NCBI RefSeq assembly: GCF_011045165.1
Contig: NZ_JAAKZI010000002.1
Span: 62,001-126,000 of the forward strand
Reading direction: 5' to 3'
DNA from: Arthrobacter silviterrae
GTDB lineage: Bacteria > Actinomycetota > Actinomycetes > Actinomycetales > Micrococcaceae
Length of the DNA: 64,000 nt
Of the stretch, positions 1 through 64,000 are shown one piece after another (the stretch's first letter is position 1; the number at the start of each line of letters is the position of its first letter). Both the position numbers and the translations under genes were made by a program. Below the pieces are notes generated by a model. The model was not told where the DNA came from. It made no database searches and was given only the letters and a program-made list of their open reading frames with translations.

Positions 1-460
1 GCTTGCCGCCGTCGTCCTTGACCTCCTTGATGGCCTGTTCCCAGCTGCTGCGGATGCCGATGTCGAAGCCGGCCTTGTCCAGGCGGACGTCGGCGCCCAT
101 GATGCGCGAGAGCTGGATGTTGCCCACGCGGTCGCTGAGCGGGTCCGGCCAGTCGACCCAGTTTTCCTGCACGAGGCGGGCCTTCATGCCGAGCTTCGCG
201 GCGACGGCGGCCACCTGGCGGGTGTGGTTGGACTGGTACCCGCCAATGGAGACGAGCGTGTCGGCGCCCTGGGCGATGGCGTCGGGGACGATGTATTCGA
301 GCTTGCGGGTCTTGTTGCCGCCGAAGGCCAGCCCGCTGTTGCAATCCTCGCGCTTGGCCCAGATTTTGGCGCCGCCCAGGTGTTGGGTCAGGCGGGGGAG
401 GTCGTGGATGGAGCTCGGGCCGAACGTCAGGGGGTAACGCTCAAAGTCGGTGATTGCCAT
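1..460 (-). CDS. acdS: 1-aminocyclopropane-1-carboxylate deaminase, 5' part (cut by window edge)
   Basis: The visible 153 residues begin [15 protein letters not shown] and read closely like the N-terminus of ACC deaminase, a PLP enzyme that cleaves 1-aminocyclopropane-1-carboxylate to 2-oxobutyrate and ammonia. The block [20 protein letters not shown] contains the PLP-binding lysine context (GGNK) typical of the family, followed by [20 protein letters not shown] and the LVQENWV segment. The C-terminal half lies beyond base 1. The gene is transcribed away from a divergent GntR gene, with a perfect palindrome in the gap; a dedicated local regulator is therefore likely. The related D-cysteine desulfhydrases share the fold, but the match to the ACC deaminase signature is much closer. 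This enzyme is common in plant- and soil-associated actinobacteria. Confidence 0.92.
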
Positions 461-512
461 GGTGGCGGTCCTCAATGGTGGGCGGGTGCTGCGGATCACA
501 TCGCAGGTCGAT

Positions 513-528
513 ATGCAATATATTGCAT
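513..528. promoter_or_regulatory. Perfect 16-bp palindrome, probable GntR operator
   Basis: ATGCAATATATTGCAT is identical to its reverse complement. It sits in the 130-bp gap between acdS and the divergent GntR gene and is AT-rich against a GC-rich background. FadR-subfamily GntR proteins bind short palindromes of this kind, so this is the likely shared operator. Binding itself is inferred. Confidence 0.7.
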
Positions 529-590
529 GCCATAAACGCCACTGTCAACCATTGCGCCACACGGCCCCGCGCCGGGTTACCATAAGTTCC

Positions 591-1244
591 ATGCCCACAC
601 CAGCCCCCCAAGGCATCCACAAGCGTTCGCTGCTGCGCAACGACGTTTACGAATCCATCCGAGACGCCATCGTTGACGGCACCTTTGCCGCGGGCGAACG
701 CCTGAGGGATCCTGAGCTGGAGGCCTGGCTGGGCGTCAGCCGCACACCCATCCGGGAGGCCCTGCTGCGGCTGGAGCGCGCCGGGCTGGTCATCGCGAAG
801 CCGGGCCGGGCCACCATCGTGGCGCCCCTGGACCCGGCGTCCACCGTGAACGCGCAGCAGGTGGTGGCGTCCATGCATGAGCTGGCCGCCCGCCTGGCGG
901 TTCCACAGCTGGGCGGTCCGCAGCTGGCCGCCATGACCGAGTCCAACGCACGCTTTGAGCACGCCCTGATGCACGACGACGTCGAACTCGCCTTGGCTGC
1001 CGACGACGACTTCCACGCAGTCTTCCTCGACGCCTGCGGCAATGGAATGATCCCGGACATCCTGGAGCAGGCGCTGCCCCTGCTGCGCCGGGTGGAGCGG
1101 CAGCGTTTCAGCTCCCGCTCAGCCCGGCATTCCGTCACCGCGCATGCCGAGATCATCCGGCTGGCAGGCATGGGCGACGCCGACGCAGCCGCCCTCGCAA
1201 CCCGGGAGAACTGGCTTTCGCTCGGTGCCGGAGCCGAAGATTGA
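591..1244 (+). CDS. GntR-family transcriptional regulator (FadR/FCD type)
   Basis: A 217-residue protein. The N-terminal winged helix (about residues 14-75) carries the GntR signature VYESIRDAIVDGTFAAGERL...LEAWLGVSRTPIREALLRLERAGLV. The C-terminal all-helical domain has the FCD pattern, with His/Asp positions such as DDDFHAVFLDACGN and the later TAHAEIIRL that normally bind a metal and a carboxylate ligand. ATG 591 is chosen because residues upstream of it do not fit the family and the length is then usual. It is divergent from acdS across a perfect palindrome, so it probably controls acdS and itself in response to ACC or a product such as 2-oxobutyrate. The ligand is inference. Confidence 0.88.
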   Translation: MPTPAPQGIHKRSLLRNDVYESIRDAIVDGTFAAGERLRDPELEAWLGVSRTPIREALLRLERAGLVIAKPGRATIVAPLDPASTVNAQQVVASMHELAARLAVPQLGGPQLAAMTESNARFEHALMHDDVELALAADDDFHAVFLDACGNGMIPDILEQALPLLRRVERQRFSSRSARHSVTAHAEIIRLAGMGDADAAALATRENWLSLGAGAED

Positions 1245-1259
1245 GCCGACGGGCAACGT

Positions 1260-1297
1260 GGGTGGGGTGCAACGCGACGCCGCGCTGCACCCCACCC
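1260..1297. terminator. Bidirectional hairpin between convergent genes
   Basis: Arms GGGTGGGGTGCA (1260-1271) and TGCACCCCACCC (1286-1297) pair perfectly over 12 bp, and an inner CGCG/CGCG pair extends the stem. It lies between the 3' ends of the convergent GntR and oxidoreductase genes. A short T-containing tail follows on the plus strand. Confidence 0.75.
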
Positions 1298-1315
1298 TTC
1301 ATTCATGCGGCCGCT

Positions 1316-2455
1316 CTACGCGCGAACGTCCCGCCCGGCACCGGAGAGCGCCGCGAGCGGCGATTCCCACCCGGCAAGCACAGCCAACACGTCCACGTTC
1401 TTCTCGACATCCAGTGCCTGCGCATATGCGGCCGTGATGACATCGTCAATGCGCACCCGCTGTCCGGTCCCGGCCGACTGTACGGCCGCCTCCACCATTG
1501 CCAGCGAGTGGACGTTGGAGTGGATTTCCCCGTCGGGGACCTCCCCGCTGCGGACCGCAGCCACAAACTCGGCCAGCGATCCGGCAATTTCCTCCGGTCC
1601 GCCGTCGGAAGCGGGAACCTCCAGCGCTGCGCCTTCGATCCCCTCCGCAGTTGGTGCGTTGTCTCCGTCCCACAGTGCGGTCCCCCGCGCGCCGTTCACG
1701 CGCCAACTGCCGTTCCAGGAGGTTTCCGCACCGTCGGCGCACCATGAGCCTGAGTACACGTAGCGGAGCCCGCCGGCGAACTCAAAGATGGCGGTGGCAG
1801 CGGCGTCGGCCTGGAACCAGCTCCAGCTCGGGTTGAATTCTTCGCAGTACACGCTCACGGGATCCTGGCCCGTCAAGTGCCGGACGGCGTCGAACGGGTG
1901 GATGGCCATGTCCAGCAGCAGCACGTGGTCCATCTCCTCGCGGAAGCCGCCAAAGTGCGGGGCCTTGAAGAACTCAGTTGTGATGACGCCGATGTCGCCC
2001 AACTCCCCCGCTACAGCCTTGAGCTGCGTGAGCGAATTGAAGTAGCGCCGCGACTGGCTGATCATCAGCAGCTGCCCGCTGGCCTCGGCACTAGCAGCGA
2101 GCGACAGCGCCTGCGCCACGGTGGGTGCTGCCGGCTTCTCGCAGAGCACCGGAAGACCGGCAAACAAGGCCTCGACGTTGACCGGATGGTGGGCCACGGG
2201 GACGGTGACATTGACGACGGCGTGTGCCCCGGTTGCCGCCGCCACCTCACCGACACTCGTGCCGACGACGATGTCCTGCAGGCCGCGGGCTGCGAGTGCG
2301 GCATGGGCCGTGTCGGTGTTGAGGTCGACGAGGCCGACCAATTCCACGTCGGGGTTGGCGGTGATGGTGTCGAGCCACGCCTGGCCCATGCCGCCGGCTC
2401 CGACCTGGATCAGGCGCAGCGGCCCGACAGCGCTCACTGTGGTGAAAGTGCTCAA
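1316..2455 (-). CDS. Gfo/Idh/MocA family oxidoreductase (distal gene of ThuA operon)
   Basis: A 379-residue NAD(P)-dependent sugar dehydrogenase-like protein. The N-terminal Rossmann fold has [15 protein letters not shown] near residue 18, and [16 protein letters not shown] is the conserved EKP motif around residue 105. The C-terminal domain (from about residue 135) includes [16 protein letters not shown], whose Asp/His are the usual substrate-side residues. The start is uncertain: TTG at 2455 overlaps the ThuA stop codon as TTGA and has AGGGAG ten bases upstream, while GTG at 2437 is an in-frame alternative. It is the last gene of the six-gene operon and overlaps the ThuA-like gene. The substrate is probably a sugar or sugar derivative brought in by the neighbouring ABC importer (inference). 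Confidence 0.85.
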
Positions 2456-3240
2456 TTTTCCATGGCTCCCTGGTAGCTGCGGCCGTTGTAGAAGTCTTCG
2501 GTTTCGTAGCGGAGCAGCACAGGAACGCTTCGCCCGGGGCGCAACGTCCTGGCCCATTCGACACCGTTGGCGATGATCTTGCGGACTTCCTTCTGGTGAT
2601 AGACGGGGTAGTCCTGGTCGCCGGGGCTGAAGAAGAAGATCTTGCCTAAGCCGCGCTTGTACGTCATGCCGCTGCGGAACACTTCGCCGCCGGTAAAGGT
2701 GGAGAGGAAGATCAGTTCGTCGGGAGCAGGCACGTCGAAAAATTCGCCGTACATCTCCTGGGCCGGAATGATGAAAGGGTGCGGGACACCCTGGGCGATG
2801 GGGTGGGTGGGGTCCACTGTCCAGACAATCTCCCGGTCTTCCTCGGAACGCCAGCGCAGGGTGCACGTGGTACCCATGAGCTTGCCGAAAATCTTGGACC
2901 AGTGCGCGGAGTGGAGGACCACCAACCCCATGCCTGCCAGCACGTGCTGGTGCACCCTTTCCACCACTTCGTCCGAAACTTCCGCATGGGCGGCGTGGCC
3001 CCACCAGACGAGGACATCTGTGGCCGCCAGGACTTCCTCGGTGAGCCCGTGCTCCGGATCATCCAAGGTTACGGTGCTCACTTCGACCCCGGTGCCAAGG
3101 TTTTCCTCAATGCCTTCCTTGATGGTGGTGTGCATGCCAGTGGGATAGATGTCGCGCACCTTTTGTTCAACTTGTTCGTGCCGGTTTTCACCCCAGACAA
3201 CTACTTTGATGGGGGTTGCGGGGCTGGTGGTTCCAGACAT
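2452..3240 (-). CDS. ThuA-domain protein (trehalose-utilisation type)
   Basis: A 262-residue protein of the ThuA family, a class-I glutamine-amidotransferase-like fold. Visible family features are [12 protein letters not shown] at the N-terminus, [35 protein letters not shown] and the acidic [18 protein letters not shown] near residue 180. In rhizobia thuA and thuB act with an ABC importer in trehalose and related disaccharide use, and ThuA-like proteins are linked to 3-keto-sugar processing; the exact reaction here is not known. ATG 3240 is preferred over GTG 3249 because AGAAAG lies eight bases upstream of it. It is co-directional with and overlaps the downstream oxidoreductase, so the two proteins probably act on one substrate. 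Confidence 0.88.
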
Positions 3241-3312
3241 GGGGTTCACTTTCTTGTTTCGTTTTGGTTCGACGATTTTGAAGTAGCTTGCGCGTGCGGG
3301 CGACGGTCCGGG

Positions 3313-4173
3313 CTATTTGACGGCACCGCCGGTCGCCCCGGCAGCGATGTACTTTTGGGCAATGACCAGCAGCACAATCGCCGGCAGCGAGGACAGAACC
3401 GCGGTGGCCATGACGGCACTCCAGTTGGAGACTTGCGTGCCGAGGTATTGGTAAATGCCCAATGTCACAGGCCTGATTTCATCCGTCGTGGTCAGCGTCA
3501 GGGCAAAGAGGAAGTCGCTCCAAGAGAACAAGAAGGCAAAGAGTGCAGCCGTGATGATTGCGTTCTTGGCAATGGGAAGGGCTATGGAAACAAAGGCCCT
3601 AACCTGCCCCGCACCGTCAACGCGGGCCGCCTCAATGATCGAGGGCGGGATGCTCATCATGAACGCCCGCATGATCAAGATTGCGAACGGAATGGCGCTG
3701 GTTGCGTCGGCAAGGATTAGGCCTGTGTAAGTGTTCAACAGGCCAAGGTCGTTGTAGGCCGCGTAGAGGGCGTTGGCAATGACGACACCCGGAATCATCT
3801 GGGCGATCAGGATCGCCAGCAGCGCCCAACTGATCCAGCGGAACTTGAACTGGGCCAGCGCATAGGCGGCCGGTGCCGCAATGGCCAGGGTGACCACCAC
3901 GGTGCCGAGCGAAATGACAAGGCTAGTGACCAAGTTCTTGCCCTGGTCAGCAATGGCCTTTTCATATCCGGCAAAGCTGGGGTTCAAGGGCAGAAAACTC
4001 GCCGACAACGTGTTGCCTGATGGTTGCAGGGAGGCGTTGATCATCCAGTAGATCGGGAAAAGCATGATGATCAGGAAAATGATGCCCAGCACCGTGGAGC
4101 TTCTTGTGCGGATGTTCTTCATCCGCTGCGCCGCAGCGTGGTTCACGGGCGCGGTGAGCTGTGTTGTAGCCAT
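3313..4173 (-). CDS. Carbohydrate ABC transporter permease, MalG type (CUT1)
   Basis: A 286-residue inner-membrane permease with about six hydrophobic segments. The cytoplasmic EAA loop is visible as IIEAARVDGAGQVRAFVSIALPIAKNAI, the site that docks the ATPase. The N-terminal segment ends in FPIYWMINASLQPSG, as in MalG/LacG-type permeases. It lies 9 bp after the MalF-type gene, and the two should form a heterodimeric channel. No ATPase gene occurs in the operon, so a general CUT1 ATPase of the MsiK/UgpC kind encoded elsewhere is presumably shared, which is common in actinobacteria. Confidence 0.93.
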   Translation of the reverse strand: MATTQLTAPVNHAAAQRMKNIRTRSSTVLGIIFLIIMLFPIYWMINASLQPSGNTLSASFLPLNPSFAGYEKAIADQGKNLVTSLVISLGTVVVTLAIAAPAAYALAQFKFRWISWALLAILIAQMIPGVVIANALYAAYNDLGLLNTYTGLILADATSAIPFAILIMRAFMMSIPPSIIEAARVDGAGQVRAFVSIALPIAKNAIITAALFAFLFSWSDFLFALTLTTTDEIRPVTLGIYQYLGTQVSNWSAVMATAVLSSLPAIVLLVIAQKYIAAGATGGAVK

Positions 4174-4182
4174 GGTGCCCTC

Positions 4183-5148
4183 CTACTCGTCAACGGCGCG
4201 GCGGTTGGCCCGCAGGTAGATGATGGCAAATACAAGGGAAATGAGGATCAGGATATTGGAGAACGCCGCACCCACCCCGAACTGGAAGTTCACAAAGGAC
4301 TCCTGGTAGGAGCGCACAGCAATTGTCTGGGTGGCGTTGGCCGGCCCTCCGTTGGTCAGGCCCAGGATGATGTCCAGGACCTTGATGGTGTAAACGACCC
4401 CAAGCACCAGGACAACGCTGACCACGGGACGCATGTTGGGCCAGGTGATGTGCCAGAAAGATTTCCAGCCGGTGGCGCCGTCAAGTGCCCCGGCCTCGTA
4501 CAGTTCTGCCGGAATATCCTGCAGGCCGCCGTACAGCAAGGTGACGTTGAAGGGTATGCCGATCCAGATGTTGACAATAATGACGGCAATGAGTGCCACA
4601 GACGGGCTGGTCAGCCACGGAACTGCCGGAATGCCAAAAGTTCCAAGGAACTGGTTGAGGATCCCGGAGTCCTGGTCGAGAATGGAGCGCCAGGTGGCGC
4701 TGGCAACAATCAGTGGCAGCAGCCAGGGCAGGAGCAGCATGGCACGCAGGAACCCACTCAGCGGGAACTTCTTGTTGAAGAACACCGCCAATGCCATGCC
4801 AATGACGAACTGGCCAAGGATCGATCCAATGGTAAACAATGCCGTGTTGAGCATGGCCGGGCCAAACAGGTTTGAGCTGATAACCGTTACATAGTTCTGC
4901 ACGCCGATCCAGGGGGCCTCACCCGTAAAGAACGTCTTGGTCGTGAAGTCCTGAAAACTCATTGTCAGGTTCTTGACCACCGGGTAGCCGAAATACAGGA
5001 CCATAAAGAGCCCTGCAGGGACCACAAAGAGGACCTTTGTGGTCGTCTCCCGGTCGAAGCGGACACGCGGCCGGCGCGGTTGACTTTTGGCAGGGCCGGC
5101 GAACCGTATCTTGGTTTCTCCCGCTGTTTGCAGGGATTGGGAAGTCAT
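4183..5148 (-). CDS. Carbohydrate ABC transporter permease, MalF type (CUT1)
   Basis: A 321-residue membrane protein. A basic N-terminal tail of about 35 residues precedes LFVVPAGLFMVLYFGYPVVKNLTMSF, the first membrane helix typical of MalF/UgpA permeases. The EAA loop reads LYEAGALDGATGWKSFWHITWPNMRPV. It is the partner of the downstream MalG-type permease and follows the binding-protein gene by 60 bp. Together they form the membrane part of a sugar importer; the solute is unknown. Confidence 0.93.
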   Translation of the reverse strand: MTSQSLQTAGETKIRFAGPAKSQPRRPRVRFDRETTTKVLFVVPAGLFMVLYFGYPVVKNLTMSFQDFTTKTFFTGEAPWIGVQNYVTVISSNLFGPAMLNTALFTIGSILGQFVIGMALAVFFNKKFPLSGFLRAMLLLPWLLPLIVASATWRSILDQDSGILNQFLGTFGIPAVPWLTSPSVALIAVIIVNIWIGIPFNVTLLYGGLQDIPAELYEAGALDGATGWKSFWHITWPNMRPVVSVVLVLGVVYTIKVLDIILGLTNGGPANATQTIAVRSYQESFVNFQFGVGAAFSNILILISLVFAIIYLRANRRAVDE

Positions 5149-5208
5149 GGTGACCTTTCAGCGGGTTCCGCCGCTGTCGCGACGGAACCCACGGGGATGG
5201 TTTGGGCG

Positions 5209-6438
5209 TTAGCCGTTGGCAGCCTGTTTGAAGGCGTCGCCCACGCTCGCCTTGCCGGTCAGCGCCAGCTGGATGGCCGTGTAGATGGTTGTCGCGGCCT
5301 TGGGCCAGCCGTCGCCAAGTTTTCCTGTGCGGGAGCGGGCATTGGCAACTTGCTCGGTGAAGGACTCCATGGTCGGCATCTTCGCAACGAATTCCTTGGC
5401 CAGGGCAGGCTTGGTCGGGACCGTGTAGCGGGCCTCGGAAAGGGACAATTGCGTGCTGTCCTTGGTGAAGCAACTAATGAACTCCGCCGCCTTGGCCTGC
5501 TTGGCCTTGTTGCCCGTTTGCGGCACCGTCCAGACTTCACCGCCGAGGGGGGCCACGGGCGTCTGCCCGGGCTTGTTGATGGGCACCTGCACCGAGCCCC
5601 ACTCAAGGGATTTGTCCGCATCGAGCGCCGGGATCTGCCACGGCCCGTTGATCATCATGGCCGTCTTGCCAGCCATGAATTGGTCCTTGACGTCGCCCTG
5701 GGACCAGTTGATGACGCCCTTGGACGCGGATCCGCTGTCAACCAGGTCCTTCCACAGCTGCAGGGCCTCCCTGTTTTGCGGTGAGTCGAGATTGGTCTCG
5801 TCGCCGCCGTTGGTCCACATGAACGGCAGGAACTGCCACGCCCCTTCATAGGTGGCGATCGCGGAGAATGCCACACCGTATTGGCTACCCTTGGTCAGGG
5901 CCTTGGCGGTGGTCTTCAACTCGGCCCACGTGGTGGGTGGCTTCAGCCCTGCTGCGGCCAGCAGCTTCTTGTTGTAAAACAGGCCCAGCGTGTTCGCCGT
6001 GGGTGCCAGTCCGTACACCTTGCCCTGGTAGCTGCCGGCCTCGAGCATGCCCTTGGCAAACCCCGAGGTGTCCACGCCAAAATCACTGAGCGGGGCCAGG
6101 CCGCCCGTGGCGGCAATCTGCTGCAGGTCCGGGTTGTCCAGCATCAACACATCGGGAAGCGTCTTGGACGACGACTTTTGCAGCACCTTCTGGATAAGGT
6201 CCTTGCCTGGCACGGCCTCTCGGCTGATGCTCACGCCGACTTCAGCGGCACACTTGTCAATTGCGCCCTTCATTATGGTGTTGTCCGGTTCGTTGTTGTA
6301 GTAGTCGAGGAGCGTCAACTTGCTGGCGTCCCCACCGCTGTTGCTGGCATTCCCGCCACCACAGGCGCTCAGGACGAATGGGGCGACGGCCGCAAGCGCC
6401 AAAACTTTGTACATGTGCTTCTTGGTGCGAATATTCAT
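5209..6438 (-). CDS. Extracellular sugar-binding lipoprotein (CUT1 solute-binding protein)
   Basis: A 409-residue secreted lipoprotein. The signal peptide (MNIRTKKHMYKVLALAAVAP...) ends in the lipobox LSACGGG, so Cys22 should be lipidated. The mature part is a family-1 solute-binding protein (TLLDYYNNEPDNTIMKGAID; later GKTAMMINGPWQIPAL and the C-terminal AAEFISCF block), which captures oligosaccharides outside the cell. ATG 6438 is chosen over longer in-frame extensions because AAGGAG lies seven bases upstream and the signal peptide begins there. It is the second gene of the LacI-controlled operon, followed by both permeases. Confidence 0.93.
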   Translation of the reverse strand: MNIRTKKHMYKVLALAAVAPFVLSACGGGNASNSGGDASKLTLLDYYNNEPDNTIMKGAIDKCAAEVGVSISREAVPGKDLIQKVLQKSSSKTLPDVLMLDNPDLQQIAATGGLAPLSDFGVDTSGFAKGMLEAGSYQGKVYGLAPTANTLGLFYNKKLLAAAGLKPPTTWAELKTTAKALTKGSQYGVAFSAIATYEGAWQFLPFMWTNGGDETNLDSPQNREALQLWKDLVDSGSASKGVINWSQGDVKDQFMAGKTAMMINGPWQIPALDADKSLEWGSVQVPINKPGQTPVAPLGGEVWTVPQTGNKAKQAKAAEFISCFTKDSTQLSLSEARYTVPTKPALAKEFVAKMPTMESFTEQVANARSRTGKLGDGWPKAATTIYTAIQLALTGKASVGDAFKQAANG

Positions 6439-6482
6439 GGGTAGCTCCTTTACTTTGGTTCTGTTGGGGTGTTTGTTCTGGT

Positions 6483-7676
6483 CTAGAATTCGTAGTTGGT
6501 CGCGGTCCAAACGGCATTGGCCTGAGCGCTGGCTTCCACGGCCGCCAGTACCCGCTGGATTGCAAGTCCGTCGCGGAACGAAGGCGACGGCTGGGTCCCT
6601 GCCGCTATATTGCGCACAAAATCTGCAATTTCGTGAACAAACGTGTGTTCGTAGCCAAGCCCGTGACCAGCCGGCCACCATGCATCCATATAGGGGTGTT
6701 CCGGCTCGGTCACAAGAATGCGCGAGAACCCTGAGGACGCGCGGGAGCCGGTGTTGTCCTGGACCCAAAGTTCGTTCATCGACTCAAAATCGAAGGCAAG
6801 GGACCCCCGGGCGCCATTGATCTCGATCCGTAAGGCGTTCTTGCGGCCCGTGGCGAAGCGGGAGGCCTCAAAGGTTGCGAGTGCACCTTTGTCGGTGCGG
6901 GCAATGAAAACGGCGGCGTCGTCAACCGTGACGGACCCTCGTTCGTCGCTTGCGGTAGCACTGAGTCCGTCTGACGAGGCCACCAATGGCCGGGTTTTGA
7001 CAAAGGTTTCAGTTAGGGCCGAGACGCCAGTGATGTGATGCCCTGTCAGGTACTGGGCCAGGTCAACAACATGTGCCCCAATGTCACCAAGGGCTCCTGA
7101 CCCGGCGTGCTCTCGCTGCAGGCGCCAGACCAGCGGGAATTCTTCGTCAACGATCCAGTCCTGAAGGTAAACCGCCCTGATATGAAATATCCTGCCAATC
7201 TTCCCCTCAGACACCAGCTGGCGCGCATGGGCCAGGGCCGGAGTGCGCCGATAGCTGTAGCCAACCATCGACTGGATGCCCCGCTCCTGCGCGGCTTCAG
7301 CCGCTGCAGTCATTTCTTCGGCTTCGCCAAGGGAGTTGGACAGTGGCTTTTCACAGAGAACATGTTTGCCCGCGGCGAGGGCAGCCAGCGCGATTGGGCT
7401 GTGAAGATGCCCTGGCGTACAAATGTCCACTACGTCGACGGACGGGTCGGCCACGACTTTCCGCCAGTCGTTTTCCACTTGCGGGATGTCGAATTTCGTT
7501 GCGAAGACGGATGCGGCGTCGTCATTTCGACCGCAAACCACGGCCACTTCCGGCTTCAACCCCAGCTCAAAGAATCTCGGGGCGCTCTGCCAGGCTTGAG
7601 CGTGGATGGTGCCCATGAATGAATGGCCAATCAGTGCCACCCGGAGGCTTGGGGCCTGAGAGTGCATCTGCTTCAT
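6483..7676 (-). CDS. Gfo/Idh/MocA family oxidoreductase (first gene of ThuA operon)
   Basis: A 397-residue NAD(P)-binding oxidoreductase. LRVALIGHSFMGTIHAQAW near the N-terminus is the dinucleotide fold, with an unusual HSF in place of the common AGG/CGxxG. The EKP motif occurs as GKHVLCEKPLSNSL, followed by SMVGYSYRRTPAL and GALGDIGAHVVDLAQYLTG, which supplies the conserved Asp/His. It resembles ThuB/IolG-like enzymes acting on sugars or 3-keto sugars. It is the promoter-proximal gene of the operon and is divergent from lacI, with two palindromic operators in the 197-bp gap. Confidence 0.9.
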   Translation of the reverse strand: MKQMHSQAPSLRVALIGHSFMGTIHAQAWQSAPRFFELGLKPEVAVVCGRNDDAASVFATKFDIPQVENDWRKVVADPSVDVVDICTPGHLHSPIALAALAAGKHVLCEKPLSNSLGEAEEMTAAAEAAQERGIQSMVGYSYRRTPALAHARQLVSEGKIGRIFHIRAVYLQDWIVDEEFPLVWRLQREHAGSGALGDIGAHVVDLAQYLTGHHITGVSALTETFVKTRPLVASSDGLSATASDERGSVTVDDAAVFIARTDKGALATFEASRFATGRKNALRIEINGARGSLAFDFESMNELWVQDNTGSRASSGFSRILVTEPEHPYMDAWWPAGHGLGYEHTFVHEIADFVRNIAAGTQPSPSFRDGLAIQRVLAAVEASAQANAVWTATNYEF

Positions 7677-7715
7677 TGCTCTGCTCCTGACTTCATTTTG
7701 AATGGGACTTGGCCG

Positions 7716-7729
7716 GTAAAGCGCTTAAC
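7716..7729. promoter_or_regulatory. LacI-type operator 1
   Basis: GTAAAGCGCTTAAC is a near-perfect inverted repeat centred on AAGCGCTT, with the CG-centred shape typical of LacI-family operators. It is 40 bp from the oxidoreductase start. Its centre is 69 bp from that of the second operator, so looping between the two by one repressor is plausible. Confidence 0.7.
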
Positions 7730-7785
7730 TTTTTTGCTAATGCGATCGATCTTGCCGTGACTTGGCGGCCTTGTCAAGACTTTTT

Positions 7786-7797
7786 TAAAGCGCTTTA
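7786..7797. promoter_or_regulatory. LacI-type operator 2
   Basis: TAAAGCGCTTTA is a perfect 12-bp palindrome sharing the AAAGCGCTT core with operator 1. It lies 77 bp upstream of the lacI start, placing it to control both divergent transcripts. Confidence 0.75.
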
Positions 7798-7873
7798 CTA
7801 TTCGCCGGCATTGGTCCACAATAATGGGAAGCCGGTGAGGTAACTTTGACCAAGAGCAACTGGGAGGAGTGCC

Positions 7874-8902
7874 ATGGCAACGATGCAGGATGTGGCCAAT
7901 CTGGCAAACGTGTCACTGGCGACTGTTTCATTCACCATAAATAATTCAAAGCCCGTCTCATCCAAGACGCGCGCCAAGGTCGAGAAGGCCATGAAAGACC
8001 TTGGATACCGGCGCAATGCTGTCGGAAGTGCCCTGGCTAGAGGCCGGACCCATGTGCTGGCCTTGCTGTACCCTGCGCTCCAGCATCGCTTTTCTTCTAC
8101 ATCGGTCCGGTTCTTTACCAGCGCCGCCCACCAGGCCAGGCTCCGCGGTTACAACCTGGTCCTGTGGCCGATGAGCAACGAAGCAGAGGCCGTTTCTGAA
8201 TTGACGGCATCCGGGCTCGTGGACGGCGTCCTACTCATGGAGGTCCAGCTCGACGACCCCCGGGTTGTAGAACTTGCGGGCGGAGCGGTCCCTTTTGCCC
8301 TGATTGGGCGTACTCGCGACACCAAGGGAATATCCTTTGTGGACGTAGATTTCGAGACTACGGTGGAGAATGCAATCGACCGGCTTAGCCGGCGTGGGCA
8401 CACCAATCTTGTCCTCATCGACGGCGGCATAGGTAGCCAGCTACTCGGAGGCTACGGCCCCGTGGCAAGGGCCAGAAATACCTTTGGGGAAGTCACCTTG
8501 CAACGCGGGCTGGTCGGCTCGGTCATGAGCGGCTTGGAAACTCCCGCTGGCGGGCGGGCACTTGCAAGGGAATTCGCGGCCGAGCATCCTGACGTTACAG
8601 GCGTGCTACTCATGAATGAGCATTCGGCACCGGGATTCGTAGCCGAGTTAAAGACTGTCGGATACGCCATACCACAAGATATATCCATCATCTCAATAGC
8701 CTCATCCGTCGATATTGCCAGTATGGCGGACCCCGAGCTTGCAGTATTGATCTCGCCTGCCGACGAGCTGGGCCGTCTCGGTGTCGATGCCCTCATTGAG
8801 CGTATTGATGAGAGAGACAAGCCGCTGCCCCAACAACTCGTCCAGTGTTCTTACTCGCCCGGCCACTCGGTTGGTCCCGCGCCAAAAAAGCGAACGCGGT
8901 AA
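7874..8902 (+). CDS. LacI-family transcriptional regulator
   Basis: A 342-residue repressor. The N-terminal helix-turn-helix and hinge read MQDVANLANVSLATVSFTINNSKPVSSKTRAKVEKAMKDLGY, nearly canonical for the family. The remainder is a periplasmic-binding-protein-like ligand domain in two lobes. GGGAGG sits upstream with suitable spacing to ATG 7874. It is divergent from the six-gene ThuA/ABC operon, with two matching operators between, so it most likely represses that operon until a sugar inducer binds. Confidence 0.93.
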   Translation: MATMQDVANLANVSLATVSFTINNSKPVSSKTRAKVEKAMKDLGYRRNAVGSALARGRTHVLALLYPALQHRFSSTSVRFFTSAAHQARLRGYNLVLWPMSNEAEAVSELTASGLVDGVLLMEVQLDDPRVVELAGGAVPFALIGRTRDTKGISFVDVDFETTVENAIDRLSRRGHTNLVLIDGGIGSQLLGGYGPVARARNTFGEVTLQRGLVGSVMSGLETPAGGRALAREFAAEHPDVTGVLLMNEHSAPGFVAELKTVGYAIPQDISIISIASSVDIASMADPELAVLISPADELGRLGVDALIERIDERDKPLPQQLVQCSYSPGHSVGPAPKKRTR

Positions 8903-8930
8903 CCTCAACGCCAGCTTCACCAGCCGAAAG

Positions 8931-9458
8931 TTACGCCCCGCCGCCAAGCATCTGCTCCACGGCCTCGCAGGCTCCGAGCTCGGAGCCGGCCGCCTCCGGG
9001 GACCCACAGGCCACGCGGCTCAGCAAGGCACGGAATACCTTGCGTTCGTCCGGTTCCAGGGCGGCCAGGACCACGTCCTCAACCTGGGCCATGCTGCGCT
9101 GCAGTTCGGCCAGCATTTCCCCGCCGCGGGCCGTGGCCACAATGATCCGGGCCCGGCGGTCGGCGGGATTGAGCTGGCGCTCCACCAGGCCGGCCTTCAC
9201 AAAGTCGTCAATCAAGTACGTCATGACAGTGCGGTCGATCCCGAGGTGCTGCGCCAGTGCCAACTGGTTGGGCAGCTCGCCACCGGCCACCGCGACCAGC
9301 ACCTGGTAGCCGCGGGCGCCGTGCGGGAACCCGCCCATGACGGCGCCGGAGGAATTTTGGTAGTTGCGCACCAGCACGCCCAGCGTCCAGCCAAAGTCCT
9401 CCTGCGGGCCGGCGGGCAGGATGTGAAGGGCGGAACCGTTGCTCATGACATCCATCAT
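8931..9458 (-). CDS. MarR-family transcriptional regulator
   Basis: A 175-residue winged-helix regulator. The DNA-binding core is LALAQHLGIDRTVMTYLIDDFVKAGLVERQLNPADRRARIIVATARG, with the RR wing motif (ADRRAR) diagnostic of MarR proteins. GGAG nine bases upstream supports ATG 9458. It is divergent from an F420-dependent-reductase-like gene with only 50 bp between the starts, and an imperfect palindrome overlaps that gap, so it probably regulates both. MarR proteins usually respond to phenolic or redox-active compounds; the effector is unknown. Confidence 0.9.
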   Translation of the reverse strand: MMDVMSNGSALHILPAGPQEDFGWTLGVLVRNYQNSSGAVMGGFPHGARGYQVLVAVAGGELPNQLALAQHLGIDRTVMTYLIDDFVKAGLVERQLNPADRRARIIVATARGGEMLAELQRSMAQVEDVVLAALEPDERKVFRALLSRVACGSPEAAGSELGACEAVEQMLGGGA

Positions 9459-9480
9459 AAAGCATCACTCCGCTCTACAA

Positions 9481-9507
9481 CAGATCATATTTGAGTAAGA
9501 TCGTCTG
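9481..9507. promoter_or_regulatory. Imperfect palindrome, probable MarR operator
   Basis: The half sites CAGATCATATT and AAGATCGTCTG are inverted copies matching at CAGA--AT-TT. The 27-bp site ends one base before the reductase start codon and fills most of the 50-bp divergent gap. Confidence 0.5.
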
Positions 9508-9508
9508 T

Positions 9509-10198
9509 ATGACAACGTATGCGGGAAGCCAGCCACAGACCATCGGCATCCTCGGCGCCGGGAAGGTGGGGACCGGCGTCGCGCGCCAGGCCCTCCTGGC
9601 AGGCTACAGGGTGCTGATTGCCGCCTCCGGGGACCCGAAGGACATCGCGCTGATTGTGCAGATCATGGCCCCGGGGGCCGTCGCCGTGTCCGCCGCGCAA
9701 CTCATGGAGGAGGCGGAGCTGGTGGTGCTGTCCGTGCCGCTGCACAAGTTCCGCACGCTGGATCCGGCGGGCCTGGACGGCAAGCATGTCATCGACACCA
9801 TGAATTACTGGCGCGACACCAACGGCGACATGCCCGAGCTGGAGGATGCGCCGTCGAGCTCGGAAATGGTCCAGTCGCACCTCCCCGGGGCTCGCCTTGC
9901 CAAGGCCCTCAACCACATCGGCTACCACGAGCTGGAGCTCGACGCCAGGCTCGCGGGCGCCCCGGACCGCCGCGCGCTGGCCGTTGCCACGGACGACGAC
10001 GGCACACGTGCCCTGGTGCTCGAATTCATCGAGCGGCTGGGCTTCGACGCCGTGGACGCCGGCCCGCTGGCCAACGGCGCAGCATTGGAAACCGACACGC
10101 CTGTCTTCACAGGCTCGTATAATCGCGCGGGCCTGGAGGCCCAGCTTGCCGCCCGCCGCGCCGCCGTCGAGCAGTTGGAGTTCGCCGAGGCGGGCTAA
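9509..10198 (+). CDS. NADPH-dependent F420 reductase-like NADP oxidoreductase
   Basis: A 229-residue single-domain Rossmann protein of the COG2085 family (NADP oxidoreductase, coenzyme F420-dependent). TIGILGAGKVGTGVARQALLAGYRV is the GxGxxG cofactor motif; then come AELVVLSVPLHKFR, the invariant VIDTMNYW and LAKALNHIGYHEL. Many actinobacterial members lack proof of F420 use, so the hydride partner is open. ATG 9509 has no strong ribosome site, and an upstream TTG at 9491 is a less likely alternative. It is divergent from marR and followed by a strong terminator, so it is a one-gene transcript. Confidence 0.85.
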   Translation: MTTYAGSQPQTIGILGAGKVGTGVARQALLAGYRVLIAASGDPKDIALIVQIMAPGAVAVSAAQLMEEAELVVLSVPLHKFRTLDPAGLDGKHVIDTMNYWRDTNGDMPELEDAPSSSEMVQSHLPGARLAKALNHIGYHELELDARLAGAPDRRALAVATDDDGTRALVLEFIERLGFDAVDAGPLANGAALETDTPVFTGSYNRAGLEAQLAARRAAVEQLEFAEAG

Positions 10199-10225
10199 AC
10201 CCGGTCGCGGCCCACCAAAGCCCAA

Positions 10226-10260
10226 AAGTGGCGGCCTTCTTACCTTGAAGGCCGCCACTT
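10226..10260. terminator. Strong hairpin terminator
   Basis: AAGTGGCGGCCTTC (10226-10239) pairs perfectly over 14 bp with GAAGGCCGCCACTT (10247-10260), loop TTACCTT. It is 27 bp after the reductase stop. The AA...TT ends allow function on either strand. Confidence 0.85.
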
Positions 10261-10297
10261 CTGCGCTCTCGATGACTCGGGAGGACAGTCGCCAAAC

Positions 10298-10315
10298 TTG
10301 TATCGAATATTACAA
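10298..10315. promoter_or_regulatory. TTGTA-N8-TACAA inverted repeat upstream of peptidase operon
   Basis: TTGTA (10298-10302) and TACAA (10311-10315) form an inverted repeat in an AT-rich leader (roughly 10290-10365) of the isoaspartyl peptidase operon. It is a plausible operator, perhaps for the RpiR protein encoded in the same operon. No clear -35/-10 pair could be fixed. Confidence 0.4.
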
Positions 10316-10418
10316 ATTCTAAATCTATTTGCATTTTGTACTTTTTAATATATCTTGTAGTCAGACGTTCGAAGCGTGACACAGCTCACGAACCGTACTT
10401 TTCGACAAAGGACTACAG

Positions 10419-11333
10419 ATGCGCTTGATAGACATCCCCACAAGCGGCAAGGACTACACCTTGGTGCTGCACGGCGGGGCAGGTGGACGCCTGAAAGAAT
10501 TTTCGGCCCAGGAACAGGCCGCATACTCAGACGGCCTAACCGAGGCCTACGAAGCCGGTGCGGCCGTCCTGAAAACCGGGGGAACCGCCCTGGACGCTGT
10601 TTGCGCAACGGTAGAGCAACTTGAAAACAACCCGCTCTTCAACGCCGGGCGCGGTGCCGCCCTGACGGCGCAAGGCACCGCTGAACTTGACGCCGCCGTG
10701 ATGACCGGAAACGGCCATGCCGGAGCGGTGGCAGTTTCACGCCATGCACGCAATCCGATCCAGTTGGCCCGCAAGGTCTTGGAGGAAAGCGAGCACGTCC
10801 TTCTCGTGTCGCCAAGCGAGGAGCTGCTTGCCGGTTGGGGGCTCGAAGCTGTCGAACCCGACTACTTTGTAACCCCAGCCCGGTTGCAGCAGCTTGCCGC
10901 AGTGCAATCAAAGGAACTGACGGGCTCGCGCCACGGCACCGTCGGTGCCGTCGCAGTCGACCACCTCGGCAACCTCGCTGCGGCAACATCAACGGGTGGA
11001 ATGGTCAACCAGCATGAGGGCCGGGTGGGAGACACCCCCATCATTGGCGCCGGCACGTTTGCCAGCGGCGGCGTTGTGGCAGTCTCTTGCACGGGGACCG
11101 GGGAAGCATTCATCGAAGGCGCCGTTGCCCACGAAATCCATGCCAGGATGCGCTATGCCGGCACGAACCTGCCGGACGCGGTTCAGGCCACCATGATCGC
11201 GGAACTTGATAGCCGCGGTGCCGACGGCGGCATCATTGCCGTCGGCGCCGACGGCCGGGTTTGCGTGGCCCACAACTCCCCCGACATGTTTGCCGCGTTT
11301 GAGGACGCCGGCAAACTCACCACCTGGGTGTAG
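10419..11333 (+). CDS. Isoaspartyl peptidase / plant-type L-asparaginase (Ntn hydrolase)
   Basis: A 304-residue precursor of the threonine-dependent N-terminal nucleophile hydrolases that cleave beta-aspartyl dipeptides and L-asparagine. YTLVLHGGAGG and the N-terminal part form the alpha chain. SRHGTVGAVAVDHLGNLAAATSTGG carries the autocleavage site, so Thr174 becomes the nucleophile of the beta chain. GRVGDTPIIGAGTFA and CTGTGEAFI complete the active site. It heads an operon with an RpiR regulator and a polar amino-acid ABC importer, so the imported solute may be asparagine, aspartate or isoaspartyl peptides (inference). Confidence 0.92.
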   Translation: MRLIDIPTSGKDYTLVLHGGAGGRLKEFSAQEQAAYSDGLTEAYEAGAAVLKTGGTALDAVCATVEQLENNPLFNAGRGAALTAQGTAELDAAVMTGNGHAGAVAVSRHARNPIQLARKVLEESEHVLLVSPSEELLAGWGLEAVEPDYFVTPARLQQLAAVQSKELTGSRHGTVGAVAVDHLGNLAAATSTGGMVNQHEGRVGDTPIIGAGTFASGGVVAVSCTGTGEAFIEGAVAHEIHARMRYAGTNLPDAVQATMIAELDSRGADGGIIAVGADGRVCVAHNSPDMFAAFEDAGKLTTWV

Positions 11334-11343
11334 GGGAACGAAG

Positions 11344-12219
11344 ATGACACCCATCAAAGCGGAAATCCACAGCCGCATGGACGGCATGACGCCGGCAGAG
11401 CGCAAGGTTGCCCGCGCCTTGCTTGCAAACTATCCCAGCGCAGGGCTCGCCAGTGCGGCCAGCCTGGCCAAGACCGCCGGAACAAGCTCCCCCACGGTCC
11501 TGCGCCTCGTGACCAGGCTGGGATTGGCCGGGTATCCCGAGTTCCAGGCGCGCCTGAGAGAGGAAATCACTCTCGAGAGCAGGTCCCCCGTTCACCGTGC
11601 AGAGCACGGAGAACCAGATCCGGCCATCAACGCGGAGCTGAACGCCTTCGTCCTGCCGCGACGGGAGCTACTCGAACGAATGGTCTCCATGGTCCCGGCT
11701 TCCGAATTCGACCGCTTGGTCAAGTTGCTGGCTGCCCAGCCCAGGGCCGTGTTGATCTCCGGCGGCTACTATTCCGTCAATCTGGCGGAGTTGCTGGCCC
11801 TCCAACTGGACCAGATCATCCCCAATGTCAGCCTGGCCCGGGAGCCGTTTGGCCGTGACAGCGGGAAGTACCTGGACTTGAAGAAGAATGCGGTCGTCAT
11901 TATTTTTGACTTCCGCCGCCATGAAATGGCCAGCACAAAGGTGGCCCAACAGGCCAAGCAAAGCGGGGCAACCGTCGTTGTGATCACCGACCAGGAACTC
12001 TCACCCAGCGCGGCGGACGCAGACATCGTCCTTCCGGTGCCAGTCGACGGCATTCCCTTTGACTCATTTATCGGCCTGATGGTGCTTGTCGAAGCCATCG
12101 TCGAGGCAACGTTCCGGCAAACCCGGGACTCCGGCCTGAAACGGATGAAGAACTGGGAAGAAAACATCCACGCCTACCGCGCATTCGCAGCCACCCCACA
12201 CCCTGAAGAGGAATCATGA
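11344..12219 (+). CDS. RpiR-family transcriptional regulator (HTH + SIS domain)
   Basis: A 291-residue regulator. The N-terminal HTH_6 domain is recognised by [44 protein letters not shown], the usual RpiR opening. The C-terminal SIS domain (about residues 125-265; [25 protein letters not shown], later [20 protein letters not shown]) normally binds phosphosugars. A sugar-phosphate sensor controlling a peptidase and amino-acid importer is less expected; other RpiR proteins do control amino-acid uptake. It lies 10 bp after the peptidase and overlaps the ATPase gene by 4 bp. Confidence 0.9.
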
Positions 12220-13022
12220 GTCCGCTGAATACCCGGGACGAGGCCGCCACCACCACAGGAATGGCGCCCGAGCAAGGGCACGCTGCTGTGCCCATGGTCA
12301 GCCTGGCCGGCGTCGAGAAACATTTTGGCGCCCTCCATGTGCTGCAGAACATTAATCTGAAGGTCATGCCCCGAGAGGTGGTGGTGGTTATCGGCCCCTC
12401 GGGATCCGGCAAGTCGACACTTTGCCGAACCATCAACCGCCTGGAAACGATCGATTCGGGAGAGATCAAGGTCGACGGGAACAGGCTTCCCGTCGAAGGA
12501 TCACACCTGGCCAGACTGCGCGCCGATGTAGGCATGGTGTTCCAGTCCTTCAACCTGTTTGACCACAAGACCATCCTGGAAAACATCATGCTGGCGCCCA
12601 CCAAGGTTCGCCGGACCCTGCGCAAGCAGGCCGAAGTTGAAGCCATGGAACTACTGGACCGGGTTGGCATCGCCGCCCAGGCACACAAGTTCCCGGCGGA
12701 ACTTTCCGGCGGACAGCAACAGCGTGCCGCGATCGCCCGGGCTCTGGCCATGCGACCAAAAGTCATGCTGTTCGATGAGCCGACGTCGGCCCTGGACCCT
12801 GAAATGGTCAATGAAGTCCTCAACGTCATGACCGACTTGGCGGCCGAAGGCATGACCATGCTGGTGGTCACCCACGAAATGGGGTTTGCCCGCCGGGCCG
12901 CCGACCGCGTGGTCTTCATGGACCGGGGCCAAATCGTCGAGGAAAACACACCGGCAGCGTTCTTCGATTCTCCCCAAACGGACCGTGCGCAAGCCTTTCT
13001 TGCCTCCGTTCTCACGCACTGA
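12216..13022 (+). CDS. Polar amino-acid ABC transporter ATPase (GlnQ/GluA type)
   Basis: A 268-residue ATPase. Walker [11 protein letters not shown]-loop [15 protein letters not shown], signature [19 protein letters not shown], Walker [16 protein letters not shown] and the switch His in [10 protein letters not shown] are all intact. The FNLF.H motif is typical of the polar amino-acid uptake group. A 25-residue N-terminal extension precedes the domain. The ATG overlaps the rpiR stop. It energises the two permeases encoded downstream. Confidence 0.95.
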
Positions 13023-13088
13023 CCCACGATTCACCTACTTACATTTTTGCCTGCCCCCACACGTTGCACACCTTTGAAAGGCACCACC

Positions 13089-14033
13089 ATGTTCAAGGAA
13101 TCACTTGGCCGCCGCCCATTTCTCAGTGCCGTCCTGGCCTCCACAGCATTTGCACTGGCCGGATGTTCTGGCGGTGCAGGCCTGCCGGCGGAACTCTCGG
13201 GGGCAGGATCCAAGGGCTTATCGGACACGTTCTTGAAGAACGCGCCGGTCGCCGCAGCGGGATTGATCCTGCCCGGGTCCACCATGGAAGCCATCAAAAA
13301 GCGCGGCAAGCTCATTGTCGCCACGGCGCTGGATGCCCCCTTGGTCTCACAGCAGGATCCGCTCAACCCGGACAATGTGACAGGCCTGGACGCCGACATG
13401 GCGAAACTGCTGGCGACCTATATTTTCGGCAAACCAAACGTCCAGTGGGTGCCCTCCGCGGCTGAAACCCGGGAAGCGATGCTCGCCAACGGAACGGTCG
13501 ACGTGGTCCTCTCCACCTACACGATTACAACCAAACGGGCCCTGCAGATTTCCTTCGCCGGCCCCTACTTCATGTCCGGCCTGGCCGTTGCCGTCAAGAG
13601 CGACAACACCTCCATCAAGGGCGTTGAGGACCTGGCAGGAAAGAACGTCATCGTCCAGACCGGCTCGCCCGGGGTGACCCAGATGCCGGAGAAGCAGCCG
13701 ACGGCGAATCTCATGCCGTTTGCCACCACTCCCCAAGGTGTACAGGCCCTCGTCCAGGGCCGGGGAGACGCCTATGTCCAGGACTACGTTCTCCTGGCCA
13801 GCCAGGCATCCTCGAACAAGGACATCAAGATCGTCGGCCAGCCGTTCACCCACGAACCCTACGGAATCGGGCTCAAGCGCGACGACAAGCAATTCAAGGA
13901 CTTCATCAACACTTGGTTGAAGGCCATTGAGGACGGCGGCCAGTGGGCAGAATCATGGAAGACAACGCTTGGCTCCGTCAGCGATTCGTCCGCACCCACG
14001 CCGCCAGCCATCGGCTCCGTGCCGGGCTCCTGA
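13089..14033 (+). CDS. Amino-acid-binding lipoprotein (solute-binding family 3)
   Basis: A 314-residue lipoprotein. The signal peptide contains RRPFLSAVLASTAFALAGCS, with the lipobox Cys in LAGC. The mature protein has a family-3 fold: GKLIVATALDAPLVS, VTGLDADMAKLLATYIFG, GTVDVVLSTYTITTKRALQISFAGPYF, and the second lobe with DLAGKNVIVQTGSPG. GAAAGG upstream supports ATG 13089. It lacks a separate basic-ligand signature, so the ligand cannot be fixed; asparagine or aspartate is suggested by the peptidase in the operon. Confidence 0.92.
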   Translation: MFKESLGRRPFLSAVLASTAFALAGCSGGAGLPAELSGAGSKGLSDTFLKNAPVAAAGLILPGSTMEAIKKRGKLIVATALDAPLVSQQDPLNPDNVTGLDADMAKLLATYIFGKPNVQWVPSAAETREAMLANGTVDVVLSTYTITTKRALQISFAGPYFMSGLAVAVKSDNTSIKGVEDLAGKNVIVQTGSPGVTQMPEKQPTANLMPFATTPQGVQALVQGRGDAYVQDYVLLASQASSNKDIKIVGQPFTHEPYGIGLKRDDKQFKDFINTWLKAIEDGGQWAESWKTTLGSVSDSSAPTPPAIGSVPGS

Positions 14034-14080
14034 TCGACCCTCACAGCGAAAGCCAGGATCACAAAAGTGAGTGAACAACG

Positions 14081-14725
14081 ATGATCATTTCTCCGGAGAA
14101 TTTCCAGCTGTTGCTTCAGGGGCTCGGCACCACAATCATGATTGCTGTCATCGCCGGGATTGGTTCAATCCTGGTGGGCGTATTCGTCACGACCGCACGG
14201 GTGGGCCCCATTCCAGTGCTCCGCGGCGCAGCCTTTGCCTACGTGCAGTTCTTCATCAACGTCCCCCTCCTGGCATTGCTGATCCTTGCGGTCTTCGCCC
14301 TGCCGGCGGCCGGATTTATCCTGCCACTGGTCCCCACGGTGACAATCGTCCTCATCGTCTACGAGGCCGCCTACGTGGCAGAGGCACTGCGAAGCGGAGT
14401 AAACACAGTTGCCAAGGGTGAAATTGAGGCAGCCCGGGCCCTGGGACTGACCTTGGTGCAATCACTGCGCCACGTCATTGTGCCGCAGTCCTTCCGCGCG
14501 GTCGTCCAGCCAATCGGGAACGTGATGATTGCCCTGGCCATGAACACGGCGCTGGCCGCCGTCGTCGGAGTCCTTGAGCTGACGTCGCGCGTCAACAGCG
14601 TAAATCTGGTCTATGCACAGCCCATTCTCTTTTACACGAGTGCGGGACTGGTTTACATGGCCATCGCCCTGGTTATTGGGGTTTCCACAGGTTGGGTCGA
14701 ACGCAAGGTGGCTATAGTCCGATGA
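14081..14725 (+). CDS. Amino-acid ABC transporter permease (GluC/HisM type)
   Basis: A 214-residue permease. The opening LLLQGLGTTIMIAVIAGIGSILVGV matches HisMQ-family permeases, and the EAA loop is GEIEAARALGLTLVQSLRHVIVPQSFRAV. About five membrane helices are visible. It overlaps the next permease by 4 bp (ATGA), as expected for a co-translated heterodimer. Confidence 0.93.
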   Translation: MIISPENFQLLLQGLGTTIMIAVIAGIGSILVGVFVTTARVGPIPVLRGAAFAYVQFFINVPLLALLILAVFALPAAGFILPLVPTVTIVLIVYEAAYVAEALRSGVNTVAKGEIEAARALGLTLVQSLRHVIVPQSFRAVVQPIGNVMIALAMNTALAAVVGVLELTSRVNSVNLVYAQPILFYTSAGLVYMAIALVIGVSTGWVERKVAIVR

Positions 14726-15576
14726 GTTTCATTTATGACCAGCCCGGACCACGCGGCCGGCGAAACATTTTGATCGGGTCCGTTCTCAGCGTCATGGCCA
14801 TTGCTGGCGTTGTCGCCTTGGCCCTGTGGCAGTTCGGCTCCCACGGCCAGCTCGCCCCCGAAGTATGGGCGCCGTTTACACAATGGGCCATCTGGAAGTA
14901 CCTGCTCACCGGGTTGGTGGGCACCCTGGAAGTTGCAGGAATTGTGGCCGTCCTCGGTTCGGTCATCGGCGTCTTTTTAGCCCTTGGCAGGCTCAGCCAC
15001 TTCCGGCCCACCCGGTGGTTCTGCACGGCGTACATTGAGGTGGCCAGGACGGTCCCGGTCCTGTTGCTGATCTACCTGATGTTGTTCGGACTTCCCCAGC
15101 TGGGCATCAACGTGCCGGTGTTGTGGAAGCTGGCAATTCCGCTCGTGTTCTCCAATTCCGCTGTATTCGCAGAAATCGTCCGGGCCGGCATCAAGAGTTT
15201 GCCCAAAGGTCAATCGGAAGCGGCGCTCAGCTTGGGCATGAGCTCCTGGCAAACCATGTTCCACGTGGTGCTACCGCAGGCCCTGCGCAACATTGCCCCA
15301 TCTCTGCTGAGCCAGTTTGTCAGCCTCCTCAAGGACACAACCCTGGGATACATCGTTGCGTTTACGGAATTGCTCTACAGGGGACAACTGCTCACTTCGT
15401 ACCTCCATCAGCTCATTCCCACCTACATCGTCATCACGTTGATTTACTTGGTGGTCAGTGGGAGCTTGACAGCTATCGCGTCTCGACTGCAAAGGCGTCC
15501 GCGGCGCAAGGCTGCGCCCCCGACGGACCCATTGAAGGCTCCGACCATGGGGCATTCCGCGGCCGCGATCCACTAG
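14722..15576 (+). CDS. Amino-acid ABC transporter permease (GluD/HisQ type)
   Basis: A 284-residue permease with a cytoplasmic N-terminal extension of about 15 residues, then membrane helices with LTGLVGTLEVAGIVAVLGSVIGVFLALGRLS. The EAA loop reads KGQSEAALSLGMSSWQTMFHVVLPQALRNI, followed by LVSLLKDTTLG-like SLLKDTTLGYIVA, typical of glutamate/glutamine permeases. It is the last gene of the peptidase-importer operon and is followed by a 24-bp terminator stem. Confidence 0.93.
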   Translation: MSFIYDQPGPRGRRNILIGSVLSVMAIAGVVALALWQFGSHGQLAPEVWAPFTQWAIWKYLLTGLVGTLEVAGIVAVLGSVIGVFLALGRLSHFRPTRWFCTAYIEVARTVPVLLLIYLMLFGLPQLGINVPVLWKLAIPLVFSNSAVFAEIVRAGIKSLPKGQSEAALSLGMSSWQTMFHVVLPQALRNIAPSLLSQFVSLLKDTTLGYIVAFTELLYRGQLLTSYLHQLIPTYIVITLIYLVVSGSLTAIASRLQRRPRRKAAPPTDPLKAPTMGHSAAAIH

Positions 15577-15607
15577 ATTTGGCGGCCAAGTCTCCAGCGC
15601 AGCCATT

Positions 15608-15662
15608 GAGTGCGCAGCAATGGCGGCTTCCACGCACGGGAAGCCGCCATTGCTGCGCACTC
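15608..15662. terminator. Exceptionally long perfect hairpin between convergent genes
   Basis: Arms 15608-15631 and 15639-15662 are 24 bp each and perfectly complementary, with a 7-base loop (ACGCACG). The core GGCGGCTTCC / GGAAGCCGCC resembles the terminator at 10226-10260. It separates the amino-acid importer from the convergent OsmC gene and probably serves both. Confidence 0.88.
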
Positions 15663-15677
15663 GGCGCCTGAGGCGGG

Positions 15678-16220
15678 CTAAACCTTCGCCACCACGGCGC
15701 TGACGGGCGTCAGGTTCGCGAACAGGTCCTGAACGGGGCAGCGGGTCTCCACCAGCCGGCCCAGCTCCTCATACTCTTCCTGCGTTCCCGGGCCCGCAAT
15801 GTTCACCGTGAGCCGCACGTCAGTGAATCCCGGCCGCACGGACTCGTCAATGCCGAACAGGCCGCGGACGTCCAGGTCGCCTTCGGCCTCGATCGTGAGT
15901 TCGTCGATGACCAGGCCCAGCTGCTGGGCGTACAGGCGGTACACCACCACCTGGCAGGAAATGATCGCCCCGAGCGCGTACTCCACGGGGCTTGCGGCCG
16001 CGTCATCTCCGGCCAATCCTGCGGGCTCGTCCACCAGGAACTGGTGCTTGCCCGCGCTGATCCGGGACGCCACCGAACCCACCGCCACCCCGGCCGCCTT
16101 GTACGTCAGCCTGGCGTTGTCGGCGCTCTTGGCGATCTTGGCGGCCCAGAACTCCCCTGCGCCGGTCAGCCTGTCCGCGCGGATGGAGGCCAGGTCGGTG
16201 GCCGTCGTCGTTTCAGTCAT
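15678..16220 (-). CDS. OsmC/Ohr-family protein
   Basis: A 180-residue OsmC-fold protein. Two cysteines characteristic of the thiol peroxidase centre are visible: ALGAIISCQVVVYRLYAQQLG in the mid-protein helix and VETRCPVQDLFANL near the C-terminus. Such proteins reduce organic hydroperoxides, though many OsmC paralogues are uncharacterised. It is divergent from the ABC-F gene across 179 bp and convergent with the amino-acid importer. No regulator of the OhrR type is adjacent. Confidence 0.87.
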   Translation of the reverse strand: MTETTTATDLASIRADRLTGAGEFWAAKIAKSADNARLTYKAAGVAVGSVASRISAGKHQFLVDEPAGLAGDDAAASPVEYALGAIISCQVVVYRLYAQQLGLVIDELTIEAEGDLDVRGLFGIDESVRPGFTDVRLTVNIAGPGTQEEYEELGRLVETRCPVQDLFANLTPVSAVVAKV

Positions 16221-16399
16221 GATGCTCCTTGTCGCATGCCGGAGCCGATTGCCCCGCCGTCTTCCGTGGACACAAGCTTCCCCGCAGCATCACCCCGGCC
16301 CCAAGGATTTTGTCACCTGCCGCAACAATCCCCTGAAGGCACGACGGCGGCACCTTGGCGGCGTCCTGCCCGTCCCCGGAATCAAAATAAGATGGACCC

Positions 16400-18034
16400 A
16401 TGACCGCAACACTCGTGGCCAAGGACCTTTCCGGAGGCCACGCCCACCGCACCCTGTTCAGCAACCTCTCCTTCACCGTGGCACCCGGCGACGTGGTCGG
16501 CGTCGTCGGAGCCAACGGGGCCGGCAAGTCAACGCTCCTCAGCCTGCTGGCCGGGGCCGATACACCGCAGGGCGGCACAGTCAGCACCGCACCCCAGGAC
16601 GCGTTCGTCGGCTGGCTGCCGCAGGAACACGAGCGGGTGGACGGCGAAACGGTGGCCGGCTACCTTGGCCGCCGCACGGGCTGCACGCAGGCCACCCAGG
16701 AGATGGAATCCTCCGCCGGGGAACTGGGCACGGACAGCGCCGCCGACGACCGCTACGCCTCAGCCCTGGACCATTGGCTGGCCTGCGGCGCTGCGGACCT
16801 CGACGAGCGCATCCCCGCAACCCTCGCCGAGCTGGGCCTGGACGTGGGCCCGGACGCGCTCATGACCGGGCTCTCGGGCGGGCAGGCCGCACGGGTGGCC
16901 CTGGCCGCGCTCCTGCTGAGCCGGTTCGACGTCGTGCTCCTGGACGAGCCCACCAACGACCTTGACCTGGCCGGGCTGGCGCGCCTGGAGGAGTTCGTCA
17001 AGGGCCTGCGCGGCGGCGTGGTGCTGGTGTCCCACGACCGCGAGTTCCTGTCGCGCTGCGTGACCACCGTGGTGGAGCTGGACCTGGCGCAGAACAAGGT
17101 GGCCGTGTACGACGGCGGCTACGACGCGTTCCTGGAGGAGCGCGCCATCGCCAAGCGGCATGCCCGCGAGGCCTATGACGAGTTTGCCGAGAAGAAGGCG
17201 GACCTCGTTGGACGGGCCCGCGTCCAGCGCGAATGGAGCTCGCAGGGCGTGCGCAACGCCATGAAAAAGAGCCCCGACAACGACAAGATCCGCCGTCGAG
17301 CCGCCTCGGAATCTTCGGAGAAGCAGGCGCAAAAGGTGCGGCAGATGGAGTCGCGCATTGCCCGCCTCGACGAGGTGGAGGAGCCGCGGAAGGAGTGGGC
17401 GCTGCAGTTCAGCATCGGTGCGGCGCCGCGTTCCAGCACCGTGGTTGCCACCCTCAATGCCGCCGTCGTCCGGCAGGGCTCCTTCACCCTGGGCCCGGTC
17501 TCGCTTCAGGTCAATGCCGGCGAACGGATAGGCATCACCGGACCCAACGGCGCGGGCAAGTCCACGCTGCTCGGGCTGCTGTTGGGCCGCACTGCCCAAG
17601 ACAGCGGCGTGGCCTCCCTGGGCGCCAACGTCGCCATCGGTGAGATCGACCAGGCGCGCGGCCAGTTCCCGGAGGGCGTACCGCTGGGGTCGGCGTTTGA
17701 GGCCCTGGTGCCGGAAATGAACCAGGGCGAGGTGCGCACGCTGCTGGCGAAATTCGGCCTGAAGGCGGACCAGGTGACCAGCCCGGTCGGCGCGCTCTCG
17801 CCCGGTGAGCGGACGCGCGCCTCGCTGGCGCTGCTGCAGGCGCGCGGTGTGAACGTGCTGGTGCTCGATGAGCCCACCAACCACCTGGACCTGCCCGCCA
17901 TCGAACAGCTGGAGGAGGCGCTGGACAGATACGAGGGAACGCTCCTGCTGGTATCACACGACCGCCGGCTCCTGGAAAACGTCCGCCTCGACATCCGCTG
18001 GGACGTCAGCAACGGGCGCGTCACGGAGCTCTAA
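16400..18034 (+). CDS. ABC-F family ATPase (ribosome-associated type)
   Basis: A 544-residue soluble protein with two ABC domains and no membrane segment. Domain 1 has GANGAGKST, LSGGQAARVALAALLLSRFDV and LLDEPTNDLDL; domain 2 has GPNGAGKST, LSPGERTRASLALLQARGVN and LDEPTNHLDL. Between them is a charged linker (about residues 255-330) with EKQAQKVRQMESRIARLDEVEEPRKEW, the position of the interdomain linker that reaches into the ribosome. ABC-F proteins aid stalled translation or protect against ribosome-targeting antibiotics; which applies here cannot be told. ATG 16400 lies just after an AT-rich AAAATAAG. Confidence 0.92.
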   Translation: MTATLVAKDLSGGHAHRTLFSNLSFTVAPGDVVGVVGANGAGKSTLLSLLAGADTPQGGTVSTAPQDAFVGWLPQEHERVDGETVAGYLGRRTGCTQATQEMESSAGELGTDSAADDRYASALDHWLACGAADLDERIPATLAELGLDVGPDALMTGLSGGQAARVALAALLLSRFDVVLLDEPTNDLDLAGLARLEEFVKGLRGGVVLVSHDREFLSRCVTTVVELDLAQNKVAVYDGGYDAFLEERAIAKRHAREAYDEFAEKKADLVGRARVQREWSSQGVRNAMKKSPDNDKIRRRAASESSEKQAQKVRQMESRIARLDEVEEPRKEWALQFSIGAAPRSSTVVATLNAAVVRQGSFTLGPVSLQVNAGERIGITGPNGAGKSTLLGLLLGRTAQDSGVASLGANVAIGEIDQARGQFPEGVPLGSAFEALVPEMNQGEVRTLLAKFGLKADQVTSPVGALSPGERTRASLALLQARGVNVLVLDEPTNHLDLPAIEQLEEALDRYEGTLLLVSHDRRLLENVRLDIRWDVSNGRVTEL

Positions 18035-18082
18035 CGGTTACCCGGCCGGCCCCGCGCGACCCCTCGAACCCCCTTAAAACCT

Positions 18083-18147
18083 CGCGCGAATGGGCATTTG
18101 ACGTGGATGTTGCGGCGAAACATCCACGTTAAATGCCGGTTCGCGCG
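18083..18147. repeat. Palindromic intergenic element, copy 1
   Basis: Arms 18083-18111 and 18119-18147 are 29 bp with 3 mismatches and a 7-base loop. The arm core is ACGTGGATGTT, shared with the copy at 18791-18847. It begins 48 bp after the ABC-F stop and is followed by a G-rich tract. There is no T-run, so it is not a canonical terminator. Confidence 0.85.
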
Positions 18148-18211
18148 GAGTGAGAGGGGGCTGAGAGGAGAGGTAAGGGCGAGGCGGGCGGCATGGGATG
18201 GGGCTTGGGGA

Positions 18212-18240
18212 TTGACAACCGGGCGGTCGAGGAGCATTCT
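18212..18240 (+). promoter_or_regulatory. Candidate promoter of the DoxX-like gene
   Basis: A consensus -35 TTGACA (18212-18217) is followed after 17 bp by CATTCT (18235-18240), a weak -10. It lies 35 bp upstream of the start codon and abuts an inverted repeat that would cover the transcription start. Confidence 0.5.
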
Positions 18241-18263
18241 AAAAACATAAGTATTGTTTTTAG
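18239..18263. promoter_or_regulatory. Inverted repeat operator upstream of DoxX-like gene
   Basis: CTAAAAACA (18239-18247) and TGTTTTTAG (18255-18263) form a perfect 9-bp inverted repeat with a 7-bp centre. It lies between the candidate promoter and the ribosome site GGAGGA, the usual place for a repressor. No regulator gene is adjacent. Confidence 0.55.
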
Positions 18264-18274
18264 ATGGAGGAGCC

Positions 18275-18736
18275 ATGGCTGCCAGTTCAATTCACGCCTC
18301 GTCGACCGGATGGACCTCGCACGCCCTGCAGCGCGCCAAGGCCGAACCCGCTTACGGAGCCTTCCTGATGTTGTGGATCGGCTTCATCGCGATCCCGTTG
18401 ATCATGGGCCTGGACAAGTTCAGCAACGTCCTGACCAATTGGGTGGACTACCTTGCCCCGTGGATCGCAAACATTTCCCCGTTCAGCCCCCACGGGACCA
18501 TGATGGTCATTGGCGTCATCGAGATCATCGCGGCCATCGCCATGATCCTTCGCCCGCGCTATGCAGCCTTTGTGGTGGCGATTTGGCTGGCGGGCATCAT
18601 CATCAACCTGGTCACCTACTCCGGCTTCTACGACGTGGCCCTGCGTGACTTTGGCCTGCTGGTTGCGGCCCTGGCCCTGGCCGTCCTGGCCCGGAGCTAC
18701 ACGAAGCCGGGGATCCTCCATGGCGGCATGAAGTAG
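18275..18736 (+). CDS. DoxX-like integral membrane protein
   Basis: A 153-residue membrane protein with four hydrophobic segments, in the pattern of the DoxX/DUF417-like family. After a soluble N-terminus (about 30 residues) come AFLMLWIGFIAIPLIMGLDKFSNVL, MMVIGVIEIIAAIAMIL, AAFVVAIWLAGIIINLVTY and FGLLVAALALAVLA. DoxX relatives are linked to redox and thiol stress in mycobacteria; no activity is claimed here. ATG 18275 has GGAGGA directly upstream. A promoter with an operator-like inverted repeat precedes it, and palindromic elements flank the gene on both sides. Confidence 0.75.
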   Translation: MAASSIHASSTGWTSHALQRAKAEPAYGAFLMLWIGFIAIPLIMGLDKFSNVLTNWVDYLAPWIANISPFSPHGTMMVIGVIEIIAAIAMILRPRYAAFVVAIWLAGIIINLVTYSGFYDVALRDFGLLVAALALAVLARSYTKPGILHGGMK

Positions 18737-18790
18737 GCCGGCCCACCCTAAAGGACCGGATGCGGCCAAACCACCGGCCGCTGCGCCTGC

Positions 18791-18847
18791 CGAACGGACA
18801 CTTAACGTGGATGTTTTCGAAAAACATCCACGTTAAGTGTCCGTTCG
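18791..18847. repeat. Palindromic intergenic element, copy 2
   Basis: Arms 18791-18817 and 18821-18847 are 27 bp, perfectly complementary, with only CGA between. The inner part TTAACGTGGATGTT is shared with the element at 18083-18147. It begins 54 bp after the DoxX-like stop. The absence of a T-run argues against a simple terminator. Confidence 0.88.
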
Positions 18848-18866
18848 CGCGAGGAGGGGTGGGACG

Positions 18867-18925
18867 GCGCGCGAGGTGGGGTGAGGGCGGCACGCGGGGT
18901 GGGGTAAGGGCGGCGCGCGAGTCGG
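18867..18925. repeat. G-rich 23-bp tandem repeat next to palindrome copy 2
   Basis: Two units of 23 bp (18867-18889 and 18890-18912) share GTGGGGT(A/G)AGGGCG, and a third partial unit starts at 18913. A related G-rich stretch with GGTAAGGGCG also follows palindrome copy 1 (about 18150-18190), suggesting that palindrome and G-rich tail form one composite element. Confidence 0.6.
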
Positions 18926-19021
18926 GGTGGCCCAACGCATCCTTGCCTGAGATGGCGCGGCGCGCAAAGATGGGAAGTGGACAGCAGGTGCCTGCCCGAT
19001 GTTTTAGCTGGAGGCGTTCCC

Positions 19022-19489
19022 ATGCTCCCCTTGAATGTCATTGACCTTGACACCCTTGTGATGGCCCTCGAGAACCACTACATGGACCAGGACACGTTCT
19101 TTTGGCTGGACCCGGGGACGGGGCGGATTGAACTGTGGGGCGAGGAGGCCGCCGATGAGGCCGACACGGAAGGCTGGGACGTTGACGGGCGCGGCGGCCT
19201 GCGCATAGAGCCGGTCGATCCCTCGGAGGGATTCCGCGACATGGAGGACTTCATCGCCGGGGTCCAGGATGCCAAGTGCCGGGCCCGGCTTCAGCGCTCG
19301 ATCGACCGCAGCAGCCCGTTCCGGCACTTCAAGGACGCCCTCTACGAATTCCCGCAGCAGCAAACGCAATGGTACGAATTCCACGACAATGTCATGAAGC
19401 AGCGGGCCATCCACTGGCTGGCCGACTGGGACGTGGTGGAACGCACAGAAGCTGAGGCCGCCGTCCTGAAGCTGCGCCGGAGCGCATGA
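19022..19489 (+). CDS. UPF0158 family protein
   Basis: A 155-residue soluble acidic protein of the uncharacterised UPF0158 family. The N-terminal VIDLDTLVMALENH...FFWLDPGTGRIELWG and the C-terminal WYEFHDNVMKQRAIHWLADWDV fit the family pattern. Its function is not known. GGAGG eight bases upstream fixes ATG 19022. It is convergent with rnj, with a hairpin terminator in the gap. Confidence 0.82.
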   Translation: MLPLNVIDLDTLVMALENHYMDQDTFFWLDPGTGRIELWGEEAADEADTEGWDVDGRGGLRIEPVDPSEGFRDMEDFIAGVQDAKCRARLQRSIDRSSPFRHFKDALYEFPQQQTQWYEFHDNVMKQRAIHWLADWDVVERTEAEAAVLKLRRSA

Positions 19490-19528
19490 ACGGCGCCGGA
19501 CCCGGCAGGAGCGGGGCCGGCGCCGTTC
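19488..19528. terminator. Hairpin terminator between UPF0158 gene and rnj
   Basis: GAACGGCGCCGG (19488-19499) pairs perfectly over 12 bp with CCGGCGCCGTTC (19517-19528). The left arm starts inside the UPF0158 stop codon. It is placed to act for both convergent genes. Confidence 0.8.
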
Positions 19529-19541
19529 AGGCTTCGTCCAA

Positions 19542-21224
19542 TCAGGCCTCGACGATGATGACCGTGTAAACCGGCTTGCGGCGCAGCGCGCGGTCGGACC
19601 AGCGCAGCAGCGCCTCGCCAATCGCCTTCTCCGCACCCGGGCCGGTCTTTTCGCCTCGGAGGCCGTCGATGGTCTTCCCCACGATGCCCGTGGCCTTCTC
19701 GATGTCCTTGTCCGTGAGGTTGAAGCCCACGGCAAAGTACTCGGGGTCTTCCTCGATCTTCCCGGTGTCCGGGTTGACGATCAGCAGCACCGTCACGGCG
19801 CCGTCCTCGGCCAGGCGGAGGCGGTCCTGCAGGGACTCCTCGGTGGCCGCGCCGGCCACCATGTTCTCCACGTACACATAGGCTGCGGGCACGCTGCCCA
19901 CCACCTTGGCGAGGCCGTCCTTCAAGTCGATGACGGTGCCGTCCTCAACGATCAGCGCGCGCTTGGGGTCGACGCCGGTGCGCACGGCCAGCTCCGCGTT
20001 TGCCTTCAGGTGGCGGTATTCACCGTGCACCGGCATGACGTTCTTGGGGCGGACCAGGTTGTAGCAGTAGACCAGTTCGCCGGCACTGGCGTGGCCGGAA
20101 ACGTGGACCTTGGCGTTGCCCTTGTGGACAACGTTGGCACCCTGCTTGGTGAGGTCGTTGATGAGGCGGTAGATCGAGGACTCGTTGCCGGGCACCAGCG
20201 AGCTGGCCAGCAGAACGGTGTCGCCCTCGGTCAGGTTGATCTGGTGGTCGCCATTGGCCATGCGGGCCAGTGCCGCCATGGGCTCGCCCTGCGAACCGGT
20301 GCAGATCAGGACCGCCTTGTTGGGGGCCATCTTCTCCAGCTCCCGGGAATCGACCAGCATGCCGCGCGGAATCTTCAGGTAGCCCAGCTCGCGCGCCGTG
20401 GTCATGTTGCGGACCATGGACCGGCCCACAAAGGCGATCTTGCGGTTGTACTTGTGCGCCGAGTCAATGATCTGCTGGATGCGGTGCACGTGGCTTGCGA
20501 AACTGGAGACCACCACGCGGCGCGGGGCCGTGCGCATGACATTGTCGATGGCCGGTGCCAGCTCCGCCTCGGCGGCCAGGAAGCCGGGAACTTCAGCGTT
20601 GGTGGAGTCGGGCATGAACAGGTCCACGCCTTCCTCGCCCAGGCGGGCAAAGCCGGCCAGGTCGGTGATGCGCTTGTCCAGCGGGAACTGGTCCATCTTG
20701 AAGTCGCCGGTTTCCAGCACCAGACCGGCGGGCGTGCGGATGGCAACTGCCAGGCCGTCCGGGATGGAGTGGTTCACGGCGAGGAATTCGACGTCGAACG
20801 GGCCGAACTTGCGGCGGTCGCCTTCCTTGACCTGGACCATCTTGCCCTTGATGCGGTGCTCTTCGAGCTTGGTCTTCAGGAAGGCAAGCGTCAGCTTGGC
20901 GGAGATGACGGGGATGTCGGCGCGGTGCTTGAGCAGGTACGGCACGCCGCCAATGTGGTCCTCGTGTCCGTGGGTCAGCACCAGGCCTTCCACGTCCTGC
21001 CAGCGGCCCTTCAGGTAGGAAAAGTCCGGCAGGATGACGTCGACGCCGGGGTGGTTTTCCTCGGGGAAGAGCACGCCGCAGTCGACAATCAGCAGCTTTC
21101 CACCGTATTCGAAGACGGTCATGTTGCGGCCGATCTCCCCCAATCCGCCAAGGGCAACGATGCGCAGTGCGCCATTTGCCAGTGCGGGCGGGGTCTGGCG
21201 AGGAGTTCTTCTCATGGGTTCCAT
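19542..21224 (-). CDS. rnj: Ribonuclease J
   Basis: A 560-residue metallo-beta-lactamase/beta-CASP nuclease that matures and degrades RNA as an endonuclease and 5'-3' exonuclease. ALGGLGEIGRNMTVFEYGGKLLIVDCG opens the fold, and LTHGHEDHIGGVPYLL supplies the zinc ligands HxHxDH. FLAVNHSIPDG, VLETGDFKMD and the beta-CASP blocks VVVSSFASHVHRIQQII and VSGHAS follow. The C-terminal domain from about residue 460 is present, so the protein is full length. ATG 21224 is used; ATG 21215 is possible. In many actinobacteria rnj lies beside dapA; here it stands alone. Confidence 0.95.
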   Translation of the reverse strand: MEPMRRTPRQTPPALANGALRIVALGGLGEIGRNMTVFEYGGKLLIVDCGVLFPEENHPGVDVILPDFSYLKGRWQDVEGLVLTHGHEDHIGGVPYLLKHRADIPVISAKLTLAFLKTKLEEHRIKGKMVQVKEGDRRKFGPFDVEFLAVNHSIPDGLAVAIRTPAGLVLETGDFKMDQFPLDKRITDLAGFARLGEEGVDLFMPDSTNAEVPGFLAAEAELAPAIDNVMRTAPRRVVVSSFASHVHRIQQIIDSAHKYNRKIAFVGRSMVRNMTTARELGYLKIPRGMLVDSRELEKMAPNKAVLICTGSQGEPMAALARMANGDHQINLTEGDTVLLASSLVPGNESSIYRLINDLTKQGANVVHKGNAKVHVSGHASAGELVYCYNLVRPKNVMPVHGEYRHLKANAELAVRTGVDPKRALIVEDGTVIDLKDGLAKVVGSVPAAYVYVENMVAGAATEESLQDRLRLAEDGAVTVLLIVNPDTGKIEEDPEYFAVGFNLTDKDIEKATGIVGKTIDGLRGEKTGPGAEKAIGEALLRWSDRALRRKPVYTVIIVEA

Positions 21225-21336
21225 TCTCTGTGGGGTGGTGGTGGCAGGCGGCGCCGGTTGGCGATGTTGTGCTGCCCTAAAGCGCGACGGCGTGCGGCCA
21301 GGGGCCGGCCTGATGTCGCAAAAAAGTTTGTGGGGG

Positions 21337-21356
21337 CGTACTTGTGTACGATTTTA
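21337..21356 (-). promoter_or_regulatory. Candidate rnj promoter with overlapping palindrome
   Basis: On the minus strand a -10-like TAAAAT (21351-21356) is followed directly by CGTACACAAGTACG (21337-21350), an inverted repeat CGTAC-N4-GTACG. The resulting rnj leader would be about 115 bases. The palindrome has the spacing of actinobacterial LexA boxes but not their GAAC half site, so no regulator is assigned. Confidence 0.4.
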
Positions 21357-21380
21357 CCACCGCACCCGCCCGGGCCCGCC

Positions 21381-22067
21381 CTACGAGGAACTGCTGTAGC
21401 GGTTCTCCGGGCGGCCGCCGCCGTAGCGCGGCGTGAGGGTGGCCCGGCCCACATCCACCAGGTGCTCCAAATAGCGGCGGACACCCACGCGGGACATGCC
21501 CACCAGCTTGGCCAGTTCGGCGGCCGAGACATCCGTGCCCGCTGCCTGAAGCGCCAGGTGGACCCGCTGCAGCGTGACTTCCGAGAGGCCCTTTGGCGGC
21601 GGGGCGTAGCGCCCTGACGCGCTTGCAATGATGGCATCCACGCTGCGCTGGTCCAGCAGCTTGCCCCGCGACGTCCGCCGCACGGTGTCAAATTGCCGGG
21701 CCACTTCCTCGAGCCTTTCGAACAATGCGGACGCCATGAAGGGCTTCACCAGGTAGTGCCGCACTCCCCGCGCCCTGGCCGCACGCACGCTTTCCACGTC
21801 CCGCGCGGCCGTGACGGCAATGACTTCCATGGCGCCGCCGAGGTCCGGGCTGAGCCGGGACAGCACCTCCAGGCCGGAGAAGTCCGGCAGGTAAAAGTCC
21901 AGCAGGACCACGTCGGGCCTCAGCCGTTCAATAAGCACGACGGCGTCCGTCCCGTTGTGCGCCTCCCCCACCACCGTGAAGCCCTGGTGGGAGGAGACAA
22001 ACTCGCGGTTGATCAGCGCCACGCCAATGTCGTCCTCGACGATCAAGACCCTCAATTTTGGCTTCAT
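21381..22067 (-). CDS. Response regulator, CitB/DctR type
   Basis: A 228-residue two-component regulator. The receiver domain has LRVLIVEDDIGVALINREF with the acidic pocket, the phospho-acceptor Asp57 in DVVLLDFYLPD, and the Lys in HYLVKPF. The C-terminal output domain (about 160-215) has a helix-turn-helix with VSAAELAKLVGMSRVGVRRYLEHLVDVG, the arrangement of CitB/DcuR-type regulators. It overlaps the kinase gene by 4 bp. By family habit it should control transport or use of an organic acid sensed by the partner kinase, most simply the transporter genes upstream in its own operon. Confidence 0.92.
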   Translation of the reverse strand: MKPKLRVLIVEDDIGVALINREFVSSHQGFTVVGEAHNGTDAVVLIERLRPDVVLLDFYLPDFSGLEVLSRLSPDLGGAMEVIAVTAARDVESVRAARARGVRHYLVKPFMASALFERLEEVARQFDTVRRTSRGKLLDQRSVDAIIASASGRYAPPPKGLSEVTLQRVHLALQAAGTDVSAAELAKLVGMSRVGVRRYLEHLVDVGRATLTPRYGGGRPENRYSSSS

Positions 22068-23749
22068 GCCGGCTCCACCGCCCCGGCGTCCGCGGACTCC
22101 CGGGCCAGGAACTCCCCGGCGCCGACAGGCAGCACCACGGTGATCCGGGCGCCGGAGCCGGCCGACGTCGCCGATGCCGCCGTGGACGGAAGCCCGCTGC
22201 CGATCCGGACGGTTCCGCCGTGCCGGGTGGCGATCCGCTTGACCAGCGTCAGGCCAATTCCGCGCCCCGTGGAGACGGCCCCCGGCAGGGCAGCCTTGGA
22301 CGAATAGCCGGCCGTAAAGACCCGGTCCCGCAGCGACGGCGCAATGCCCTCACCGGAATCGGCCACGGAAACTATCAATTCACCCGGGCCGGCCGAAGCT
22401 GTGACCACCACGGAAATTCGTCCGCCCGCGCCTGTGGCTTCAACGGCATTGTCAATCAGGTTCCCCACTATCGTCAAGAGGTCCGCACGCAGGATTTCCG
22501 CCGTCCTGCCCGCGGCCAGCACCGGCAGCTGCGAATCCTCCTCGATGGTGATGTTGATGCCGAGTTCTTCGGCCCGTGCCTGCTTCATGAGCAGCAGCGC
22601 GGCAACCTCCAGTTCGCGGATTCCCGTGCGGCCCGGCCCTTGCGCCAGCGCCCCGCCCGTGCGCTCGTGCGAGATGAAGGAAACTGCCTGCTCCACGCGG
22701 CCCAGTTCCAGCAGCCCGGAAATGACGTGGAGCTTGTTGGCGAAGCCGTGGGCCTGGGCGCGCAGGCCGTCGGCGAGGCCCTGCACGCCGTCAAGGTCCC
22801 GCATCAGGGTGTGCAGTTCGGTGTTGTCGCGCAGGATGAGGATGGAGCCTATTTCGCGGCTGCCGATTTTCGCCACGTCCCGGCGCACCAGCAGCACCCG
22901 CTCCCCGGAGAGCACCAGCGACTGCTCTGCGCCGCCGTCGTCCAGCAGGTCCACCAGGGCGCCATCGAGGTTCTCCCGGGCCAGCGTGCCCACCAGGTCC
23001 GGCTCTCCTTCAAGGGACAGCAGCCGCACGGCGGCGTCATTGACCAGGGCGATTCTCCCCTGGTCGTCAACGGCCACCACCCCTTCGCGCACGCCGTGCA
23101 GGATGGCCTCGCGTTCCTCCAGCAGGCCGGCAATCTGTTCCGGCTCCAGGCCGAATATCCGCTTGCGGATCACCCCCGTGACCCAGGCTGCCCCGACCAC
23201 GCCGAACAGGGCAGCGATGCCGATGGTGACAAACAGCCAGGTGGCATTGGAGAGGTATTCATCGCGCAGGTCAGATTCCAGCACGCCAACCGACACGGCT
23301 CCGATCACGGCATGGGCCTCGTTGAAAATGGGCACCTTGACACGCCAGGACTGGCCCAGCGTCCCCGTCTGCGTCCCTACAAAGGTGTCCCCGGAGAGCA
23401 CTTCCGAGGGGTCCGTGGAGACATGCTTGCCGATCAGCGAAGGGTCGGGGTGGGAATAGCGGATGCCGTCCGTGTTCATGACCACCGCGTAGGCGATTCC
23501 CGAGGACTTGCTGATCAGCTCGGTGATGGGCTGGATGGTCTGGCTTGGATCGGCGTCGCCAAAGGCGTGGATGATGGCCGGGTTCGTGGACACCGACTGG
23601 GCAACGCCGATCATCCGGTCCCGGTAGTTGGCCCGCAGCTGGTGTTGCTGCGTGAAAATGGCAACGCCGCCCGTACCCACCACGGTGATGAGCACAATGA
23701 CCACCTGCAGGAGAAGGAGCTGGGCCCGCAGTGTCATCCGTCGTCGCAT
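22064..23749 (-). CDS. Sensor histidine kinase, CitA/DcuS type
   Basis: A 561-residue membrane kinase. Two membrane helices (about 10-30 and 165-190) bracket an extracytoplasmic PAS/Cache sensor with VVMNTDGIRYSHPDPSLIGKHVSTDP, the typical CitA/DcuS ligand-domain motif. A cytoplasmic PAS domain (GVVAVDDQGRIALVNDAAVRLL) follows, then the phosphorylation helix LRAQAHGFANKLHVISGLLELG with His334, and the ATPase domain with NLIDNAVEA, VADSGEGI and GRGIGLTLVKR. ATG 23749 is chosen because longer in-frame extensions run into the MFS gene. Citrate, dicarboxylates or a related anion is the likely signal (inference). Confidence 0.92.
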   Translation of the reverse strand: MRRRMTLRAQLLLLQVVIVLITVVGTGGVAIFTQQHQLRANYRDRMIGVAQSVSTNPAIIHAFGDADPSQTIQPITELISKSSGIAYAVVMNTDGIRYSHPDPSLIGKHVSTDPSEVLSGDTFVGTQTGTLGQSWRVKVPIFNEAHAVIGAVSVGVLESDLRDEYLSNATWLFVTIGIAALFGVVGAAWVTGVIRKRIFGLEPEQIAGLLEEREAILHGVREGVVAVDDQGRIALVNDAAVRLLSLEGEPDLVGTLARENLDGALVDLLDDGGAEQSLVLSGERVLLVRRDVAKIGSREIGSILILRDNTELHTLMRDLDGVQGLADGLRAQAHGFANKLHVISGLLELGRVEQAVSFISHERTGGALAQGPGRTGIRELEVAALLLMKQARAEELGINITIEEDSQLPVLAAGRTAEILRADLLTIVGNLIDNAVEATGAGGRISVVVTASAGPGELIVSVADSGEGIAPSLRDRVFTAGYSSKAALPGAVSTGRGIGLTLVKRIATRHGGTVRIGSGLPSTAASATSAGSGARITVVLPVGAGEFLARESADAGAVEPA

Positions 23750-23774
23750 GCCCCCATTTTGCCAGAAGGCGGCC

Positions 23775-25034
23775 TTACGGGCGGGCCTGCGCATCGGATT
23801 CATCCTTCCCGGCGGCCTGCCCGACGGCGGCCTGCCCGCCAGGGGCGGCCCCTGCGGCCTGCCCGACGGCGGCACCGGACCAGGCGCCCCCGACCAGCAG
23901 GAGGCCCGTGGCCGCGAAGACTCCCCCGGCCCCCGCGGCGGCGGACAGCATCCCCAGCAGCGACGGCAGCATGGTCTGCCCCAGCCGGTTGCTGGCCAGG
24001 CGCAGCGACATGGCCAGCCCGCGGGTGCCGGGATCCGCCAGCTCCGCAATCCACGACATGGTGATGGGCTGGCACGTGCCGATGGCGAAGCCGTAAACCG
24101 ACGCCAGCAAGAGCAGTACGGCAAGGTTCAGCGGCAGGGCGAAGAGCATCAGCGCCACGGCGGAGACGGCGATGGTCCACACCATGAGCCGGCGCCGTCC
24201 GAAGAGTTTCACCATGGGGCCCAGGAACAGCCGCGAAAACATGGAGAACAGGGACCTCGCCACGAGCATGGCGCTGACCATGCCGGCGGCAATGCCGCGT
24301 TCGTGCCCGAGGGCCGGCAGGTAGGCCAGGAACAGGTCCACCGAGGCAAGGACTATGCTGCCGGCCACCAGGGCCCTGATCAGGCCCGGGGTGCGCAGCA
24401 GGCCAGCCGCCGCCGGGAGCATGCGGACCCGCTCCCCGTCCGCGCCGGGCCGGGCGGAACTGCGGACCAGGAAGGAGATTCCCAGCAGCACCACGGCCAG
24501 CGCGCCGCACACCGTGAAAATGAGCAGGACAGGCGGCGTCTCCACGGTGCCGCCGGGCAGGGCAAGGAGCAGCGGGCCAACAGTCTGGCCCAGTGCCGAG
24601 GCGAAGGTGAAGTGGCCAAACTTGGAGTCGTACTGCCCGCGGTTGGTGGTGTTGGCCACGATGGCCTGCTCACCAATGACGGAGAGCAGGTGGCCCATGC
24701 CCAGGAACATGGTGGCCAGCAGCAAAACTCCCACGGAGCCGCCGCCAAAAATGGCCAGCAGGGCGGCCACAATCAAGGACCCGGCGCCGGTGAGCAGGGC
24801 AAGCCGCTCGCCCGTCCGGTCAATGACATGCCCGGCCGGCAGCGCCAGGATGAGGGCCGGCACGGCGAACGCCGCCACCACCACGCCCAGCAGCGCCTGC
24901 GAACCGCCCACGTCCAGGACAGCGTAGGAAAGTGTGGGCCGCATGCCAAAGGTGATGGCCTGAATTACGACGGCGTGCGCCAGTACCAGCGCCACCCGCC
25001 TTCCCGCCGGGCCGGCCAAGGACTTGGGAGCCAT
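23775..25034 (-). CDS. Major facilitator superfamily transporter
   Basis: A 419-residue permease with about twelve hydrophobic segments. The loop between helices 2 and 3 reads LPAGHVIDRTGERLALLTG, an MFS motif-A variant, and ISMSW-type PITMSWIAELADPGTRGLAMSLRLASNRLGQ is in the second half. The C-terminus has a low-complexity Gly/Ala/Pro tail of about 30 residues. ATG 25034 is preferred over GTG 25037. It lies between an ABC importer and a CitA-type two-component system in one minus-strand operon, so it may move the same solute class in the other direction or after conversion; this is inference. Confidence 0.87.
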   Translation of the reverse strand: MAPKSLAGPAGRRVALVLAHAVVIQAITFGMRPTLSYAVLDVGGSQALLGVVVAAFAVPALILALPAGHVIDRTGERLALLTGAGSLIVAALLAIFGGGSVGVLLLATMFLGMGHLLSVIGEQAIVANTTNRGQYDSKFGHFTFASALGQTVGPLLLALPGGTVETPPVLLIFTVCGALAVVLLGISFLVRSSARPGADGERVRMLPAAAGLLRTPGLIRALVAGSIVLASVDLFLAYLPALGHERGIAAGMVSAMLVARSLFSMFSRLFLGPMVKLFGRRRLMVWTIAVSAVALMLFALPLNLAVLLLLASVYGFAIGTCQPITMSWIAELADPGTRGLAMSLRLASNRLGQTMLPSLLGMLSAAAGAGGVFAATGLLLVGGAWSGAAVGQAAGAAPGGQAAVGQAAGKDESDAQARP

Positions 25035-25047
25035 CACGCCCGGCAGC

Positions 25048-26172
25048 TCATGCGGCCACCGTCATGAGTTCCTGGGCCTCGGCTGAGGGCACGCTGGCGC
25101 CTGCGTAGAGGAGGGCATCTTCCGGTTCAAACACCAGCCGGACGCCGCCGTCGAGGTTTCCGTCCGGGGAGACCACCTGGACCACATTGCTGCCCAGCTT
25201 CAGGCCGTACTCGTACCGGGAGCCCACATAGGAGCGGGTCAGCACGGTGGTTTCGAGCACGTTGGCGCCCGCGGCGTTGGCGGACGGGGTGATGCGCAGG
25301 CGTTCGGGTCGCACGGCCACCGTGACGGCGTCGCCGGGCTTCAAGTCCAGGGTGCTGGCCACCTTGACCACCAGGCCGGTGTTGTCGAGGCGGACGTGCG
25401 CCGTGCCGCCGCTGATCTGCTCCAGGGCGCCGGTGAAGAAGTTGCAGCTGCCCACGAAGGCGGCGACGGCGGCGGTGGCGGGCTTTTCATAAATCTCGGC
25501 GGGCGTGCCGATTTGCGTCATTTTCCCCTCAAACATGACGGCGATCCTGTCGCTGAGCGAGAGGGCCTCGTCCTGGTCGTGGGTCACGTAGACGGTGGTG
25601 ATGCCCAGTTCCACCTGCAGGCGCTTGAGCCAGGCCCGGGACTGCTCGCGCAGCTTGGCGTCCAGGTTGGAGAGCGGCTCATCCAGCAACAGGACCGACG
25701 GCGAGTACACCAGTGCGCGGGCCAGGGCCACACGCTGCTGCTGGCCGCCGGAGAGCTGGTGCGGAAAGCGGTCCTTCAGGTGTGCCAGGCCCACAGTGTC
25801 CAGGGCTTCGTGGATCCGGGACGCCTTCTCCTCCTTGGAGACCTTGCGGATGGCCAGCGGCATGACCAGGTTTTGCTCCACCGTCATGTGCGGCCAGAGT
25901 GCGTAGGACTGGAACACCATGCCCAGGTTGCGTTCCTCGGTGGGCATGTACAGCTTTTTCTCCGTGTCCACGAACGGCACGCCGCCCACGGTGATGGAGC
26001 CCGACGTCGGCGTTTCCAGCCCGGCGATGCTGTTCAGCGTGGTGGACTTGCCGCAGCCGCTGGGTCCCAGGAGCGTGAAGAACTCGCCCTCCTTGATGGT
26101 GAAGTTGATGTTGTCCAGCACGGTGACGTCGCCAAACTTCTTGTGCAGGCCGCTGACGTGTACTTCAGGCAT
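25048..26172 (-). CDS. ABC transporter ATPase, FbpC/PotA-like (ferric ion, polyamine or phosphonate class)
   Basis: A 374-residue ATPase. Walker A GPSGCGKST, signature [16 protein letters not shown], Walker B LLLDEPLSNLDAKLRE and switch YVTHDQDEAL are intact. The C-terminal TOBE-like regulatory region (about 275-360) contains VRPERLRI. The class includes iron(III), spermidine/putrescine, sulfate, thiamine and 2-aminoethylphosphonate importers; sequence reading cannot separate these. It overlaps the permease gene by 8 bp. Confidence 0.92.
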   Translation of the reverse strand: MPEVHVSGLHKKFGDVTVLDNINFTIKEGEFFTLLGPSGCGKSTTLNSIAGLETPTSGSITVGGVPFVDTEKKLYMPTEERNLGMVFQSYALWPHMTVEQNLVMPLAIRKVSKEEKASRIHEALDTVGLAHLKDRFPHQLSGGQQQRVALARALVYSPSVLLLDEPLSNLDAKLREQSRAWLKRLQVELGITTVYVTHDQDEALSLSDRIAVMFEGKMTQIGTPAEIYEKPATAAVAAFVGSCNFFTGALEQISGGTAHVRLDNTGLVVKVASTLDLKPGDAVTVAVRPERLRITPSANAAGANVLETTVLTRSYVGSRYEYGLKLGSNVVQVVSPDGNLDGGVRLVFEPEDALLYAGASVPSAEAQELMTVAA

Positions 26173-27928
26173 CGGAGTGTCCCTTCATGAACATGTTCGC
26201 CACGGCGACGAACACGGCGGTTATGGCAATTTGGATGGTGGCCAGGGCGGCAACGGAGCCGGTGTTGCCCTGGACCCAGAGGTCGAGCATGGTGGTGCCG
26301 ATGACGCCGGTGTTGGCTGAGGAGAGGAACAGGGCGGCGGAGTATTCCTTCATCATGGTCACGAACACCAGGATGAGCGCGCCCACAAAGGCCGGCTTCA
26401 GCAGGGTGCGCAGGATGCGGAAGAAGGTGCCGAACCAGTCGGCGCCGGAGGTGCGGGCGGCGTCGTCGAGCTCGCGGCCGATCTGCATGATGGCAGGGGC
26501 AATGGAGCCAAACGCGGTGGGCAGCGAGCGCAGGCCGAAGGCGATGATGACTGCCACCAGGGTCCCCTGCACCAGTCCGCCTCCGGGCATCAGGGCGAAA
26601 ACCCAGAAGAAGCCGATGCCCACGATGATGCCGGGCATGGCCTGCGGAATCAGGGCCAGGTATTCCACGCTGCGGGCAAACTTGAACGGCGAGCGGCGTG
26701 CCACCAGGACGGCCAGGAGGGCCAGGATGCTCACCAGGACTGCACCCACGGCGGCCACCACCACGCTGTTGGTGATGGATTGGACGTAGACCGGGAACGT
26801 GAAGACGCGGTCGTAGTTGGAGAGTGTCAGCGTGTTGAAGGGGTTCGCCAGGGGCGTGAAGATCATGGTGAAGGAGCGGAACACCAGGCCCAGGATGGGC
26901 AGCAGGGCGCCGAAGACAATGTAGATGACAATGGCCGCTGCGGCCACCCACTTGAACTTGCCCAGGTCCAGCAGGCGGGGGCGGGTTGCCTTGCCCCTCA
27001 CCGAGATGAAGCGCTGGGCGTTCTTGAGCACCTTGGCCTGGATGGCGACGGTGCCGATGGTCACGGCCAGGATGAGGGTGGAGGCCGCGCCGAGGATGCC
27101 GTAGTCGGGCTGGATGGACTGCAGCCCGTTGGTGTAGAGGAAGGTGGAGAACACTTCAATGCGGACGGGGGTGCCGTACAGCAGCGGCACGCTGAGCGTT
27201 TCGAGGGACATGCTGAACACCAGGATTGAGCTGTAGACAATGGGCGGGCGCAGCATCGGCACCACCACCTTGAACAGGATGCGCAGGGGCCCGGCCCCGC
27301 AGACGCGGGCGGCGCTTTCCAGCGAGGCGTCCGACTGCCGCAGGGCGTTCGCGCAGAACACGTAGGCGATGGGGGCCAGCCCCACGGCCTCCGTGACGGC
27401 CATGCCGCCCAGGGAGTACAGGTTCCAGGGCAGGAAGCCCAGGAACTGGCGGACCTGGACGCTGATGAACCCGGCCGGGCCGTAGAGGGTGATCCAGCCG
27501 AAGCCCAGGATCAGGGTGGAGATGAAGAACGGCCATTGCATGGACAGGCCCAGCAGCCGCCCGAACGGCAGCTTGGTGCGCACCACCAGCACCGCCATGG
27601 GGATGGCTATGACAAGTGTGAGCACGGTGGTGCCGACGGCGAAGATGGCCGTGTTCAGGATGACCTGGCCGAAGCCGGCGTCGGTGAACAGCCTGGTGTA
27701 GTTGCCGGGGGTCAGCAGCCCGCCGGCCTCATAGAGGGGCCGGTCGCGGAAGGATTGGTAAAGGATGGGCACGATGGGCGCGAGCACAAAGAGCGCCAAG
27801 AGGATGAAGACGCCGTACTGCACGATCCGGCCCCGCCCGGCGCCGAAGACCCGGGGGTACTTCGGCGCCGGCAGGGTGGACCGGACAGCCGGCCGCTGGG
27901 TTGCACTTTCGGTGCGTGTGATGGTCAT
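26165..27928 (-). CDS. Fused two-domain ABC permease (FbpB-like)
   Basis: A 587-residue protein made of two tandem permease domains. Each has an ATPase-docking loop: LESAARVCGAGPLRILFKVVVPML in the first half and LDDAARTSGADWFGTFFRILRTLLKPA in the second. A link of about 40 residues (KNAQRFISVRGKATRP...) joins them. This single-chain layout is typical of FbpB/HitB iron and some phosphonate importers. It sits between the binding-protein gene and the ATPase gene of one operon. Confidence 0.93.
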   Translation of the reverse strand: MTITRTESATQRPAVRSTLPAPKYPRVFGAGRGRIVQYGVFILLALFVLAPIVPILYQSFRDRPLYEAGGLLTPGNYTRLFTDAGFGQVILNTAIFAVGTTVLTLVIAIPMAVLVVRTKLPFGRLLGLSMQWPFFISTLILGFGWITLYGPAGFISVQVRQFLGFLPWNLYSLGGMAVTEAVGLAPIAYVFCANALRQSDASLESAARVCGAGPLRILFKVVVPMLRPPIVYSSILVFSMSLETLSVPLLYGTPVRIEVFSTFLYTNGLQSIQPDYGILGAASTLILAVTIGTVAIQAKVLKNAQRFISVRGKATRPRLLDLGKFKWVAAAAIVIYIVFGALLPILGLVFRSFTMIFTPLANPFNTLTLSNYDRVFTFPVYVQSITNSVVVAAVGAVLVSILALLAVLVARRSPFKFARSVEYLALIPQAMPGIIVGIGFFWVFALMPGGGLVQGTLVAVIIAFGLRSLPTAFGSIAPAIMQIGRELDDAARTSGADWFGTFFRILRTLLKPAFVGALILVFVTMMKEYSAALFLSSANTGVIGTTMLDLWVQGNTGSVAALATIQIAITAVFVAVANMFMKGHSDA

Positions 27929-27969
27929 TGATTGGCCTGCCTGGTCACAGTCGATCTAGCGTAAGGGTG

Positions 27970-29139
27970 CTAATTGCCGAGCTTGGCGTTCCACTTGGAG
28001 ACAAAGGCGGTGACTTCGGCGTCCGGGACCACTTTGTAGGGCACCCGGATGATGCCGTCCTTCCCGGCCAGCTTTTCCACTTCCTGGTAGGTGTGGCGGC
28101 CCTCGGTGAGCTGCACGTTGTCGCGGTAGGAGCTCAACCCGCCCTCAGCCACTGCGTTCTGGCCGGTCTCGGAGAGCACGAAGTCAAGGAAAAGCTTGGC
28201 CGTGGCCGGGTGCGGGGCCTTCGGCGTGATCCCGATGCCGCGGCCCAGGACCACCGTGCCGTCGGTGGGCAGGACAAACTTGACCAGCCCGCCGCTGGCC
28301 TTCTCGGCCGGATAGCCCACGGCGGAACTGATGAAGAACCCGGCCAGGTATTCCCCGGCCATGATTTTTTCCTTCTGCGTTCCGGAGGAGGATTCCGGCC
28401 GGGCGGAGGGCAGGATGCCGTCCAGGCCCGTCCAGGCGCCGGCATCGCCTGCGGCAAACGCGTGTGAAACGGAGAATCCCCAGGCGCCCTTCACGTCGCG
28501 GGTGGTGATCTTGTTCTTGTAGCTGGCAGGGTCGGCGGCTACGGCCTTGGCCAGGCTTGCGATGCTGGTGGGGGCTTCCTTCATGAGGGCCGAGTTGTAG
28601 GCAATGCCGACAGGGTCCAGCGACATGGCCCACACATTGGGCATCAGCTGGGCGTAGTCCGGCAGCTGCTTGGTTTCCGGGGAGTCGTAGGCCATGAGTG
28701 TGTCCGGCTTGCCGGCGTAGCTGGCCCAGGCCTGCACGGCGTTGGAGACCAGCATGTCCGCGGGTGCCTTGCCGGTGGCCATCTCGCTGAGCTGGCGCTG
28801 AAAGACTTCGTCGCTGTCAAGGTTGTCCGCGGAGACCTTCGTCCACGGGTACTTGGCCTTGAAGTCCCGCAGGATGGGGGCCCAGTTCTCCTGGTCGGTG
28901 TTGGAGTAGATGGTGAGCTTGCCGCCCTCCACCTTTGACGCATCGAGGAGCTTGGAGTAGTCGGCGGGGTAATAGCTGGGGGTGCCTGCGGAGGCCGCCC
29001 CCGGCGCCGCACTCCCCGCCGGGGTGGTGCTGCCGCAGCCCGTCAGGGCCGCAGCCAGCGTGGCCGCTCCGAGGACGCCAAAGCCCAGCGCCCGGCGGCG
29101 GCTCACGAGAGGGGAGGTGAGCGGGGAAGAACGGAACAT
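27970..29139 (-). CDS. Extracellular solute-binding lipoprotein (iron/phosphonate-type family)
   Basis: A 389-residue lipoprotein. The signal peptide contains twin arginines (SRRRALGFGVLGAATLAAALTGC), giving a possible Tat-type signal ending in the lipobox LTGC. The mature part begins with an Ala/Pro linker, then GGKLTIYSNTDQENWAPILRDFKAKYPW, the opening of ferric- and aminoethylphosphonate-type binding proteins. AAAGGAG seven bases upstream fixes ATG 29139. It is the first gene of the operon, and its leader carries a hairpin and TTGGT direct repeats. The ligand is not determined. Confidence 0.9.
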   Translation of the reverse strand: MFRSSPLTSPLVSRRRALGFGVLGAATLAAALTGCGSTTPAGSAAPGAASAGTPSYYPADYSKLLDASKVEGGKLTIYSNTDQENWAPILRDFKAKYPWTKVSADNLDSDEVFQRQLSEMATGKAPADMLVSNAVQAWASYAGKPDTLMAYDSPETKQLPDYAQLMPNVWAMSLDPVGIAYNSALMKEAPTSIASLAKAVAADPASYKNKITTRDVKGAWGFSVSHAFAAGDAGAWTGLDGILPSARPESSSGTQKEKIMAGEYLAGFFISSAVGYPAEKASGGLVKFVLPTDGTVVLGRGIGITPKAPHPATAKLFLDFVLSETGQNAVAEGGLSSYRDNVQLTEGRHTYQEVEKLAGKDGIIRVPYKVVPDAEVTAFVSKWNAKLGN

Positions 29140-29152
29140 GATTCACTCCTTT

Positions 29153-29197
29153 GTGATGTGGAACACGAATTGGTGCTGTGTTCATGTTCCACATCAC
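29153..29197. promoter_or_regulatory. Long inverted repeat in leader of binding-protein gene
   Basis: GTGATGTGGAACA (29153-29165) and TGTTCCACATCAC (29185-29197) pair perfectly over 13 bp. Inside, GAACAC (29161-29166) and GTGTTC (29178-29183) offer an alternative pairing. The proximal arm ends just before the ribosome site, so it could be an operator or an RNA structure affecting translation. Confidence 0.6.
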
Positions 29198-29214
29198 GGC
29201 GGAGGGTCATCAAT

Positions 29215-29261
29215 CTTTTGGTCGTATTGGTAAAAGCCGGGGGGCTTTTGGTCGTATTGGT
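29215..29261. promoter_or_regulatory. Direct repeats with TTGGT half sites
   Basis: The 17-bp unit CTTTTGGTCGTATTGGT occurs at 29215-29231 and again at 29245-29261, period 30. Each unit holds two TTGGT motifs 9 bp apart, giving four in all, and a small AAAAGCC/GGCTTTT hairpin lies between. Tandem same-sense half sites upstream of a promoter are typical of response-regulator targets. Confidence 0.55.
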
Positions 29262-29298
29262 CAGGATTTGGGCCCCTTTTGCCTGCGGGCCGGACGGC

Positions 29299-30999
29299 CT
29301 ACAGCGCCCGCCGACCACCCCGGCGCCGGAGCAGGAGCACCGTGAAGAAGCCGATCACGATGGCCCCCAGGATGGCCAGCAGAGGAAGCACCGACGTCGA
29401 GGACACGGCCCGCGCCGGGGTGACTGCGGAGACGCCGTCGTACAGCTCCGTGGTGCCGCTGGCCACCTTGGTGTTGCCGTCCGCCAGGGCCGCGGCACCG
29501 TCGGAGAGCTTCCCGCTGCCGGTGGAGAGGGCTCCCGTTCCGGCCGCGAGGGCCTGGGTGCCGGACACGCCGTCGTTGAGCTGCTTCGTGCCGTCGGCAA
29601 GCTTGGCCGAACCGTCCTCCAGGTGCTTCGTGGCGTACAGCAGGCCGGGGTGCTCAGGGTCGCCGGGGACGCCGTTCATGCCGACCACCAGCTGCTGTGC
29701 CCCGTCGGAGAGCTTCCCGCTGCCGGTGGAGAGGGCTCCCGTTCCGGCCGCGAGGGCCTGGGTGCCGCTGAGCAGGCCGGGGTTGGAAGGGTCGTTCGGG
29801 ACTCCGAAGACGCCCAGAGCCAGCTGCTGGGTCCCGGCATGGAGTGCCGTGGACCCGTCGGCCAGCTGCTTGGTCCCGGCGGACAGTTTCGTAGCGCCGT
29901 CGGCGAGCTGCCGGGTGCCGCCCACCAGGCCCGGCTGCGATGCATCGTTCGGCACACCGTTCAGGCCCGCGGCGATTTGCTGCGTGCCTGCGGCCAGCTG
30001 CTGCGATCCGGCCGCCAGCTGCTGGGTGCCGAGGACCACGCCGGGGTTGGCGGGGTCGGTGCTGTTCAGTTTCACGTCCAGGACTCCGAAGCCGGCGCTG
30101 AGGGCGTGGCCCCCGGCATTGAGCTGCTGGCTGCCGTCGGACAGCTGCTGGCTGCCGTCCGCGAGCTGCTGGAGTTGCTGGAGCATCAGGCCCACGGGCA
30201 CCAGCGGATTCGCCTTGGCGAAGGCCAGCAGCTGGTGCGTGCCGTCATTGACCTTCCCTGCGCCGTCGGCCACTTTTGCCGTGCCCGCGGCCAGCTGGTT
30301 TGCCCCGTCAGCCAGGTTTTGCGGGTCGGTTCCCGAGGACGACGGCGTCAGGGCGGCGGACAGCTGGGTGGCACCGGCTGCGAGGCTCTGTGCCCCGGCG
30401 GCCAGCTGGTGCGCACCCGCGTTCGCTGCGGTGGCACCGGTTCCGAGCCGGGCGGCGCCGTCGGCCGCGGTGGCCAGTCCGGCATCAAGCTGCTGGGCGC
30501 CGTCATTGGCCTGGCCCGCGCCGGTGGCCAGCGCGGCAGCACCGTTGTTCAGGGCGGTGACGCCGGGGGCCAGCTGGCTGGCTACGCCGTCGGCGATCTT
30601 GGCAGCGCCGTCGTTCAGGGCGCCGCCGCCGGTGGCCACCTGGGTGGCGCCGTCCGCCACGGCAAAAACGCCCGGGGCGAGTTTGTTGTGGACATCGGTG
30701 GAGGTCTTGGCCGCACCTGCTGCCAGCGATTCGGCACCGGCATTGGCTGCCGAGATCCCGGGTGCCAGCTGGTCCTTGACCCCGTCATGAAGCTGCTTTG
30801 CCCCGTCCTTAAGCTTCAGGGCGCCGGCCGAGGTGAGCTTGGTGCCGTCCTGGAGTTGGGAGGCGCCGTTGGCGATCTTCGTGGTGGTGAGGGCGAAAAA
30901 AACCACCAGGGCCAGGACCACCAGCACCAGGACCAGGTGGGCGATGTAATGCTTCTTGACGGATCTGGGCACGGGGGTGCCTAAGGTGCTCGAAGACAT
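29299..30999 (-). CDS. Heptad-repeat membrane protein (YhgE/Pip-related, X3-Leu-X2-Gly repeats)
   Basis: A 566-residue surface protein. A basic start (VPRSVKKHYIAH) leads into one membrane helix (about 21-42). Then about 480 residues of extracytoplasmic heptads follow, in which Leu and Gly recur every seven residues (QLADGSQQLSDGSQQLNAG, KLSAGTKQLADGSTALHAG), predicted to be a long helical rod. A C-terminal helix (LPLLAILGAIVIGFFTVLLL) ends with RRRGGRR. Interruptions of the type GVPNDPSNPGLL break the rod at intervals. Related rods occur in YhgE/Pip and ESX-linked proteins. The DNA holds an exact 66-bp repeat (29498-29563 and 29702-29767). Role unknown; cell-surface structure or secretion is a guess. 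Confidence 0.85.
   Translation of the reverse strand: MSSSTLGTPVPRSVKKHYIAHLVLVLVVLALVVFFALTTTKIANGASQLQDGTKLTSAGALKLKDGAKQLHDGVKDQLAPGISAANAGAESLAAGAAKTSTDVHNKLAPGVFAVADGATQVATGGGALNDGAAKIADGVASQLAPGVTALNNGAAALATGAGQANDGAQQLDAGLATAADGAARLGTGATAANAGAHQLAAGAQSLAAGATQLSAALTPSSSGTDPQNLADGANQLAAGTAKVADGAGKVNDGTHQLLAFAKANPLVPVGLMLQQLQQLADGSQQLSDGSQQLNAGGHALSAGFGVLDVKLNSTDPANPGVVLGTQQLAAGSQQLAAGTQQIAAGLNGVPNDASQPGLVGGTRQLADGATKLSAGTKQLADGSTALHAGTQQLALGVFGVPNDPSNPGLLSGTQALAAGTGALSTGSGKLSDGAQQLVVGMNGVPGDPEHPGLLYATKHLEDGSAKLADGTKQLNDGVSGTQALAAGTGALSTGSGKLSDGAAALADGNTKVASGTTELYDGVSAVTPARAVSSTSVLPLLAILGAIVIGFFTVLLLRRRGGRRAL
29498..29563. repeat. Exact 66-bp intragenic direct repeat, copy A
   Basis: Identical over 66 bp to 29702-29767, 204 bp away and in frame. 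It encodes the block GTQALAAGTGALSTGSGKLS of the heptad rod. Identity at silent positions points to a recent duplication or gene conversion. Confidence 0.95.
29702..29767. repeat. Exact 66-bp intragenic direct repeat, copy B
   Basis: Second copy of the repeat at 29498-29563. Recombination between copies would remove or add 68 codons without shifting frame. Confidence 0.95.
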
Positions 31000-31118
31000 G
31001 GGCGGTTCCTCACGGTTTCACGGCATTGTGATTTGGCTAACATTTAAACCTACTGACGAGTAACTTACAGCATCGCAAAGAGCCCGCGTCAACCTATTTC
31101 GTAAAAAACCACCGAAAA

Positions 31119-31159
31119 AGGCCGCCGGCAGCCGTGATTATCACGGCTGCCGGCGGCCT
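31119..31159 (-). terminator. Strong terminator downstream of the 34-residue ORF
   Basis: A perfect 19-bp stem (31119-31137 with 31141-31159) with loop TTA. On the minus strand it is followed by a T-run (the complement of GAAAAA at 31114-31119), so it is a classical terminator for transcription coming from the small ORF or the amidohydrolase gene. Confidence 0.9.
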
Positions 31160-31192
31160 GTATTGGGCACCTGCCCGGGCGCGTCGCCACGT

Positions 31193-31297
31193 TTAATGGA
31201 CGTGGGTGTGGCGGCCCCCATAGATGGCAATGATGCTCATAATCACTGTTACAACGATCATCCCGAGACCAATGTAGCCAAGTGTCAACATGTCCAT
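31193..31297 (-). CDS. 34-residue single-pass membrane microprotein
   Basis: The ORF encodes 34 residues: MDMLTLGYIGLG opens it, a hydrophobic stretch IVVTVIMSIIAIY forms one membrane helix, and the end is GGRHTHVH with three histidines. AAGGA lies about eleven bases upstream of ATG 31297, and a 19-bp terminator with a T-run follows 34 bp after the stop. I do not recognise a family. Small subunits such as KdpF or MetS have a similar size and shape but different sequence. It may be co-transcribed with the M20 gene or have its own promoter in the 140-bp gap. The terminator makes it likely that something is transcribed here. Confidence 0.55.
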   Translation of the reverse strand: MDMLTLGYIGLGMIVVTVIMSIIAIYGGRHTHVH

Positions 31298-31437
31298 GGC
31301 GAATCAATTCCTTAGTCCACGCCGGCGCCGCATCCTGCTGGCGGACGGTTCCGAAGAGGTGCCGGCTGGTGTCCGCCTGCTCCCATCATCCACCCGAACG
31401 GACAATGTCTCCAGCCCCCGAAAGGAGCACCCGAAAT

Positions 31438-32697
31438 TCAGCCGCCCGCACCGAGAAAGGCCAGCGCTGCAACGGCCTGGGCCTGCGTTGCAACGCCCAG
31501 CGTGGGGTCGATGTCCGGGGCGAAAAACGGGGAATGGTTCGCCGGGATGTCCGCCGCCACGGTGCCGTTCGCGACGGCCCTGCGGTACACGTCCGGGGGC
31601 ACGGAGCCCACGGTCCAGTACGTGTAGGGAATCCCGAAGGCATCCGGGAGCCGGCTGAAGTCCTCCGATGCCGTCTGTGGGGCCGTGTGGTAGACCGTCC
31701 CCTGCGGAAAGTGGGCCGTGAAGGCCGCTGTCACCTTGGCGTTCACGCCGGCGTCGTTGGTGGTCAGCGGGTACTGGTCGTAGTACTCAAACTCGGGTTC
31801 CCGGGGCGAACCCGCTGCCATGCATTCACCGCGCACAATACGCTCAATGGAGGCCAGGACGCGCCCGCGCAACTCGGTGTCGTAGGTCCGGATGTTCAGC
31901 AGCAGCACGGCGCGGTCCGCGATGATGTTGGACTTGGACCCGGCATTGGATGCACCCACCGTGACCACGGCAAACTCCCCCGGCACGGTCTCGCGCGAGA
32001 CGATGGTCTGCAGGCGCAGCACGATCGAGGCGGCCAGCACCACCGGATCCACGGAATTGTGCGGCATGGATCCGTGGGCGCCGCGGCCGTGGACAGTGAT
32101 CTTGATCGAGTCCCCCGCGGAGAGGATGGGCCCGGGCGTGGTGCCGATGGTCCCGGCCTCGGTGGCCATCACATGCTGGGCCAGCGCGACGTCGGGCCGG
32201 GGCACCTTGGCGAGCAGGCCGCCGTCGAGCATGGAACTGGCGCCGTCGGCGGTCTCCTCGGCGGGCTGGAACAGCGCCAGGTATGTTCCGGACCAGGCAT
32301 CGCGCTGATCCGCCATCAGCTTGGCGGCGCCCAGGAGGGCAGTGATGTGCATGTCGTGGCCGCAGGCGTGCATGACACCCACCGTGGAACCGTCGCCATC
32401 CGTGCCGGTGGCCGTGGAGGCGTAGTCCAGGCCGGTGGCCTCGGTGACGGGGAGCGCGTCAATGTCCGCGCGGGCCAGCACGCAGGCGCCGGGCCCGTTT
32501 TCCAGGACCCCCACGACGCCGGTGCCTCCGATCCGCTGGACCGTGAACCCCCAGCCGGCGAGCTTGTCCTCGATGATTTGCGCGGTGGCAAACTCCTGCC
32601 GGCTCAGCTCGGGGTGGCTGTGGAAGTGCATGTACAGTTCGCGCTGCCACCCCAGTTCCAGGTCCAGGGCGGCACGAAGAGCGTTGGCATCAGGCAT
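31438..32697 (-). CDS. M20 family metal-dependent amidohydrolase
   Basis: A 419-residue M20D-type hydrolase (hippurate, IAA-amino acid or N-acyl amino acid hydrolase class). FHSHPELSRQEFATAQII is the family opening. The metal site is visible in VGVMHACGHDMHITALLGAA and FQPAEETADGASSML, with a later His in ANHSPFFAPDI. The dimerisation lid (SAGDSIKITVHGRGAHGSMPHNSVDPV) is present. These enzymes release an acid from an amide-linked amino acid in the cytoplasm; the acyl group cannot be read from sequence. It ends upstream of the small membrane ORF. Confidence 0.92.
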   Translation of the reverse strand: MPDANALRAALDLELGWQRELYMHFHSHPELSRQEFATAQIIEDKLAGWGFTVQRIGGTGVVGVLENGPGACVLARADIDALPVTEATGLDYASTATGTDGDGSTVGVMHACGHDMHITALLGAAKLMADQRDAWSGTYLALFQPAEETADGASSMLDGGLLAKVPRPDVALAQHVMATEAGTIGTTPGPILSAGDSIKITVHGRGAHGSMPHNSVDPVVLAASIVLRLQTIVSRETVPGEFAVVTVGASNAGSKSNIIADRAVLLLNIRTYDTELRGRVLASIERIVRGECMAAGSPREPEFEYYDQYPLTTNDAGVNAKVTAAFTAHFPQGTVYHTAPQTASEDFSRLPDAFGIPYTYWTVGSVPPDVYRRAVANGTVAADIPANHSPFFAPDIDPTLGVATQAQAVAALAFLGAGG

Positions 32698-32777
32698 GCG
32701 CCCACCCTACTCCGGGCGGGCAACGCCGAGAAGAGGCCGGTGGGCCATTCGCTCAGCGCTGCCAGCCGGGCAGCAGG

Positions 32778-33218
32778 CTATTCGACGGTGACGTTGACCT
32801 CGTGTGAAACGGCCGTGCCGCGCTCCACCGTCCGCGAAACCGTGCAGTACTTGTCATGGGACAGCGCCGCGAGGCGGTCCACCATGCCGGCTGCCTTGCG
32901 CCCGTCCTCGGTGTCCGGGAAGGCCACGTTGAAGGACAGGTGCAGCCCGTCCATCCGGTTGGCGCCGTCCTCAACCACCTTGTGGCCGCTGGCTTCGACC
33001 CGGAAGCTGCTCGGTTCGCAGCTGCGCGCCGTCACCGTGTCGACGTCGATGGACGAGCAGCCGGCGATGGCGGCCAGCAGCAGCTCCACCGGGCTCAGCA
33101 GCCCTTCGCCGTGCCCAAACTCGATTTCGGCACCGTCGGCGTTGCGCACGGTGTAGCGGGCTGTGGCGGTGCGGACCAGCTCGATGGAACGCAGTGTGGG
33201 GTCTTCGTTTTCGCTCAT
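32778..33218 (-). CDS. OsmC-family protein (second paralogue)
   Basis: A 146-residue OsmC-fold protein. FGHGEGLLSPVELLLAAIAGCSSIDVDTVT carries the first conserved Cys, and LSHDKYCTVSRTVERG the second, so the thiol pair is intact. ATG 33218 is chosen because upstream sequence is untypical and the gap to the divergent gene is then about 100 bp. It is only distantly like the OsmC protein at 15678-16220 and belongs to the YhfA-like branch. No regulator is adjacent. Confidence 0.87.
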   Translation of the reverse strand: MSENEDPTLRSIELVRTATARYTVRNADGAEIEFGHGEGLLSPVELLLAAIAGCSSIDVDTVTARSCEPSSFRVEASGHKVVEDGANRMDGLHLSFNVAFPDTEDGRKAAGMVDRLAALSHDKYCTVSRTVERGTAVSHEVNVTVE

Positions 33219-33315
33219 GTGCCCATCATGCCACCGGCGGGCCGGCTTCGGGCAGGCAGGCCCGGTATCGGCTGAAACCCTTGCGGCCGGCGCCGGCATG
33301 GACAAGGGTGGGAGC

Positions 33316-34686
33316 ATGACTGCGCTCCCCGCTGACAGCGGCGCCCGTGCCCTGCTGGCCGCGTGCCGGCTCGCCTCAACCGACCCGCAGGAGAGGGCCC
33401 TTGCCGCCGTCGACCGCTCAGGCTACGTGCCCGGCGGCATTCCGGACGGGATTGTCTGGGCGGAGACCACCGGGGATGTGGTGCAGGCGCTGCAGCTGGC
33501 CACGCAACACCGCGTGCCGATTGTGCCGCGCGGCGCCGGCACGGGCCTCGCCGCCGGTTCTTCCGCCACGGCAGGCAATGTGGTGCTGGACGTCAGCCGG
33601 ATGAACCGGATCCTCTCCATTGACCCGGTGGAGCAGCAGGCCGTGGTGCAGCCGGGGGTGCTCAATGCCGAGGTCAATGCCGCCACCGCCGAATTCGGGC
33701 TCTTCTACGCCCCGGATCCGGCCAGCACCGCCATCTGCTCGATCGGCGGGAATGTGGCCACAAACGCGGGCGGGATGTGGTGCGCCAAGTACGGGGTGAC
33801 CCGGGAATCCATACTCTCCCTGCAGGTGGTGCTGGCGGACGGCCGCATCCTGAAAACCGGCCGGAACACCATCAAGGGCGTCAGCGGCTACGACCTGAAT
33901 GCGCTCATGATCGGTTCGGAGGGCACCCTGGGCGTGGTGGTCGAGGCCACGCTGCGGCTGCGCCCCAAGCCGCTGCACACGGCCACCGTGGCCGCCTACT
34001 TCGCGGACGCGGAGGCGGCGGCCCAGGCAGCGTCGGCGATCATCGCGGCCCGGATCCAGCCTGCCATTCTCGAATTCATTGACGGCGGGACGCTTGCCGC
34101 CGTCGACGCCATGATGGGCACTGACCACAGCAGCCGTGGCAATGCCTTCCTGCTGGCCCAGACGGACGGGTACGGCGCGCTGCTGGAACAGCAGGTGCTG
34201 GTGGAGGCGATCACCCCCTTTGCGCTGTCCATTGAACAGACCGACGACGGCGACCGGGCGGCCGAGCTGGTCTCCGCACGCCGCAATGCCATCCCCGCCC
34301 TGCAATTGCTGGGCCGGGTCTCCATCGGGGACATCGGCGTGCCTCGCAAGCGGCTGGCCGAAGCCGTGGCGGGCCTGGCCGACATTTCGGAGCGGACCGG
34401 GGTGAAAATTTTCGTCATCGCCCACGCCGCGGACGGCAACCTGCACCCCATGGTGGTGGTCGGCCCCGACGAGTCCATCACCGAGGGCCCCGCCAAGGCG
34501 GCCCTGGGCGAAATGTTCCATCTGGCCAGGCGGCTGGGCGGAACCCTGACGGGCGAACACGGGATCGGACTGCTGAAGAAGGACTGGCTTGAGGAGGAGG
34601 TGGGCTCCCTCTCCCTGGACCTGCAACACCGGATCAAGGCGGTTTTCGATCCCCTGGGCATCCTGAACCCCGGAAAGGGGATTTGA
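33316..34686 (+). CDS. FAD-linked oxidase, GlcD/lactate dehydrogenase type
   Basis: A 456-residue flavoprotein of the FAD_binding_4/FAD-oxidase_C family that oxidises 2-hydroxy acids such as glycolate or D-lactate. The FAD domain has PIVPRGAGTGLAAGSSATAG and GGNVATNAGGMWCAKYGVT, then IKGVSGYDLNALMIGSEGTLGV. The C-terminal half has HAADGNLHPMVVV with metal-binding His residues and GGTLTGEHGIGLLKK. ATG 33316 is used (GTGGGAGC just upstream); an ATG at 33298 is in frame. It is not clustered with glcE/glcF, so it may be a stand-alone D-lactate or D-2-hydroxyglutarate-type dehydrogenase. Confidence 0.9.
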   Translation: MTALPADSGARALLAACRLASTDPQERALAAVDRSGYVPGGIPDGIVWAETTGDVVQALQLATQHRVPIVPRGAGTGLAAGSSATAGNVVLDVSRMNRILSIDPVEQQAVVQPGVLNAEVNAATAEFGLFYAPDPASTAICSIGGNVATNAGGMWCAKYGVTRESILSLQVVLADGRILKTGRNTIKGVSGYDLNALMIGSEGTLGVVVEATLRLRPKPLHTATVAAYFADAEAAAQAASAIIAARIQPAILEFIDGGTLAAVDAMMGTDHSSRGNAFLLAQTDGYGALLEQQVLVEAITPFALSIEQTDDGDRAAELVSARRNAIPALQLLGRVSIGDIGVPRKRLAEAVAGLADISERTGVKIFVIAHAADGNLHPMVVVGPDESITEGPAKAALGEMFHLARRLGGTLTGEHGIGLLKKDWLEEEVGSLSLDLQHRIKAVFDPLGILNPGKGI

Positions 34687-34701
34687 CCCCCGGGCCCGGT
34701 A

Positions 34702-34763
34702 CGGAGGTCGAAACGGACAATCGAGGCCGATATATCAGGATCAAAAGTCCGAATCGACCTCCG
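34702..34763. repeat. Long inverted repeat between FAD oxidase and jetA
   Basis: Arms 34702-34718 (CGGAGGTCGAAACGGAC) and 34747-34763 are inverted copies with 2 mismatches in 17 bp. The 28-bp middle contains a smaller ATCG-AGGC-CGAT hairpin. It starts 15 bp after the oxidase stop and has no T-run. Confidence 0.75.
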
Positions 34764-34873
34764 CCGTGAATGCAGGCCGCCAATTCAGGCCTCTACCCCA
34801 CTAAGTTCCAGGTTTGTCAGCGCCTGCGCCTACGATTGTCCTTGGAAGCAGTTGAAGCCAATGGAGCGGTGCA

Positions 34874-36316
34874 GTGGACTACTTTTCGATCAACTCCCTG
34901 CGTGAAACCCACGCGGGCTGGTCCCTGTTGCGCGCGCAAAACGCTCCCCTGGCCCTGACGTTCTTCATGACGGCGTTCACCGACCCCAACCAGCGCAACC
35001 TGGGCCGCCAGGACCTCATCGACGTGCTGGACGACGTCCTGTTCAGCCTGCGGGACTCCCTGGGAGCGGACAGGTTTCCGCGCTCCGCCGCCGAGTACCT
35101 AGACGACTGGGCGGAACCGGAGAAGGCGTGGTTGCGCAAGTTCTACACGGAGGGCCGCGATGAGCCCGTCTACGACCTCACCGCCGCCACGGAGGACGTA
35201 ATCCGTTGGGTCGAAGCCCTGCGCGGGCGCGACTTTGTGCCCACGCAGTCGCGACTTTCCAGCATTTTCAACCTGCTCAAGACCCTGGTCCACGGCTCGG
35301 AAACGGACCCCGAGGCCCGGCTGGCCGAACTGCAGCGCCAGCGCGATGGCATTGACGCCCAAATGGAACAGATCCGTTCCGGCGAGGTCCCCGTCATGAG
35401 CGGGCCGGAAGCCGTGGACCACTTCCACCAGCTCACCACCCAGGCCAAGGACCTGCTGGCCGATTTCCGGGAGGTAGAGGCGAACTTCCGTAAGCTGGAC
35501 CGCCGGCTGCGCGAGCAAATTTCCATGTGGGAGGGCGGCCAGGGCGACCTCCTGGAATCGATTTTCTCCTCCCAGCAGGACATCAGCGGATCGCTGCAGG
35601 GCCGCACCTTCCAGGGGTTTTGGGACTACCTCATGTCCCCCCAGCTGCGCACCGAACTGCATGAACTCCTGGAGCGGGCCACGCGGATTGAGGCCTTGTC
35701 CGCACAGGACGGGCTGCAGCAAATCACGTCCATGCAGAACGACTGGCTGCCCGCCGTGGAACAAACCCAGGCCACCGTCCGCCAGCTCTCGGCGCAAATC
35801 CGCCGCCTGCTCGATGACAAGGTGTTTCTGGAAAACAAGCGCATCATGGCGTTGATCCGCAGCATCGAATCCAGCGCGGTGGCTGTCCGGGCCGCGCCTC
35901 CGCCTGGCGCTTTCGCGGAACTGTCCGGACATGAAATCCCCGTGGCGCTGCCCTTTGAACGGCCGCTGTATGAGCCCAGCCGGCAAGTTGCCATCGACGA
36001 CGACGTTGATGTCACCGAAGACCTGGACGTGGACGCCAACGCCCTGTTCACCCAGTTCCATGTCGACCCGCACCGGCTGGAAGGGAACATTGACGCCGTC
36101 CTGGCGGAAGCCGGGCAGGCCACCCTGGCCGACGTCACGGATGCCTTCCCGCTCAGCCAGGGGCTGGCCGAGCTGGTGGCGTACTTCCAGCTGGCCACCG
36201 AATCCACCTGGGCCACCATCGACTCCGAGCGGTCCCAAACACTGTCCTGGGCCCTGCCCGACGGCAGCCTCCGCGAGGCCACCGTTGACCAAATCATTTT
36301 TGTGAGGCCATCATGA
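34874..36316 (+). CDS. jetA: Wadjet defence protein JetA (DUF3375, MksF-like kleisin)
   Basis: A 480-residue protein of the DUF3375 family. INSLRETHAGWSLLRAQNAPLALTFFMTAFTDPNQR matches the JetA opening, and DVLDDVLFSLRD, QSRLSSIFNLLKTLVHGSETDPEARLAELQRQRDGIDAQ and the helical middle follow. JetA is the kleisin-like subunit that bridges the JetC SMC heads in the complex that senses and cleaves circular plasmids. GTG 34874 has GGAG nine bases upstream. It overlaps jetB by 4 bp and opens the four-gene operon; a 187-bp gap with an inverted repeat precedes it. Length is normal and no frameshift is seen. Confidence 0.95.
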   Translation: MDYFSINSLRETHAGWSLLRAQNAPLALTFFMTAFTDPNQRNLGRQDLIDVLDDVLFSLRDSLGADRFPRSAAEYLDDWAEPEKAWLRKFYTEGRDEPVYDLTAATEDVIRWVEALRGRDFVPTQSRLSSIFNLLKTLVHGSETDPEARLAELQRQRDGIDAQMEQIRSGEVPVMSGPEAVDHFHQLTTQAKDLLADFREVEANFRKLDRRLREQISMWEGGQGDLLESIFSSQQDISGSLQGRTFQGFWDYLMSPQLRTELHELLERATRIEALSAQDGLQQITSMQNDWLPAVEQTQATVRQLSAQIRRLLDDKVFLENKRIMALIRSIESSAVAVRAAPPPGAFAELSGHEIPVALPFERPLYEPSRQVAIDDDVDVTEDLDVDANALFTQFHVDPHRLEGNIDAVLAEAGQATLADVTDAFPLSQGLAELVAYFQLATESTWATIDSERSQTLSWALPDGSLREATVDQIIFVRPS

Positions 36317-37023
36317 CCCCCTTCGCCACAGGCGCCACCGACGACGCCGGCACCACCGGCAGCGCCCTGCCCGACGCCGGCCCCGCCCCCGACGGCCTCC
36401 CCCTCGCCATCACGAAACTGTTCAAGGGCGTGGTGTACCGCGAGTCGGACGAGAAACTGTGGCAGCGGCTCACGGAACTGTCGGCCCAGGCCCGGGATTA
36501 TGTGGCAGTGCTGGGACTGGAGCTGGTGCTCGACGACACCGAGGGCTACGCGTTCCTGCGCTCCAGCCCAGACGCCGACCCCGAGCTGCCCCGGCTGATC
36601 CCCCGCCGCCAGCTGACCTTCAACGTGAGCCTGCTGTTGGCCCTGCTGCGGGCCCGGCTGGCAGAATTTGATACGCAAAACAGCGAAACCCGGCTCATCA
36701 TGACTGCGGAGCAGATCGGGGACATGGTGTCCGTGTTCCTGCCCGAATCCAGCAATGAGGCCCGCATTCAGGACCAGCTGGCCACCAACATCAAGAAAGT
36801 CACCGAACTGGGGTTCCTGCGCAAGCTCCGCGGGCAGGAGGGGACCTTCGAGGTGGCCCGCATCCTCAAGGCCTACGTGGATGCGCAGTGGCTGGAGGAA
36901 TTCGATGCCCGGCTCGCCGACTACCGCGCCGCGCTGGGCGGGACGGACGCCCAAGGCCGGCCAACCGGCGTCGAGCCTTCCCCTGGCAAGGCGCCACGCA
37001 CCCCGAAGGAGGCCACGGCATGA
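36313..37023 (+). CDS. jetB: Wadjet defence protein JetB (DUF4194, MksE-like)
   Basis: A 236-residue DUF4194 protein, the KITE/MksE-type winged-helix partner that binds the JetA kleisin. ITKLFKGVVYRESDEKLWQRLTELSAQARDYVAVLGLELVLDDTEGYAFLR is characteristic, followed by LPRLIPRRQLTFNVSLLLALLRARL and ELGFLRKLRGQEGTFEVARILKAYVDAQWLEE. Low-complexity tails (Asp/Ala/Pro at the start, Pro/Gly at the end) flank the core. ATG 36313 overlaps the jetA stop, and its own stop overlaps the jetC start, so translation is probably coupled. Confidence 0.95.
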   Translation: MTPFATGATDDAGTTGSALPDAGPAPDGLPLAITKLFKGVVYRESDEKLWQRLTELSAQARDYVAVLGLELVLDDTEGYAFLRSSPDADPELPRLIPRRQLTFNVSLLLALLRARLAEFDTQNSETRLIMTAEQIGDMVSVFLPESSNEARIQDQLATNIKKVTELGFLRKLRGQEGTFEVARILKAYVDAQWLEEFDARLADYRAALGGTDAQGRPTGVEPSPGKAPRTPKEATA

Positions 37024-40000
37024 GCACGCAGGCAGGGCTTTTCAGCCTGGATGACCTCACCCTGGACGACGCCGGCACGCGGCCGGGCTTCCGGCTGCAC
37101 CGCTTGGAACTGCTCAATTGGGGCACCTTCAACAAGAGCGTGCGCACTTTCAGGCTCGACGGCGAGAACAGCCTGCTGACCGGCGACATCGGCTCCGGCA
37201 AATCCACCATCGTTGACGCCATCACCACGCTGCTGCTGCCCGCGAACAGGATCGAGTACAACAAGGCAGCCGGGGCGCAAAAGAAGGAACGCAGCCTCAT
37301 GTCCTATGTGCGCGGCTTCCACAAGAGCGCCCGGAGCGGCCTGGGCGACACTTCCCGGCCGGTGGCGCTGCGCGGCCCGGGCACCTTTACCGTGGTGCTG
37401 GGCGTTTTCCACAACGCGGCCCTGGACAAGACCATCACCCTGGCCATCACCTTGTGGGCCACGCAGGAGGCAGGGCAGCCCACCCGCTTTTACTCCATTG
37501 CCGAGGGCGAACAGGGCATCAAGGCCGACTTCTCCGGCTTCGGCACCGACATGGCCAAGCTCAAGCGCCGGCTGCGCAACGACGGAGTGGCGGTCTTTGA
37601 CGTGTTTGAGAAGTACGCGGCCGCGTTCAAGCGCCACTTTGGCATTGGCTCGGCGCAGGCCATGGACCTGTTCCACCGCACGGTGTCCATGAAGCAGGTG
37701 GAAAACATCACCCACTTTGTGCGCACCAACATGCTCGAAGAGGACGACGTCGACACGCGGATCAAGAACCTGCTGCACCACTTTGACGACCTGAAAAAAG
37801 CCCACGACGCCGTGCTCCGCGCCAAGGACCAGATCCGCATGCTGGAACCCGTCCGCGACAACGCCGCCCGCCACCAGACGCTGACTGCCGACTACGACCG
37901 GGCCCACGAACAGCGCGAACAGCTCTCCCCCTGGTTCACCACCCAAAAGCTGGAACTCAGTGAGGCACACCTGCTGGAACTGGAACGGGCCGCCGTGCGG
38001 ATGGCCGCGGAACAAAACACCCTGACGGCCGAGGTGGGCCGGCTCAACCGGGAACTGGCCGAGCTCCGGGATGACATCCGCAACAGCGGCGGGGGCCGGA
38101 TCGCCGCCATCGAGGGCGAACTGGCCCGGCTGGCCATCGAGTCGGGCGCCCAGCGGGAACGCTACGCCTCGTATTCGGAGGCCGCGGAGGTGCTGGGACT
38201 GTTTGATCCGGTGGACCAGGTGGCCTTTGACGCCAACGCCGCCGCACTGCCCGCCGTCGAAAAGCGGCTGGGCGAAAGCAACGCGGAGCTGCAAGCCCGG
38301 CGCACCGCCCTGGACCGGCAGCGCTCCGAAGCTTCCGAGCTGGCCGGGGACCACACGGCGGAACTGAAGAGCCTGCTGAACCGCCAAAACCTGCTCCCCG
38401 GCTGGCTGATCGCCCTGCGGAAGCGTCTCTGCGACGGCACCGGCATTCCCGAGGCCGGGCTTCCGTTTGCGGGCGAGCTGCTGCGGGTGCGCGAATCCGA
38501 GGCCGCCTGGGAAGGCGCCGCCGAGCGCACACTGCACGGCTTTGCCCTGTCCCTGCTGGTCACCGGGGAACATTACGGCGCCGTCAGCGACTGGGTGGAC
38601 GCCAACAACCTGCGGGCCCGGCTGGTCTACCTGCGGGTGGGCGGCAACCCTGCCCCTCGTCCCGCCGCTGCCGGCACCCTGGCCAGCAAGATCGGCATCA
38701 AGCCTGGCACGCCGTTCCGGGAATTCCTGCTGGAGGAACTGGGCCGCCGCTTTGACCACCAGTGTTGCGAAACCATGGAGGATTTCCGCCGCTATCCCAA
38801 GGCGCTGACCCTCAACGGACAGCTCAAGGGCGGAGGCGGGCGCCACGAAAAGGACGACCGCAAGGAACTCTCCGACCGGTCCAGCTACGTACTGGGCTGG
38901 GACAACCACGACAAGGTTGCCCGCCTCCGCTCCGCCCTGGAAGAAGCCGACGGCCGGATGCGCACCGCCTCCGACGGGCTGGGCCGCATCGACGCCCAGC
39001 TGGGCAACCTGGGACGCCAGCAGCGCCTCATCGGCACGGTTGCCGCCGTCGTAAGTTTTGCCAGCCTGGACTGGCGCGCCACGGCCCGCACCAAGGAGGA
39101 CCTGGCCCAGGAAAAAGCCGCCCTGGAATCCTCCAGCGACATCCTGCGCGAGCTGACCGAGCGGGAGAACGCCACGGGGGACAGGCTGGATCGCACCACC
39201 GGAAAGCTGACCACCCTGGCGGAGCGCGTCGGCGCCAACAAGAAGGGCAGCCAGGACATCACCGAGCAGATCGCGGACTGCCGGGAATCGCTCGCCGGGG
39301 CGCCGCTGACGGACGACGCCGGCCTGCTGGCTGAGCTGGGAAGGCTCGCCCAGGCCGCACTTGAGTCCGAGGCACTGAGCTACAAGAACACCGTGAAGAC
39401 GGAAGGCAAGGTCCGGGAGAAACTGCAGGCCACCCTCGACGCCCTGCAGCTGCGGGCGGGCCGCGCGGCGGAGACCACCATCCGGTTCATGGCCGACTTC
39501 CGCAACAAATACCCTGCGGAAACCACCGAGCTGGACGCGTCACTGGAGGCTGCCGGGGAGTTCAACAGGATCCTGGAGCAGCTGGTTGACAACGACCTCC
39601 CGAGGTTTGCCGAGCGGTTCAAGGAGTCGCTGACGCAAAACACCATCCACGAGATTGTCGCGTTCAATGCCTTCCTGGATTCCCGCCGCCAGGACATCGT
39701 CTCCCGCATCGGCGAAATCAACGAGTCGCTGGCCCGGATCGAATACAACCCCGGCCGGCACATCCAGCTGGAGCCTCAGGCCACCTCAGATGCCGAGGTG
39801 CGCGAGTTCGGCAGCGAGCTTCGGGCCTGCTCCGAAGGCTCCATTGGTGCGCAGGAGCAGTATTCGGAACAAAAGTTCCTCCAGGTGGAGGCCCTCGTGG
39901 AGCGCTTCCGCGGCCGGCCGGGCCTGACCAACCTGGACGAACGGTGGACGGCCAAGGTCACGGACGTGCGCAACTGGTTCACCTTCTCCGCCTCGGAAAA

Positions 40001-40394
40001 GTGGACCGAGACAGGCGAGGAGCACGAGCACTTCACTGACTCCGGCGGCAAGTCCGGCGGGCAGAAGGAAAAACTGGCCTACACCATCCTGGCCGCCGCC
40101 CTGGCCTTCCAGTTCGGCATTGCGGCCGGCCCGGGAAACCAGCGCTCCTTCCGCTTCGTGGTCATTGATGAGGCCTTCGGCCGCGGCTCCGACGAGTCCG
40201 CCAGGTACGGGCTGGAACTGTTCAAGCGGCTCAAGCTCCAGCTCCTCATTGTCACGCCGCTGCAAAAGATCCACGTCATTGAACCGTTCGTGGCCAATGT
40301 GGGATTTGTGGCCAACGAAGCCGGGGACGATTCCCAGCTGCGCAACATGACCATCCACGAGTACCGGGCCGAACGGGACAAGCGTGGCAGCTGA
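37020..40394 (+). CDS. jetC: Wadjet defence protein JetC (SMC-like ATPase, MksB)
   Basis: A 1124-residue SMC-type ATPase, the motor of the Wadjet complex. The N-terminal head has LLNWGTFNKSVRTF and Walker A GDIGSGKST at residues 55-63. Two long coiled-coil arms (about 300-450 and 630-960) flank a hinge region. The C-terminal head carries the signature SGGKSGGQKEK (from Ser1008) and Walker B FVVIDEAF with Asp1050 and Glu1051. All ATPase residues seen are intact. It should extrude DNA loops and present closed circular plasmids to JetD. ATG 37020 overlaps the jetB stop, and jetD starts 11 bp before the jetC stop. Confidence 0.96.
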   Translation: MSTQAGLFSLDDLTLDDAGTRPGFRLHRLELLNWGTFNKSVRTFRLDGENSLLTGDIGSGKSTIVDAITTLLLPANRIEYNKAAGAQKKERSLMSYVRGFHKSARSGLGDTSRPVALRGPGTFTVVLGVFHNAALDKTITLAITLWATQEAGQPTRFYSIAEGEQGIKADFSGFGTDMAKLKRRLRNDGVAVFDVFEKYAAAFKRHFGIGSAQAMDLFHRTVSMKQVENITHFVRTNMLEEDDVDTRIKNLLHHFDDLKKAHDAVLRAKDQIRMLEPVRDNAARHQTLTADYDRAHEQREQLSPWFTTQKLELSEAHLLELERAAVRMAAEQNTLTAEVGRLNRELAELRDDIRNSGGGRIAAIEGELARLAIESGAQRERYASYSEAAEVLGLFDPVDQVAFDANAAALPAVEKRLGESNAELQARRTALDRQRSEASELAGDHTAELKSLLNRQNLLPGWLIALRKRLCDGTGIPEAGLPFAGELLRVRESEAAWEGAAERTLHGFALSLLVTGEHYGAVSDWVDANNLRARLVYLRVGGNPAPRPAAAGTLASKIGIKPGTPFREFLLEELGRRFDHQCCETMEDFRRYPKALTLNGQLKGGGGRHEKDDRKELSDRSSYVLGWDNHDKVARLRSALEEADGRMRTASDGLGRIDAQLGNLGRQQRLIGTVAAVVSFASLDWRATARTKEDLAQEKAALESSSDILRELTERENATGDRLDRTTGKLTTLAERVGANKKGSQDITEQIADCRESLAGAPLTDDAGLLAELGRLAQAALESEALSYKNTVKTEGKVREKLQATLDALQLRAGRAAETTIRFMADFRNKYPAETTELDASLEAAGEFNRILEQLVDNDLPRFAERFKESLTQNTIHEIVAFNAFLDSRRQDIVSRIGEINESLARIEYNPGRHIQLEPQATSDAEVREFGSELRACSEGSIGAQEQYSEQKFLQVEALVERFRGRPGLTNLDERWTAKVTDVRNWFTFSASEKWTETGEEHEHFTDSGGKSGGQKEKLAYTILAAALAFQFGIAAGPGNQRSFRFVVIDEAFGRGSDESARYGLELFKRLKLQLLIVTPLQKIHVIEPFVANVGFVANEAGDDSQLRNMTIHEYRAERDKRGS

Positions 40395-41559
40395 GCCACG
40401 GACCGGCGGACGGGGCTGGACCACACCCGCGGACCTGCGTGCGTCTGCATTGCGGTCATGGAACAGCGGGGAGCTGCTGCGCGAGGCGGCGGCGCCGTCG
40501 GGCCTGCACCCCCGCCGCCGCGCCATCCGGCACCCCAGCGCCACCCAATTGCGCAGCAATTATGCTGAGGCAGCGGCCTGGGCTGCCTTGTGGGATCCGG
40601 AGCCCCGGGGTTCGGTGCTGGAGCACGTTTCCGTCGGGGCCAACACCATCGGCGCCAACATGCTGCCGTCGGCCGCCGTCTTTGCCACTGCCGCCGAGGA
40701 GATTTCCCTGCTGGGGCTGGGCCGTGAGGCAGCCCGGTTTGCAGAGCTTGCCCGGCTCCTGGGCGGGCTCGACGCCGGCCTGGCGGCGTGGGCCCTGCGC
40801 CGGCCGCTCGAGCTGCTCAATCAGGGCGCGGACGCGGTGACAGCTGCCCGCGTGGCACTCTGGCTGGCCGCCAACCCGCATCCCGGGATCTACCTGCGCC
40901 AGCTGTCGCTCGCAGGCGTGCACACCAAGTTTGTGGAGACACACCGCCGGCTCATCGACGACATGCTTGTGACGTTGGACCCTGAACGGACGGTCTCGGG
41001 AAAGAATTATGCCCGGCGCCACGGCTTCCTGGCTGCGCCGGACCGGGTCAGGCTGCGGTTTTTGGACCCGGCCCTGGCACCCGCACCGGGGCTCACGGAC
41101 GTGGAGGTGACGGCTGCCGGATTTGCCGCCCTGGACCTGGGCGTGGACAGGGTCATCACCACGGAAAACCTGGTCAACTTTCTGGCCTTGCCCAACGCAC
41201 CGCGCACGCTGGCCGTATTTGGCGGCGGATACGGCTTCGAGGGTCTGCGGGAAGCCTCGTGGCTGCGCGGCACCGAGGTGCTCTACTGGGGCGACCTCGA
41301 CACCCACGGCTTCCACATCCTGGACCAGCTGCGCGCCCACCACCCTCACGTGCGCAGCATCCTGATGGATGAGGGGACGCTGCTGGCCCACCGCGACTTT
41401 TGGGGCCGGGAGGACACCCCCACCCGGGCGGTGCTGACGCACCTGACGGCTGAGGAAGGCGCCCTTTATGCAGCCCTCCGTAATGGCACCTTTGCTCCGC
41501 AGCTGCGCCTGGAACAGGAACTGCTGCGCTGGGACTGGGTGCTGGCCCGGCTGCCCTGA
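40384..41559 (+). CDS. jetD: Wadjet nuclease JetD (DUF3322-DUF2220, Toprim type, MksG)
   Basis: A 391-residue protein with an N-terminal DUF3322 domain (about 1-190, including RAIRHPSATQLRSNYAEAAAWAAL) and a C-terminal DUF2220 Toprim domain. The Toprim acidic residues are in place: Glu261 in VITTENLVNFL and Asp304/Asp306 in YWGDLDTHGFHILDQL, so DNA cleavage should be possible. JetD cuts circular plasmids once the JetABC motor has encircled them. GTG 40384 lies within the jetC 3' end; no better start is near. It is the last gene of the operon, followed by a short tandem repeat and the HsdR-like fragment. Confidence 0.95.
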   Translation: MAAEPRTGGRGWTTPADLRASALRSWNSGELLREAAAPSGLHPRRRAIRHPSATQLRSNYAEAAAWAALWDPEPRGSVLEHVSVGANTIGANMLPSAAVFATAAEEISLLGLGREAARFAELARLLGGLDAGLAAWALRRPLELLNQGADAVTAARVALWLAANPHPGIYLRQLSLAGVHTKFVETHRRLIDDMLVTLDPERTVSGKNYARRHGFLAAPDRVRLRFLDPALAPAPGLTDVEVTAAGFAALDLGVDRVITTENLVNFLALPNAPRTLAVFGGGYGFEGLREASWLRGTEVLYWGDLDTHGFHILDQLRAHHPHVRSILMDEGTLLAHRDFWGREDTPTRAVLTHLTAEEGALYAALRNGTFAPQLRLEQELLRWDWVLARLP

Positions 41560-41572
41560 ACGGCGGGTGCAG

Positions 41573-41618
41573 CACGGCGGATCGTTTGGGCGCCCCACGG
41601 CGGATCGTTTGGGCGCCC
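41573..41618. repeat. 23-bp tandem repeat, two copies, downstream of jetD
   Basis: The unit CACGGCGGATCGTTTGGGCGCCC occurs at 41573-41595 and 41596-41618 without mismatch. It lies 14 bp after the jetD stop and before the convergent HsdR-like fragment. No promoter or terminator form is evident. Confidence 0.9.
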
Positions 41619-41650
41619 GGGGCTCCGACGCCGGCCCCTGTGACGGGGCA

Positions 41651-41980
41651 TCAGTCTCCGGCTGCGGCACCAACCGCCTGGCCCAGCTCCGCGAACCTGG
41701 CACTTTCCTTCTCAATGCTGGCCACCTCGCGCGGCACGTAGCCGGCTGCCGCCAAATCCGTGTGAAGTGCCTCAAACGCCTGCTGGAAACGGCCAATCGC
41801 GGCATAAAAGGCGCGGCGCCGCGGCTCCTTGTCCTTCGCAGCCTGGCCACCCGTGCCGCAAAAATACGCCACGAACTGCTTCGCCTGCATGGGAACCGCC
41901 ACGTCCTCGCACAATTCCCGGAGCCCGGAGGTGGCCTCTTCCAATTCCTTGCGGCACGCGGCCAGCTCAATCTCATCCAT
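41651..41980 (-). pseudogene. HsdR-like fragment (type I restriction R subunit, C-terminal region)
   Basis: A 109-residue reading frame whose sequence resembles a segment near the C-terminus of type I restriction HsdR proteins: ELCEDVAVPMQAKQFVAYFCGTG, KEPRRRAFYAAIGRFQQAFEAL, AAAGYVPREVASIEKESARFAELGQAV and a terminal GD. A full HsdR is around 1000 residues, and the nuclease and helicase parts are absent; only 47 bp separate the fragment from the next gene. ATG 41980 has no good ribosome site; GTG 41995 is an alternative. It is either the remnant of a lost restriction system next to Wadjet or a stand-alone small protein of the same fold. The family assignment is from memory of the pattern. 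Confidence 0.55.
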
Positions 41981-42027
41981 GCATCCATCATCCACCCGAG
42001 ACCGGCAGCCCCGCTGCGGATGCCCGG

Positions 42028-42774
42028 CTATTCCGCGGTCCCGTCCACCAGGCCCATGAACATGGTCCGGTGGAGCGTGTCCACATGGCGCCGGGAAATC
42101 TCCACGGCCGCCTGGACACGGCCTTCCCTCAAGGCTGCCACCAGCTGGATGTGGTCCTGGTTGGAGCTGTGCAGGCTCTCGATGGGGTACGGGATGAAGT
42201 ATTCGTACAGCTCGCTCAGGACCTCAAGGTAAGCCTCGACGGCGCCCTCCAGCCCCGATGCGCCGGCCACCAGGCGGTGGAATTCCTCATCCAGCTGGTG
42301 GTAGCCGGACCAGCTCTCAGCCTGGGCCATTCTCCCGGTCAAGGCTTCCAACTCCCCCAGCTGGTCCTCGGAAATGTTCACGGCCGCGAAGTGCGTAACA
42401 GCGCATTCACCCAGCACCCTGCGGTCCACGAGCCGGTGCACGCGGTTGAACTCGCCGGCCGGCGCCGCCAGGGCAGCCAGGACATCGCGCGGGGGCGCAT
42501 CCGCCACAAACGTCCCGCCGTTGCGCCCGCGGCGGCGTACCACAACGCCTTCGTCGGCCAGGGTGGTCAGGGCCCGCCGGGCCGTGATGGGGCTGACCGA
42601 AAGCCCCAAGGCCACGTCGTGCTTGTCAGGCAGGCGCTCCCCCGGCTTGAGCAGGCCCAGGAAGATGGCAGTGCCAATGCGCAGCCGCACAGCTTCGATG
42701 GCGCTGCGGCGTTCCAGTCCCGCCAGCGCCGCATCCCCGATGGGGGAGGTGTCCGCAGCTGATTCGTGGCTCAT
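42028..42774 (-). CDS. GntR-family regulator (FadR/FCD type)
   Basis: A 248-residue regulator. The winged helix reads IEAVRLRIGTAIFLGLLKPGERLPDKHDVALGLSVSPITARRALTTLADEGVVVRRRGRNGGTFV. The C-terminal FCD domain has LDEEFHRLVAGASG and a later HIQLVAALREG, the metal-site positions. ATG 42774 is preferred to GTG 42783; neither has a clear ribosome site. It is divergent from a nitrilase-permease-nitrilase operon, with the palindrome GATCA-N3-TGATC in the gap, and should control that operon. Confidence 0.9.
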   Translation of the reverse strand: MSHESAADTSPIGDAALAGLERRSAIEAVRLRIGTAIFLGLLKPGERLPDKHDVALGLSVSPITARRALTTLADEGVVVRRRGRNGGTFVADAPPRDVLAALAAPAGEFNRVHRLVDRRVLGECAVTHFAAVNISEDQLGELEALTGRMAQAESWSGYHQLDEEFHRLVAGASGLEGAVEAYLEVLSELYEYFIPYPIESLHSSNQDHIQLVAALREGRVQAAVEISRRHVDTLHRTMFMGLVDGTAE

Positions 42775-42817
42775 AAAGATCACTGTAGGGGATTTTTTCC
42801 CAAGCCTGTTGCTAAGG

Positions 42818-42830
42818 GATCAATATGATC
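42818..42830. promoter_or_regulatory. GATCA-ATA-TGATC palindrome, probable GntR operator
   Basis: A perfect 5-bp inverted repeat with a 3-bp centre, in the 96-bp AT-richer gap between the GntR and nitrilase genes. The half-site spacing (N3) is usual for FadR-type proteins. Confidence 0.6.
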
Positions 42831-42870
42831 TATTATGAATTAAGTCACAACCCCAAGCATGGAGCGTCAC

Positions 42871-43761
42871 ATGTCCCGCATTCTGCCCCTCATCGCAGCT
42901 CAAGCCCCGCCACGGCTCATTGGCGAACCGCTGGCCGGCTTTGCCCGGGAGCTGCGCACCACCCTGGCGCACCAGCCGAACGCCAAGCTGGTGGTGTTCC
43001 CGGAGCTGCACCTCTTCGGCGACGGAACACCGGACCAGCAGCGCGCCGACGCGCTGCAGGCCTCGGCCGAACCCCTGGACGGACCAAGGGTTGACGGGCT
43101 CCGGGCCATTGCCGCCGAACTGGGCATCTGGCTGGTGCCCGGGAGTGTCTGCGAGCGCGGGGAGGACGGCCAGCTGTTCAACACGCAGCTGGTGCTCTCC
43201 CCCGGCGGAGACATTGCCGGCGCCTACCGGAAAATCTTCCCGTGGCGGCCCTTCGAACCCTACGATCCGGGGCACGAATTCGTGACCGTGGACCTGGAGG
43301 GATATGGCCGGGCCGGGCTGAACATCTGCTACGACGCCTGGTTCCCGGAAGTCACCCGGCAGCTGGCCTGGATGGGAGCGGAGGTCATCATCAACGTGGT
43401 GAAGACCACCACCCCGGACCGTGAGCAGGAACTGGTGCTGGCCCGGGCCAACGCCATCACCAACCAGGTGTTCATGGTGAGTGTGAACTGTGCCGGACCC
43501 ACCGGCCAGGGCCGCAGCATCATCGTTGACCCCGAAGGCGGGGTGGTCACCCAGGCGCCCTCGGCGGAACCCGCCGTGCTCACCGCCCAACTGGACCTGT
43601 CCGCCGTCGAACATGTCCGAAACCACGGAACCGCAGGCCTGAACCGCATGTGGTCCCAGTTCCGCCCCGGCGAGCCCGCCATCGAGCTCCCCGTCTACCA
43701 GGGCCGGATCGACCCGGAATCCTGGAACCCCGTTCTCCGCTCATCGAGGAGCATCGCATGA
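42871..43761 (+). CDS. Carbon-nitrogen hydrolase (nitrilase superfamily amidase)
   Basis: A 296-residue hydrolase with the catalytic Glu-Lys-Cys triad in VVFPELHLFG, GAYRKIFPW and LNICYDAWFPE. It should cleave an amide (or nitrile) of a small molecule in the cytoplasm. ATG 42871 is preferred over ATG 42859 because GGAG lies six bases upstream of it. It overlaps the APC permease gene by 4 bp, pointing to uptake and hydrolysis of the same compound. Confidence 0.9.
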   Translation: MSRILPLIAAQAPPRLIGEPLAGFARELRTTLAHQPNAKLVVFPELHLFGDGTPDQQRADALQASAEPLDGPRVDGLRAIAAELGIWLVPGSVCERGEDGQLFNTQLVLSPGGDIAGAYRKIFPWRPFEPYDPGHEFVTVDLEGYGRAGLNICYDAWFPEVTRQLAWMGAEVIINVVKTTTPDREQELVLARANAITNQVFMVSVNCAGPTGQGRSIIVDPEGGVVTQAPSAEPAVLTAQLDLSAVEHVRNHGTAGLNRMWSQFRPGEPAIELPVYQGRIDPESWNPVLRSSRSIA

Positions 43762-45101
43762 ACCCGCAAGCAACCCTGATCCGCACGCTCAACCTCAGGT
43801 CCCTGGTCCTGTTCGGACTCGCCTACCTGACCCCCATCATTGTGCTGGGCATCTTCGGCATCATCGCCGAGACCACCGGCGGCGCCTCCCCGTCCGCCTA
43901 CCTCGTGGCCATGGTGGCCATGCTCTTCACCGCCCACAGCTACGGCCGCATGTCCGTGGCATACCCCGTGGCCGGCTCCGCCTACACCTACGTCCGCAAG
44001 TCGATTGATCCGCGGGTGGGCTTCCTGGTGGGCTGGGCCATCCTGCTCGACTACCTGTTTTTGCCCATGGTCATCTGGCTCATTGGCGGCTCCTTCCTCA
44101 GCGCACAGTTCCCGGGCATCCCGATTGCCGTGTGGATCCTGCTGTTCATCGTCATCACCACCTTCCTGAACATCCTGGGCATCAAGGTGGCGGACAAGGC
44201 CAATTACGTGCTCATGGCCTTCCAGATCCTGGTGATCGTCTTCTTCGTGGCGCTGTCGATCGGCCACATCGTGCACACCTCGGGCGCCGGCGGGCTGGCC
44301 AATTCCTCGCCGTTCTTCAACGCCGGTTCCAGCCTGGGCACCATCAGCGCCGGGGCCGCGATTGCCGCCTACTCCTTCCTGGGGTTCGACGCCGTCACCA
44401 CGCTGACGGAGGAAACCATTGAACCGAAGAAGAACATGCCGCGGGCCATCATGCTCATCGCCCTGATTGGCGGCGGCATCTTCATAGTGGTTGCCTACTT
44501 CACCCAGCTGGTCCACCCTGGCGGTGCCTTCGCGGATTCCGCTTCCGCCGCCAGCGAGATCGCCCTGCAAATTGGCGGCACCTTCTTCGGCGCCGTGTTC
44601 CTGGCCGGTCTGGTTGCCGCACAGTTCGCCTCGGGCCTGGCCGCGCAGGCGAGCGCCTCCCGCCTGATGTACGCCATGGGCCGCGACTCCGTGCTCCCCA
44701 AGGCCGTGTTCGGCCGGCTCAACGCGAAGTACCACACGCCCGTTGCCAACATTGTGATCGCCGGAATCATCGGGCTGATCGCCATCTTCCTGGACGTGGC
44801 CACCTCCACCTCGTTCATCAACTTTGGCGCCTTCACGGCCTTCACCATGGTCAACATCTCGGTCATCTTCCACTATGTCCGCGAACGCCGGGCCGGAAAC
44901 CTCCTCAACCCGGTCAGTTACGTGGTGGTCCCTGCCGTCGGGGCGCTGATCTGCGGCTACCTGCTCTCCCAGCTGGACATCAACGCCGTCACCCTGGGCT
45001 TGTCCTGGCTGGCCGTGGGGATCGTGGTGCTGGTCTTCATCACCAAGGGCCTGCGCAAGGCACCGCCGGAGATGGCAACGCTGGAGGAAGCGGTAGTCTA
45101 G
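43758..45101 (+). CDS. APC-family amino acid/amine permease
   Basis: A 447-residue permease with about twelve membrane helices. LRSLVLFGLAYLTPIIVLGIFGI and the helix-1 break, YPVAGSAYTYVRKSIDPRVGFLVGW, and GFDAVTTLTEETIEPKKNMPRAI are typical APC motifs. Its gene overlaps the amidase (ATGA) and is followed 49 bp later by a second nitrilase-type gene. The substrate is probably an amide, amine or amino-acid derivative handled by those enzymes. Confidence 0.93.
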   Translation: MNPQATLIRTLNLRSLVLFGLAYLTPIIVLGIFGIIAETTGGASPSAYLVAMVAMLFTAHSYGRMSVAYPVAGSAYTYVRKSIDPRVGFLVGWAILLDYLFLPMVIWLIGGSFLSAQFPGIPIAVWILLFIVITTFLNILGIKVADKANYVLMAFQILVIVFFVALSIGHIVHTSGAGGLANSSPFFNAGSSLGTISAGAAIAAYSFLGFDAVTTLTEETIEPKKNMPRAIMLIALIGGGIFIVVAYFTQLVHPGGAFADSASAASEIALQIGGTFFGAVFLAGLVAAQFASGLAAQASASRLMYAMGRDSVLPKAVFGRLNAKYHTPVANIVIAGIIGLIAIFLDVATSTSFINFGAFTAFTMVNISVIFHYVRERRAGNLLNPVSYVVVPAVGALICGYLLSQLDINAVTLGLSWLAVGIVVLVFITKGLRKAPPEMATLEEAVV

Positions 45102-45150
45102 GCGCAGAATTACAGCCCCGTTCACCCACCATTCAGGAAAGGCCAGACCA

Positions 45151-45933
45151 GTGCGCATCGCCATGGGCCAGCTGGCGTCCGGCACGGACACCGCCGCCAA
45201 CCTCCGCACCATCGACGCGTACGCCGCGCGGGCCGCGGCTGACGGCGCCGCCCTGGCGGCATTCCCCGAGTACGCCACCTACGAGAAAAAGATGATCGAC
45301 TCCACCTTCCCCACAGTGGCCCAGCCGCTGGACGGTGAGGTGGGCCGGGAGCTCTCCCGGATCGCCCGCCACCATGGCATTGCCGTGGTGGCGGGCCTGG
45401 TGGAATCCTCCCCCGACCCCTCCCGCGCCTACAACACGCTCGCCGCATTTGGCCCCGACGGCGCGCTGCTGGCCGCCTACCGCAAGATCCACCTGTTCGA
45501 CGCCCAGGGCTTCCGGGAATCGGATTACGTGGCCCCCGCACCGACCACCGATCCGGTGGTCTTTGACGTGGACGGCGTCCGCTTTGGCCTCATGACCTGC
45601 TACGACGTCCGCTTCCCCCGGCAGGCAGAGGCCCTGTCCGACGCCGGTGCTCACGTGCTGCTGGCCTGCTCGTCCTGGGTGCCGGGTGAACTAAAGACCA
45701 AGCAATGGCGCACCCTGCTGGCGGCGCGGGCCATTGAAAACAGCCTGTTCGTGGCCGGCATCTGCCAGGCGCCCCCTGTATCCGTGGGCAACTCGCTGCT
45801 GGCCGGCCCCATGGGGGACGTGCTGGCCGAACTGGGGCTGGAGCCGGGCGTGCTGGCGGCGGACATTACCCCGGAAGAGCTGGCCTCGGTCCGCGCGCAC
45901 TTCCCCACGCGCAGCCAGCGGCGCTACCTTTAG
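45151..45933 (+). CDS. Carbon-nitrogen hydrolase (nitrilase superfamily, omega-amidase-like)
   Basis: A 260-residue hydrolase. The triad lies in AAFPEYATYEKK (Glu), AAYRKIHLFDAQGF (Lys) and GLMTCYDVRFPRQAE (Cys). The TCYDVRFP form resembles omega-amidase/Nit-type enzymes rather than aliphatic nitrilases. GTG 45151 has GGAAAGG about nine bases upstream. It is the third gene of the GntR-controlled operon. Two hydrolases of one superfamily with one permease suggest two successive amide cleavages, or overlapping substrates (inference). Confidence 0.9.
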   Translation: MRIAMGQLASGTDTAANLRTIDAYAARAAADGAALAAFPEYATYEKKMIDSTFPTVAQPLDGEVGRELSRIARHHGIAVVAGLVESSPDPSRAYNTLAAFGPDGALLAAYRKIHLFDAQGFRESDYVAPAPTTDPVVFDVDGVRFGLMTCYDVRFPRQAEALSDAGAHVLLACSSWVPGELKTKQWRTLLAARAIENSLFVAGICQAPPVSVGNSLLAGPMGDVLAELGLEPGVLAADITPEELASVRAHFPTRSQRRYL

Positions 45934-46025
45934 GCGGCTGGGAAGGGCACGGTGCGGGAGCGTAAGGACTAAACGCCCCGATTGTGCGGGAGCGTCGGGA
46001 GGGGAGGGGGATTCCGGCCGTGCGG

Positions 46026-47318
46026 CTATTCCGTTTTCGCTGCCGGGGTTCCCTCCGTCACGGCTGCGGGCGCATCTGCGGCGGAGTCCTCAATGTAGCG
46101 CCGCGGGTTGATCATCACGGCACCTGCCAGCATGACCAGCAGGCAGGCGCCAAGCATGGCGAAGGACGCCGTCCAAGACCCCGTGGCGTCGTGGATGGTG
46201 CCAAAGAACAGCGGCGCGATGCCTGCCCCCGCATAGCCCACGCCCTGGCTGAAACCGGAAAGCACCGAAGAGCCGTGCGTGGTCCGCGAGCGCAGGTTCA
46301 CCATGAGCAGGGCCGTCGCGAAGGTGCCCTGGCCCAGCCCGGAGAATGTCACCCACAGCCACGTCCCATGCATGGGCGAAAGGTACAGGCCCAGGTGCCC
46401 GGCGCTCCAGCACACGGCAAAGACCCCGATGGCAATAATGGGGTTCTTCATCCGCGGCACCCACAAAGGCACCAGCAGGCTCACGGGCAGGCCCAGGATC
46501 GCAAAATATGCCAGTGCGGAACCGGCCGTGGCGGCGTCAACGCCCTGGCCGGACAAATACGGCGGCAGCCAGGTGAAGTACACATAGGTTTGCGCCGAGT
46601 TGCCCGCCAAAAAGATCGCCAGGCCCCAGGCCACGGGGGAACGCCACGGCACCAGCTTCTGTACGGCACCGGAAACGCCGGGACGGCCGACGGCGGCAGG
46701 CGAGGAGTGGCCGGAGTCGTCGGCAAGCCGGGACCCGCGGCGGTCCCGCAGCGCCTGCGCGGCCCACGGCAGCAGCACCACCAGGCTTACGGCGGCCCAC
46801 ATGCCGATGGACACGCGCCAGTTGCTCAGCCCGGCCACCGGAACGGCCAGCTGGGGGCTGACGGCGGTGCCCACGGCCAGCAGCGTCACGTACCCGGCCG
46901 TCACCACGCCCACGCGGTCGGGGAAGTACTTTTTCACCAGCGGCGGCAGCACCACATTGCCAATGCCGTAACCGGCCATGACCACTGCGGACCAGCCCAG
47001 GAACGGCCACACATGATCGCTGGCGGCCCGCACCAACTGGCCGGCCACGGCCAGAACCACGGCCGCCACCAGCACCCGTTCCAGGCCGAAGCGGCGGATC
47101 AGGGCCGGGGTGAGCAGGCCGAACACGGCGAAAATGAGCGGCGGGAGCATGGCGAGCAGGCCAATGGTGCCGGCGTCGAACCCGAGCTCCGGACGCAATT
47201 CGCCCAGCAGCGGCGGCACCACGGAAACGGCCGTCCGCAGGCTCAGCGCCATGACCATGATGCCCAACAGGGAACCCAGGCGCCCGGTCCACGGCCTTTT
47301 CACTGCAAAATTGCTCAT
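46026..47318 (-). CDS. MFS transporter, CynX/NimT type
   Basis: A 430-residue permease with twelve hydrophobic segments. LSLRTAVSVVPPLLGELRPELGFDAGTIGLLAMLPPLIFAVFGLLTPAL is the signature of the cyanate/2-nitroimidazole (CynX/NimT) group, and MLPRLVAL-like RRFGLERVLVAAVVLAVAGQ follows. ATG 47318 is selected because the longer frame upstream lacks hydrophobic start features. It is convergent with the nitrilase operon and divergent from kynU. The substrate is unknown. Confidence 0.9.
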   Translation of the reverse strand: MSNFAVKRPWTGRLGSLLGIMVMALSLRTAVSVVPPLLGELRPELGFDAGTIGLLAMLPPLIFAVFGLLTPALIRRFGLERVLVAAVVLAVAGQLVRAASDHVWPFLGWSAVVMAGYGIGNVVLPPLVKKYFPDRVGVVTAGYVTLLAVGTAVSPQLAVPVAGLSNWRVSIGMWAAVSLVVLLPWAAQALRDRRGSRLADDSGHSSPAAVGRPGVSGAVQKLVPWRSPVAWGLAIFLAGNSAQTYVYFTWLPPYLSGQGVDAATAGSALAYFAILGLPVSLLVPLWVPRMKNPIIAIGVFAVCWSAGHLGLYLSPMHGTWLWVTFSGLGQGTFATALLMVNLRSRTTHGSSVLSGFSQGVGYAGAGIAPLFFGTIHDATGSWTASFAMLGACLLVMLAGAVMINPRRYIEDSAADAPAAVTEGTPAAKTE

Positions 47319-47430
47319 CCGACAACAGTAGCCACTCGGGGCGCCACCGGAGTGCCGCGGGTCCTTGACCGGGCGAAATTGCGGCCATACATTGGGGATT
47401 GGACTGCATCCGACAAAGGCAAGGACGCCC

Positions 47431-48696
47431 ATGGAAGCCACACTGCCCACCACCCGGGACGACTGCCTGGCCGCAGACGCCAGCGACCCCCTGCGCCGAT
47501 TTCGCAAGGAGTTCGCGCTGCCGGAGGGCGTCATCTACCTGGATGGCAACTCGCTGGGACCACGGCCGCGGTCGTCTTCGGCCACAGCCACCCGCGTGCT
47601 GGAACAAGAGTGGGGCACCGGGTTGATCCGCAGCTGGAACACGGCCGGCTGGTTTGAATTGCCGGGCCGGCTGGGGGACAAACTGGCGGCATTGCTGGGC
47701 GCGGGGCCCGGCGAAGTGGTGGTCACCGACACCACCTCCCTCAACCTGTTCAAGTCACTGGCCGCCGCCCTGCGCATCCAGAGGGAGGCTGCACCGGAGC
47801 GGAAGGTTATCGTGACCGAACGCGACAACTTCCCCACCGACATCTACATGGCCGAGGGCATGGTGGACTTCCTGGACCAGGGCTACTCGGTCCGGCTCAT
47901 TGACGAAGGCCTTCCGCTGGAGGCCGCGCTGGGAGGCGACGTGGCCGCCGTCGCGCTTTCCCATGTCAACTACCGGACCGGGGCCATGTGGGACATGGCG
48001 GCGACCACTTCCGCCGTGCACCGCGCCGGCGCCCTGGCGGTCTGGGACCTCGCCCACGCGGCCGGGGCCGTGCCCGTGGACCTGCGCGGTGCCGGCGCGG
48101 ACTTTGCCGTGGGCTGCACCTACAAGTACCTCAACGGCGGGCCGGGATCCCCCGCGTTCATCTGGGTCAACGCACGGCACCAGGACCGCTTTTGGCAGCC
48201 GCTGTCCGGCTGGTGGGGGCACGCCCGGCCGTTTGCCATGGAGGATTCCTACGAACCCGTCACCGGAATTGGCCGCTTCCTGTGCGGAACGCAGCCCATG
48301 CTCTCCATGGCCCTGGTGGAATGCGGGCTGGACGTCAGCCTGGCCGCGGACATGGGGGCGGTGCGGGAAAAGTCGCTGCGCCTGACGGACCTGTTCATCT
48401 CCCTCGTGGAGGCGCGGGGGGCAGGCCACGGGCTGGAACTCGTCACGCCCCGCGAGCACGCCCGCCGCGGCAGCCACGTCAGCTATGCGCATCCGGAGGG
48501 GTACGCCATCATGCAAGCCCTGATTGCCCGCGGGGTGATCGGCGACTACCGGGAACCCCACGTGCTGCGCTTTGGCATCACGCCACTATATTTGGGGTGC
48601 ACGGACGTCTGGGATGCCGTGGACGCCCTGTTCGACATCCTGGACAACCGGTTGTGGGATGCGCCCGAGTTCCGCGAGCGGCTGCAGGTCACCTAA
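47431..48696 (+). CDS. kynU: Kynureninase
   Basis: A 421-residue PLP enzyme that splits kynurenine into anthranilate and alanine. [19 protein letters not shown] is the kynureninase opening, [17 protein letters not shown] holds phosphate-binding residues, [16 protein letters not shown] and [14 protein letters not shown] the cofactor Asp, and [17 protein letters not shown] the PLP lysine. [27 protein letters not shown] completes the active site. AAGGAC precedes ATG 47431. No tryptophan dioxygenase or formamidase is next to it, although the nitrilases could act on amides in the same region. Confidence 0.95.
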
Positions 48697-48770
48697 CGCA
48701 CCGCGTTCACTCCGCCCTCCGCGCGCCCGGCTCACGCACGCCCCGCCGCCCCCCCTAATCCACTCCACCC

Positions 48771-48843
48771 GCCGAGATAGCGGTACCGCGCCGAAACCCC
48801 ACAAAATTTTTGGGGGATCTCGGCGCGGATCCGCTGTCTCGGC
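48771..48843. repeat. Nested palindromic intergenic element
   Basis: Left arm 48771-48800 and right arm 48812-48843 are inverted copies (25 of the first 30 positions match) around an AAAATTTT centre. Each arm also holds its own perfect palindrome, GCGGTACCGC on the left and GCGGATCCGC on the right, so a cloverleaf is possible. It lies between kynU and hipB. Confidence 0.7.
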
Positions 48844-48983
48844 GAAGGTGCGGGGATGCGCGGGGGTCGGCGGAGGTGCGCGGGGATGCCACCAGAACGT
48901 GGATGCGTATCGGCAGGATCGTGCAGAAATTTCCCGTCAACGCGTAGGATGTAACCACGAAGTCCGGCGACAGGAGGCCCTAC

Positions 48984-49190
48984 GTGGACGCAGCCCAGCT
49001 GGGCGCCGCCGTCAGAGCGCGGCGCCGCGAACTTGAGCTGACGCAGATTGAAACAGCTGACCTCGCGGACGTCTCCCCCCGGGTGCTCAGCGACCTGGAG
49101 AACGGCCGCGAGACAGTGCGCCTGGACATCCTCCACGCCGTGGCCAACGCACTGGGACTCAGCGTGGGCCTGAGCGTTCAGCGGCCGTGA
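48984..49190 (+). CDS. hipB: HipB-like antitoxin (XRE helix-turn-helix)
   Basis: A 68-residue protein made of one helix-turn-helix: LGAAVRARRRELELTQIETADLADVSPRVLSDLENGRETVRLDIL followed by VANALGLSV. It matches HipB antitoxins, which bind DNA and the HipA kinase. GTG 48984 has AGGAGG seven bases upstream. Its stop overlaps the hipA start by 4 bp, the usual toxin-antitoxin layout. Confidence 0.9.
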   Translation: MDAAQLGAAVRARRRELELTQIETADLADVSPRVLSDLENGRETVRLDILHAVANALGLSVGLSVQRP

Positions 49191-50482
49191 AGAACCCCGA
49201 GGACGCCAAGCGGATCCACCACGCAGTGGTGTACAAAAAGGGCCGTGCCGCAGCCACGCTCACCCGGCATGCCGGCGTCGGCGTGGTCTTTTCCTACCTG
49301 CCCGCCTACCTCAGTTCCGGCGGGCCCGCCATCGCCTCCACCCTCCCGGTCCTGGACGTCCCGGTGACGCTGGGGCACGGCAGCGTGCCTGCGTTTTTTG
49401 CCGGGCTGCTGCCGGAGGGCGAGCGCCTGGCCAAGTTGCGCTGGGCCGTGAAAACTACCATCACCGATGAATTCTCCCTGCTCCTGGCAGCCGGCTTGAA
49501 CCCCGTGGGCGATGTCCAAATTGTCCCGGCCGGGGAACCGCTGGCCAAGCTGCCCCCGCTGCTGGCCGTCACCAAGACCATGGGAGGCATCCGGTTTGCC
49601 GACTTCGCCGCGGTCCCCGGGCCGGTTGACGAGTCCTCCCTGGCAGGTTTCCAGGACAAGGTCACTGCCTCCTACGTCCACGACAAGGACCCCTCGCGGG
49701 CGTACATCCTCAAGTTCAACGACGGCAGCCACGCCCGCCAGGTGGAGACCGAGCACCTGCTGCTGACCAAGGCCAGGAAGCTGGGCATCCCGGTGGCGGC
49801 CGCCCGCCTGGTGCACGACGGCGCCGGGCAAGCCGCGCTGCTTGTCTCACGTTTTGACCGGTCCCCGGCAGGGCCGCTGGCGGTGGAGGACGGCGCCCAG
49901 CTGCTGGGGCTGCCGCCGTCGCGCAAATACGGCGTCCCGACCGAAGCCGTGGCCGCGGCCATTGTGGCCCCGTGTCCGGCCCGCCTGCTGGCCGCCCGCA
50001 ACGTGTTCCTGCAGTTCCTGTTTGGCTGGCTGACCGGCAACGGCAACCTGCACGCCAAAAATATTTCCGTGGTGCAGCATGCCGGCGGGGAGTGGTTCGT
50101 GGCCCCGGCCTACGACCTCCAATGCACGCTGGCCGCCGAAATTGAGCAGGGGCTGGCCGCCGGCGTGCCCGGCGGCATTGTCACCGAGCTCACCGACGGC
50201 GACCCCTCCCGCGACCCTGGCATGGCGCTGCCCCTCGGCGGCAGCGCGGGCAGCAGGACGGCACTGGCGCGCAACGACTGGCTGCGTTTTGGCCGGACCC
50301 TCCACCTGCCCGAACGGCTGTCCGCCAAGTGCATCGACAAGGCACTGGCCGCCTCTGCCCTGACCCCGGCGGAACTGCCGTTTGGGCGTGAGGTGAGCGC
50401 CGCCGTCGTCCGCGTCCTGGACACCCGGCGGGCGGCGATGGCCGCGCAGCCGCGGCACAATGGGGTTTTACTGACGAATTGA
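49187..50482 (+). CDS. hipA: HipA-like kinase with Asp-to-Asn change at the catalytic site
   Basis: A 431-residue HipA-family protein. The N-terminal couple-HipA region has VPAFFAGLLPEGERL. The kinase part has SLAGFQDKVT (P-loop position), ILKFNDGSHARQVETEHLLL with the ATP-binding Lys, FLFGWLTGNGNLHAKNIS and APAYDLQCTL with the metal-binding Asp. In active HipA proteins the loop reads NGD.H.KN or TDGHAKN, with Asp as catalytic base; here residue 287 is Asn (codon AAC at 50045-50047). The rest of the active site looks intact and the frame is open. The protein may be kinase-dead, acting as a regulator or decoy, or the toxin may have decayed. Confidence 0.88.
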   Translation: MKNPEDAKRIHHAVVYKKGRAAATLTRHAGVGVVFSYLPAYLSSGGPAIASTLPVLDVPVTLGHGSVPAFFAGLLPEGERLAKLRWAVKTTITDEFSLLLAAGLNPVGDVQIVPAGEPLAKLPPLLAVTKTMGGIRFADFAAVPGPVDESSLAGFQDKVTASYVHDKDPSRAYILKFNDGSHARQVETEHLLLTKARKLGIPVAAARLVHDGAGQAALLVSRFDRSPAGPLAVEDGAQLLGLPPSRKYGVPTEAVAAAIVAPCPARLLAARNVFLQFLFGWLTGNGNLHAKNISVVQHAGGEWFVAPAYDLQCTLAAEIEQGLAAGVPGGIVTELTDGDPSRDPGMALPLGGSAGSRTALARNDWLRFGRTLHLPERLSAKCIDKALAASALTPAELPFGREVSAAVVRVLDTRRAAMAAQPRHNGVLLTN

Positions 50483-50497
50483 CGCTAAAATGGTGCC

Positions 50498-51121
50498 ATG
50501 CCACGAATAGCCGCCCCAACCAACGCGGCGCAGCGCGAGCAGACGCAGCGCAAGATACTTGACGCCTTCGGTGAACTCCTGTTCAGCCACGGCCTGCCGG
50601 GCCTGACCATGACGGACGTTGCCCGCAGCGCCGGCGTTGGCCGCACCGCCGTATACAACTACTTTGCCGACCTGGAACAGCTCCTGGTGGCGTTTGCGCT
50701 CGATGAAACCGGACGGTTTGTCAGCGAGCTGAAGGCCAGGCTGGACGGGCTGGAAAATCCCGTGGACAGGCTTTCGCTGTACGTCCGGGCCCAGCTGGAG
50801 GACCTCACGCGCCGCCACCTGCCCCCCGGCCCCGCCATGCGTTCGGTGCTTTCGAGCGAATCGTTCGCCAAGCTGGCCGTGCATGTGGGCGAGCTGAACC
50901 GGCTGCTGGAGGACATCCTGCGCGACGGCATGGACCAGCGGTTCCTGCCCGAGGCCGACGTGGAGGGGCTGGTGCAGCTGATCCACGGCTCCCTGACCGC
51001 CAGCGCGTCCCGCCGCACCTCGGGCGCCGAGGAGGAACGCGTGGCCGCCGCCGTCCGGTTCATCCAGGCCGGGGTGGGCGCCGCCTTCGACGACGACGGC
51101 CGGCCGGTCACCATCCGCTAG
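50498..51121 (+). CDS. TetR-family transcriptional regulator
   Basis: A 207-residue regulator. The N-terminal HTH reads REQTQRKILDAFGELLFSHGLPGLTMTDVARSAGVGRTAVYNYFADLEQLLVAFAL, a standard TetR pattern; the C-terminal helical domain is not diagnostic. A -10-like TAAAAT (50486-50491) lies six bases before ATG 50498, so the message may be leaderless. The target is unclear: neighbours are hipA upstream and the convergent LytR_C gene, which it overlaps by 4 bp. Confidence 0.9.
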   Translation: MPRIAAPTNAAQREQTQRKILDAFGELLFSHGLPGLTMTDVARSAGVGRTAVYNYFADLEQLLVAFALDETGRFVSELKARLDGLENPVDRLSLYVRAQLEDLTRRHLPPGPAMRSVLSSESFAKLAVHVGELNRLLEDILRDGMDQRFLPEADVEGLVQLIHGSLTASASRRTSGAEEERVAAAVRFIQAGVGAAFDDDGRPVTIR

Positions 51122-51909
51122 GGAGTGGGCTTGGCCGACGGCGGTGCAGTGGTGGGTTGCAGCCGCGGGCAGGACAGCCGCCCGGGCGTCTGGTCAACCT
51201 TGGGCGCCTCGACCAGGGTGGTGTAGGTGTTGGTGACGATGAAGTCGACGCTGGCATCCTTGCGGCCGTCCTGGACATATTCCGAGCCGGCCACGTTGCG
51301 CTGGAGGTTGAACGCCGAGGCATGGCCGGCGGCGCCGGAAACCACCACCACGGGCGCCGAATATTCCGTGGTCCGGTTGGCCACAGCCTTGACCACGTAG
51401 CCGCGCTTTTTCAGCTCGGCCGCCACCTTTGTGGCCATCCCTTCAAGGCTGCCGGCATTGTAGACATTGACGGCCACCTTCTTGTTGGCCGGGTAGTCCA
51501 GGGTCTCCGCAGGACAGCTGACCACCGGCGCGGCGGCTTTCGGAAAGCCAAACTTGATTTCCAGCTCGCCGCGCTGCACCATTCCAGCCAGCACCACGCC
51601 GGCCACCACCAGGGCGAGCAGCAGAACCAGGGTGACGGCGTGGGTGATGCGCCGCCGGACCATGCTTGGTTCGTATTCAGGGGATTCCTGCTCGGGAAAC
51701 GCCTCGGCAAGTCCCTGCGCGTCAATGACCTGGCGCCCGTGCCAAAACTGCACGTCCTTGGATTTCTTGCGGGCCAGGCGCTCTTCGTAGGCCGCGTCCT
51801 TGGCCTGGCGCCGAGCCTCCCGCGCCGCCCTGCGCTGTTGCCCCGCCGTCAGGAGGACGTCGTCGTCCCGGCCGCCGTGGTCCCGGCCGCCGTCGGGCGT
51901 GTCAGTCAT
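51118..51909 (-). CDS. LytR C-terminal domain membrane protein
   Basis: A 263-residue single-pass protein. A charged cytoplasmic part (about 1-85, rich in Arg/Lys: RRAAREARRQAKDAAYEERLARKK) precedes one membrane helix (THAVTLVLLLALVVAGVVLAG). The external part holds a LytR_C domain (about 140-235: KKVAVNVYNAGSLEGMATKVAAELKKRGYVVKAVAN) and a Pro/Thr-rich tail. LytR_C domains occur with wall-polymer ligases, so a role at the cell envelope is likely. It overlaps the ParB-like gene by 8 bp, indicating a conserved pair. Confidence 0.85.
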   Translation of the reverse strand: MTDTPDGGRDHGGRDDDVLLTAGQQRRAAREARRQAKDAAYEERLARKKSKDVQFWHGRQVIDAQGLAEAFPEQESPEYEPSMVRRRITHAVTLVLLLALVVAGVVLAGMVQRGELEIKFGFPKAAAPVVSCPAETLDYPANKKVAVNVYNAGSLEGMATKVAAELKKRGYVVKAVANRTTEYSAPVVVVSGAAGHASAFNLQRNVAGSEYVQDGRKDASVDFIVTNTYTTLVEAPKVDQTPGRLSCPRLQPTTAPPSAKPTP

Positions 51910-52201
51910 CGATCACCAGCACCCGGGCGTGCAGGATGGTCCGCTGGTGCAGGGCCGTGCGCACTGCCCGGTGCAGGCCGTCCTCCAGATAGAGGGTCCC
52001 ATGCCACTGCACCACATGCGGGAAGAGGTCGCCAAAGAATGTTGAGTCCTCGGCCAGCAGCGCCTCGAGGTCCAGCTGGGCCTTGGTTGTCACCAAATCG
52101 GCCAGCCGGACTTGGCGCGGCGGCACGGCGGACCAGTCCTTGGGCGTGACATAGCCATGGTCAGGATAGGGCCGCTTGTCGCCTACTGCTTTGAAGATCA
52201 C
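51902..52201 (-). CDS. Small conserved actinobacterial protein with ParB-like motif
   Basis: A 99-residue soluble protein. PPRQVRLADLVTTKAQLDLEALL and TLYLEDGLHRAVRTALHQRTILHARVLVID recall the ParB/sulfiredoxin fold, in which a DGxHR motif binds nucleotide; the DGLHR is visible. In databases such proteins are sometimes labelled as VapB-type antitoxins, but no VapC is adjacent and the partner gene is the LytR_C protein, which it overlaps. The function is unknown and the ParB relation is inferred from the motif only. Confidence 0.75.
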   Translation of the reverse strand: MIFKAVGDKRPYPDHGYVTPKDWSAVPPRQVRLADLVTTKAQLDLEALLAEDSTFFGDLFPHVVQWHGTLYLEDGLHRAVRTALHQRTILHARVLVIDD

Positions 52202-52323
52202 CCCCTCAGACTATGGACTGGAGGGCCCCAAGGGAACTGCCTCGCCTGCGCGCCGCCGGGTGTGTTGCCAAATGGTTACCTCGGGTGCACGCGGGCAGCG
52301 GGGAAGGCTGGGATCATGGGTTC

Positions 52324-53211
52324 ATGACGCTTGCTACCCCGCCCCTGGCCCTGCTGCTTGACGTGGACGGCCCCATTGCCAGTCCCGAGAGCCGGCAGGT
52401 GGCCCCCGGCATCATTGACAGCCTGATCGGCCTGCTCCACGAGGAAATTCCCGTCATCTTCAATACCGGCCGCTCCGATTCGTTCATTGCGGAACAGGTC
52501 ATGGCGCCCATGATCGACGCCGGAATACCGGCCCGGGCCGTGGTGCACGCGATTTGCGAAAAGGGCGCCGTCTGGTTCAGCTTCACGGCGCAGGGGCCCG
52601 GCGCCATCCACCTGGACCGCGAGCTGGCCATGCCCGCGGCCTTCGCCGACGATGTCAGGGCACTGGTGCAGGCGCGCTACGCCGAGCACATGTTTTTTGA
52701 CGAAACCAAGCGGGCCATGGTGTCCGTGGAACAACAGCTGGCGGTGTCCAACAGCGACTATTTGGTGCAGCAAGGGCTGTTCGACGCCGACGCCCTGGCA
52801 CTTCTGGCCCGGCACCAGCTGGGCGCCGCCCGCCTGGACCACCGCTACCCGGCCGGCGGCCGCGTGGACTACCGGGTGGACCCGACCATCATCTCCACGG
52901 ACATTGAATCGGTCCGGCTGGGCAAGGACCTCGGTGCCAGCCGGGCCGTGGAACTGCTGGCCGCGCAGGGCATTGTGCCGGAAGCGTGGCGCACCGTGGG
53001 CGACTCGCGCACCGACTATGCCATGGCCGACTGGCTGCACCACCAGGACCACCGCGTCAAGCACGTGGATGTGCGCCCGGCCGACGGCGTCCCCGCCAAG
53101 CCATACCCGGTCCTGACATCGGCCGACCTGGGCCTGGGTGCCGACGTCATTCACGACGACGCCGGCGCGGCGTTCCTGCAGGCGTGGCTTGCGGCGGTGA
53201 CGGCGGACTGA
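52324..53211 (+). CDS. HAD-superfamily hydrolase
   Basis: A 295-residue protein. Motif I is LALLLDVDGPIASP, with nucleophile and acid-base Asp (DVDGP). Motif II is VIFNTGRSD, and the late VGDSRTDYAMADWL supplies the metal-binding Asp of motif IV. The large inserted cap (about 100-215) suggests a Cof-type phosphatase on a small sugar phosphate or nucleotide. ATG 52324 is preferred; longer frames reach into the divergent promoter. No operon partner is present. Confidence 0.85.
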   Translation: MTLATPPLALLLDVDGPIASPESRQVAPGIIDSLIGLLHEEIPVIFNTGRSDSFIAEQVMAPMIDAGIPARAVVHAICEKGAVWFSFTAQGPGAIHLDRELAMPAAFADDVRALVQARYAEHMFFDETKRAMVSVEQQLAVSNSDYLVQQGLFDADALALLARHQLGAARLDHRYPAGGRVDYRVDPTIISTDIESVRLGKDLGASRAVELLAAQGIVPEAWRTVGDSRTDYAMADWLHHQDHRVKHVDVRPADGVPAKPYPVLTSADLGLGADVIHDDAGAAFLQAWLAAVTAD

Positions 53212-53232
53212 CCCGGGGGTCTGTGTGAGGGT

Positions 53233-53712
<480 letters not shown>

Positions 53713-53803
53713 AGCCCGATTCTAGCCCCGGCACGTTGGGTCACATTCGATCGCGACGGGTCGCGTTGGGTCACAATGGGGCCGAGAGGCCCAGGGAAAA
53801 CAA

Positions 53804-53842
53804 AAGCGGCCCCGGCACTGTTTTCACAGTCCGGGGCCGCTT
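53804..53842 (-). terminator. Terminator of tRNA-Ser
   Basis: AAGCGGCCCCGG (53804-53815) pairs with CCGGGGCCGCTT (53831-53842), and ACTGT/ACAGT extends the stem past one bulge. On the minus strand it is followed by TTTTGTTTT, and it lies 9 bp after the tRNA 3' end. Confidence 0.9.
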
Positions 53843-53851
53843 CCAGTTGTG

Positions 53852-53936
53852 CGGAGGATGGGGGATTTGAACCCCCGAGGGCGTTAACCCAACACGCGTT
53901 CCAGGCGTGCGCCATAGGCCGCTAGGCGAATCCTCC
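53852..53936 (-). tRNA. tRNA-Ser (anticodon GGA)
   Basis: An 85-base class II tRNA. The acceptor stem GGAGGAT pairs with ATCCTCC plus discriminator G. The anticodon loop CTGGAAC gives GGA, reading serine UCC/UCU. A long variable arm precedes the T arm GGGGGTTCAAATCCCCC. CCA is not encoded. Confidence 0.97.
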
Positions 53937-54334
53937 AGCTTGCCGTGGTGAACACGGCAGGTTCAAGAGTACCTGACGAAACGCCCAAGTCACGAATCGA
54001 TTGCCGCGCAGGGCGGAAAACGGCAGAAAATAAGGGTAGTAGGGCCCCGTTCAAGCCCTACTACCCCCATCTCCAACACGGTCCATCGGAAGGCAGACCA
54101 TAATGCGCGGGACCGGGAACCGCAGGTTCCCAATTCCCCCGTGCCCGGGTGCGGCGCTCCCCCCGCAACTCCGTGCACAAGAACAACTTTACAACATTGT
54201 CACGTCGCTGTGATATTCCGCACTTGATTATTTTTCTGGCAATTTGCTGCATAACCAATAAGGACCGCCGCCGGCAGCCCATCCGGGCAGGCAGACGCCT
54301 TGGTCCCACCCTTCTGTGTGCGGTGCAGCTGCCG
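53937..54334. other. 400-bp gap without a recognised gene
   Basis: I see two good hairpins: GGGTAGTAGGG/CCCTACTACCC (54034-54044 with 54056-54066) and GGGAACC/GGTTCCC (54115-54121 with 54125-54131). An AT-richer patch follows (about 54176-54262) that could hold promoters. The short minus-strand frames here show no recognisable protein. A small RNA is possible but unproven. Confidence 0.4.
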
Positions 54335-54547
54335 CTATCTCAATCCGTGGTTGGCAGCCAGCACGGCCGCGACGAAGCCGGCCACCATGAACAGCACGCA
54401 AAGAATCCACAGCAGGAATTGCTGGTCGGAATGGTGGTGGGCCCGCTGGCTGGTGTTGGTGGAAAACACTTCCAGCCGCAGCAGTGCGGAAATCCCGCAG
54501 ACGAAGGCGAGGACCAGGAATGCCCATTGAAAGAGTCCGTAAATCAT
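54335..54547 (-). CDS. Small two-helix membrane protein, unknown
   Basis: A 70-residue protein with two membrane helices (YGLFQWAFLVLAFVCGISALL and FLLWILCVLFMVAGFVAAVLA) joined by a loop rich in His/Ser/Thr (TNTSQRAHHHSDQQ). GAGGAG lies upstream, but 12 bases from ATG 54547, slightly long; a longer frame from 54604 is possible. I recognise no family. It stands alone between the tRNA and the SRP RNA gene. Its hydrophobic pattern and clean frame argue for a real gene. Confidence 0.55.
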   Translation of the reverse strand: MIYGLFQWAFLVLAFVCGISALLRLEVFSTNTSQRAHHHSDQQFLLWILCVLFMVAGFVAAVLAANHGLR

Positions 54548-54722
54548 GACGACCGTCAGCTCCTCAAGCCCCGGGCAACCCAAGGGGTGAAGCTTCCCGG
54601 GCATCTATGTGGGTGAACAGCACTACCCCTTGACGTGAAGCTACCACCGTTGCCTGCCAATGGGAATGGCCGGGGTGCCCGCCAATTCGCCCGCCCCCGC
54701 TCCTTCAGGTAAGCTGTTGGAC

Positions 54723-54810
54723 GGCCCCTCATGTGGCGTCACCCTGTGAACTCCCCCAGGACCGGAAGGTAGCAAGGGTAAGCGGGCTCTGGCGGGTGCA
54801 TGGGGGGTCT
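54723..54810 (+). ncRNA. ffs: Signal recognition particle RNA (4.5S type)
   Basis: The conserved apical domain AGGACCGGAAGGTAGCAAGG followed by GTAAGCGGG is present (about 54758-54786), and the ends GGCCCCTCATG and CATGGGGGGTC pair to close the rod. This RNA binds Ffh and guides membrane proteins to the translocon. Its position just upstream of dnaX is common in actinobacteria. End points are approximate. Confidence 0.95.
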
Positions 54811-54899
54811 TTACTTTGCCCCGTGAACTTATCCCCAGATGTGCCCAATCCGCGGCATCGACCGGCATTTTGTCAGGCAGATTAGATAGGGTTTCATCT

Positions 54900-57800
54900 G
54901 TGAGTGCACCAACAGCCCTTTATCGCCGGTACCGCCCCGATTCGTTCGCGGACGTGATCGGCCAGGAGCATGTCACGGCTCCCCTGATGGCTGCGCTGGA
55001 CAAGGACCGCGTCAACCACGCCTACCTTTTTTCCGGCCCGCGTGGTTGCGGCAAGACCACCTCTGCCCGCATCCTGGCCCGATGCCTGAACTGTGCAAAG
55101 GGACCCACCTCCTATCCCTGCGGCAGCTGCGACAGCTGCGTTGAGCTGGCCCGTGGCGGATCCGGTTCGCTGGATGTCATTGAGATTGACGCCGCCAGCC
55201 ACGGCGGCGTTGATGATGCCCGCGACCTCCGCGAACGCGCCACCTTCGCCCCCATCCGGGACCGCTACAAGATTTTCATCATTGACGAGGCCCACATGGT
55301 CACGTCCGCCGGCTTCAATGCGCTGCTGAAAATTGTGGAGGAGCCGCCGGAACACATCAAGTTCATCTTCGCCACCACGGAGCCGGACAAGGTCATCGGC
55401 ACCATCCGCTCCCGCACGCACCACTACCCATTCCGGCTGGTCCCGCCGGAACCGCTCATGGCGTACCTGTCCCGCCTGTGTGAACAGGAAAACGTGCCTG
55501 TAGCCCCCGGCGTGCTGTCCCTCGTGATCCGCGCCGGCGGCGGCTCAGTCCGCGATTCGCTGTCCGTGCTGGACCAACTCATGGCCGGCGCGGGTCCTTC
55601 CGGCTTGGACTATGAACTTGCCGTGGACCTGCTCGGCTACACCCACGCCTCCCTGCTGGACGACGTCGTCGAAGCCTTGGCCGCCAGCGATTCCGCCACC
55701 GTTTTCAAGTCCGTGGACCGCGTGATCCAGACCGGCCACGATCCCCGCCGCTTTGTTGAGGACCTGCTGGAGCGCTTCCGCGACCTCATCATTGTCCAGG
55801 CCATGCCCGAAAGCGCCCACGCCATTTTGCGCGGCACCCCGGATGAGCTCATCGCCCGCATGCAGACGCAGGCAGCGCAGCTTGGCGCTGCCGAGCTTTC
55901 CCGCGCAGCCGACGTCACCAACTCCGCGTTCAATGAAATGACCGGAGCCACCTCCCCGCGCCTGCACCTGGAATTGCTCGGGGCCCGGCTCCTGCTGCCC
56001 GGCGCCGACACCACAGCGCGGGGCATGGCGGCCCGGCTGGACCAGATGGAACGGCGCCTCAACTATGGCGGCGGCCCCGTCGCCGCCGGTGCCCCCGTCG
56101 CCGCCGGTGCCCCCGCCGCCGCCGGCTCGGCAGGGACCAACCCTGGTGCCGGGGATTCCTTCGCCCCGGGCACCACGCCCGCCTTCGCCCCCGCCACGCC
56201 GCCTGCCCCTGGCGGTGGCCTGGCAGCAGTGCGGGCGCAGCTGGCCAAAGCCAAGGCCGACGCCGGAGCCCAGGTCGCCAGCCGCCACGCCGCCACCGCC
56301 GTGGAACCGGCAGCGCAGGCCGCCCCCTCCGCGCCCTCGCCTGTCGCGCAAGCGGCGCCTGTTGCTGCCCCGGCCAGTCCGCCGTCGCAAACTCCGCCGT
56401 TGCAGACGCATGCCACTTCCGCACCCGCAGCCCAGGCACCCGCGGCCCCGGCACCCACCTCCCAGGCCGGTCCGCAGGCCCCGGCAGCGCAGGCACCCGA
56501 CACGGCACCGAGCTGGGACAGCCTAGAGACCGCATCACCCTCCGCGCGGCAGGCAGCGGTTCCAACCGCCCAGGAACAGCCACTGGCACAGCAGGCTCCC
56601 GGCGGCACCGGGATCGAGGTTATTCGGCGCGCGTGGCCGGAAATTCTCGCCAACCTCAGCAACATCCGCAAGGTGTCGTGGGCCATGGTGAACCAAAACG
56701 TGGTGCCCCGCGCCTTCGACGGGGAAACGCTTCGCGTGGCACTGCCCACCACGGCGTTGATCCAGGCGTTCAGCAACAGCGGCCACGCGGACAATCTGCG
56801 CCAGGCCATCCACACCACGCTGGGCATCACGTGCCAGCTTGACCCTGTCACAGGTGATGCGCCGGCCCATGAAAGCAGCGCTGAGCCAAACCCAAAAGGT
56901 TCGGCTGACCGGCGGCCTTCCGGCCAGGGGCACCACCCTGCGCCCGTAACGCCCCTCGCGCCCGCAGCCCAAGCACCAGTTCAGGCTCCCGTCCAGGGCA
57001 CCGCCGTCCAGGCTTCCGTCCCGGCCCCGGTTCAGGCTTCCGTCCAGGCCCCGATTCAGGCTCAGGCTCCCACCCAGGGACCCGCCGTTCAGGCTCCCAC
57101 CCAGGGCGCCGCCGTTCAGGCTCCGGTCCAGGGCACTGCACCCGCACCGACAGCCACCACCTCCGGTGCAGCTGCGCCCGCTCCGGCAGCCGAAACCCCG
57201 GCAGCCCCACAGCCCTCACCTTCACGACGGCCCACGCCCGCCTCCGAATGGGACGGGCCCATCCCGGAAGAACCGTCGTGGGACGACGAACCACCCCATG
57301 ACGACTGGGCTCCCGAGCTCCCTGCCGCGCCAATTTCCCAGCAGGGGCGGGAACCGTCCAACTCCCAATGGCTTGAGCCGACCACCGTCCCACAGGGCGA
57401 ACCGGCCGCCGCGCTGCCCGAACCCGCCGATGCCCACGATTCCGCCCGGCAGCCAGGCCAAGCCCCGGCCCACGACCCGTTACAGCGTCCGGCCCAGAGC
57501 CCGGCCCAGAGCCCGTCCCAGGAGCCGGCGCCTTACCGTCCCACGGTGTCGCCCATTTCGGCGTGGACCAGCGGCTGGGACATGCCCGACGAATCAACCA
57601 AGCCCGCCGAACCGGCCCCGGCGGCCCCGGCCGGGCCACGCCGCAGCGAATTGCTGGCGGCCAAATTGGCGCAAAACACCACGCAGGATGCACCCCAGGA
57701 TTGGGGCGTCTCCCTGGGCGCCACCTCCCGCAACCGAGTGGCCGACCCCGGCTGGGGCGCACCGGCCAGCGCCCCGGACTGGGCGCAGGCGCCAGCCGCA

Positions 57801-58223
57801 ACCGACCCCGACGCCGTCGGCACCACAGTGGCCCCGGCAGACGGCCCCGTCCCGGCCGGAGCAAGCAACGCCACCTCAGGCGAGCCGCCGTCGTCCGGCA
57901 CTGCCGCGGCCGCCACCCCAGCGGCTCCTGCCGCACCACACACCGGGGGCGGGACGGACGTGTCCGGGGCACCGGCGTCGAGCGTGGAAAGCGGGCAGCA
58001 ACCGGGCGGGGCAAAGCTGAGCATGTACCAGCGGCTGTCCCACAGTGCTGAGGCAACGGCCCGCCGCCCTGCCCCCACGGCGGCGAATGCTCCACAGGTG
58101 GAGGACGTGCCGAGCGAGGATGACGTCACCATTGAGGAGTCGGGCGTGGTGGGCCAGGCTGCGGTGGAGCGGATTCTGGGCGGGCAATTGATTGAAGAGC
58201 GCGACCTCAACGCCGGGCGCTAG
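54900..58223 (+). CDS. dnaX: DNA polymerase III subunit gamma/tau with long disordered tail
   Basis: A 1107-residue clamp-loader subunit. The AAA+ core (about 1-365) has LYRRYRPDSFADVIGQEHV, Walker A GPRGCGKTT, the zinc site C-L-N-C...C-G-S-C-D-S-C, the DEAH box in FIIDEAHMVT, the sensor ATTEPDKVIGTIRSRTHHYPFR and the oligomerisation helices. A second conserved block near 570-670 (IRRAWPEILANLSNIRKVSWAMV) resembles the tau C-terminal domain. The remainder is Pro/Ala/Gln-rich with short repeats (for example 56951-57140), much longer than in model species. GTG 54900 has TAGGG eight bases upstream. No slippery frameshift site was noticed, so only tau is expected. Confidence 0.95.
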   Translation: MSAPTALYRRYRPDSFADVIGQEHVTAPLMAALDKDRVNHAYLFSGPRGCGKTTSARILARCLNCAKGPTSYPCGSCDSCVELARGGSGSLDVIEIDAASHGGVDDARDLRERATFAPIRDRYKIFIIDEAHMVTSAGFNALLKIVEEPPEHIKFIFATTEPDKVIGTIRSRTHHYPFRLVPPEPLMAYLSRLCEQENVPVAPGVLSLVIRAGGGSVRDSLSVLDQLMAGAGPSGLDYELAVDLLGYTHASLLDDVVEALAASDSATVFKSVDRVIQTGHDPRRFVEDLLERFRDLIIVQAMPESAHAILRGTPDELIARMQTQAAQLGAAELSRAADVTNSAFNEMTGATSPRLHLELLGARLLLPGADTTARGMAARLDQMERRLNYGGGPVAAGAPVAAGAPAAAGSAGTNPGAGDSFAPGTTPAFAPATPPAPGGGLAAVRAQLAKAKADAGAQVASRHAATAVEPAAQAAPSAPSPVAQAAPVAAPASPPSQTPPLQTHATSAPAAQAPAAPAPTSQAGPQAPAAQAPDTAPSWDSLETASPSARQAAVPTAQEQPLAQQAPGGTGIEVIRRAWPEILANLSNIRKVSWAMVNQNVVPRAFDGETLRVALPTTALIQAFSNSGHADNLRQAIHTTLGITCQLDPVTGDAPAHESSAEPNPKGSADRRPSGQGHHPAPVTPLAPAAQAPVQAPVQGTAVQASVPAPVQASVQAPIQAQAPTQGPAVQAPTQGAAVQAPVQGTAPAPTATTSGAAAPAPAAETPAAPQPSPSRRPTPASEWDGPIPEEPSWDDEPPHDDWAPELPAAPISQQGREPSNSQWLEPTTVPQGEPAAALPEPADAHDSARQPGQAPAHDPLQRPAQSPAQSPSQEPAPYRPTVSPISAWTSGWDMPDESTKPAEPAPAAPAGPRRSELLAAKLAQNTTQDAPQDWGVSLGATSRNRVADPGWGAPASAPDWAQAPAATDPDAVGTTVAPADGPVPAGASNATSGEPPSSGTAAAATPAAPAAPHTGGGTDVSGAPASSVESGQQPGGAKLSMYQRLSHSAEATARRPAPTAANAPQVEDVPSEDDVTIEESGVVGQAAVERILGGQLIEERDLNAGR

Positions 58224-58265
58224 CCGGCGCCGATGATTTTCAGGAACCAATAGACAAGAGGAAAT

Positions 58266-58865
58266 GTGTACGAGGGAGCAGTTCAGGAGCTCATTGACGA
58301 GCTGGGCAGGTTGCCGGGCATCGGGCCCAAATCGGCCCAGCGGCTCGCGTTCCACATTCTCGAGGCGGACACCGAGGACATGCAGCGCCTGGTCCGCGCC
58401 ATCGTCACCGTGAAGGAACGCGTGAAGTTCTGCACCGTTTGCGGCAACGTGACGGAGGAGGAACTGTGCAATATTTGCCGCGACCCCCGCCGCGACCCGA
58501 CGGTCATCTGCGTTGTGGAGGAATCCAAGGACGTGCTGGCGGTGGAGCGCACCCGCGCCTTCAGGGGCCGGTACCACGTGCTGGGCGGCTCCATCAACCC
58601 GATCGCCGGGATTGGTCCTGACCAGTTGCGCATCCGCGAACTGCTCACCCGCCTCAATGACAGCCAGATCCAGGAAATCATCATCGCCACCGACCCCAAC
58701 CTGGAGGGCGAGGCCACGGCAACGTACCTGTCGCGGATGCTCAAGACCATCGGCATTGCCGTGACTCGCCTGGCCTCCGGGCTGCCCGTGGGAGGCGACT
58801 TGGAGTACGCCGACGAGGTGACGCTGGGCCGGGCATTTGAGGGCCGCCGGAACGCGCTGACGTAA
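58266..58865 (+). CDS. recR: Recombination protein RecR
   Basis: A 199-residue recombination mediator that acts with RecO and RecF in single-strand gap repair. [24 protein letters not shown] is the helix-hairpin-helix, [17 protein letters not shown] the zinc finger (CxxC...CxxC), and [15 protein letters not shown] to [19 protein letters not shown] the Toprim domain. GTG 58266 has AGAGGAA upstream. It lies 42 bp after dnaX, the standard arrangement. Its last 23 bases, with what follows the stop, are duplicated downstream. Confidence 0.96.
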
Positions 58866-58900
58866 CGGCGCGGGCGTAACGCGCTGACGTAACGGCGCGG
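58851..58900. repeat. 23-bp direct repeat duplicating the recR 3' end
   Basis: The block 58851-58873, which starts in the last codons of recR and spans its stop, is repeated exactly at 58878-58900 (period 27). It falls in the 63-bp gap between convergent recR and the XRE gene. Confidence 0.9.
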
Positions 58901-58928
58901 CGCCCGTCAGCCGTAAAGTCGGGCCCCG

Positions 58929-59753
58929 TCAGCCGCCGAGACGGGCCAGGCGCTCCTGCGTGGGCGTGCCGGGCGTTGGAACGTACAGGACAAAGTGCAG
59001 TTCCGGTGCGTCCGAAGGCACCAGCCGGTGCTGGTCAAACACCAGCTCGCCCACATGCGGATGAAGGAAAACACGCCGCCGGGAGGCGAATCCCTCCACG
59101 CCGCGGTCGGCCCAGACCTGCGCAAAGTCGGGGCTGGCGGCCAGAAGGCGGCCCACCAGCGCTGTGTGCGGACCCGATCCAAGCCGTGGGCCGGCCTCAG
59201 CGCGGAACTCGGCCACAAAGTGCCGGGACGTCTCCTCCCAGTCGGGGAGCATTTCACGCAGGTGCGGGTCGGTAAAGATGAGCCACAGCAGGTTCCTGTC
59301 CGCCGGGTCGACGCCGGCAATGCGCGAATAAAGCCCCGCATAGGCACTGTTCCACCCTGCTATCCCCCAGTCCGGGGCCACGGCAAAAGCGGGAAAGCCC
59401 AGGGCATCCAGCAGCCCCTGCAGGTGGGGCGGCGCCGCCTCAATCAGGGCAACCTCGGCAGCGGGAACAGGGGCATACCCGCCCATGGCCAGCAGGTAGG
59501 ACTGTTCCGCCGCGCTCAGCCGCAGCACCCGGGCGATGGATTCAAGCACCTGGCGGGAGGCGTTGATGTCCCTGCCCTGTTCCAGCCACGTGTACCAGGT
59601 GACGCTGACTGCTGCGAAGGAGGAGATCTCCTCACGGCGCAATCCCACGGTACGGCTGCGGCCAATGGGCGGCAGCCCCAGCTCGGCACGGACCAGGTTG
59701 CCCCGCCTGTCGCGCAGGAACTGGCCGAGTTCCCGCCGTCGTTCTTCATTCAT
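58929..59753 (-). CDS. XRE-family regulator with MmyB-like ligand domain
   Basis: A 274-residue regulator. The N-terminal HTH_31 reads LGQFLRDRRGNLVRAELGLPPIGRSRTVGLRREEISSFAAVSVTWYTWLEQGRDINASRQVLESIARVLRLSAAE. The C-terminal MmyB-like domain (about 100-270) has PAFAVAPDWGIAGWNSAYAGLYSRI and a late VGELVFDQHRLVPSDAPELHFVLYVPTPGTPTQERL, typical of the large actinobacterial group that often controls a divergent short-chain dehydrogenase. Here the divergent neighbour is ilvD, 77 bp away, with an ACTAG/CTAGT inverted repeat between. Confidence 0.9.
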   Translation of the reverse strand: MNEERRRELGQFLRDRRGNLVRAELGLPPIGRSRTVGLRREEISSFAAVSVTWYTWLEQGRDINASRQVLESIARVLRLSAAEQSYLLAMGGYAPVPAAEVALIEAAPPHLQGLLDALGFPAFAVAPDWGIAGWNSAYAGLYSRIAGVDPADRNLLWLIFTDPHLREMLPDWEETSRHFVAEFRAEAGPRLGSGPHTALVGRLLAASPDFAQVWADRGVEGFASRRRVFLHPHVGELVFDQHRLVPSDAPELHFVLYVPTPGTPTQERLARLGG

Positions 59754-59762
59754 TGTTCTAAA

Positions 59763-59783
59763 ACTAGCACTCCCACTACTAGT
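59763..59783. promoter_or_regulatory. ACTAG-N11-CTAGT inverted repeat, possible XRE operator
   Basis: ACTAG (59763-59767) and CTAGT (59779-59783) flank an 11-bp centre directly upstream of the XRE gene start (59753). It is probably autoregulatory; an effect on ilvD is possible but not shown. Confidence 0.4.
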
Positions 59784-59830
59784 ATTGAGACCGTCTTCCG
59801 CCGGACGCCAGCTGCTGCTTGACTGGTTTT

Positions 59831-61729
59831 ATGCCTCCATTACGCTCACGCACAGTCACCCACGGCCGCAACATGGCGGGCGCCCGCGCCCTCATGATGG
59901 CCTCCGGCGTTGCCAAATCCGACATCGGCAAGCCCATTGTCGCCGTCGCCAACTCCTTCACCGAGTTCGTTCCCGGCCACACCCACCTGGCACCCGTGGG
60001 ACGGATCGTCTCCGAAGCCATCCACGAAGCCGGCGCCATCGCGCGCGAATTCAACACCATTGCCGTGGATGACGGCATCGCCATGGGCCACGACGGCATG
60101 CTCTACTCGCTGCCCTCGCGCGATTTGATCGCCGACTCCGTCGAGTACATGGTCAACGCCCACTGCGCCGACGTGCTGGTGTGCATCTCCAACTGCGACA
60201 AGATCACCCCCGGCATGCTCCTGGCCGCCCTGCGCCTGAACATCCCCACGGTGTTTGTCTCCGGCGGCCCCATGGAAGCCGGACGGGTCACGCTGACCGA
60301 CGGCTCCATCCGCTCGCTGGACCTGGTCAACGCCATTTCCGACGCCGTGGACTCCTCGATTTCCGACGCCGACATCGACCTCATCGAAGCCAACGCCTGC
60401 CCCACCTGCGGCTCCTGCTCCGGCATGTTCACTGCCAACTCCATGAACTGCCTGACCGAGGCGATCGGCCTGTCCCTGCCGGGCAACGGATCCCTCCTGG
60501 CAACCCACACCGCGCGCAAGGAGCTGTACCAGCGCGCCGGGGCAACCGCCGTCGAACTGGCCAAGCGCTACTACGAGGACGACGACGCTTCCGTGCTGCC
60601 GCGCGCGATCGCCAGCTTCGAGGCCTTCGACAATGCCATGGCCCTGGATATCGCCATGGGCGGCTCCACCAATACCATCCTGCACCTGCTCGCCGCAGCG
60701 CAGGAGGCCGGGCTGAAGTACGACCTCGACGACATCGACGCGAAGTCCCGCAAGGTGCCGTGCCTGGCCAAGGTGGCCCCGAACGTTGCAGGGAACAAGA
60801 CATACTACATGGAGGACGTGCACCGCGCCGGCGGCATTCCGGCCCTGCTGGGCGAGTTGAACCGCGGCGGACTGCTCCACACGAACGTCACCTCGGTGCA
60901 CACCCCCAACCTCCAGGACTGGCTCGACGACTGGGACATCCGCGGCGGCAAGGCAACCCCCGAAGCCCAGGCGCTGTGGACCGCGGCCCCCGGCGGCCAG
61001 CGCTCCTCCACGGCGTTCTCGCAGTCGGCCGAGTGGACATCGCTCGACACTGACGCCGCGGAAGGCTGCCTGCGCGATGTTGCGCACGCCTTCTCCAAGG
61101 ACGGCGGCCTGGCCGTGCTGCGCGGCAACATCGCGATCGACGGCGCCGTGGTCAAGACGGCCGGCGTGGACGAATCCATCTGGACGTTTGAGGGCCCGGC
61201 CGTGGTCTGCGAATCCCAGGACGAGGCCGTGGAGAAGATCCTCTCCCAGGTGGTCAAGGCCGGCGACGTGGTGGTGATCCGCTACGAAGGCCCGCGCGGC
61301 GGCCCCGGAATGCAGGAAATGCTCTACCCCACGTCCTTCCTGAAGGGCCTGAAACTGGGCAAGGTCTGCGCACTGATCACCGACGGGCGCTTCTCCGGCG
61401 GCACCTCAGGCCTCTCCATTGGCCACATTTCCCCCGAAGCCGCGGCCGGCGGCACCATCGCCCTCGTTGAGGACGGCGATCTGATCCGCATCGACATCCC
61501 CAACCGGTCCCTGGAGCTGGTGGTGGACCCGGTTGAACTCGATGAGCGCCGCGAACGCCTCGAGGCCACCACCGGCTACCGCCCGGCCACCCGCCAGCGC
61601 GTGGTTTCCGCTGCCCTGCGCGCCTATGCCTCCATGGCCACCAGCGCCGACAAGGGCGCCGTCCGGCACATCCCGGATGACGTGGTGCTGATGACGGCGC
61701 CCGCAACGCTGGCCGCCGCGGCGCGGTAA
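59831..61729 (+). CDS. ilvD: Dihydroxy-acid dehydratase
   Basis: A 632-residue iron-sulfur dehydratase, the third step of valine/isoleucine synthesis (2,3-dihydroxy-isovalerate to 2-oxoisovalerate). Cluster ligands are in [12 protein letters not shown] and [54 protein letters not shown] and the C-terminal [33 protein letters not shown] are intact. The length is slightly above the usual 560-620. ATG 59831 has no ribosome site, so translation may be leaderless. No ilvBNC genes lie next to it. Confidence 0.96.
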
Positions 61730-61777
61730 GCCGGAGACGCGGTCAGCCGGAGTTCCGGGCGGTCCGCACCCAGTGTG

Positions 61778-61818
61778 CAGCTCTGGTGGCCTGGCGATTC
61801 GCCGGGCCACCAGAGCTG
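61778..61818. terminator. Hairpin terminator between ilvD and the ABC-2 genes
   Basis: CAGCTCTGGTGGCC (61778-61791) pairs perfectly over 14 bp with GGCCACCAGAGCTG (61805-61818), with a 13-base loop. A short TATTGT follows. It lies between convergent genes and probably serves both. Confidence 0.85.
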
Positions 61819-61842
61819 TATTGTCGGCGGGGAGCCCGCCGC

Positions 61843-63051
61843 CTACGCGACGCGCGTGCCCTTGGCGAGCCTGCCCGCGGGTGTGCGCAGCGCCCGCCAG
61901 GCAAGTGCCAGCACGCCGGCCGTGAGCAGCAGTTGGAGTCCCAGGCCCAGCGGCCACAAGGGAGCCTGCGGGGAAAGGTACGACGCCGCCACCTTGCCGT
62001 TGGCGCACTGGTACGTTGCCTCGGGGCCGGCCTGGGCGGAGCGGGCTCCCTGGCTGATTGATTCGAACGCCCCCACGGCATACTGCTGTTGGGCGGCGCT
62101 GGTGCGGTCGGGGTACGGAATGGCGTCCGCCACCACCACGAAGGGATTCATGCCCAGCAGCCACGCCACCCGGTCTGTGCGTGGCGCCCTCTGGTCCTGC
62201 ATCGGTCCATAGCAGGCGAACTGGTCGTTCTGGTCCGTGATGTCCTGGGGCAGTTCCGGTTGGCCAGACGGCTGGGAGGGGTCCACCGTGCCGTCAGGCC
62301 CCGTCGCTACATAGCTGTTCTTGTAATACACCTGGTTCGCCTGCACGGTCCCGTCGGTGACCATCATGCCCAGTCCGAAGGCGATGAGCGTGCCAAACGT
62401 CAGCGCGGCCACCACCAGGTACGTGACGACAATGGAGAACAGCGGGCGGTTGGCCAGCGCTGAAACTCCCACGCCCAGGGCACACACCACACCGAGTTCG
62501 ATGGCCAGCATGAGCAGGGCAACGAGGATGTGGCCTGCCCCCAGTCCGCCCTGCAGAATGCCGAACACCAGGAACGGCACGCTCACCACCAAAAACGCCA
62601 GGGCGGCACACCACGACGCCAGGAATTTGCCCCACAGCAGCTGGCCCGGCCGCAAAAGGGTGACTTGCATGATGGCCAGCGTGCCGCCCGCCCGGTCCCC
62701 GCTGATCGCGTTGGCGGACAACGCCGGAGCCACCAGCAGCCCGAAAAGCAGCACGAAGGCCAGCACCGCCTCGAAGATGAGCGGACCGGGCCCGTTCGCC
62801 GCGGAGCCCGCCACGCCGCCAAAGTCCCCCTGGGCGGAGCTCTGGACTTTCCAGCTTGCCCACGTCAGCGCGGTGACCAGCCAGATCAGGCCAAACCAGA
62901 CCACCAGCATGATGTACCAGCCCCGGGCGCGCAGCCGCTGGCGCAATTCCATGCCCACCACAGCCCACACCCCGGCCGCGTAGGCACCCAGGCCCGACGG
63001 CCCCGCATCAGTCCGGGGCGCGGGGCCGGTTCCGTTCTCCATGATGGTCAT
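61843..63051 (-). CDS. ABC-2 type transporter permease
   Basis: A 402-residue membrane protein. After a cytoplasmic start, GMELRQRLRARGWYIMLVVWFGLIWLV opens six or so helices, and SANAISGDRAGGTLAIMQVTLLRPGQLLWGKFLASW is the ABC-2 cytoplasmic motif. A large external loop (about 230-350) holds QFACYGPMQDQ and QCANGKV with two cysteines. The gene overlaps its ATPase by 4 bp. It probably exports a lipid, peptide or drug; the substrate is unknown. Confidence 0.9.
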   Translation of the reverse strand: MTIMENGTGPAPRTDAGPSGLGAYAAGVWAVVGMELRQRLRARGWYIMLVVWFGLIWLVTALTWASWKVQSSAQGDFGGVAGSAANGPGPLIFEAVLAFVLLFGLLVAPALSANAISGDRAGGTLAIMQVTLLRPGQLLWGKFLASWCAALAFLVVSVPFLVFGILQGGLGAGHILVALLMLAIELGVVCALGVGVSALANRPLFSIVVTYLVVAALTFGTLIAFGLGMMVTDGTVQANQVYYKNSYVATGPDGTVDPSQPSGQPELPQDITDQNDQFACYGPMQDQRAPRTDRVAWLLGMNPFVVVADAIPYPDRTSAAQQQYAVGAFESISQGARSAQAGPEATYQCANGKVAASYLSPQAPLWPLGLGLQLLLTAGVLALAWRALRTPAGRLAKGTRVA

Positions 63052-63998
63052 CGCTGTTCCACATCCAATCCCAGGTAGCTCTCTTCCAGGGCGCCGGCCG
63101 CCGGGGCAAATGCGGTGACGGCAACCCCTGCCCGCACCAGGTCCGCCAACAGCTGCGCGCCCTGGGCTTCCGTGCCGAGGGCCACGGAGACGGAATCCCG
63201 GCGGCCCTTCCCCGCGTCAAAGGAAACGCCCAGGCGGGTCAATTCCGCGGCCAGGGCTGCCGGGTCAAGCGCTGAGATGGCATATCGGCGGCCCTGCGCG
63301 GCGGCCTGGCCAACTGTTTGGACCAGGACTGTGCGGCCGGCGTTGACAAAAACAGCCCTGTCGGCGATTTCATCCAGTTCCGCCAAGACATGGGAAGAGA
63401 CGACGACGGCCTTCCCGTCCGCCGCCAGCCCGCGCAGGATACGCCGCAGGGACACCCGCGAGCCCGGGTCCAGGCCCGACGCCGGTTCATCCAGCAGCAG
63501 CACGTCCGGATCGTGGATCAGTGCCCGGGCCAGGCTCAGGCGCTGCTGCTGCCCGCGGGAAAGGACGCGCGCCTTTTGCTCGGCCAGCTCAGCCAGGTTG
63601 ACCAGGTCCAGCAATTCGTCAACGCGGGCCGGCAGCCGGCCCTTGGGCATCCGGTAGAACTTGCCCATGACAGTGAGGATTTCGCGGGCAGTCAGGGACT
63701 CCCACACGCCCAAGGTGTCCGGCATCCAGCCTATTCGGGCCCGCGCGGCGGCCGGCTCCTTCATGGGGTCAATTCCCATGACGCGCACGGTGCCGCTGTC
63801 GGGGGCCAGCAGGGAGGCCAGCACCAGCAGCAGCGTGGTTTTCCCGGCGCCGTTGGGGCCAATCAGCGCGGTCACCTCACCGGCCGGTGCATGCAGCTCC
63901 ATGTTTGCCACCGCCTGGACAGCGCCAAAGCGCCGCGAAATGCCCACGGCGGCCAGCCCCGTGAATGGTTCTGTTTCTGCTTCCACCACTGCCCCCAA
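63048..63998 (-). CDS. ABC-2 transporter ATPase (start at or beyond window edge)
   Basis: A 316-residue ATPase. Walker A GPNGAGKTT, Q-loop region IGWMPDTLGVWESLT, signature LSRGQQQRLSLARALIHDP, Walker B LLLDEPASGLDP and switch VVSSHVLAELDEIADRAVF are complete; the C-terminal part is the usual substrate-side extension. The start is uncertain: TTG 63998 is the first in-frame candidate, GTG 63989 and 63986 are alternatives, and the gene may extend past the window edge. It pairs with the downstream permease. Confidence 0.9.
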   Translation of the reverse strand: MGAVVEAETEPFTGLAAVGISRRFGAVQAVANMELHAPAGEVTALIGPNGAGKTTLLLVLASLLAPDSGTVRVMGIDPMKEPAAARARIGWMPDTLGVWESLTAREILTVMGKFYRMPKGRLPARVDELLDLVNLAELAEQKARVLSRGQQQRLSLARALIHDPDVLLLDEPASGLDPGSRVSLRRILRGLAADGKAVVVSSHVLAELDEIADRAVFVNAGRTVLVQTVGQAAAQGRRYAISALDPAALAAELTRLGVSFDAGKGRRDSVSVALGTEAQGAQLLADLVRAGVAVTAFAPAAGALEESYLGLDVEQR

Positions 63999-64000
63999 AT

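What the first reader, a model, noticed from the sequence alone, without database searches (positions are those of the whole stretch)
34874..41559. Complete Wadjet (JetABCD) anti-plasmid system in one overlapping operon
All four subunits are present with intact key residues: JetC Walker A (55-63), signature and Asp1050/Glu1051, and JetD Toprim Glu261, Asp304 and Asp306. Gene overlaps of 4, 4 and 11 bp indicate coupled translation. This is a known system (DUF3375, DUF4194, SMC-like ATPase, DUF3322-DUF2220), not a new one, but it looks fully functional and is the main defence locus of the window. It predicts that this strain resists small circular plasmids.
Basis: partly seen in the sequence, partly recalled or inferred. 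Interest (0 to 1): 0.75.

Follow-up and report, generated by a model that had tools for sequence, protein, structure and literature searches.

The report
Type I Wadjet anti-plasmid operon
This soil actinobacterium carries an intact, ordinary copy of the known Wadjet system that cuts circular plasmids; the more interesting fact is that its genome also holds a second Wadjet-like DNA motor without the cutting part, which every genome of the genus examined carries.

Summary
Window 34874-41559 is a complete jetABCD operon (overlaps 4, 4, 11 bp); all four proteins match their Pfam families and PADLOC type I models, and the ATPase and Toprim residues are intact. It is a new member of a known kind. 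Anti-plasmid activity of this copy is inferred from homology, not shown.

Context adds two things. (1) The operon is accessory: intact in 13 of 23 genomes of the genus, missing from between the same neighbour genes in G011, and reduced to a broken jetD in G014. (2) The same genome has a second, intact jetABC locus without jetD; that locus is in 23 of 23 genomes of the genus. In a family sample 168 of 295 genomes have JetA, but only 63 have a full or nearly full JetD match. JetD-less JetABC recurs in several families of the order. These look like MksBEF-type condensins rather than plasmid defence, so a JetABC-only 'Wadjet' call should not be read as anti-plasmid. A contig-count proxy for plasmids showed no family-wide association with JetD.

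The parts
34874..36316 (+). jetA (kleisin subunit, DUF3375), GTG start
   Evidence: PF11855 1.4e-130; PADLOC JetA1 PDLC00457 634 bits, residues 1-479 on model 1-479 of 480
36313..37023 (+). jetB (KITE subunit, DUF4194), overlaps jetA by 4 bp
   Evidence: PF13835 2.2e-43, also MksE PF21980 3.2e-20; PADLOC JetB1 PDLC00474 298 bits
37020..40394 (+). jetC (SMC-like ATPase), overlaps jetB by 4 bp
   Evidence: PF13555 and PF13558; PADLOC JetC1 PDLC00512 1401 bits; solved JetC 8dk2 1e-64
37182..37208 (+). jetC Walker A, GDIGSGKST, residues 55-63
40167..40172 (+). jetC Walker B Asp1050 and catalytic Glu1051
40384..41559 (+). jetD (nuclease subunit, DUF3322 plus Toprim-type JetD_C), GTG start, overlaps jetC by 11 bp
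   Evidence: PF09983 2.1e-52, PF11795 1.1e-38; PADLOC JetD1 PDLC00530 433 bits; solved MksG 8b7f 1.8e-28 and JetD 7til 2.6e-16
41164..41166 (+). jetD Glu261, metal-binding Toprim residue
   Evidence: aligned with position 248 of the solved mutant JetD(E248A) 8q72 and with E236 of MksG; invariant in 7 aligned JetD
41293..41301 (+). jetD Asp304 and Asp306, Toprim DxD
   Evidence: invariant in 7 aligned JetD
41651..41995 (-). 114-aa ORF of unknown function, convergent with jetD; missing with the operon from the G011 site
   Evidence: found beside jetABCD in 3 of 12 other genus loci (L033, L035, L043), not in L196; no Pfam or PHROGs family
34687..42027 (.). stretch between the FAD-oxidase gene (ends 34686) and the GntR-family gene (starts 42028) that holds the operon; in G011 these two neighbours lie 46 bp apart

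Best explanation
An intact type I Wadjet (JetABCD, also called MksBEFG or EptABCD) system. JetC dimers with JetA (kleisin) and JetB (KITE) form a loop-extruding SMC motor; when it has reeled in a whole small circular DNA, JetD is brought to the stalled complex and cuts both strands, so the plasmid is lost. Shown here: the complete gene set, order, overlaps, intact ATPase and nuclease residues, and conservation of the operon in relatives. Inferred from the published type I systems: loop extrusion, sensing of circle size, cleavage, and that this copy is expressed and active.
For: Pfam and PADLOC type I matches of all four proteins; intact motifs; homology to solved JetC (8dk2, 8as8) and JetD/MksG (8b7f, 7til, 8q72), with E261 at the position of E248 of 8q72; Tyr283 and the E377-Q-E379 motif at the places of MksG Y258 and E349/E351. 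JetD and window-class JetA always go together: 13 of 13 genus genomes and 59 of 59 family genomes with a JetA of at least 409 bits have a full or nearly full JetD match. Presence/absence within the genus, with an empty site and a decayed copy, is what a defence system shows. JetD is the least conserved subunit across the 13 copies (mean pairwise identity 71 against 81-87% for A, B, C).
Against: No activity data. No sigma-70-like promoter match in 34660-34900 (organisms with other promoters are not covered). Near-complete genomes with JetD are not poorer in extra contigs than those without in the family (12 of 17 single-contig against 29 of 42; Fisher p 1.0), although the 10 near-complete genomes of the genus lean that way (4 of 5 against 0 of 5, p 0.048). 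The IFDR-like JetD contact described for JetB (PMC10586767) was not recognised in the window JetB N-terminus. The own genome was not searched for plasmids.
Confidence: 0.93

Rival explanations
1. The window operon is mainly a chromosome-organising condensin (MksBEF-like), with JetD a lesser or regulatory partner.
For: Same fold family as MksBEF; JetB also matches the MksE family; a JetABC paralogue without JetD exists in the same genome.
Against: JetD is kept intact in 13 of 13 genus copies of this class with the catalytic residues invariant in the 7 JetD aligned; the copy is missing from 10 of 23 genus genomes, unlike a housekeeping gene; the genome has ScpA of Smc-ScpAB and the JetD-less copy.
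Confidence: 0.04
2. The operon is present but silent or inactive in this strain.
For: No promoter-like or terminator-like match next to it; a sister genome carries a broken jetD remnant at the matching place; contig proxy neutral in the family.
Against: All reading frames and motifs are intact, with high conservation across 13 genomes (JetC mean pairwise identity 84%).
Confidence: 0.1
3. The operon acts against phages or other DNA with circular stages as much as against plasmids.
For: Wadjet was found by defence-island searches (PMC10586767, passages); any small circular DNA is a possible substrate (inference).
Against: Published activity is anti-plasmid (same paper); nothing here tests it.
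Confidence: 0.1

Closest known systems
Corynebacterium glutamicum MksBEFG (actinobacterial type I Wadjet; MksG structure 8b7f)
   Same: Same four families; JetD is closest among solved chains to MksG (1.8e-28), including E236, D279, Y258 and E349/E351 at E261, D304, Y283, E377/E379. C. glutamicum is the one of 14 control genomes that rings for JetA and JetD.
   Different: Not the only JetABC of its genome: a JetD-less copy is present too. Activity of the window copy is not shown.
Type I Wadjet of E. [quoted passage not shown]
   Same: JetC homologous over nearly its full length (8dk2 1e-64, 8as8 2.9e-55); JetD catalytic residues aligned.
   Different: Distant sequences; JetB of the window lacks a recognisable IFDR-like N-terminal motif.
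Pseudomonas aeruginosa MksBEF condensin (for the second locus, G000:C59)
   Same: Kleisin, KITE and SMC subunits without the JetD nuclease; [quoted passage not shown]
   Different: Not compared by sequence here; PADLOC models call the second locus JetA1/B1/C1; chromosome role untested.
Paenarthrobacter lasiusi S21: one 'Wadjet' of JetA, JetB, JetC and one type I JetA1-JetD1
   Same: Same pairing of a JetD-less and a complete locus in one Micrococcaceae genome (table passage of PMC11719660).
   Different: The passages seen count both as defence systems and do not remark on the missing JetD.

Membership tests
Wadjet type I (JetABCD) | JetA, DUF3375 kleisin | tested here: met
   PF11855 1.4e-130; JetA1 634 bits
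Wadjet type I (JetABCD) | JetB, DUF4194 KITE | tested here: met
   PF13835 2.2e-43; JetB1 298 bits
Wadjet type I (JetABCD) | JetC, SMC-like ATPase with Walker A, signature, Walker B | tested here: met
Wadjet type I (JetABCD) | JetD, DUF3322 plus DUF2220/JetD_C Toprim nuclease with E, DxD | tested here: met
Wadjet type I (JetABCD) | gene order A-B-C-D in one operon | tested here: met
   coordinates and overlaps; same order in 12 of 12 other genus copies. A single transcript is inferred
Wadjet type I (JetABCD) | type I rather than II or III | tested here: met
   best PADLOC models are JetA1, B1, C1, D1; type 2/3 models only weak (JetC2 14 bits, JetD3 at most 17 bits)
Wadjet type I (JetABCD) | IFDR-like motif at the JetB N-terminus contacting JetD | tested here: inconclusive
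   not seen in the window-class JetB; an LFxGDTG-like motif occurs in JetB of loci both with and without JetD (read by eye)
Wadjet type I (JetABCD) | restriction of small circular plasmids by cleavage | not testable with these tools
   needs a transformation assay
MksBEF-type condensin (second locus, G000:C59) | SMC, kleisin and KITE genes together without JetD | tested here: met
   JetA, B, C intact, next gene a malic enzyme; the only JetD_C match of the genome is the window copy
MksBEF-type condensin (second locus, G000:C59) | role in chromosome organisation | not testable with these tools
   needs a deletion and Hi-C

The most novel reading that the evidence does not exclude
The JetD-less JetABC that sits beside the Wadjet operon in this genome is a domesticated Wadjet motor. 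Actinomycetales have turned the plasmid-sensing SMC complex into a resident condensin several times by losing the nuclease (JetD state changes at least 10 times on the JetC tree), and in this genus the resident motor and the armed plasmid cutter coexist as paralogues. Much of what is counted as 'Wadjet' in these families would then not be defence.
Probability: 0.45. Interest if true: 0.6.

Novelty: new member of a known kind. Interest (0 to 1): 0.3.

Why it matters
The operon itself adds one well-conserved example to a known system, useful when choosing vectors for this group of soil bacteria. The wider point matters more: defence surveys report Wadjet in 42% of Actinobacteria (PMC10482375, passages), whereas in the samples here 168 of 295 family genomes and 78 of 198 order genomes hold JetA, but only 70 and 40 hold any JetD_C match. 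Whether those surveys count JetABC-only loci I did not check; PADLOC models do name the JetD-less proteins JetA1/B1/C1, and one published genome lists such a locus as Wadjet. A genome with both forms allows a direct test of what JetD adds and whether a defence motor became a condensin.

Tried and rejected
Plasmid link: in the genus, near-complete genomes with JetABCD were 4 of 5 single-contig against 0 of 5 without (Fisher p 0.048), but in the family it was 12 of 17 against 29 of 42 (at most 6 contigs; p 1.0) or 29 of 47 (at most 9 contigs; p 0.57). Contig count is a poor proxy; two genomes with a partial or broken JetD (G082, G235) and all genomes without JetA were left out, the latter because most of their contig counts are not listed. 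Rejected as evidence.

A JetB N-terminal motif as a mark of JetD dependence: found in JetB of loci with and without JetD, absent from the window class. Not informative.

Mobile-element boundaries: no exact word of 9 or more bases shared by 34687-34873 and 41561-42028, and only weak scattered repeats; no att site found. The region after jetD folds no better than shuffles (z -0.37).

A replacement effector in the JetD-less loci: in 9 of 23 genus loci a large RNase_H_2-plus-helicase gene lies near jetA, but 12 of 23 sit by ssb instead and 2 of 23 had none of my nine neighbour markers, so it is not a fixed partner. In family f11 the genes between jetA and jetB are varied in the six loci listed (read by eye, no family search of them).

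Structure prediction was not run: solved homologues of JetC and JetD already cover the question.

Limits: my HMM labels for JetD use fetched stretches only. Some loci end soon after jetC (at least 8 of 23 core loci have under 700 bp left; 10 of 49 named loci under 2 kb); for the genus the whole-genome search closes this gap, for the named loci nothing does. The tree is a quick search with long branches flagged.

Full report
The observation. Window 34874-41559 (+) holds four overlapping genes: jetA 34874-36316, jetB 36313-37023, jetC 37020-40394, jetD 40384-41559, overlaps 4, 4 and 11 bp, no internal stops. Pfam gives DUF3375, DUF4194, SbcC_Walker_B with AAA_29, and DUF3322 with JetD_C, all far above cut-off. 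PADLOC's best models are JetA1, JetB1, JetC1 and JetD1, i.e. Wadjet type I; NCBIfam has no family over its cut-off for them. JetC keeps Walker A (55-63), the SGGQ signature (1012-1015) and D1050/E1051; JetD keeps E261, D304 and D306. JetC is homologous to the solved JetC chains nearly end to end. JetD is homologous to MksG of C. glutamicum (8b7f), JetD 7til and JetD(E248A) 8q72; counting along the printed alignment, window E261 falls on position 248 of 8q72, the mutated catalytic residue. MksG E236, D279, Y258, E349 and E351 (passages of PMC10123090) correspond to E261, D304, Y283, E377 and E379 in the same alignment, and these are invariant in seven aligned JetD.

How it most likely works. 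From published type I systems (PMC10586767, passages and section 7; PMC10123090, passages) JetABC is a loop-extruding SMC complex and JetD the nuclease that cuts circular DNA. Gene content, order and residues are shown here; extrusion, recognition of small circles, cleavage and expression in this strain are inferred.

Accessory distribution. In the genus sample JetA is found in 23 of 23 genomes and falls into two score classes: 13 rows at 425-442 bits (the window class) and 23 rows at 302-331 bits. An intact JetD_C match occurs in 13 of 23 genomes, the same 13 that have the window class; one more, G014, has two fragments, and the 13 loci each hold A, B, C and D. In 4 of the 12 other genus loci the operon lies near the same FAD-oxidase gene as in the window (L033, L035, L036, L043); in the others it lies elsewhere. 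That oxidase is found in 7 of 23 genomes at the strict threshold used. In one of them, G011, oxidase and GntR gene lie 46 bp apart with no jet gene and no copy of the 114-aa ORF between: an empty site. In another, G014, three jetD pieces in three frames remain near the oxidase and nothing of jetA-C at E up to 1e-3: a decayed copy. No flanking repeats mark a mobile element. On plasmids, a JetC relative at E up to 1e-50 is in 9 of 72,556 records. Across the 13 genomes the accessory JetC is more alike than the resident JetC in 72 of 78 pairs, and the two trees share 2 of 10 splits, which suggests some horizontal movement of the accessory operon, on single-gene trees.

The second locus. G000:C59 has jetA, jetB and jetC, with a malic-enzyme gene directly after jetC and no jetD. 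Such loci are present with intact A, B and C in 23 of 23 genus genomes; Walker A (GHPGVGKS) and Walker B (VMIDEAF) are intact in 23 of 23, the LSGGEGQ signature was read in 21 of 23 (in L179 and L180 my pattern caught another SGGE first). At least 8 of these 23 loci end within 700 bp of jetC, but the whole-genome search found no JetD besides the window-class copies and the G014 fragments. Twelve of 23 lie by ssb (mostly with rplI and dnaB), nine near a large RNase_H_2-helicase gene, and two showed none of the nine neighbours used. The genome also has ScpA, so Smc-ScpAB is presumably there. In named genomes, 49 of 49 loci found with this JetC carry A, B and C without D, 10 of them with under 2 kb of downstream sequence; they include Arthrobacter, Specibacter, Glutamicibacter, Paeniglutamicibacter and Zhihengliuella, with the closest JetC at 82% identity in Arthrobacter. 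The host is therefore a Micrococcaceae bacterium near Arthrobacter or Specibacter (inference).

Wider sample. In 295 family genomes, JetA is in 168 and JetD_C in 70, of which I count 63 full or nearly full and 7 partial or broken. All 59 genomes with a JetA row of 409 bits or more have a full JetD; 109 JetA genomes have only lower-scoring JetA, and of the four full-JetD genomes outside the 59 two (G252, G253) are among them. One second high-scoring copy, in G228, has no JetD beside it (L157), as has G477 in the order sample (L077). In 198 order genomes, JetA is in 78 and JetD_C in 40. A JetC tree of 103 of the 117 loci scanned (JetC of at least 1000 aa) puts the window in a 16-row clade with JetD in every row (SH-aLRT 100), within a 25-row clade (23 with, 2 without JetD); the Micrococcaceae resident copies form a separate 16-row clade without JetD (100). 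The JetD state needs 12 changes, at least 10 forced by well-supported branches, against 34 for shuffled labels. Some changes may be artefacts: L140 is cut by a contig end, and the labels use fetched stretches. Two lower-scoring family copies (G155, G032) fall outside the resident clade. In family f11 jetA, jetB and jetC lie apart among other genes, which is unlike a defence cassette.

Known or new. P. aeruginosa MksBEF is thought to have lost JetD and to organise the chromosome (PMC10586767, passage). Paenarthrobacter lasiusi is listed with one JetABC and one JetABCD locus, both as Wadjet (PMC11719660, passages). A survey reports Wadjet in 42% of Actinobacteria (PMC10482375, passages). In six searches I found no paper that treats the JetD-less JetABC of Micrococcaceae as a conserved resident locus; most subscription papers are not held. 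Of PMC12287153 I saw only search listings.

Verdict. The finding is correct and ordinary: a new member of Wadjet type I. The paired JetD-less motor is the part worth following.

Noticed in passing
G000:C59:1441-6904 (L032 1441-6904, minus strand): A second, intact jetABC locus without jetD in the window's own genome; the same kind of locus is in 23 of 23 genomes of the genus.
   Followed up: yes
L032 6979-11028 (minus strand): A 1350-aa RNase_H_2 plus SF1-type helicase protein encoded next to the JetD-less jetA; a relative is found in 9 of 23 genus loci, within about 150 bp of the jetA frame in L183, L188, L191, L194 and L195.
   Followed up: partly
L098, L101, L117 (family f11): jetA, jetB and jetC lie kilobases apart or separated by unrelated genes, without jetD: a dispersed JetABC set.
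   Followed up: partly
window 41651-41995 (minus strand): 114-aa ORF of unknown function that is absent together with jetABCD from the G011 site and sits beside jetD in three other genus loci.
   Followed up: partly
L114 (G346): An operon with jetA and jetB, only a 91-aa jetC piece and a short jetD of 264 aa: apparently a decayed Wadjet.
   Followed up: no
G211 and G037 (family scan): Genomes with a full JetD_C match and no DUF3375 match at all, possibly other Wadjet types or orphan JetD.
   Followed up: no
L170, L171 and other JetD-bearing loci versus JetD-less loci: In the pattern read-out the JetC signature shows SGGK or SGGQ in most JetD-bearing loci and SGGE in most JetD-less ones, but several JetD-bearing loci (L118, L129, L136, L137, L145) also read SGGE.
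   Followed up: no
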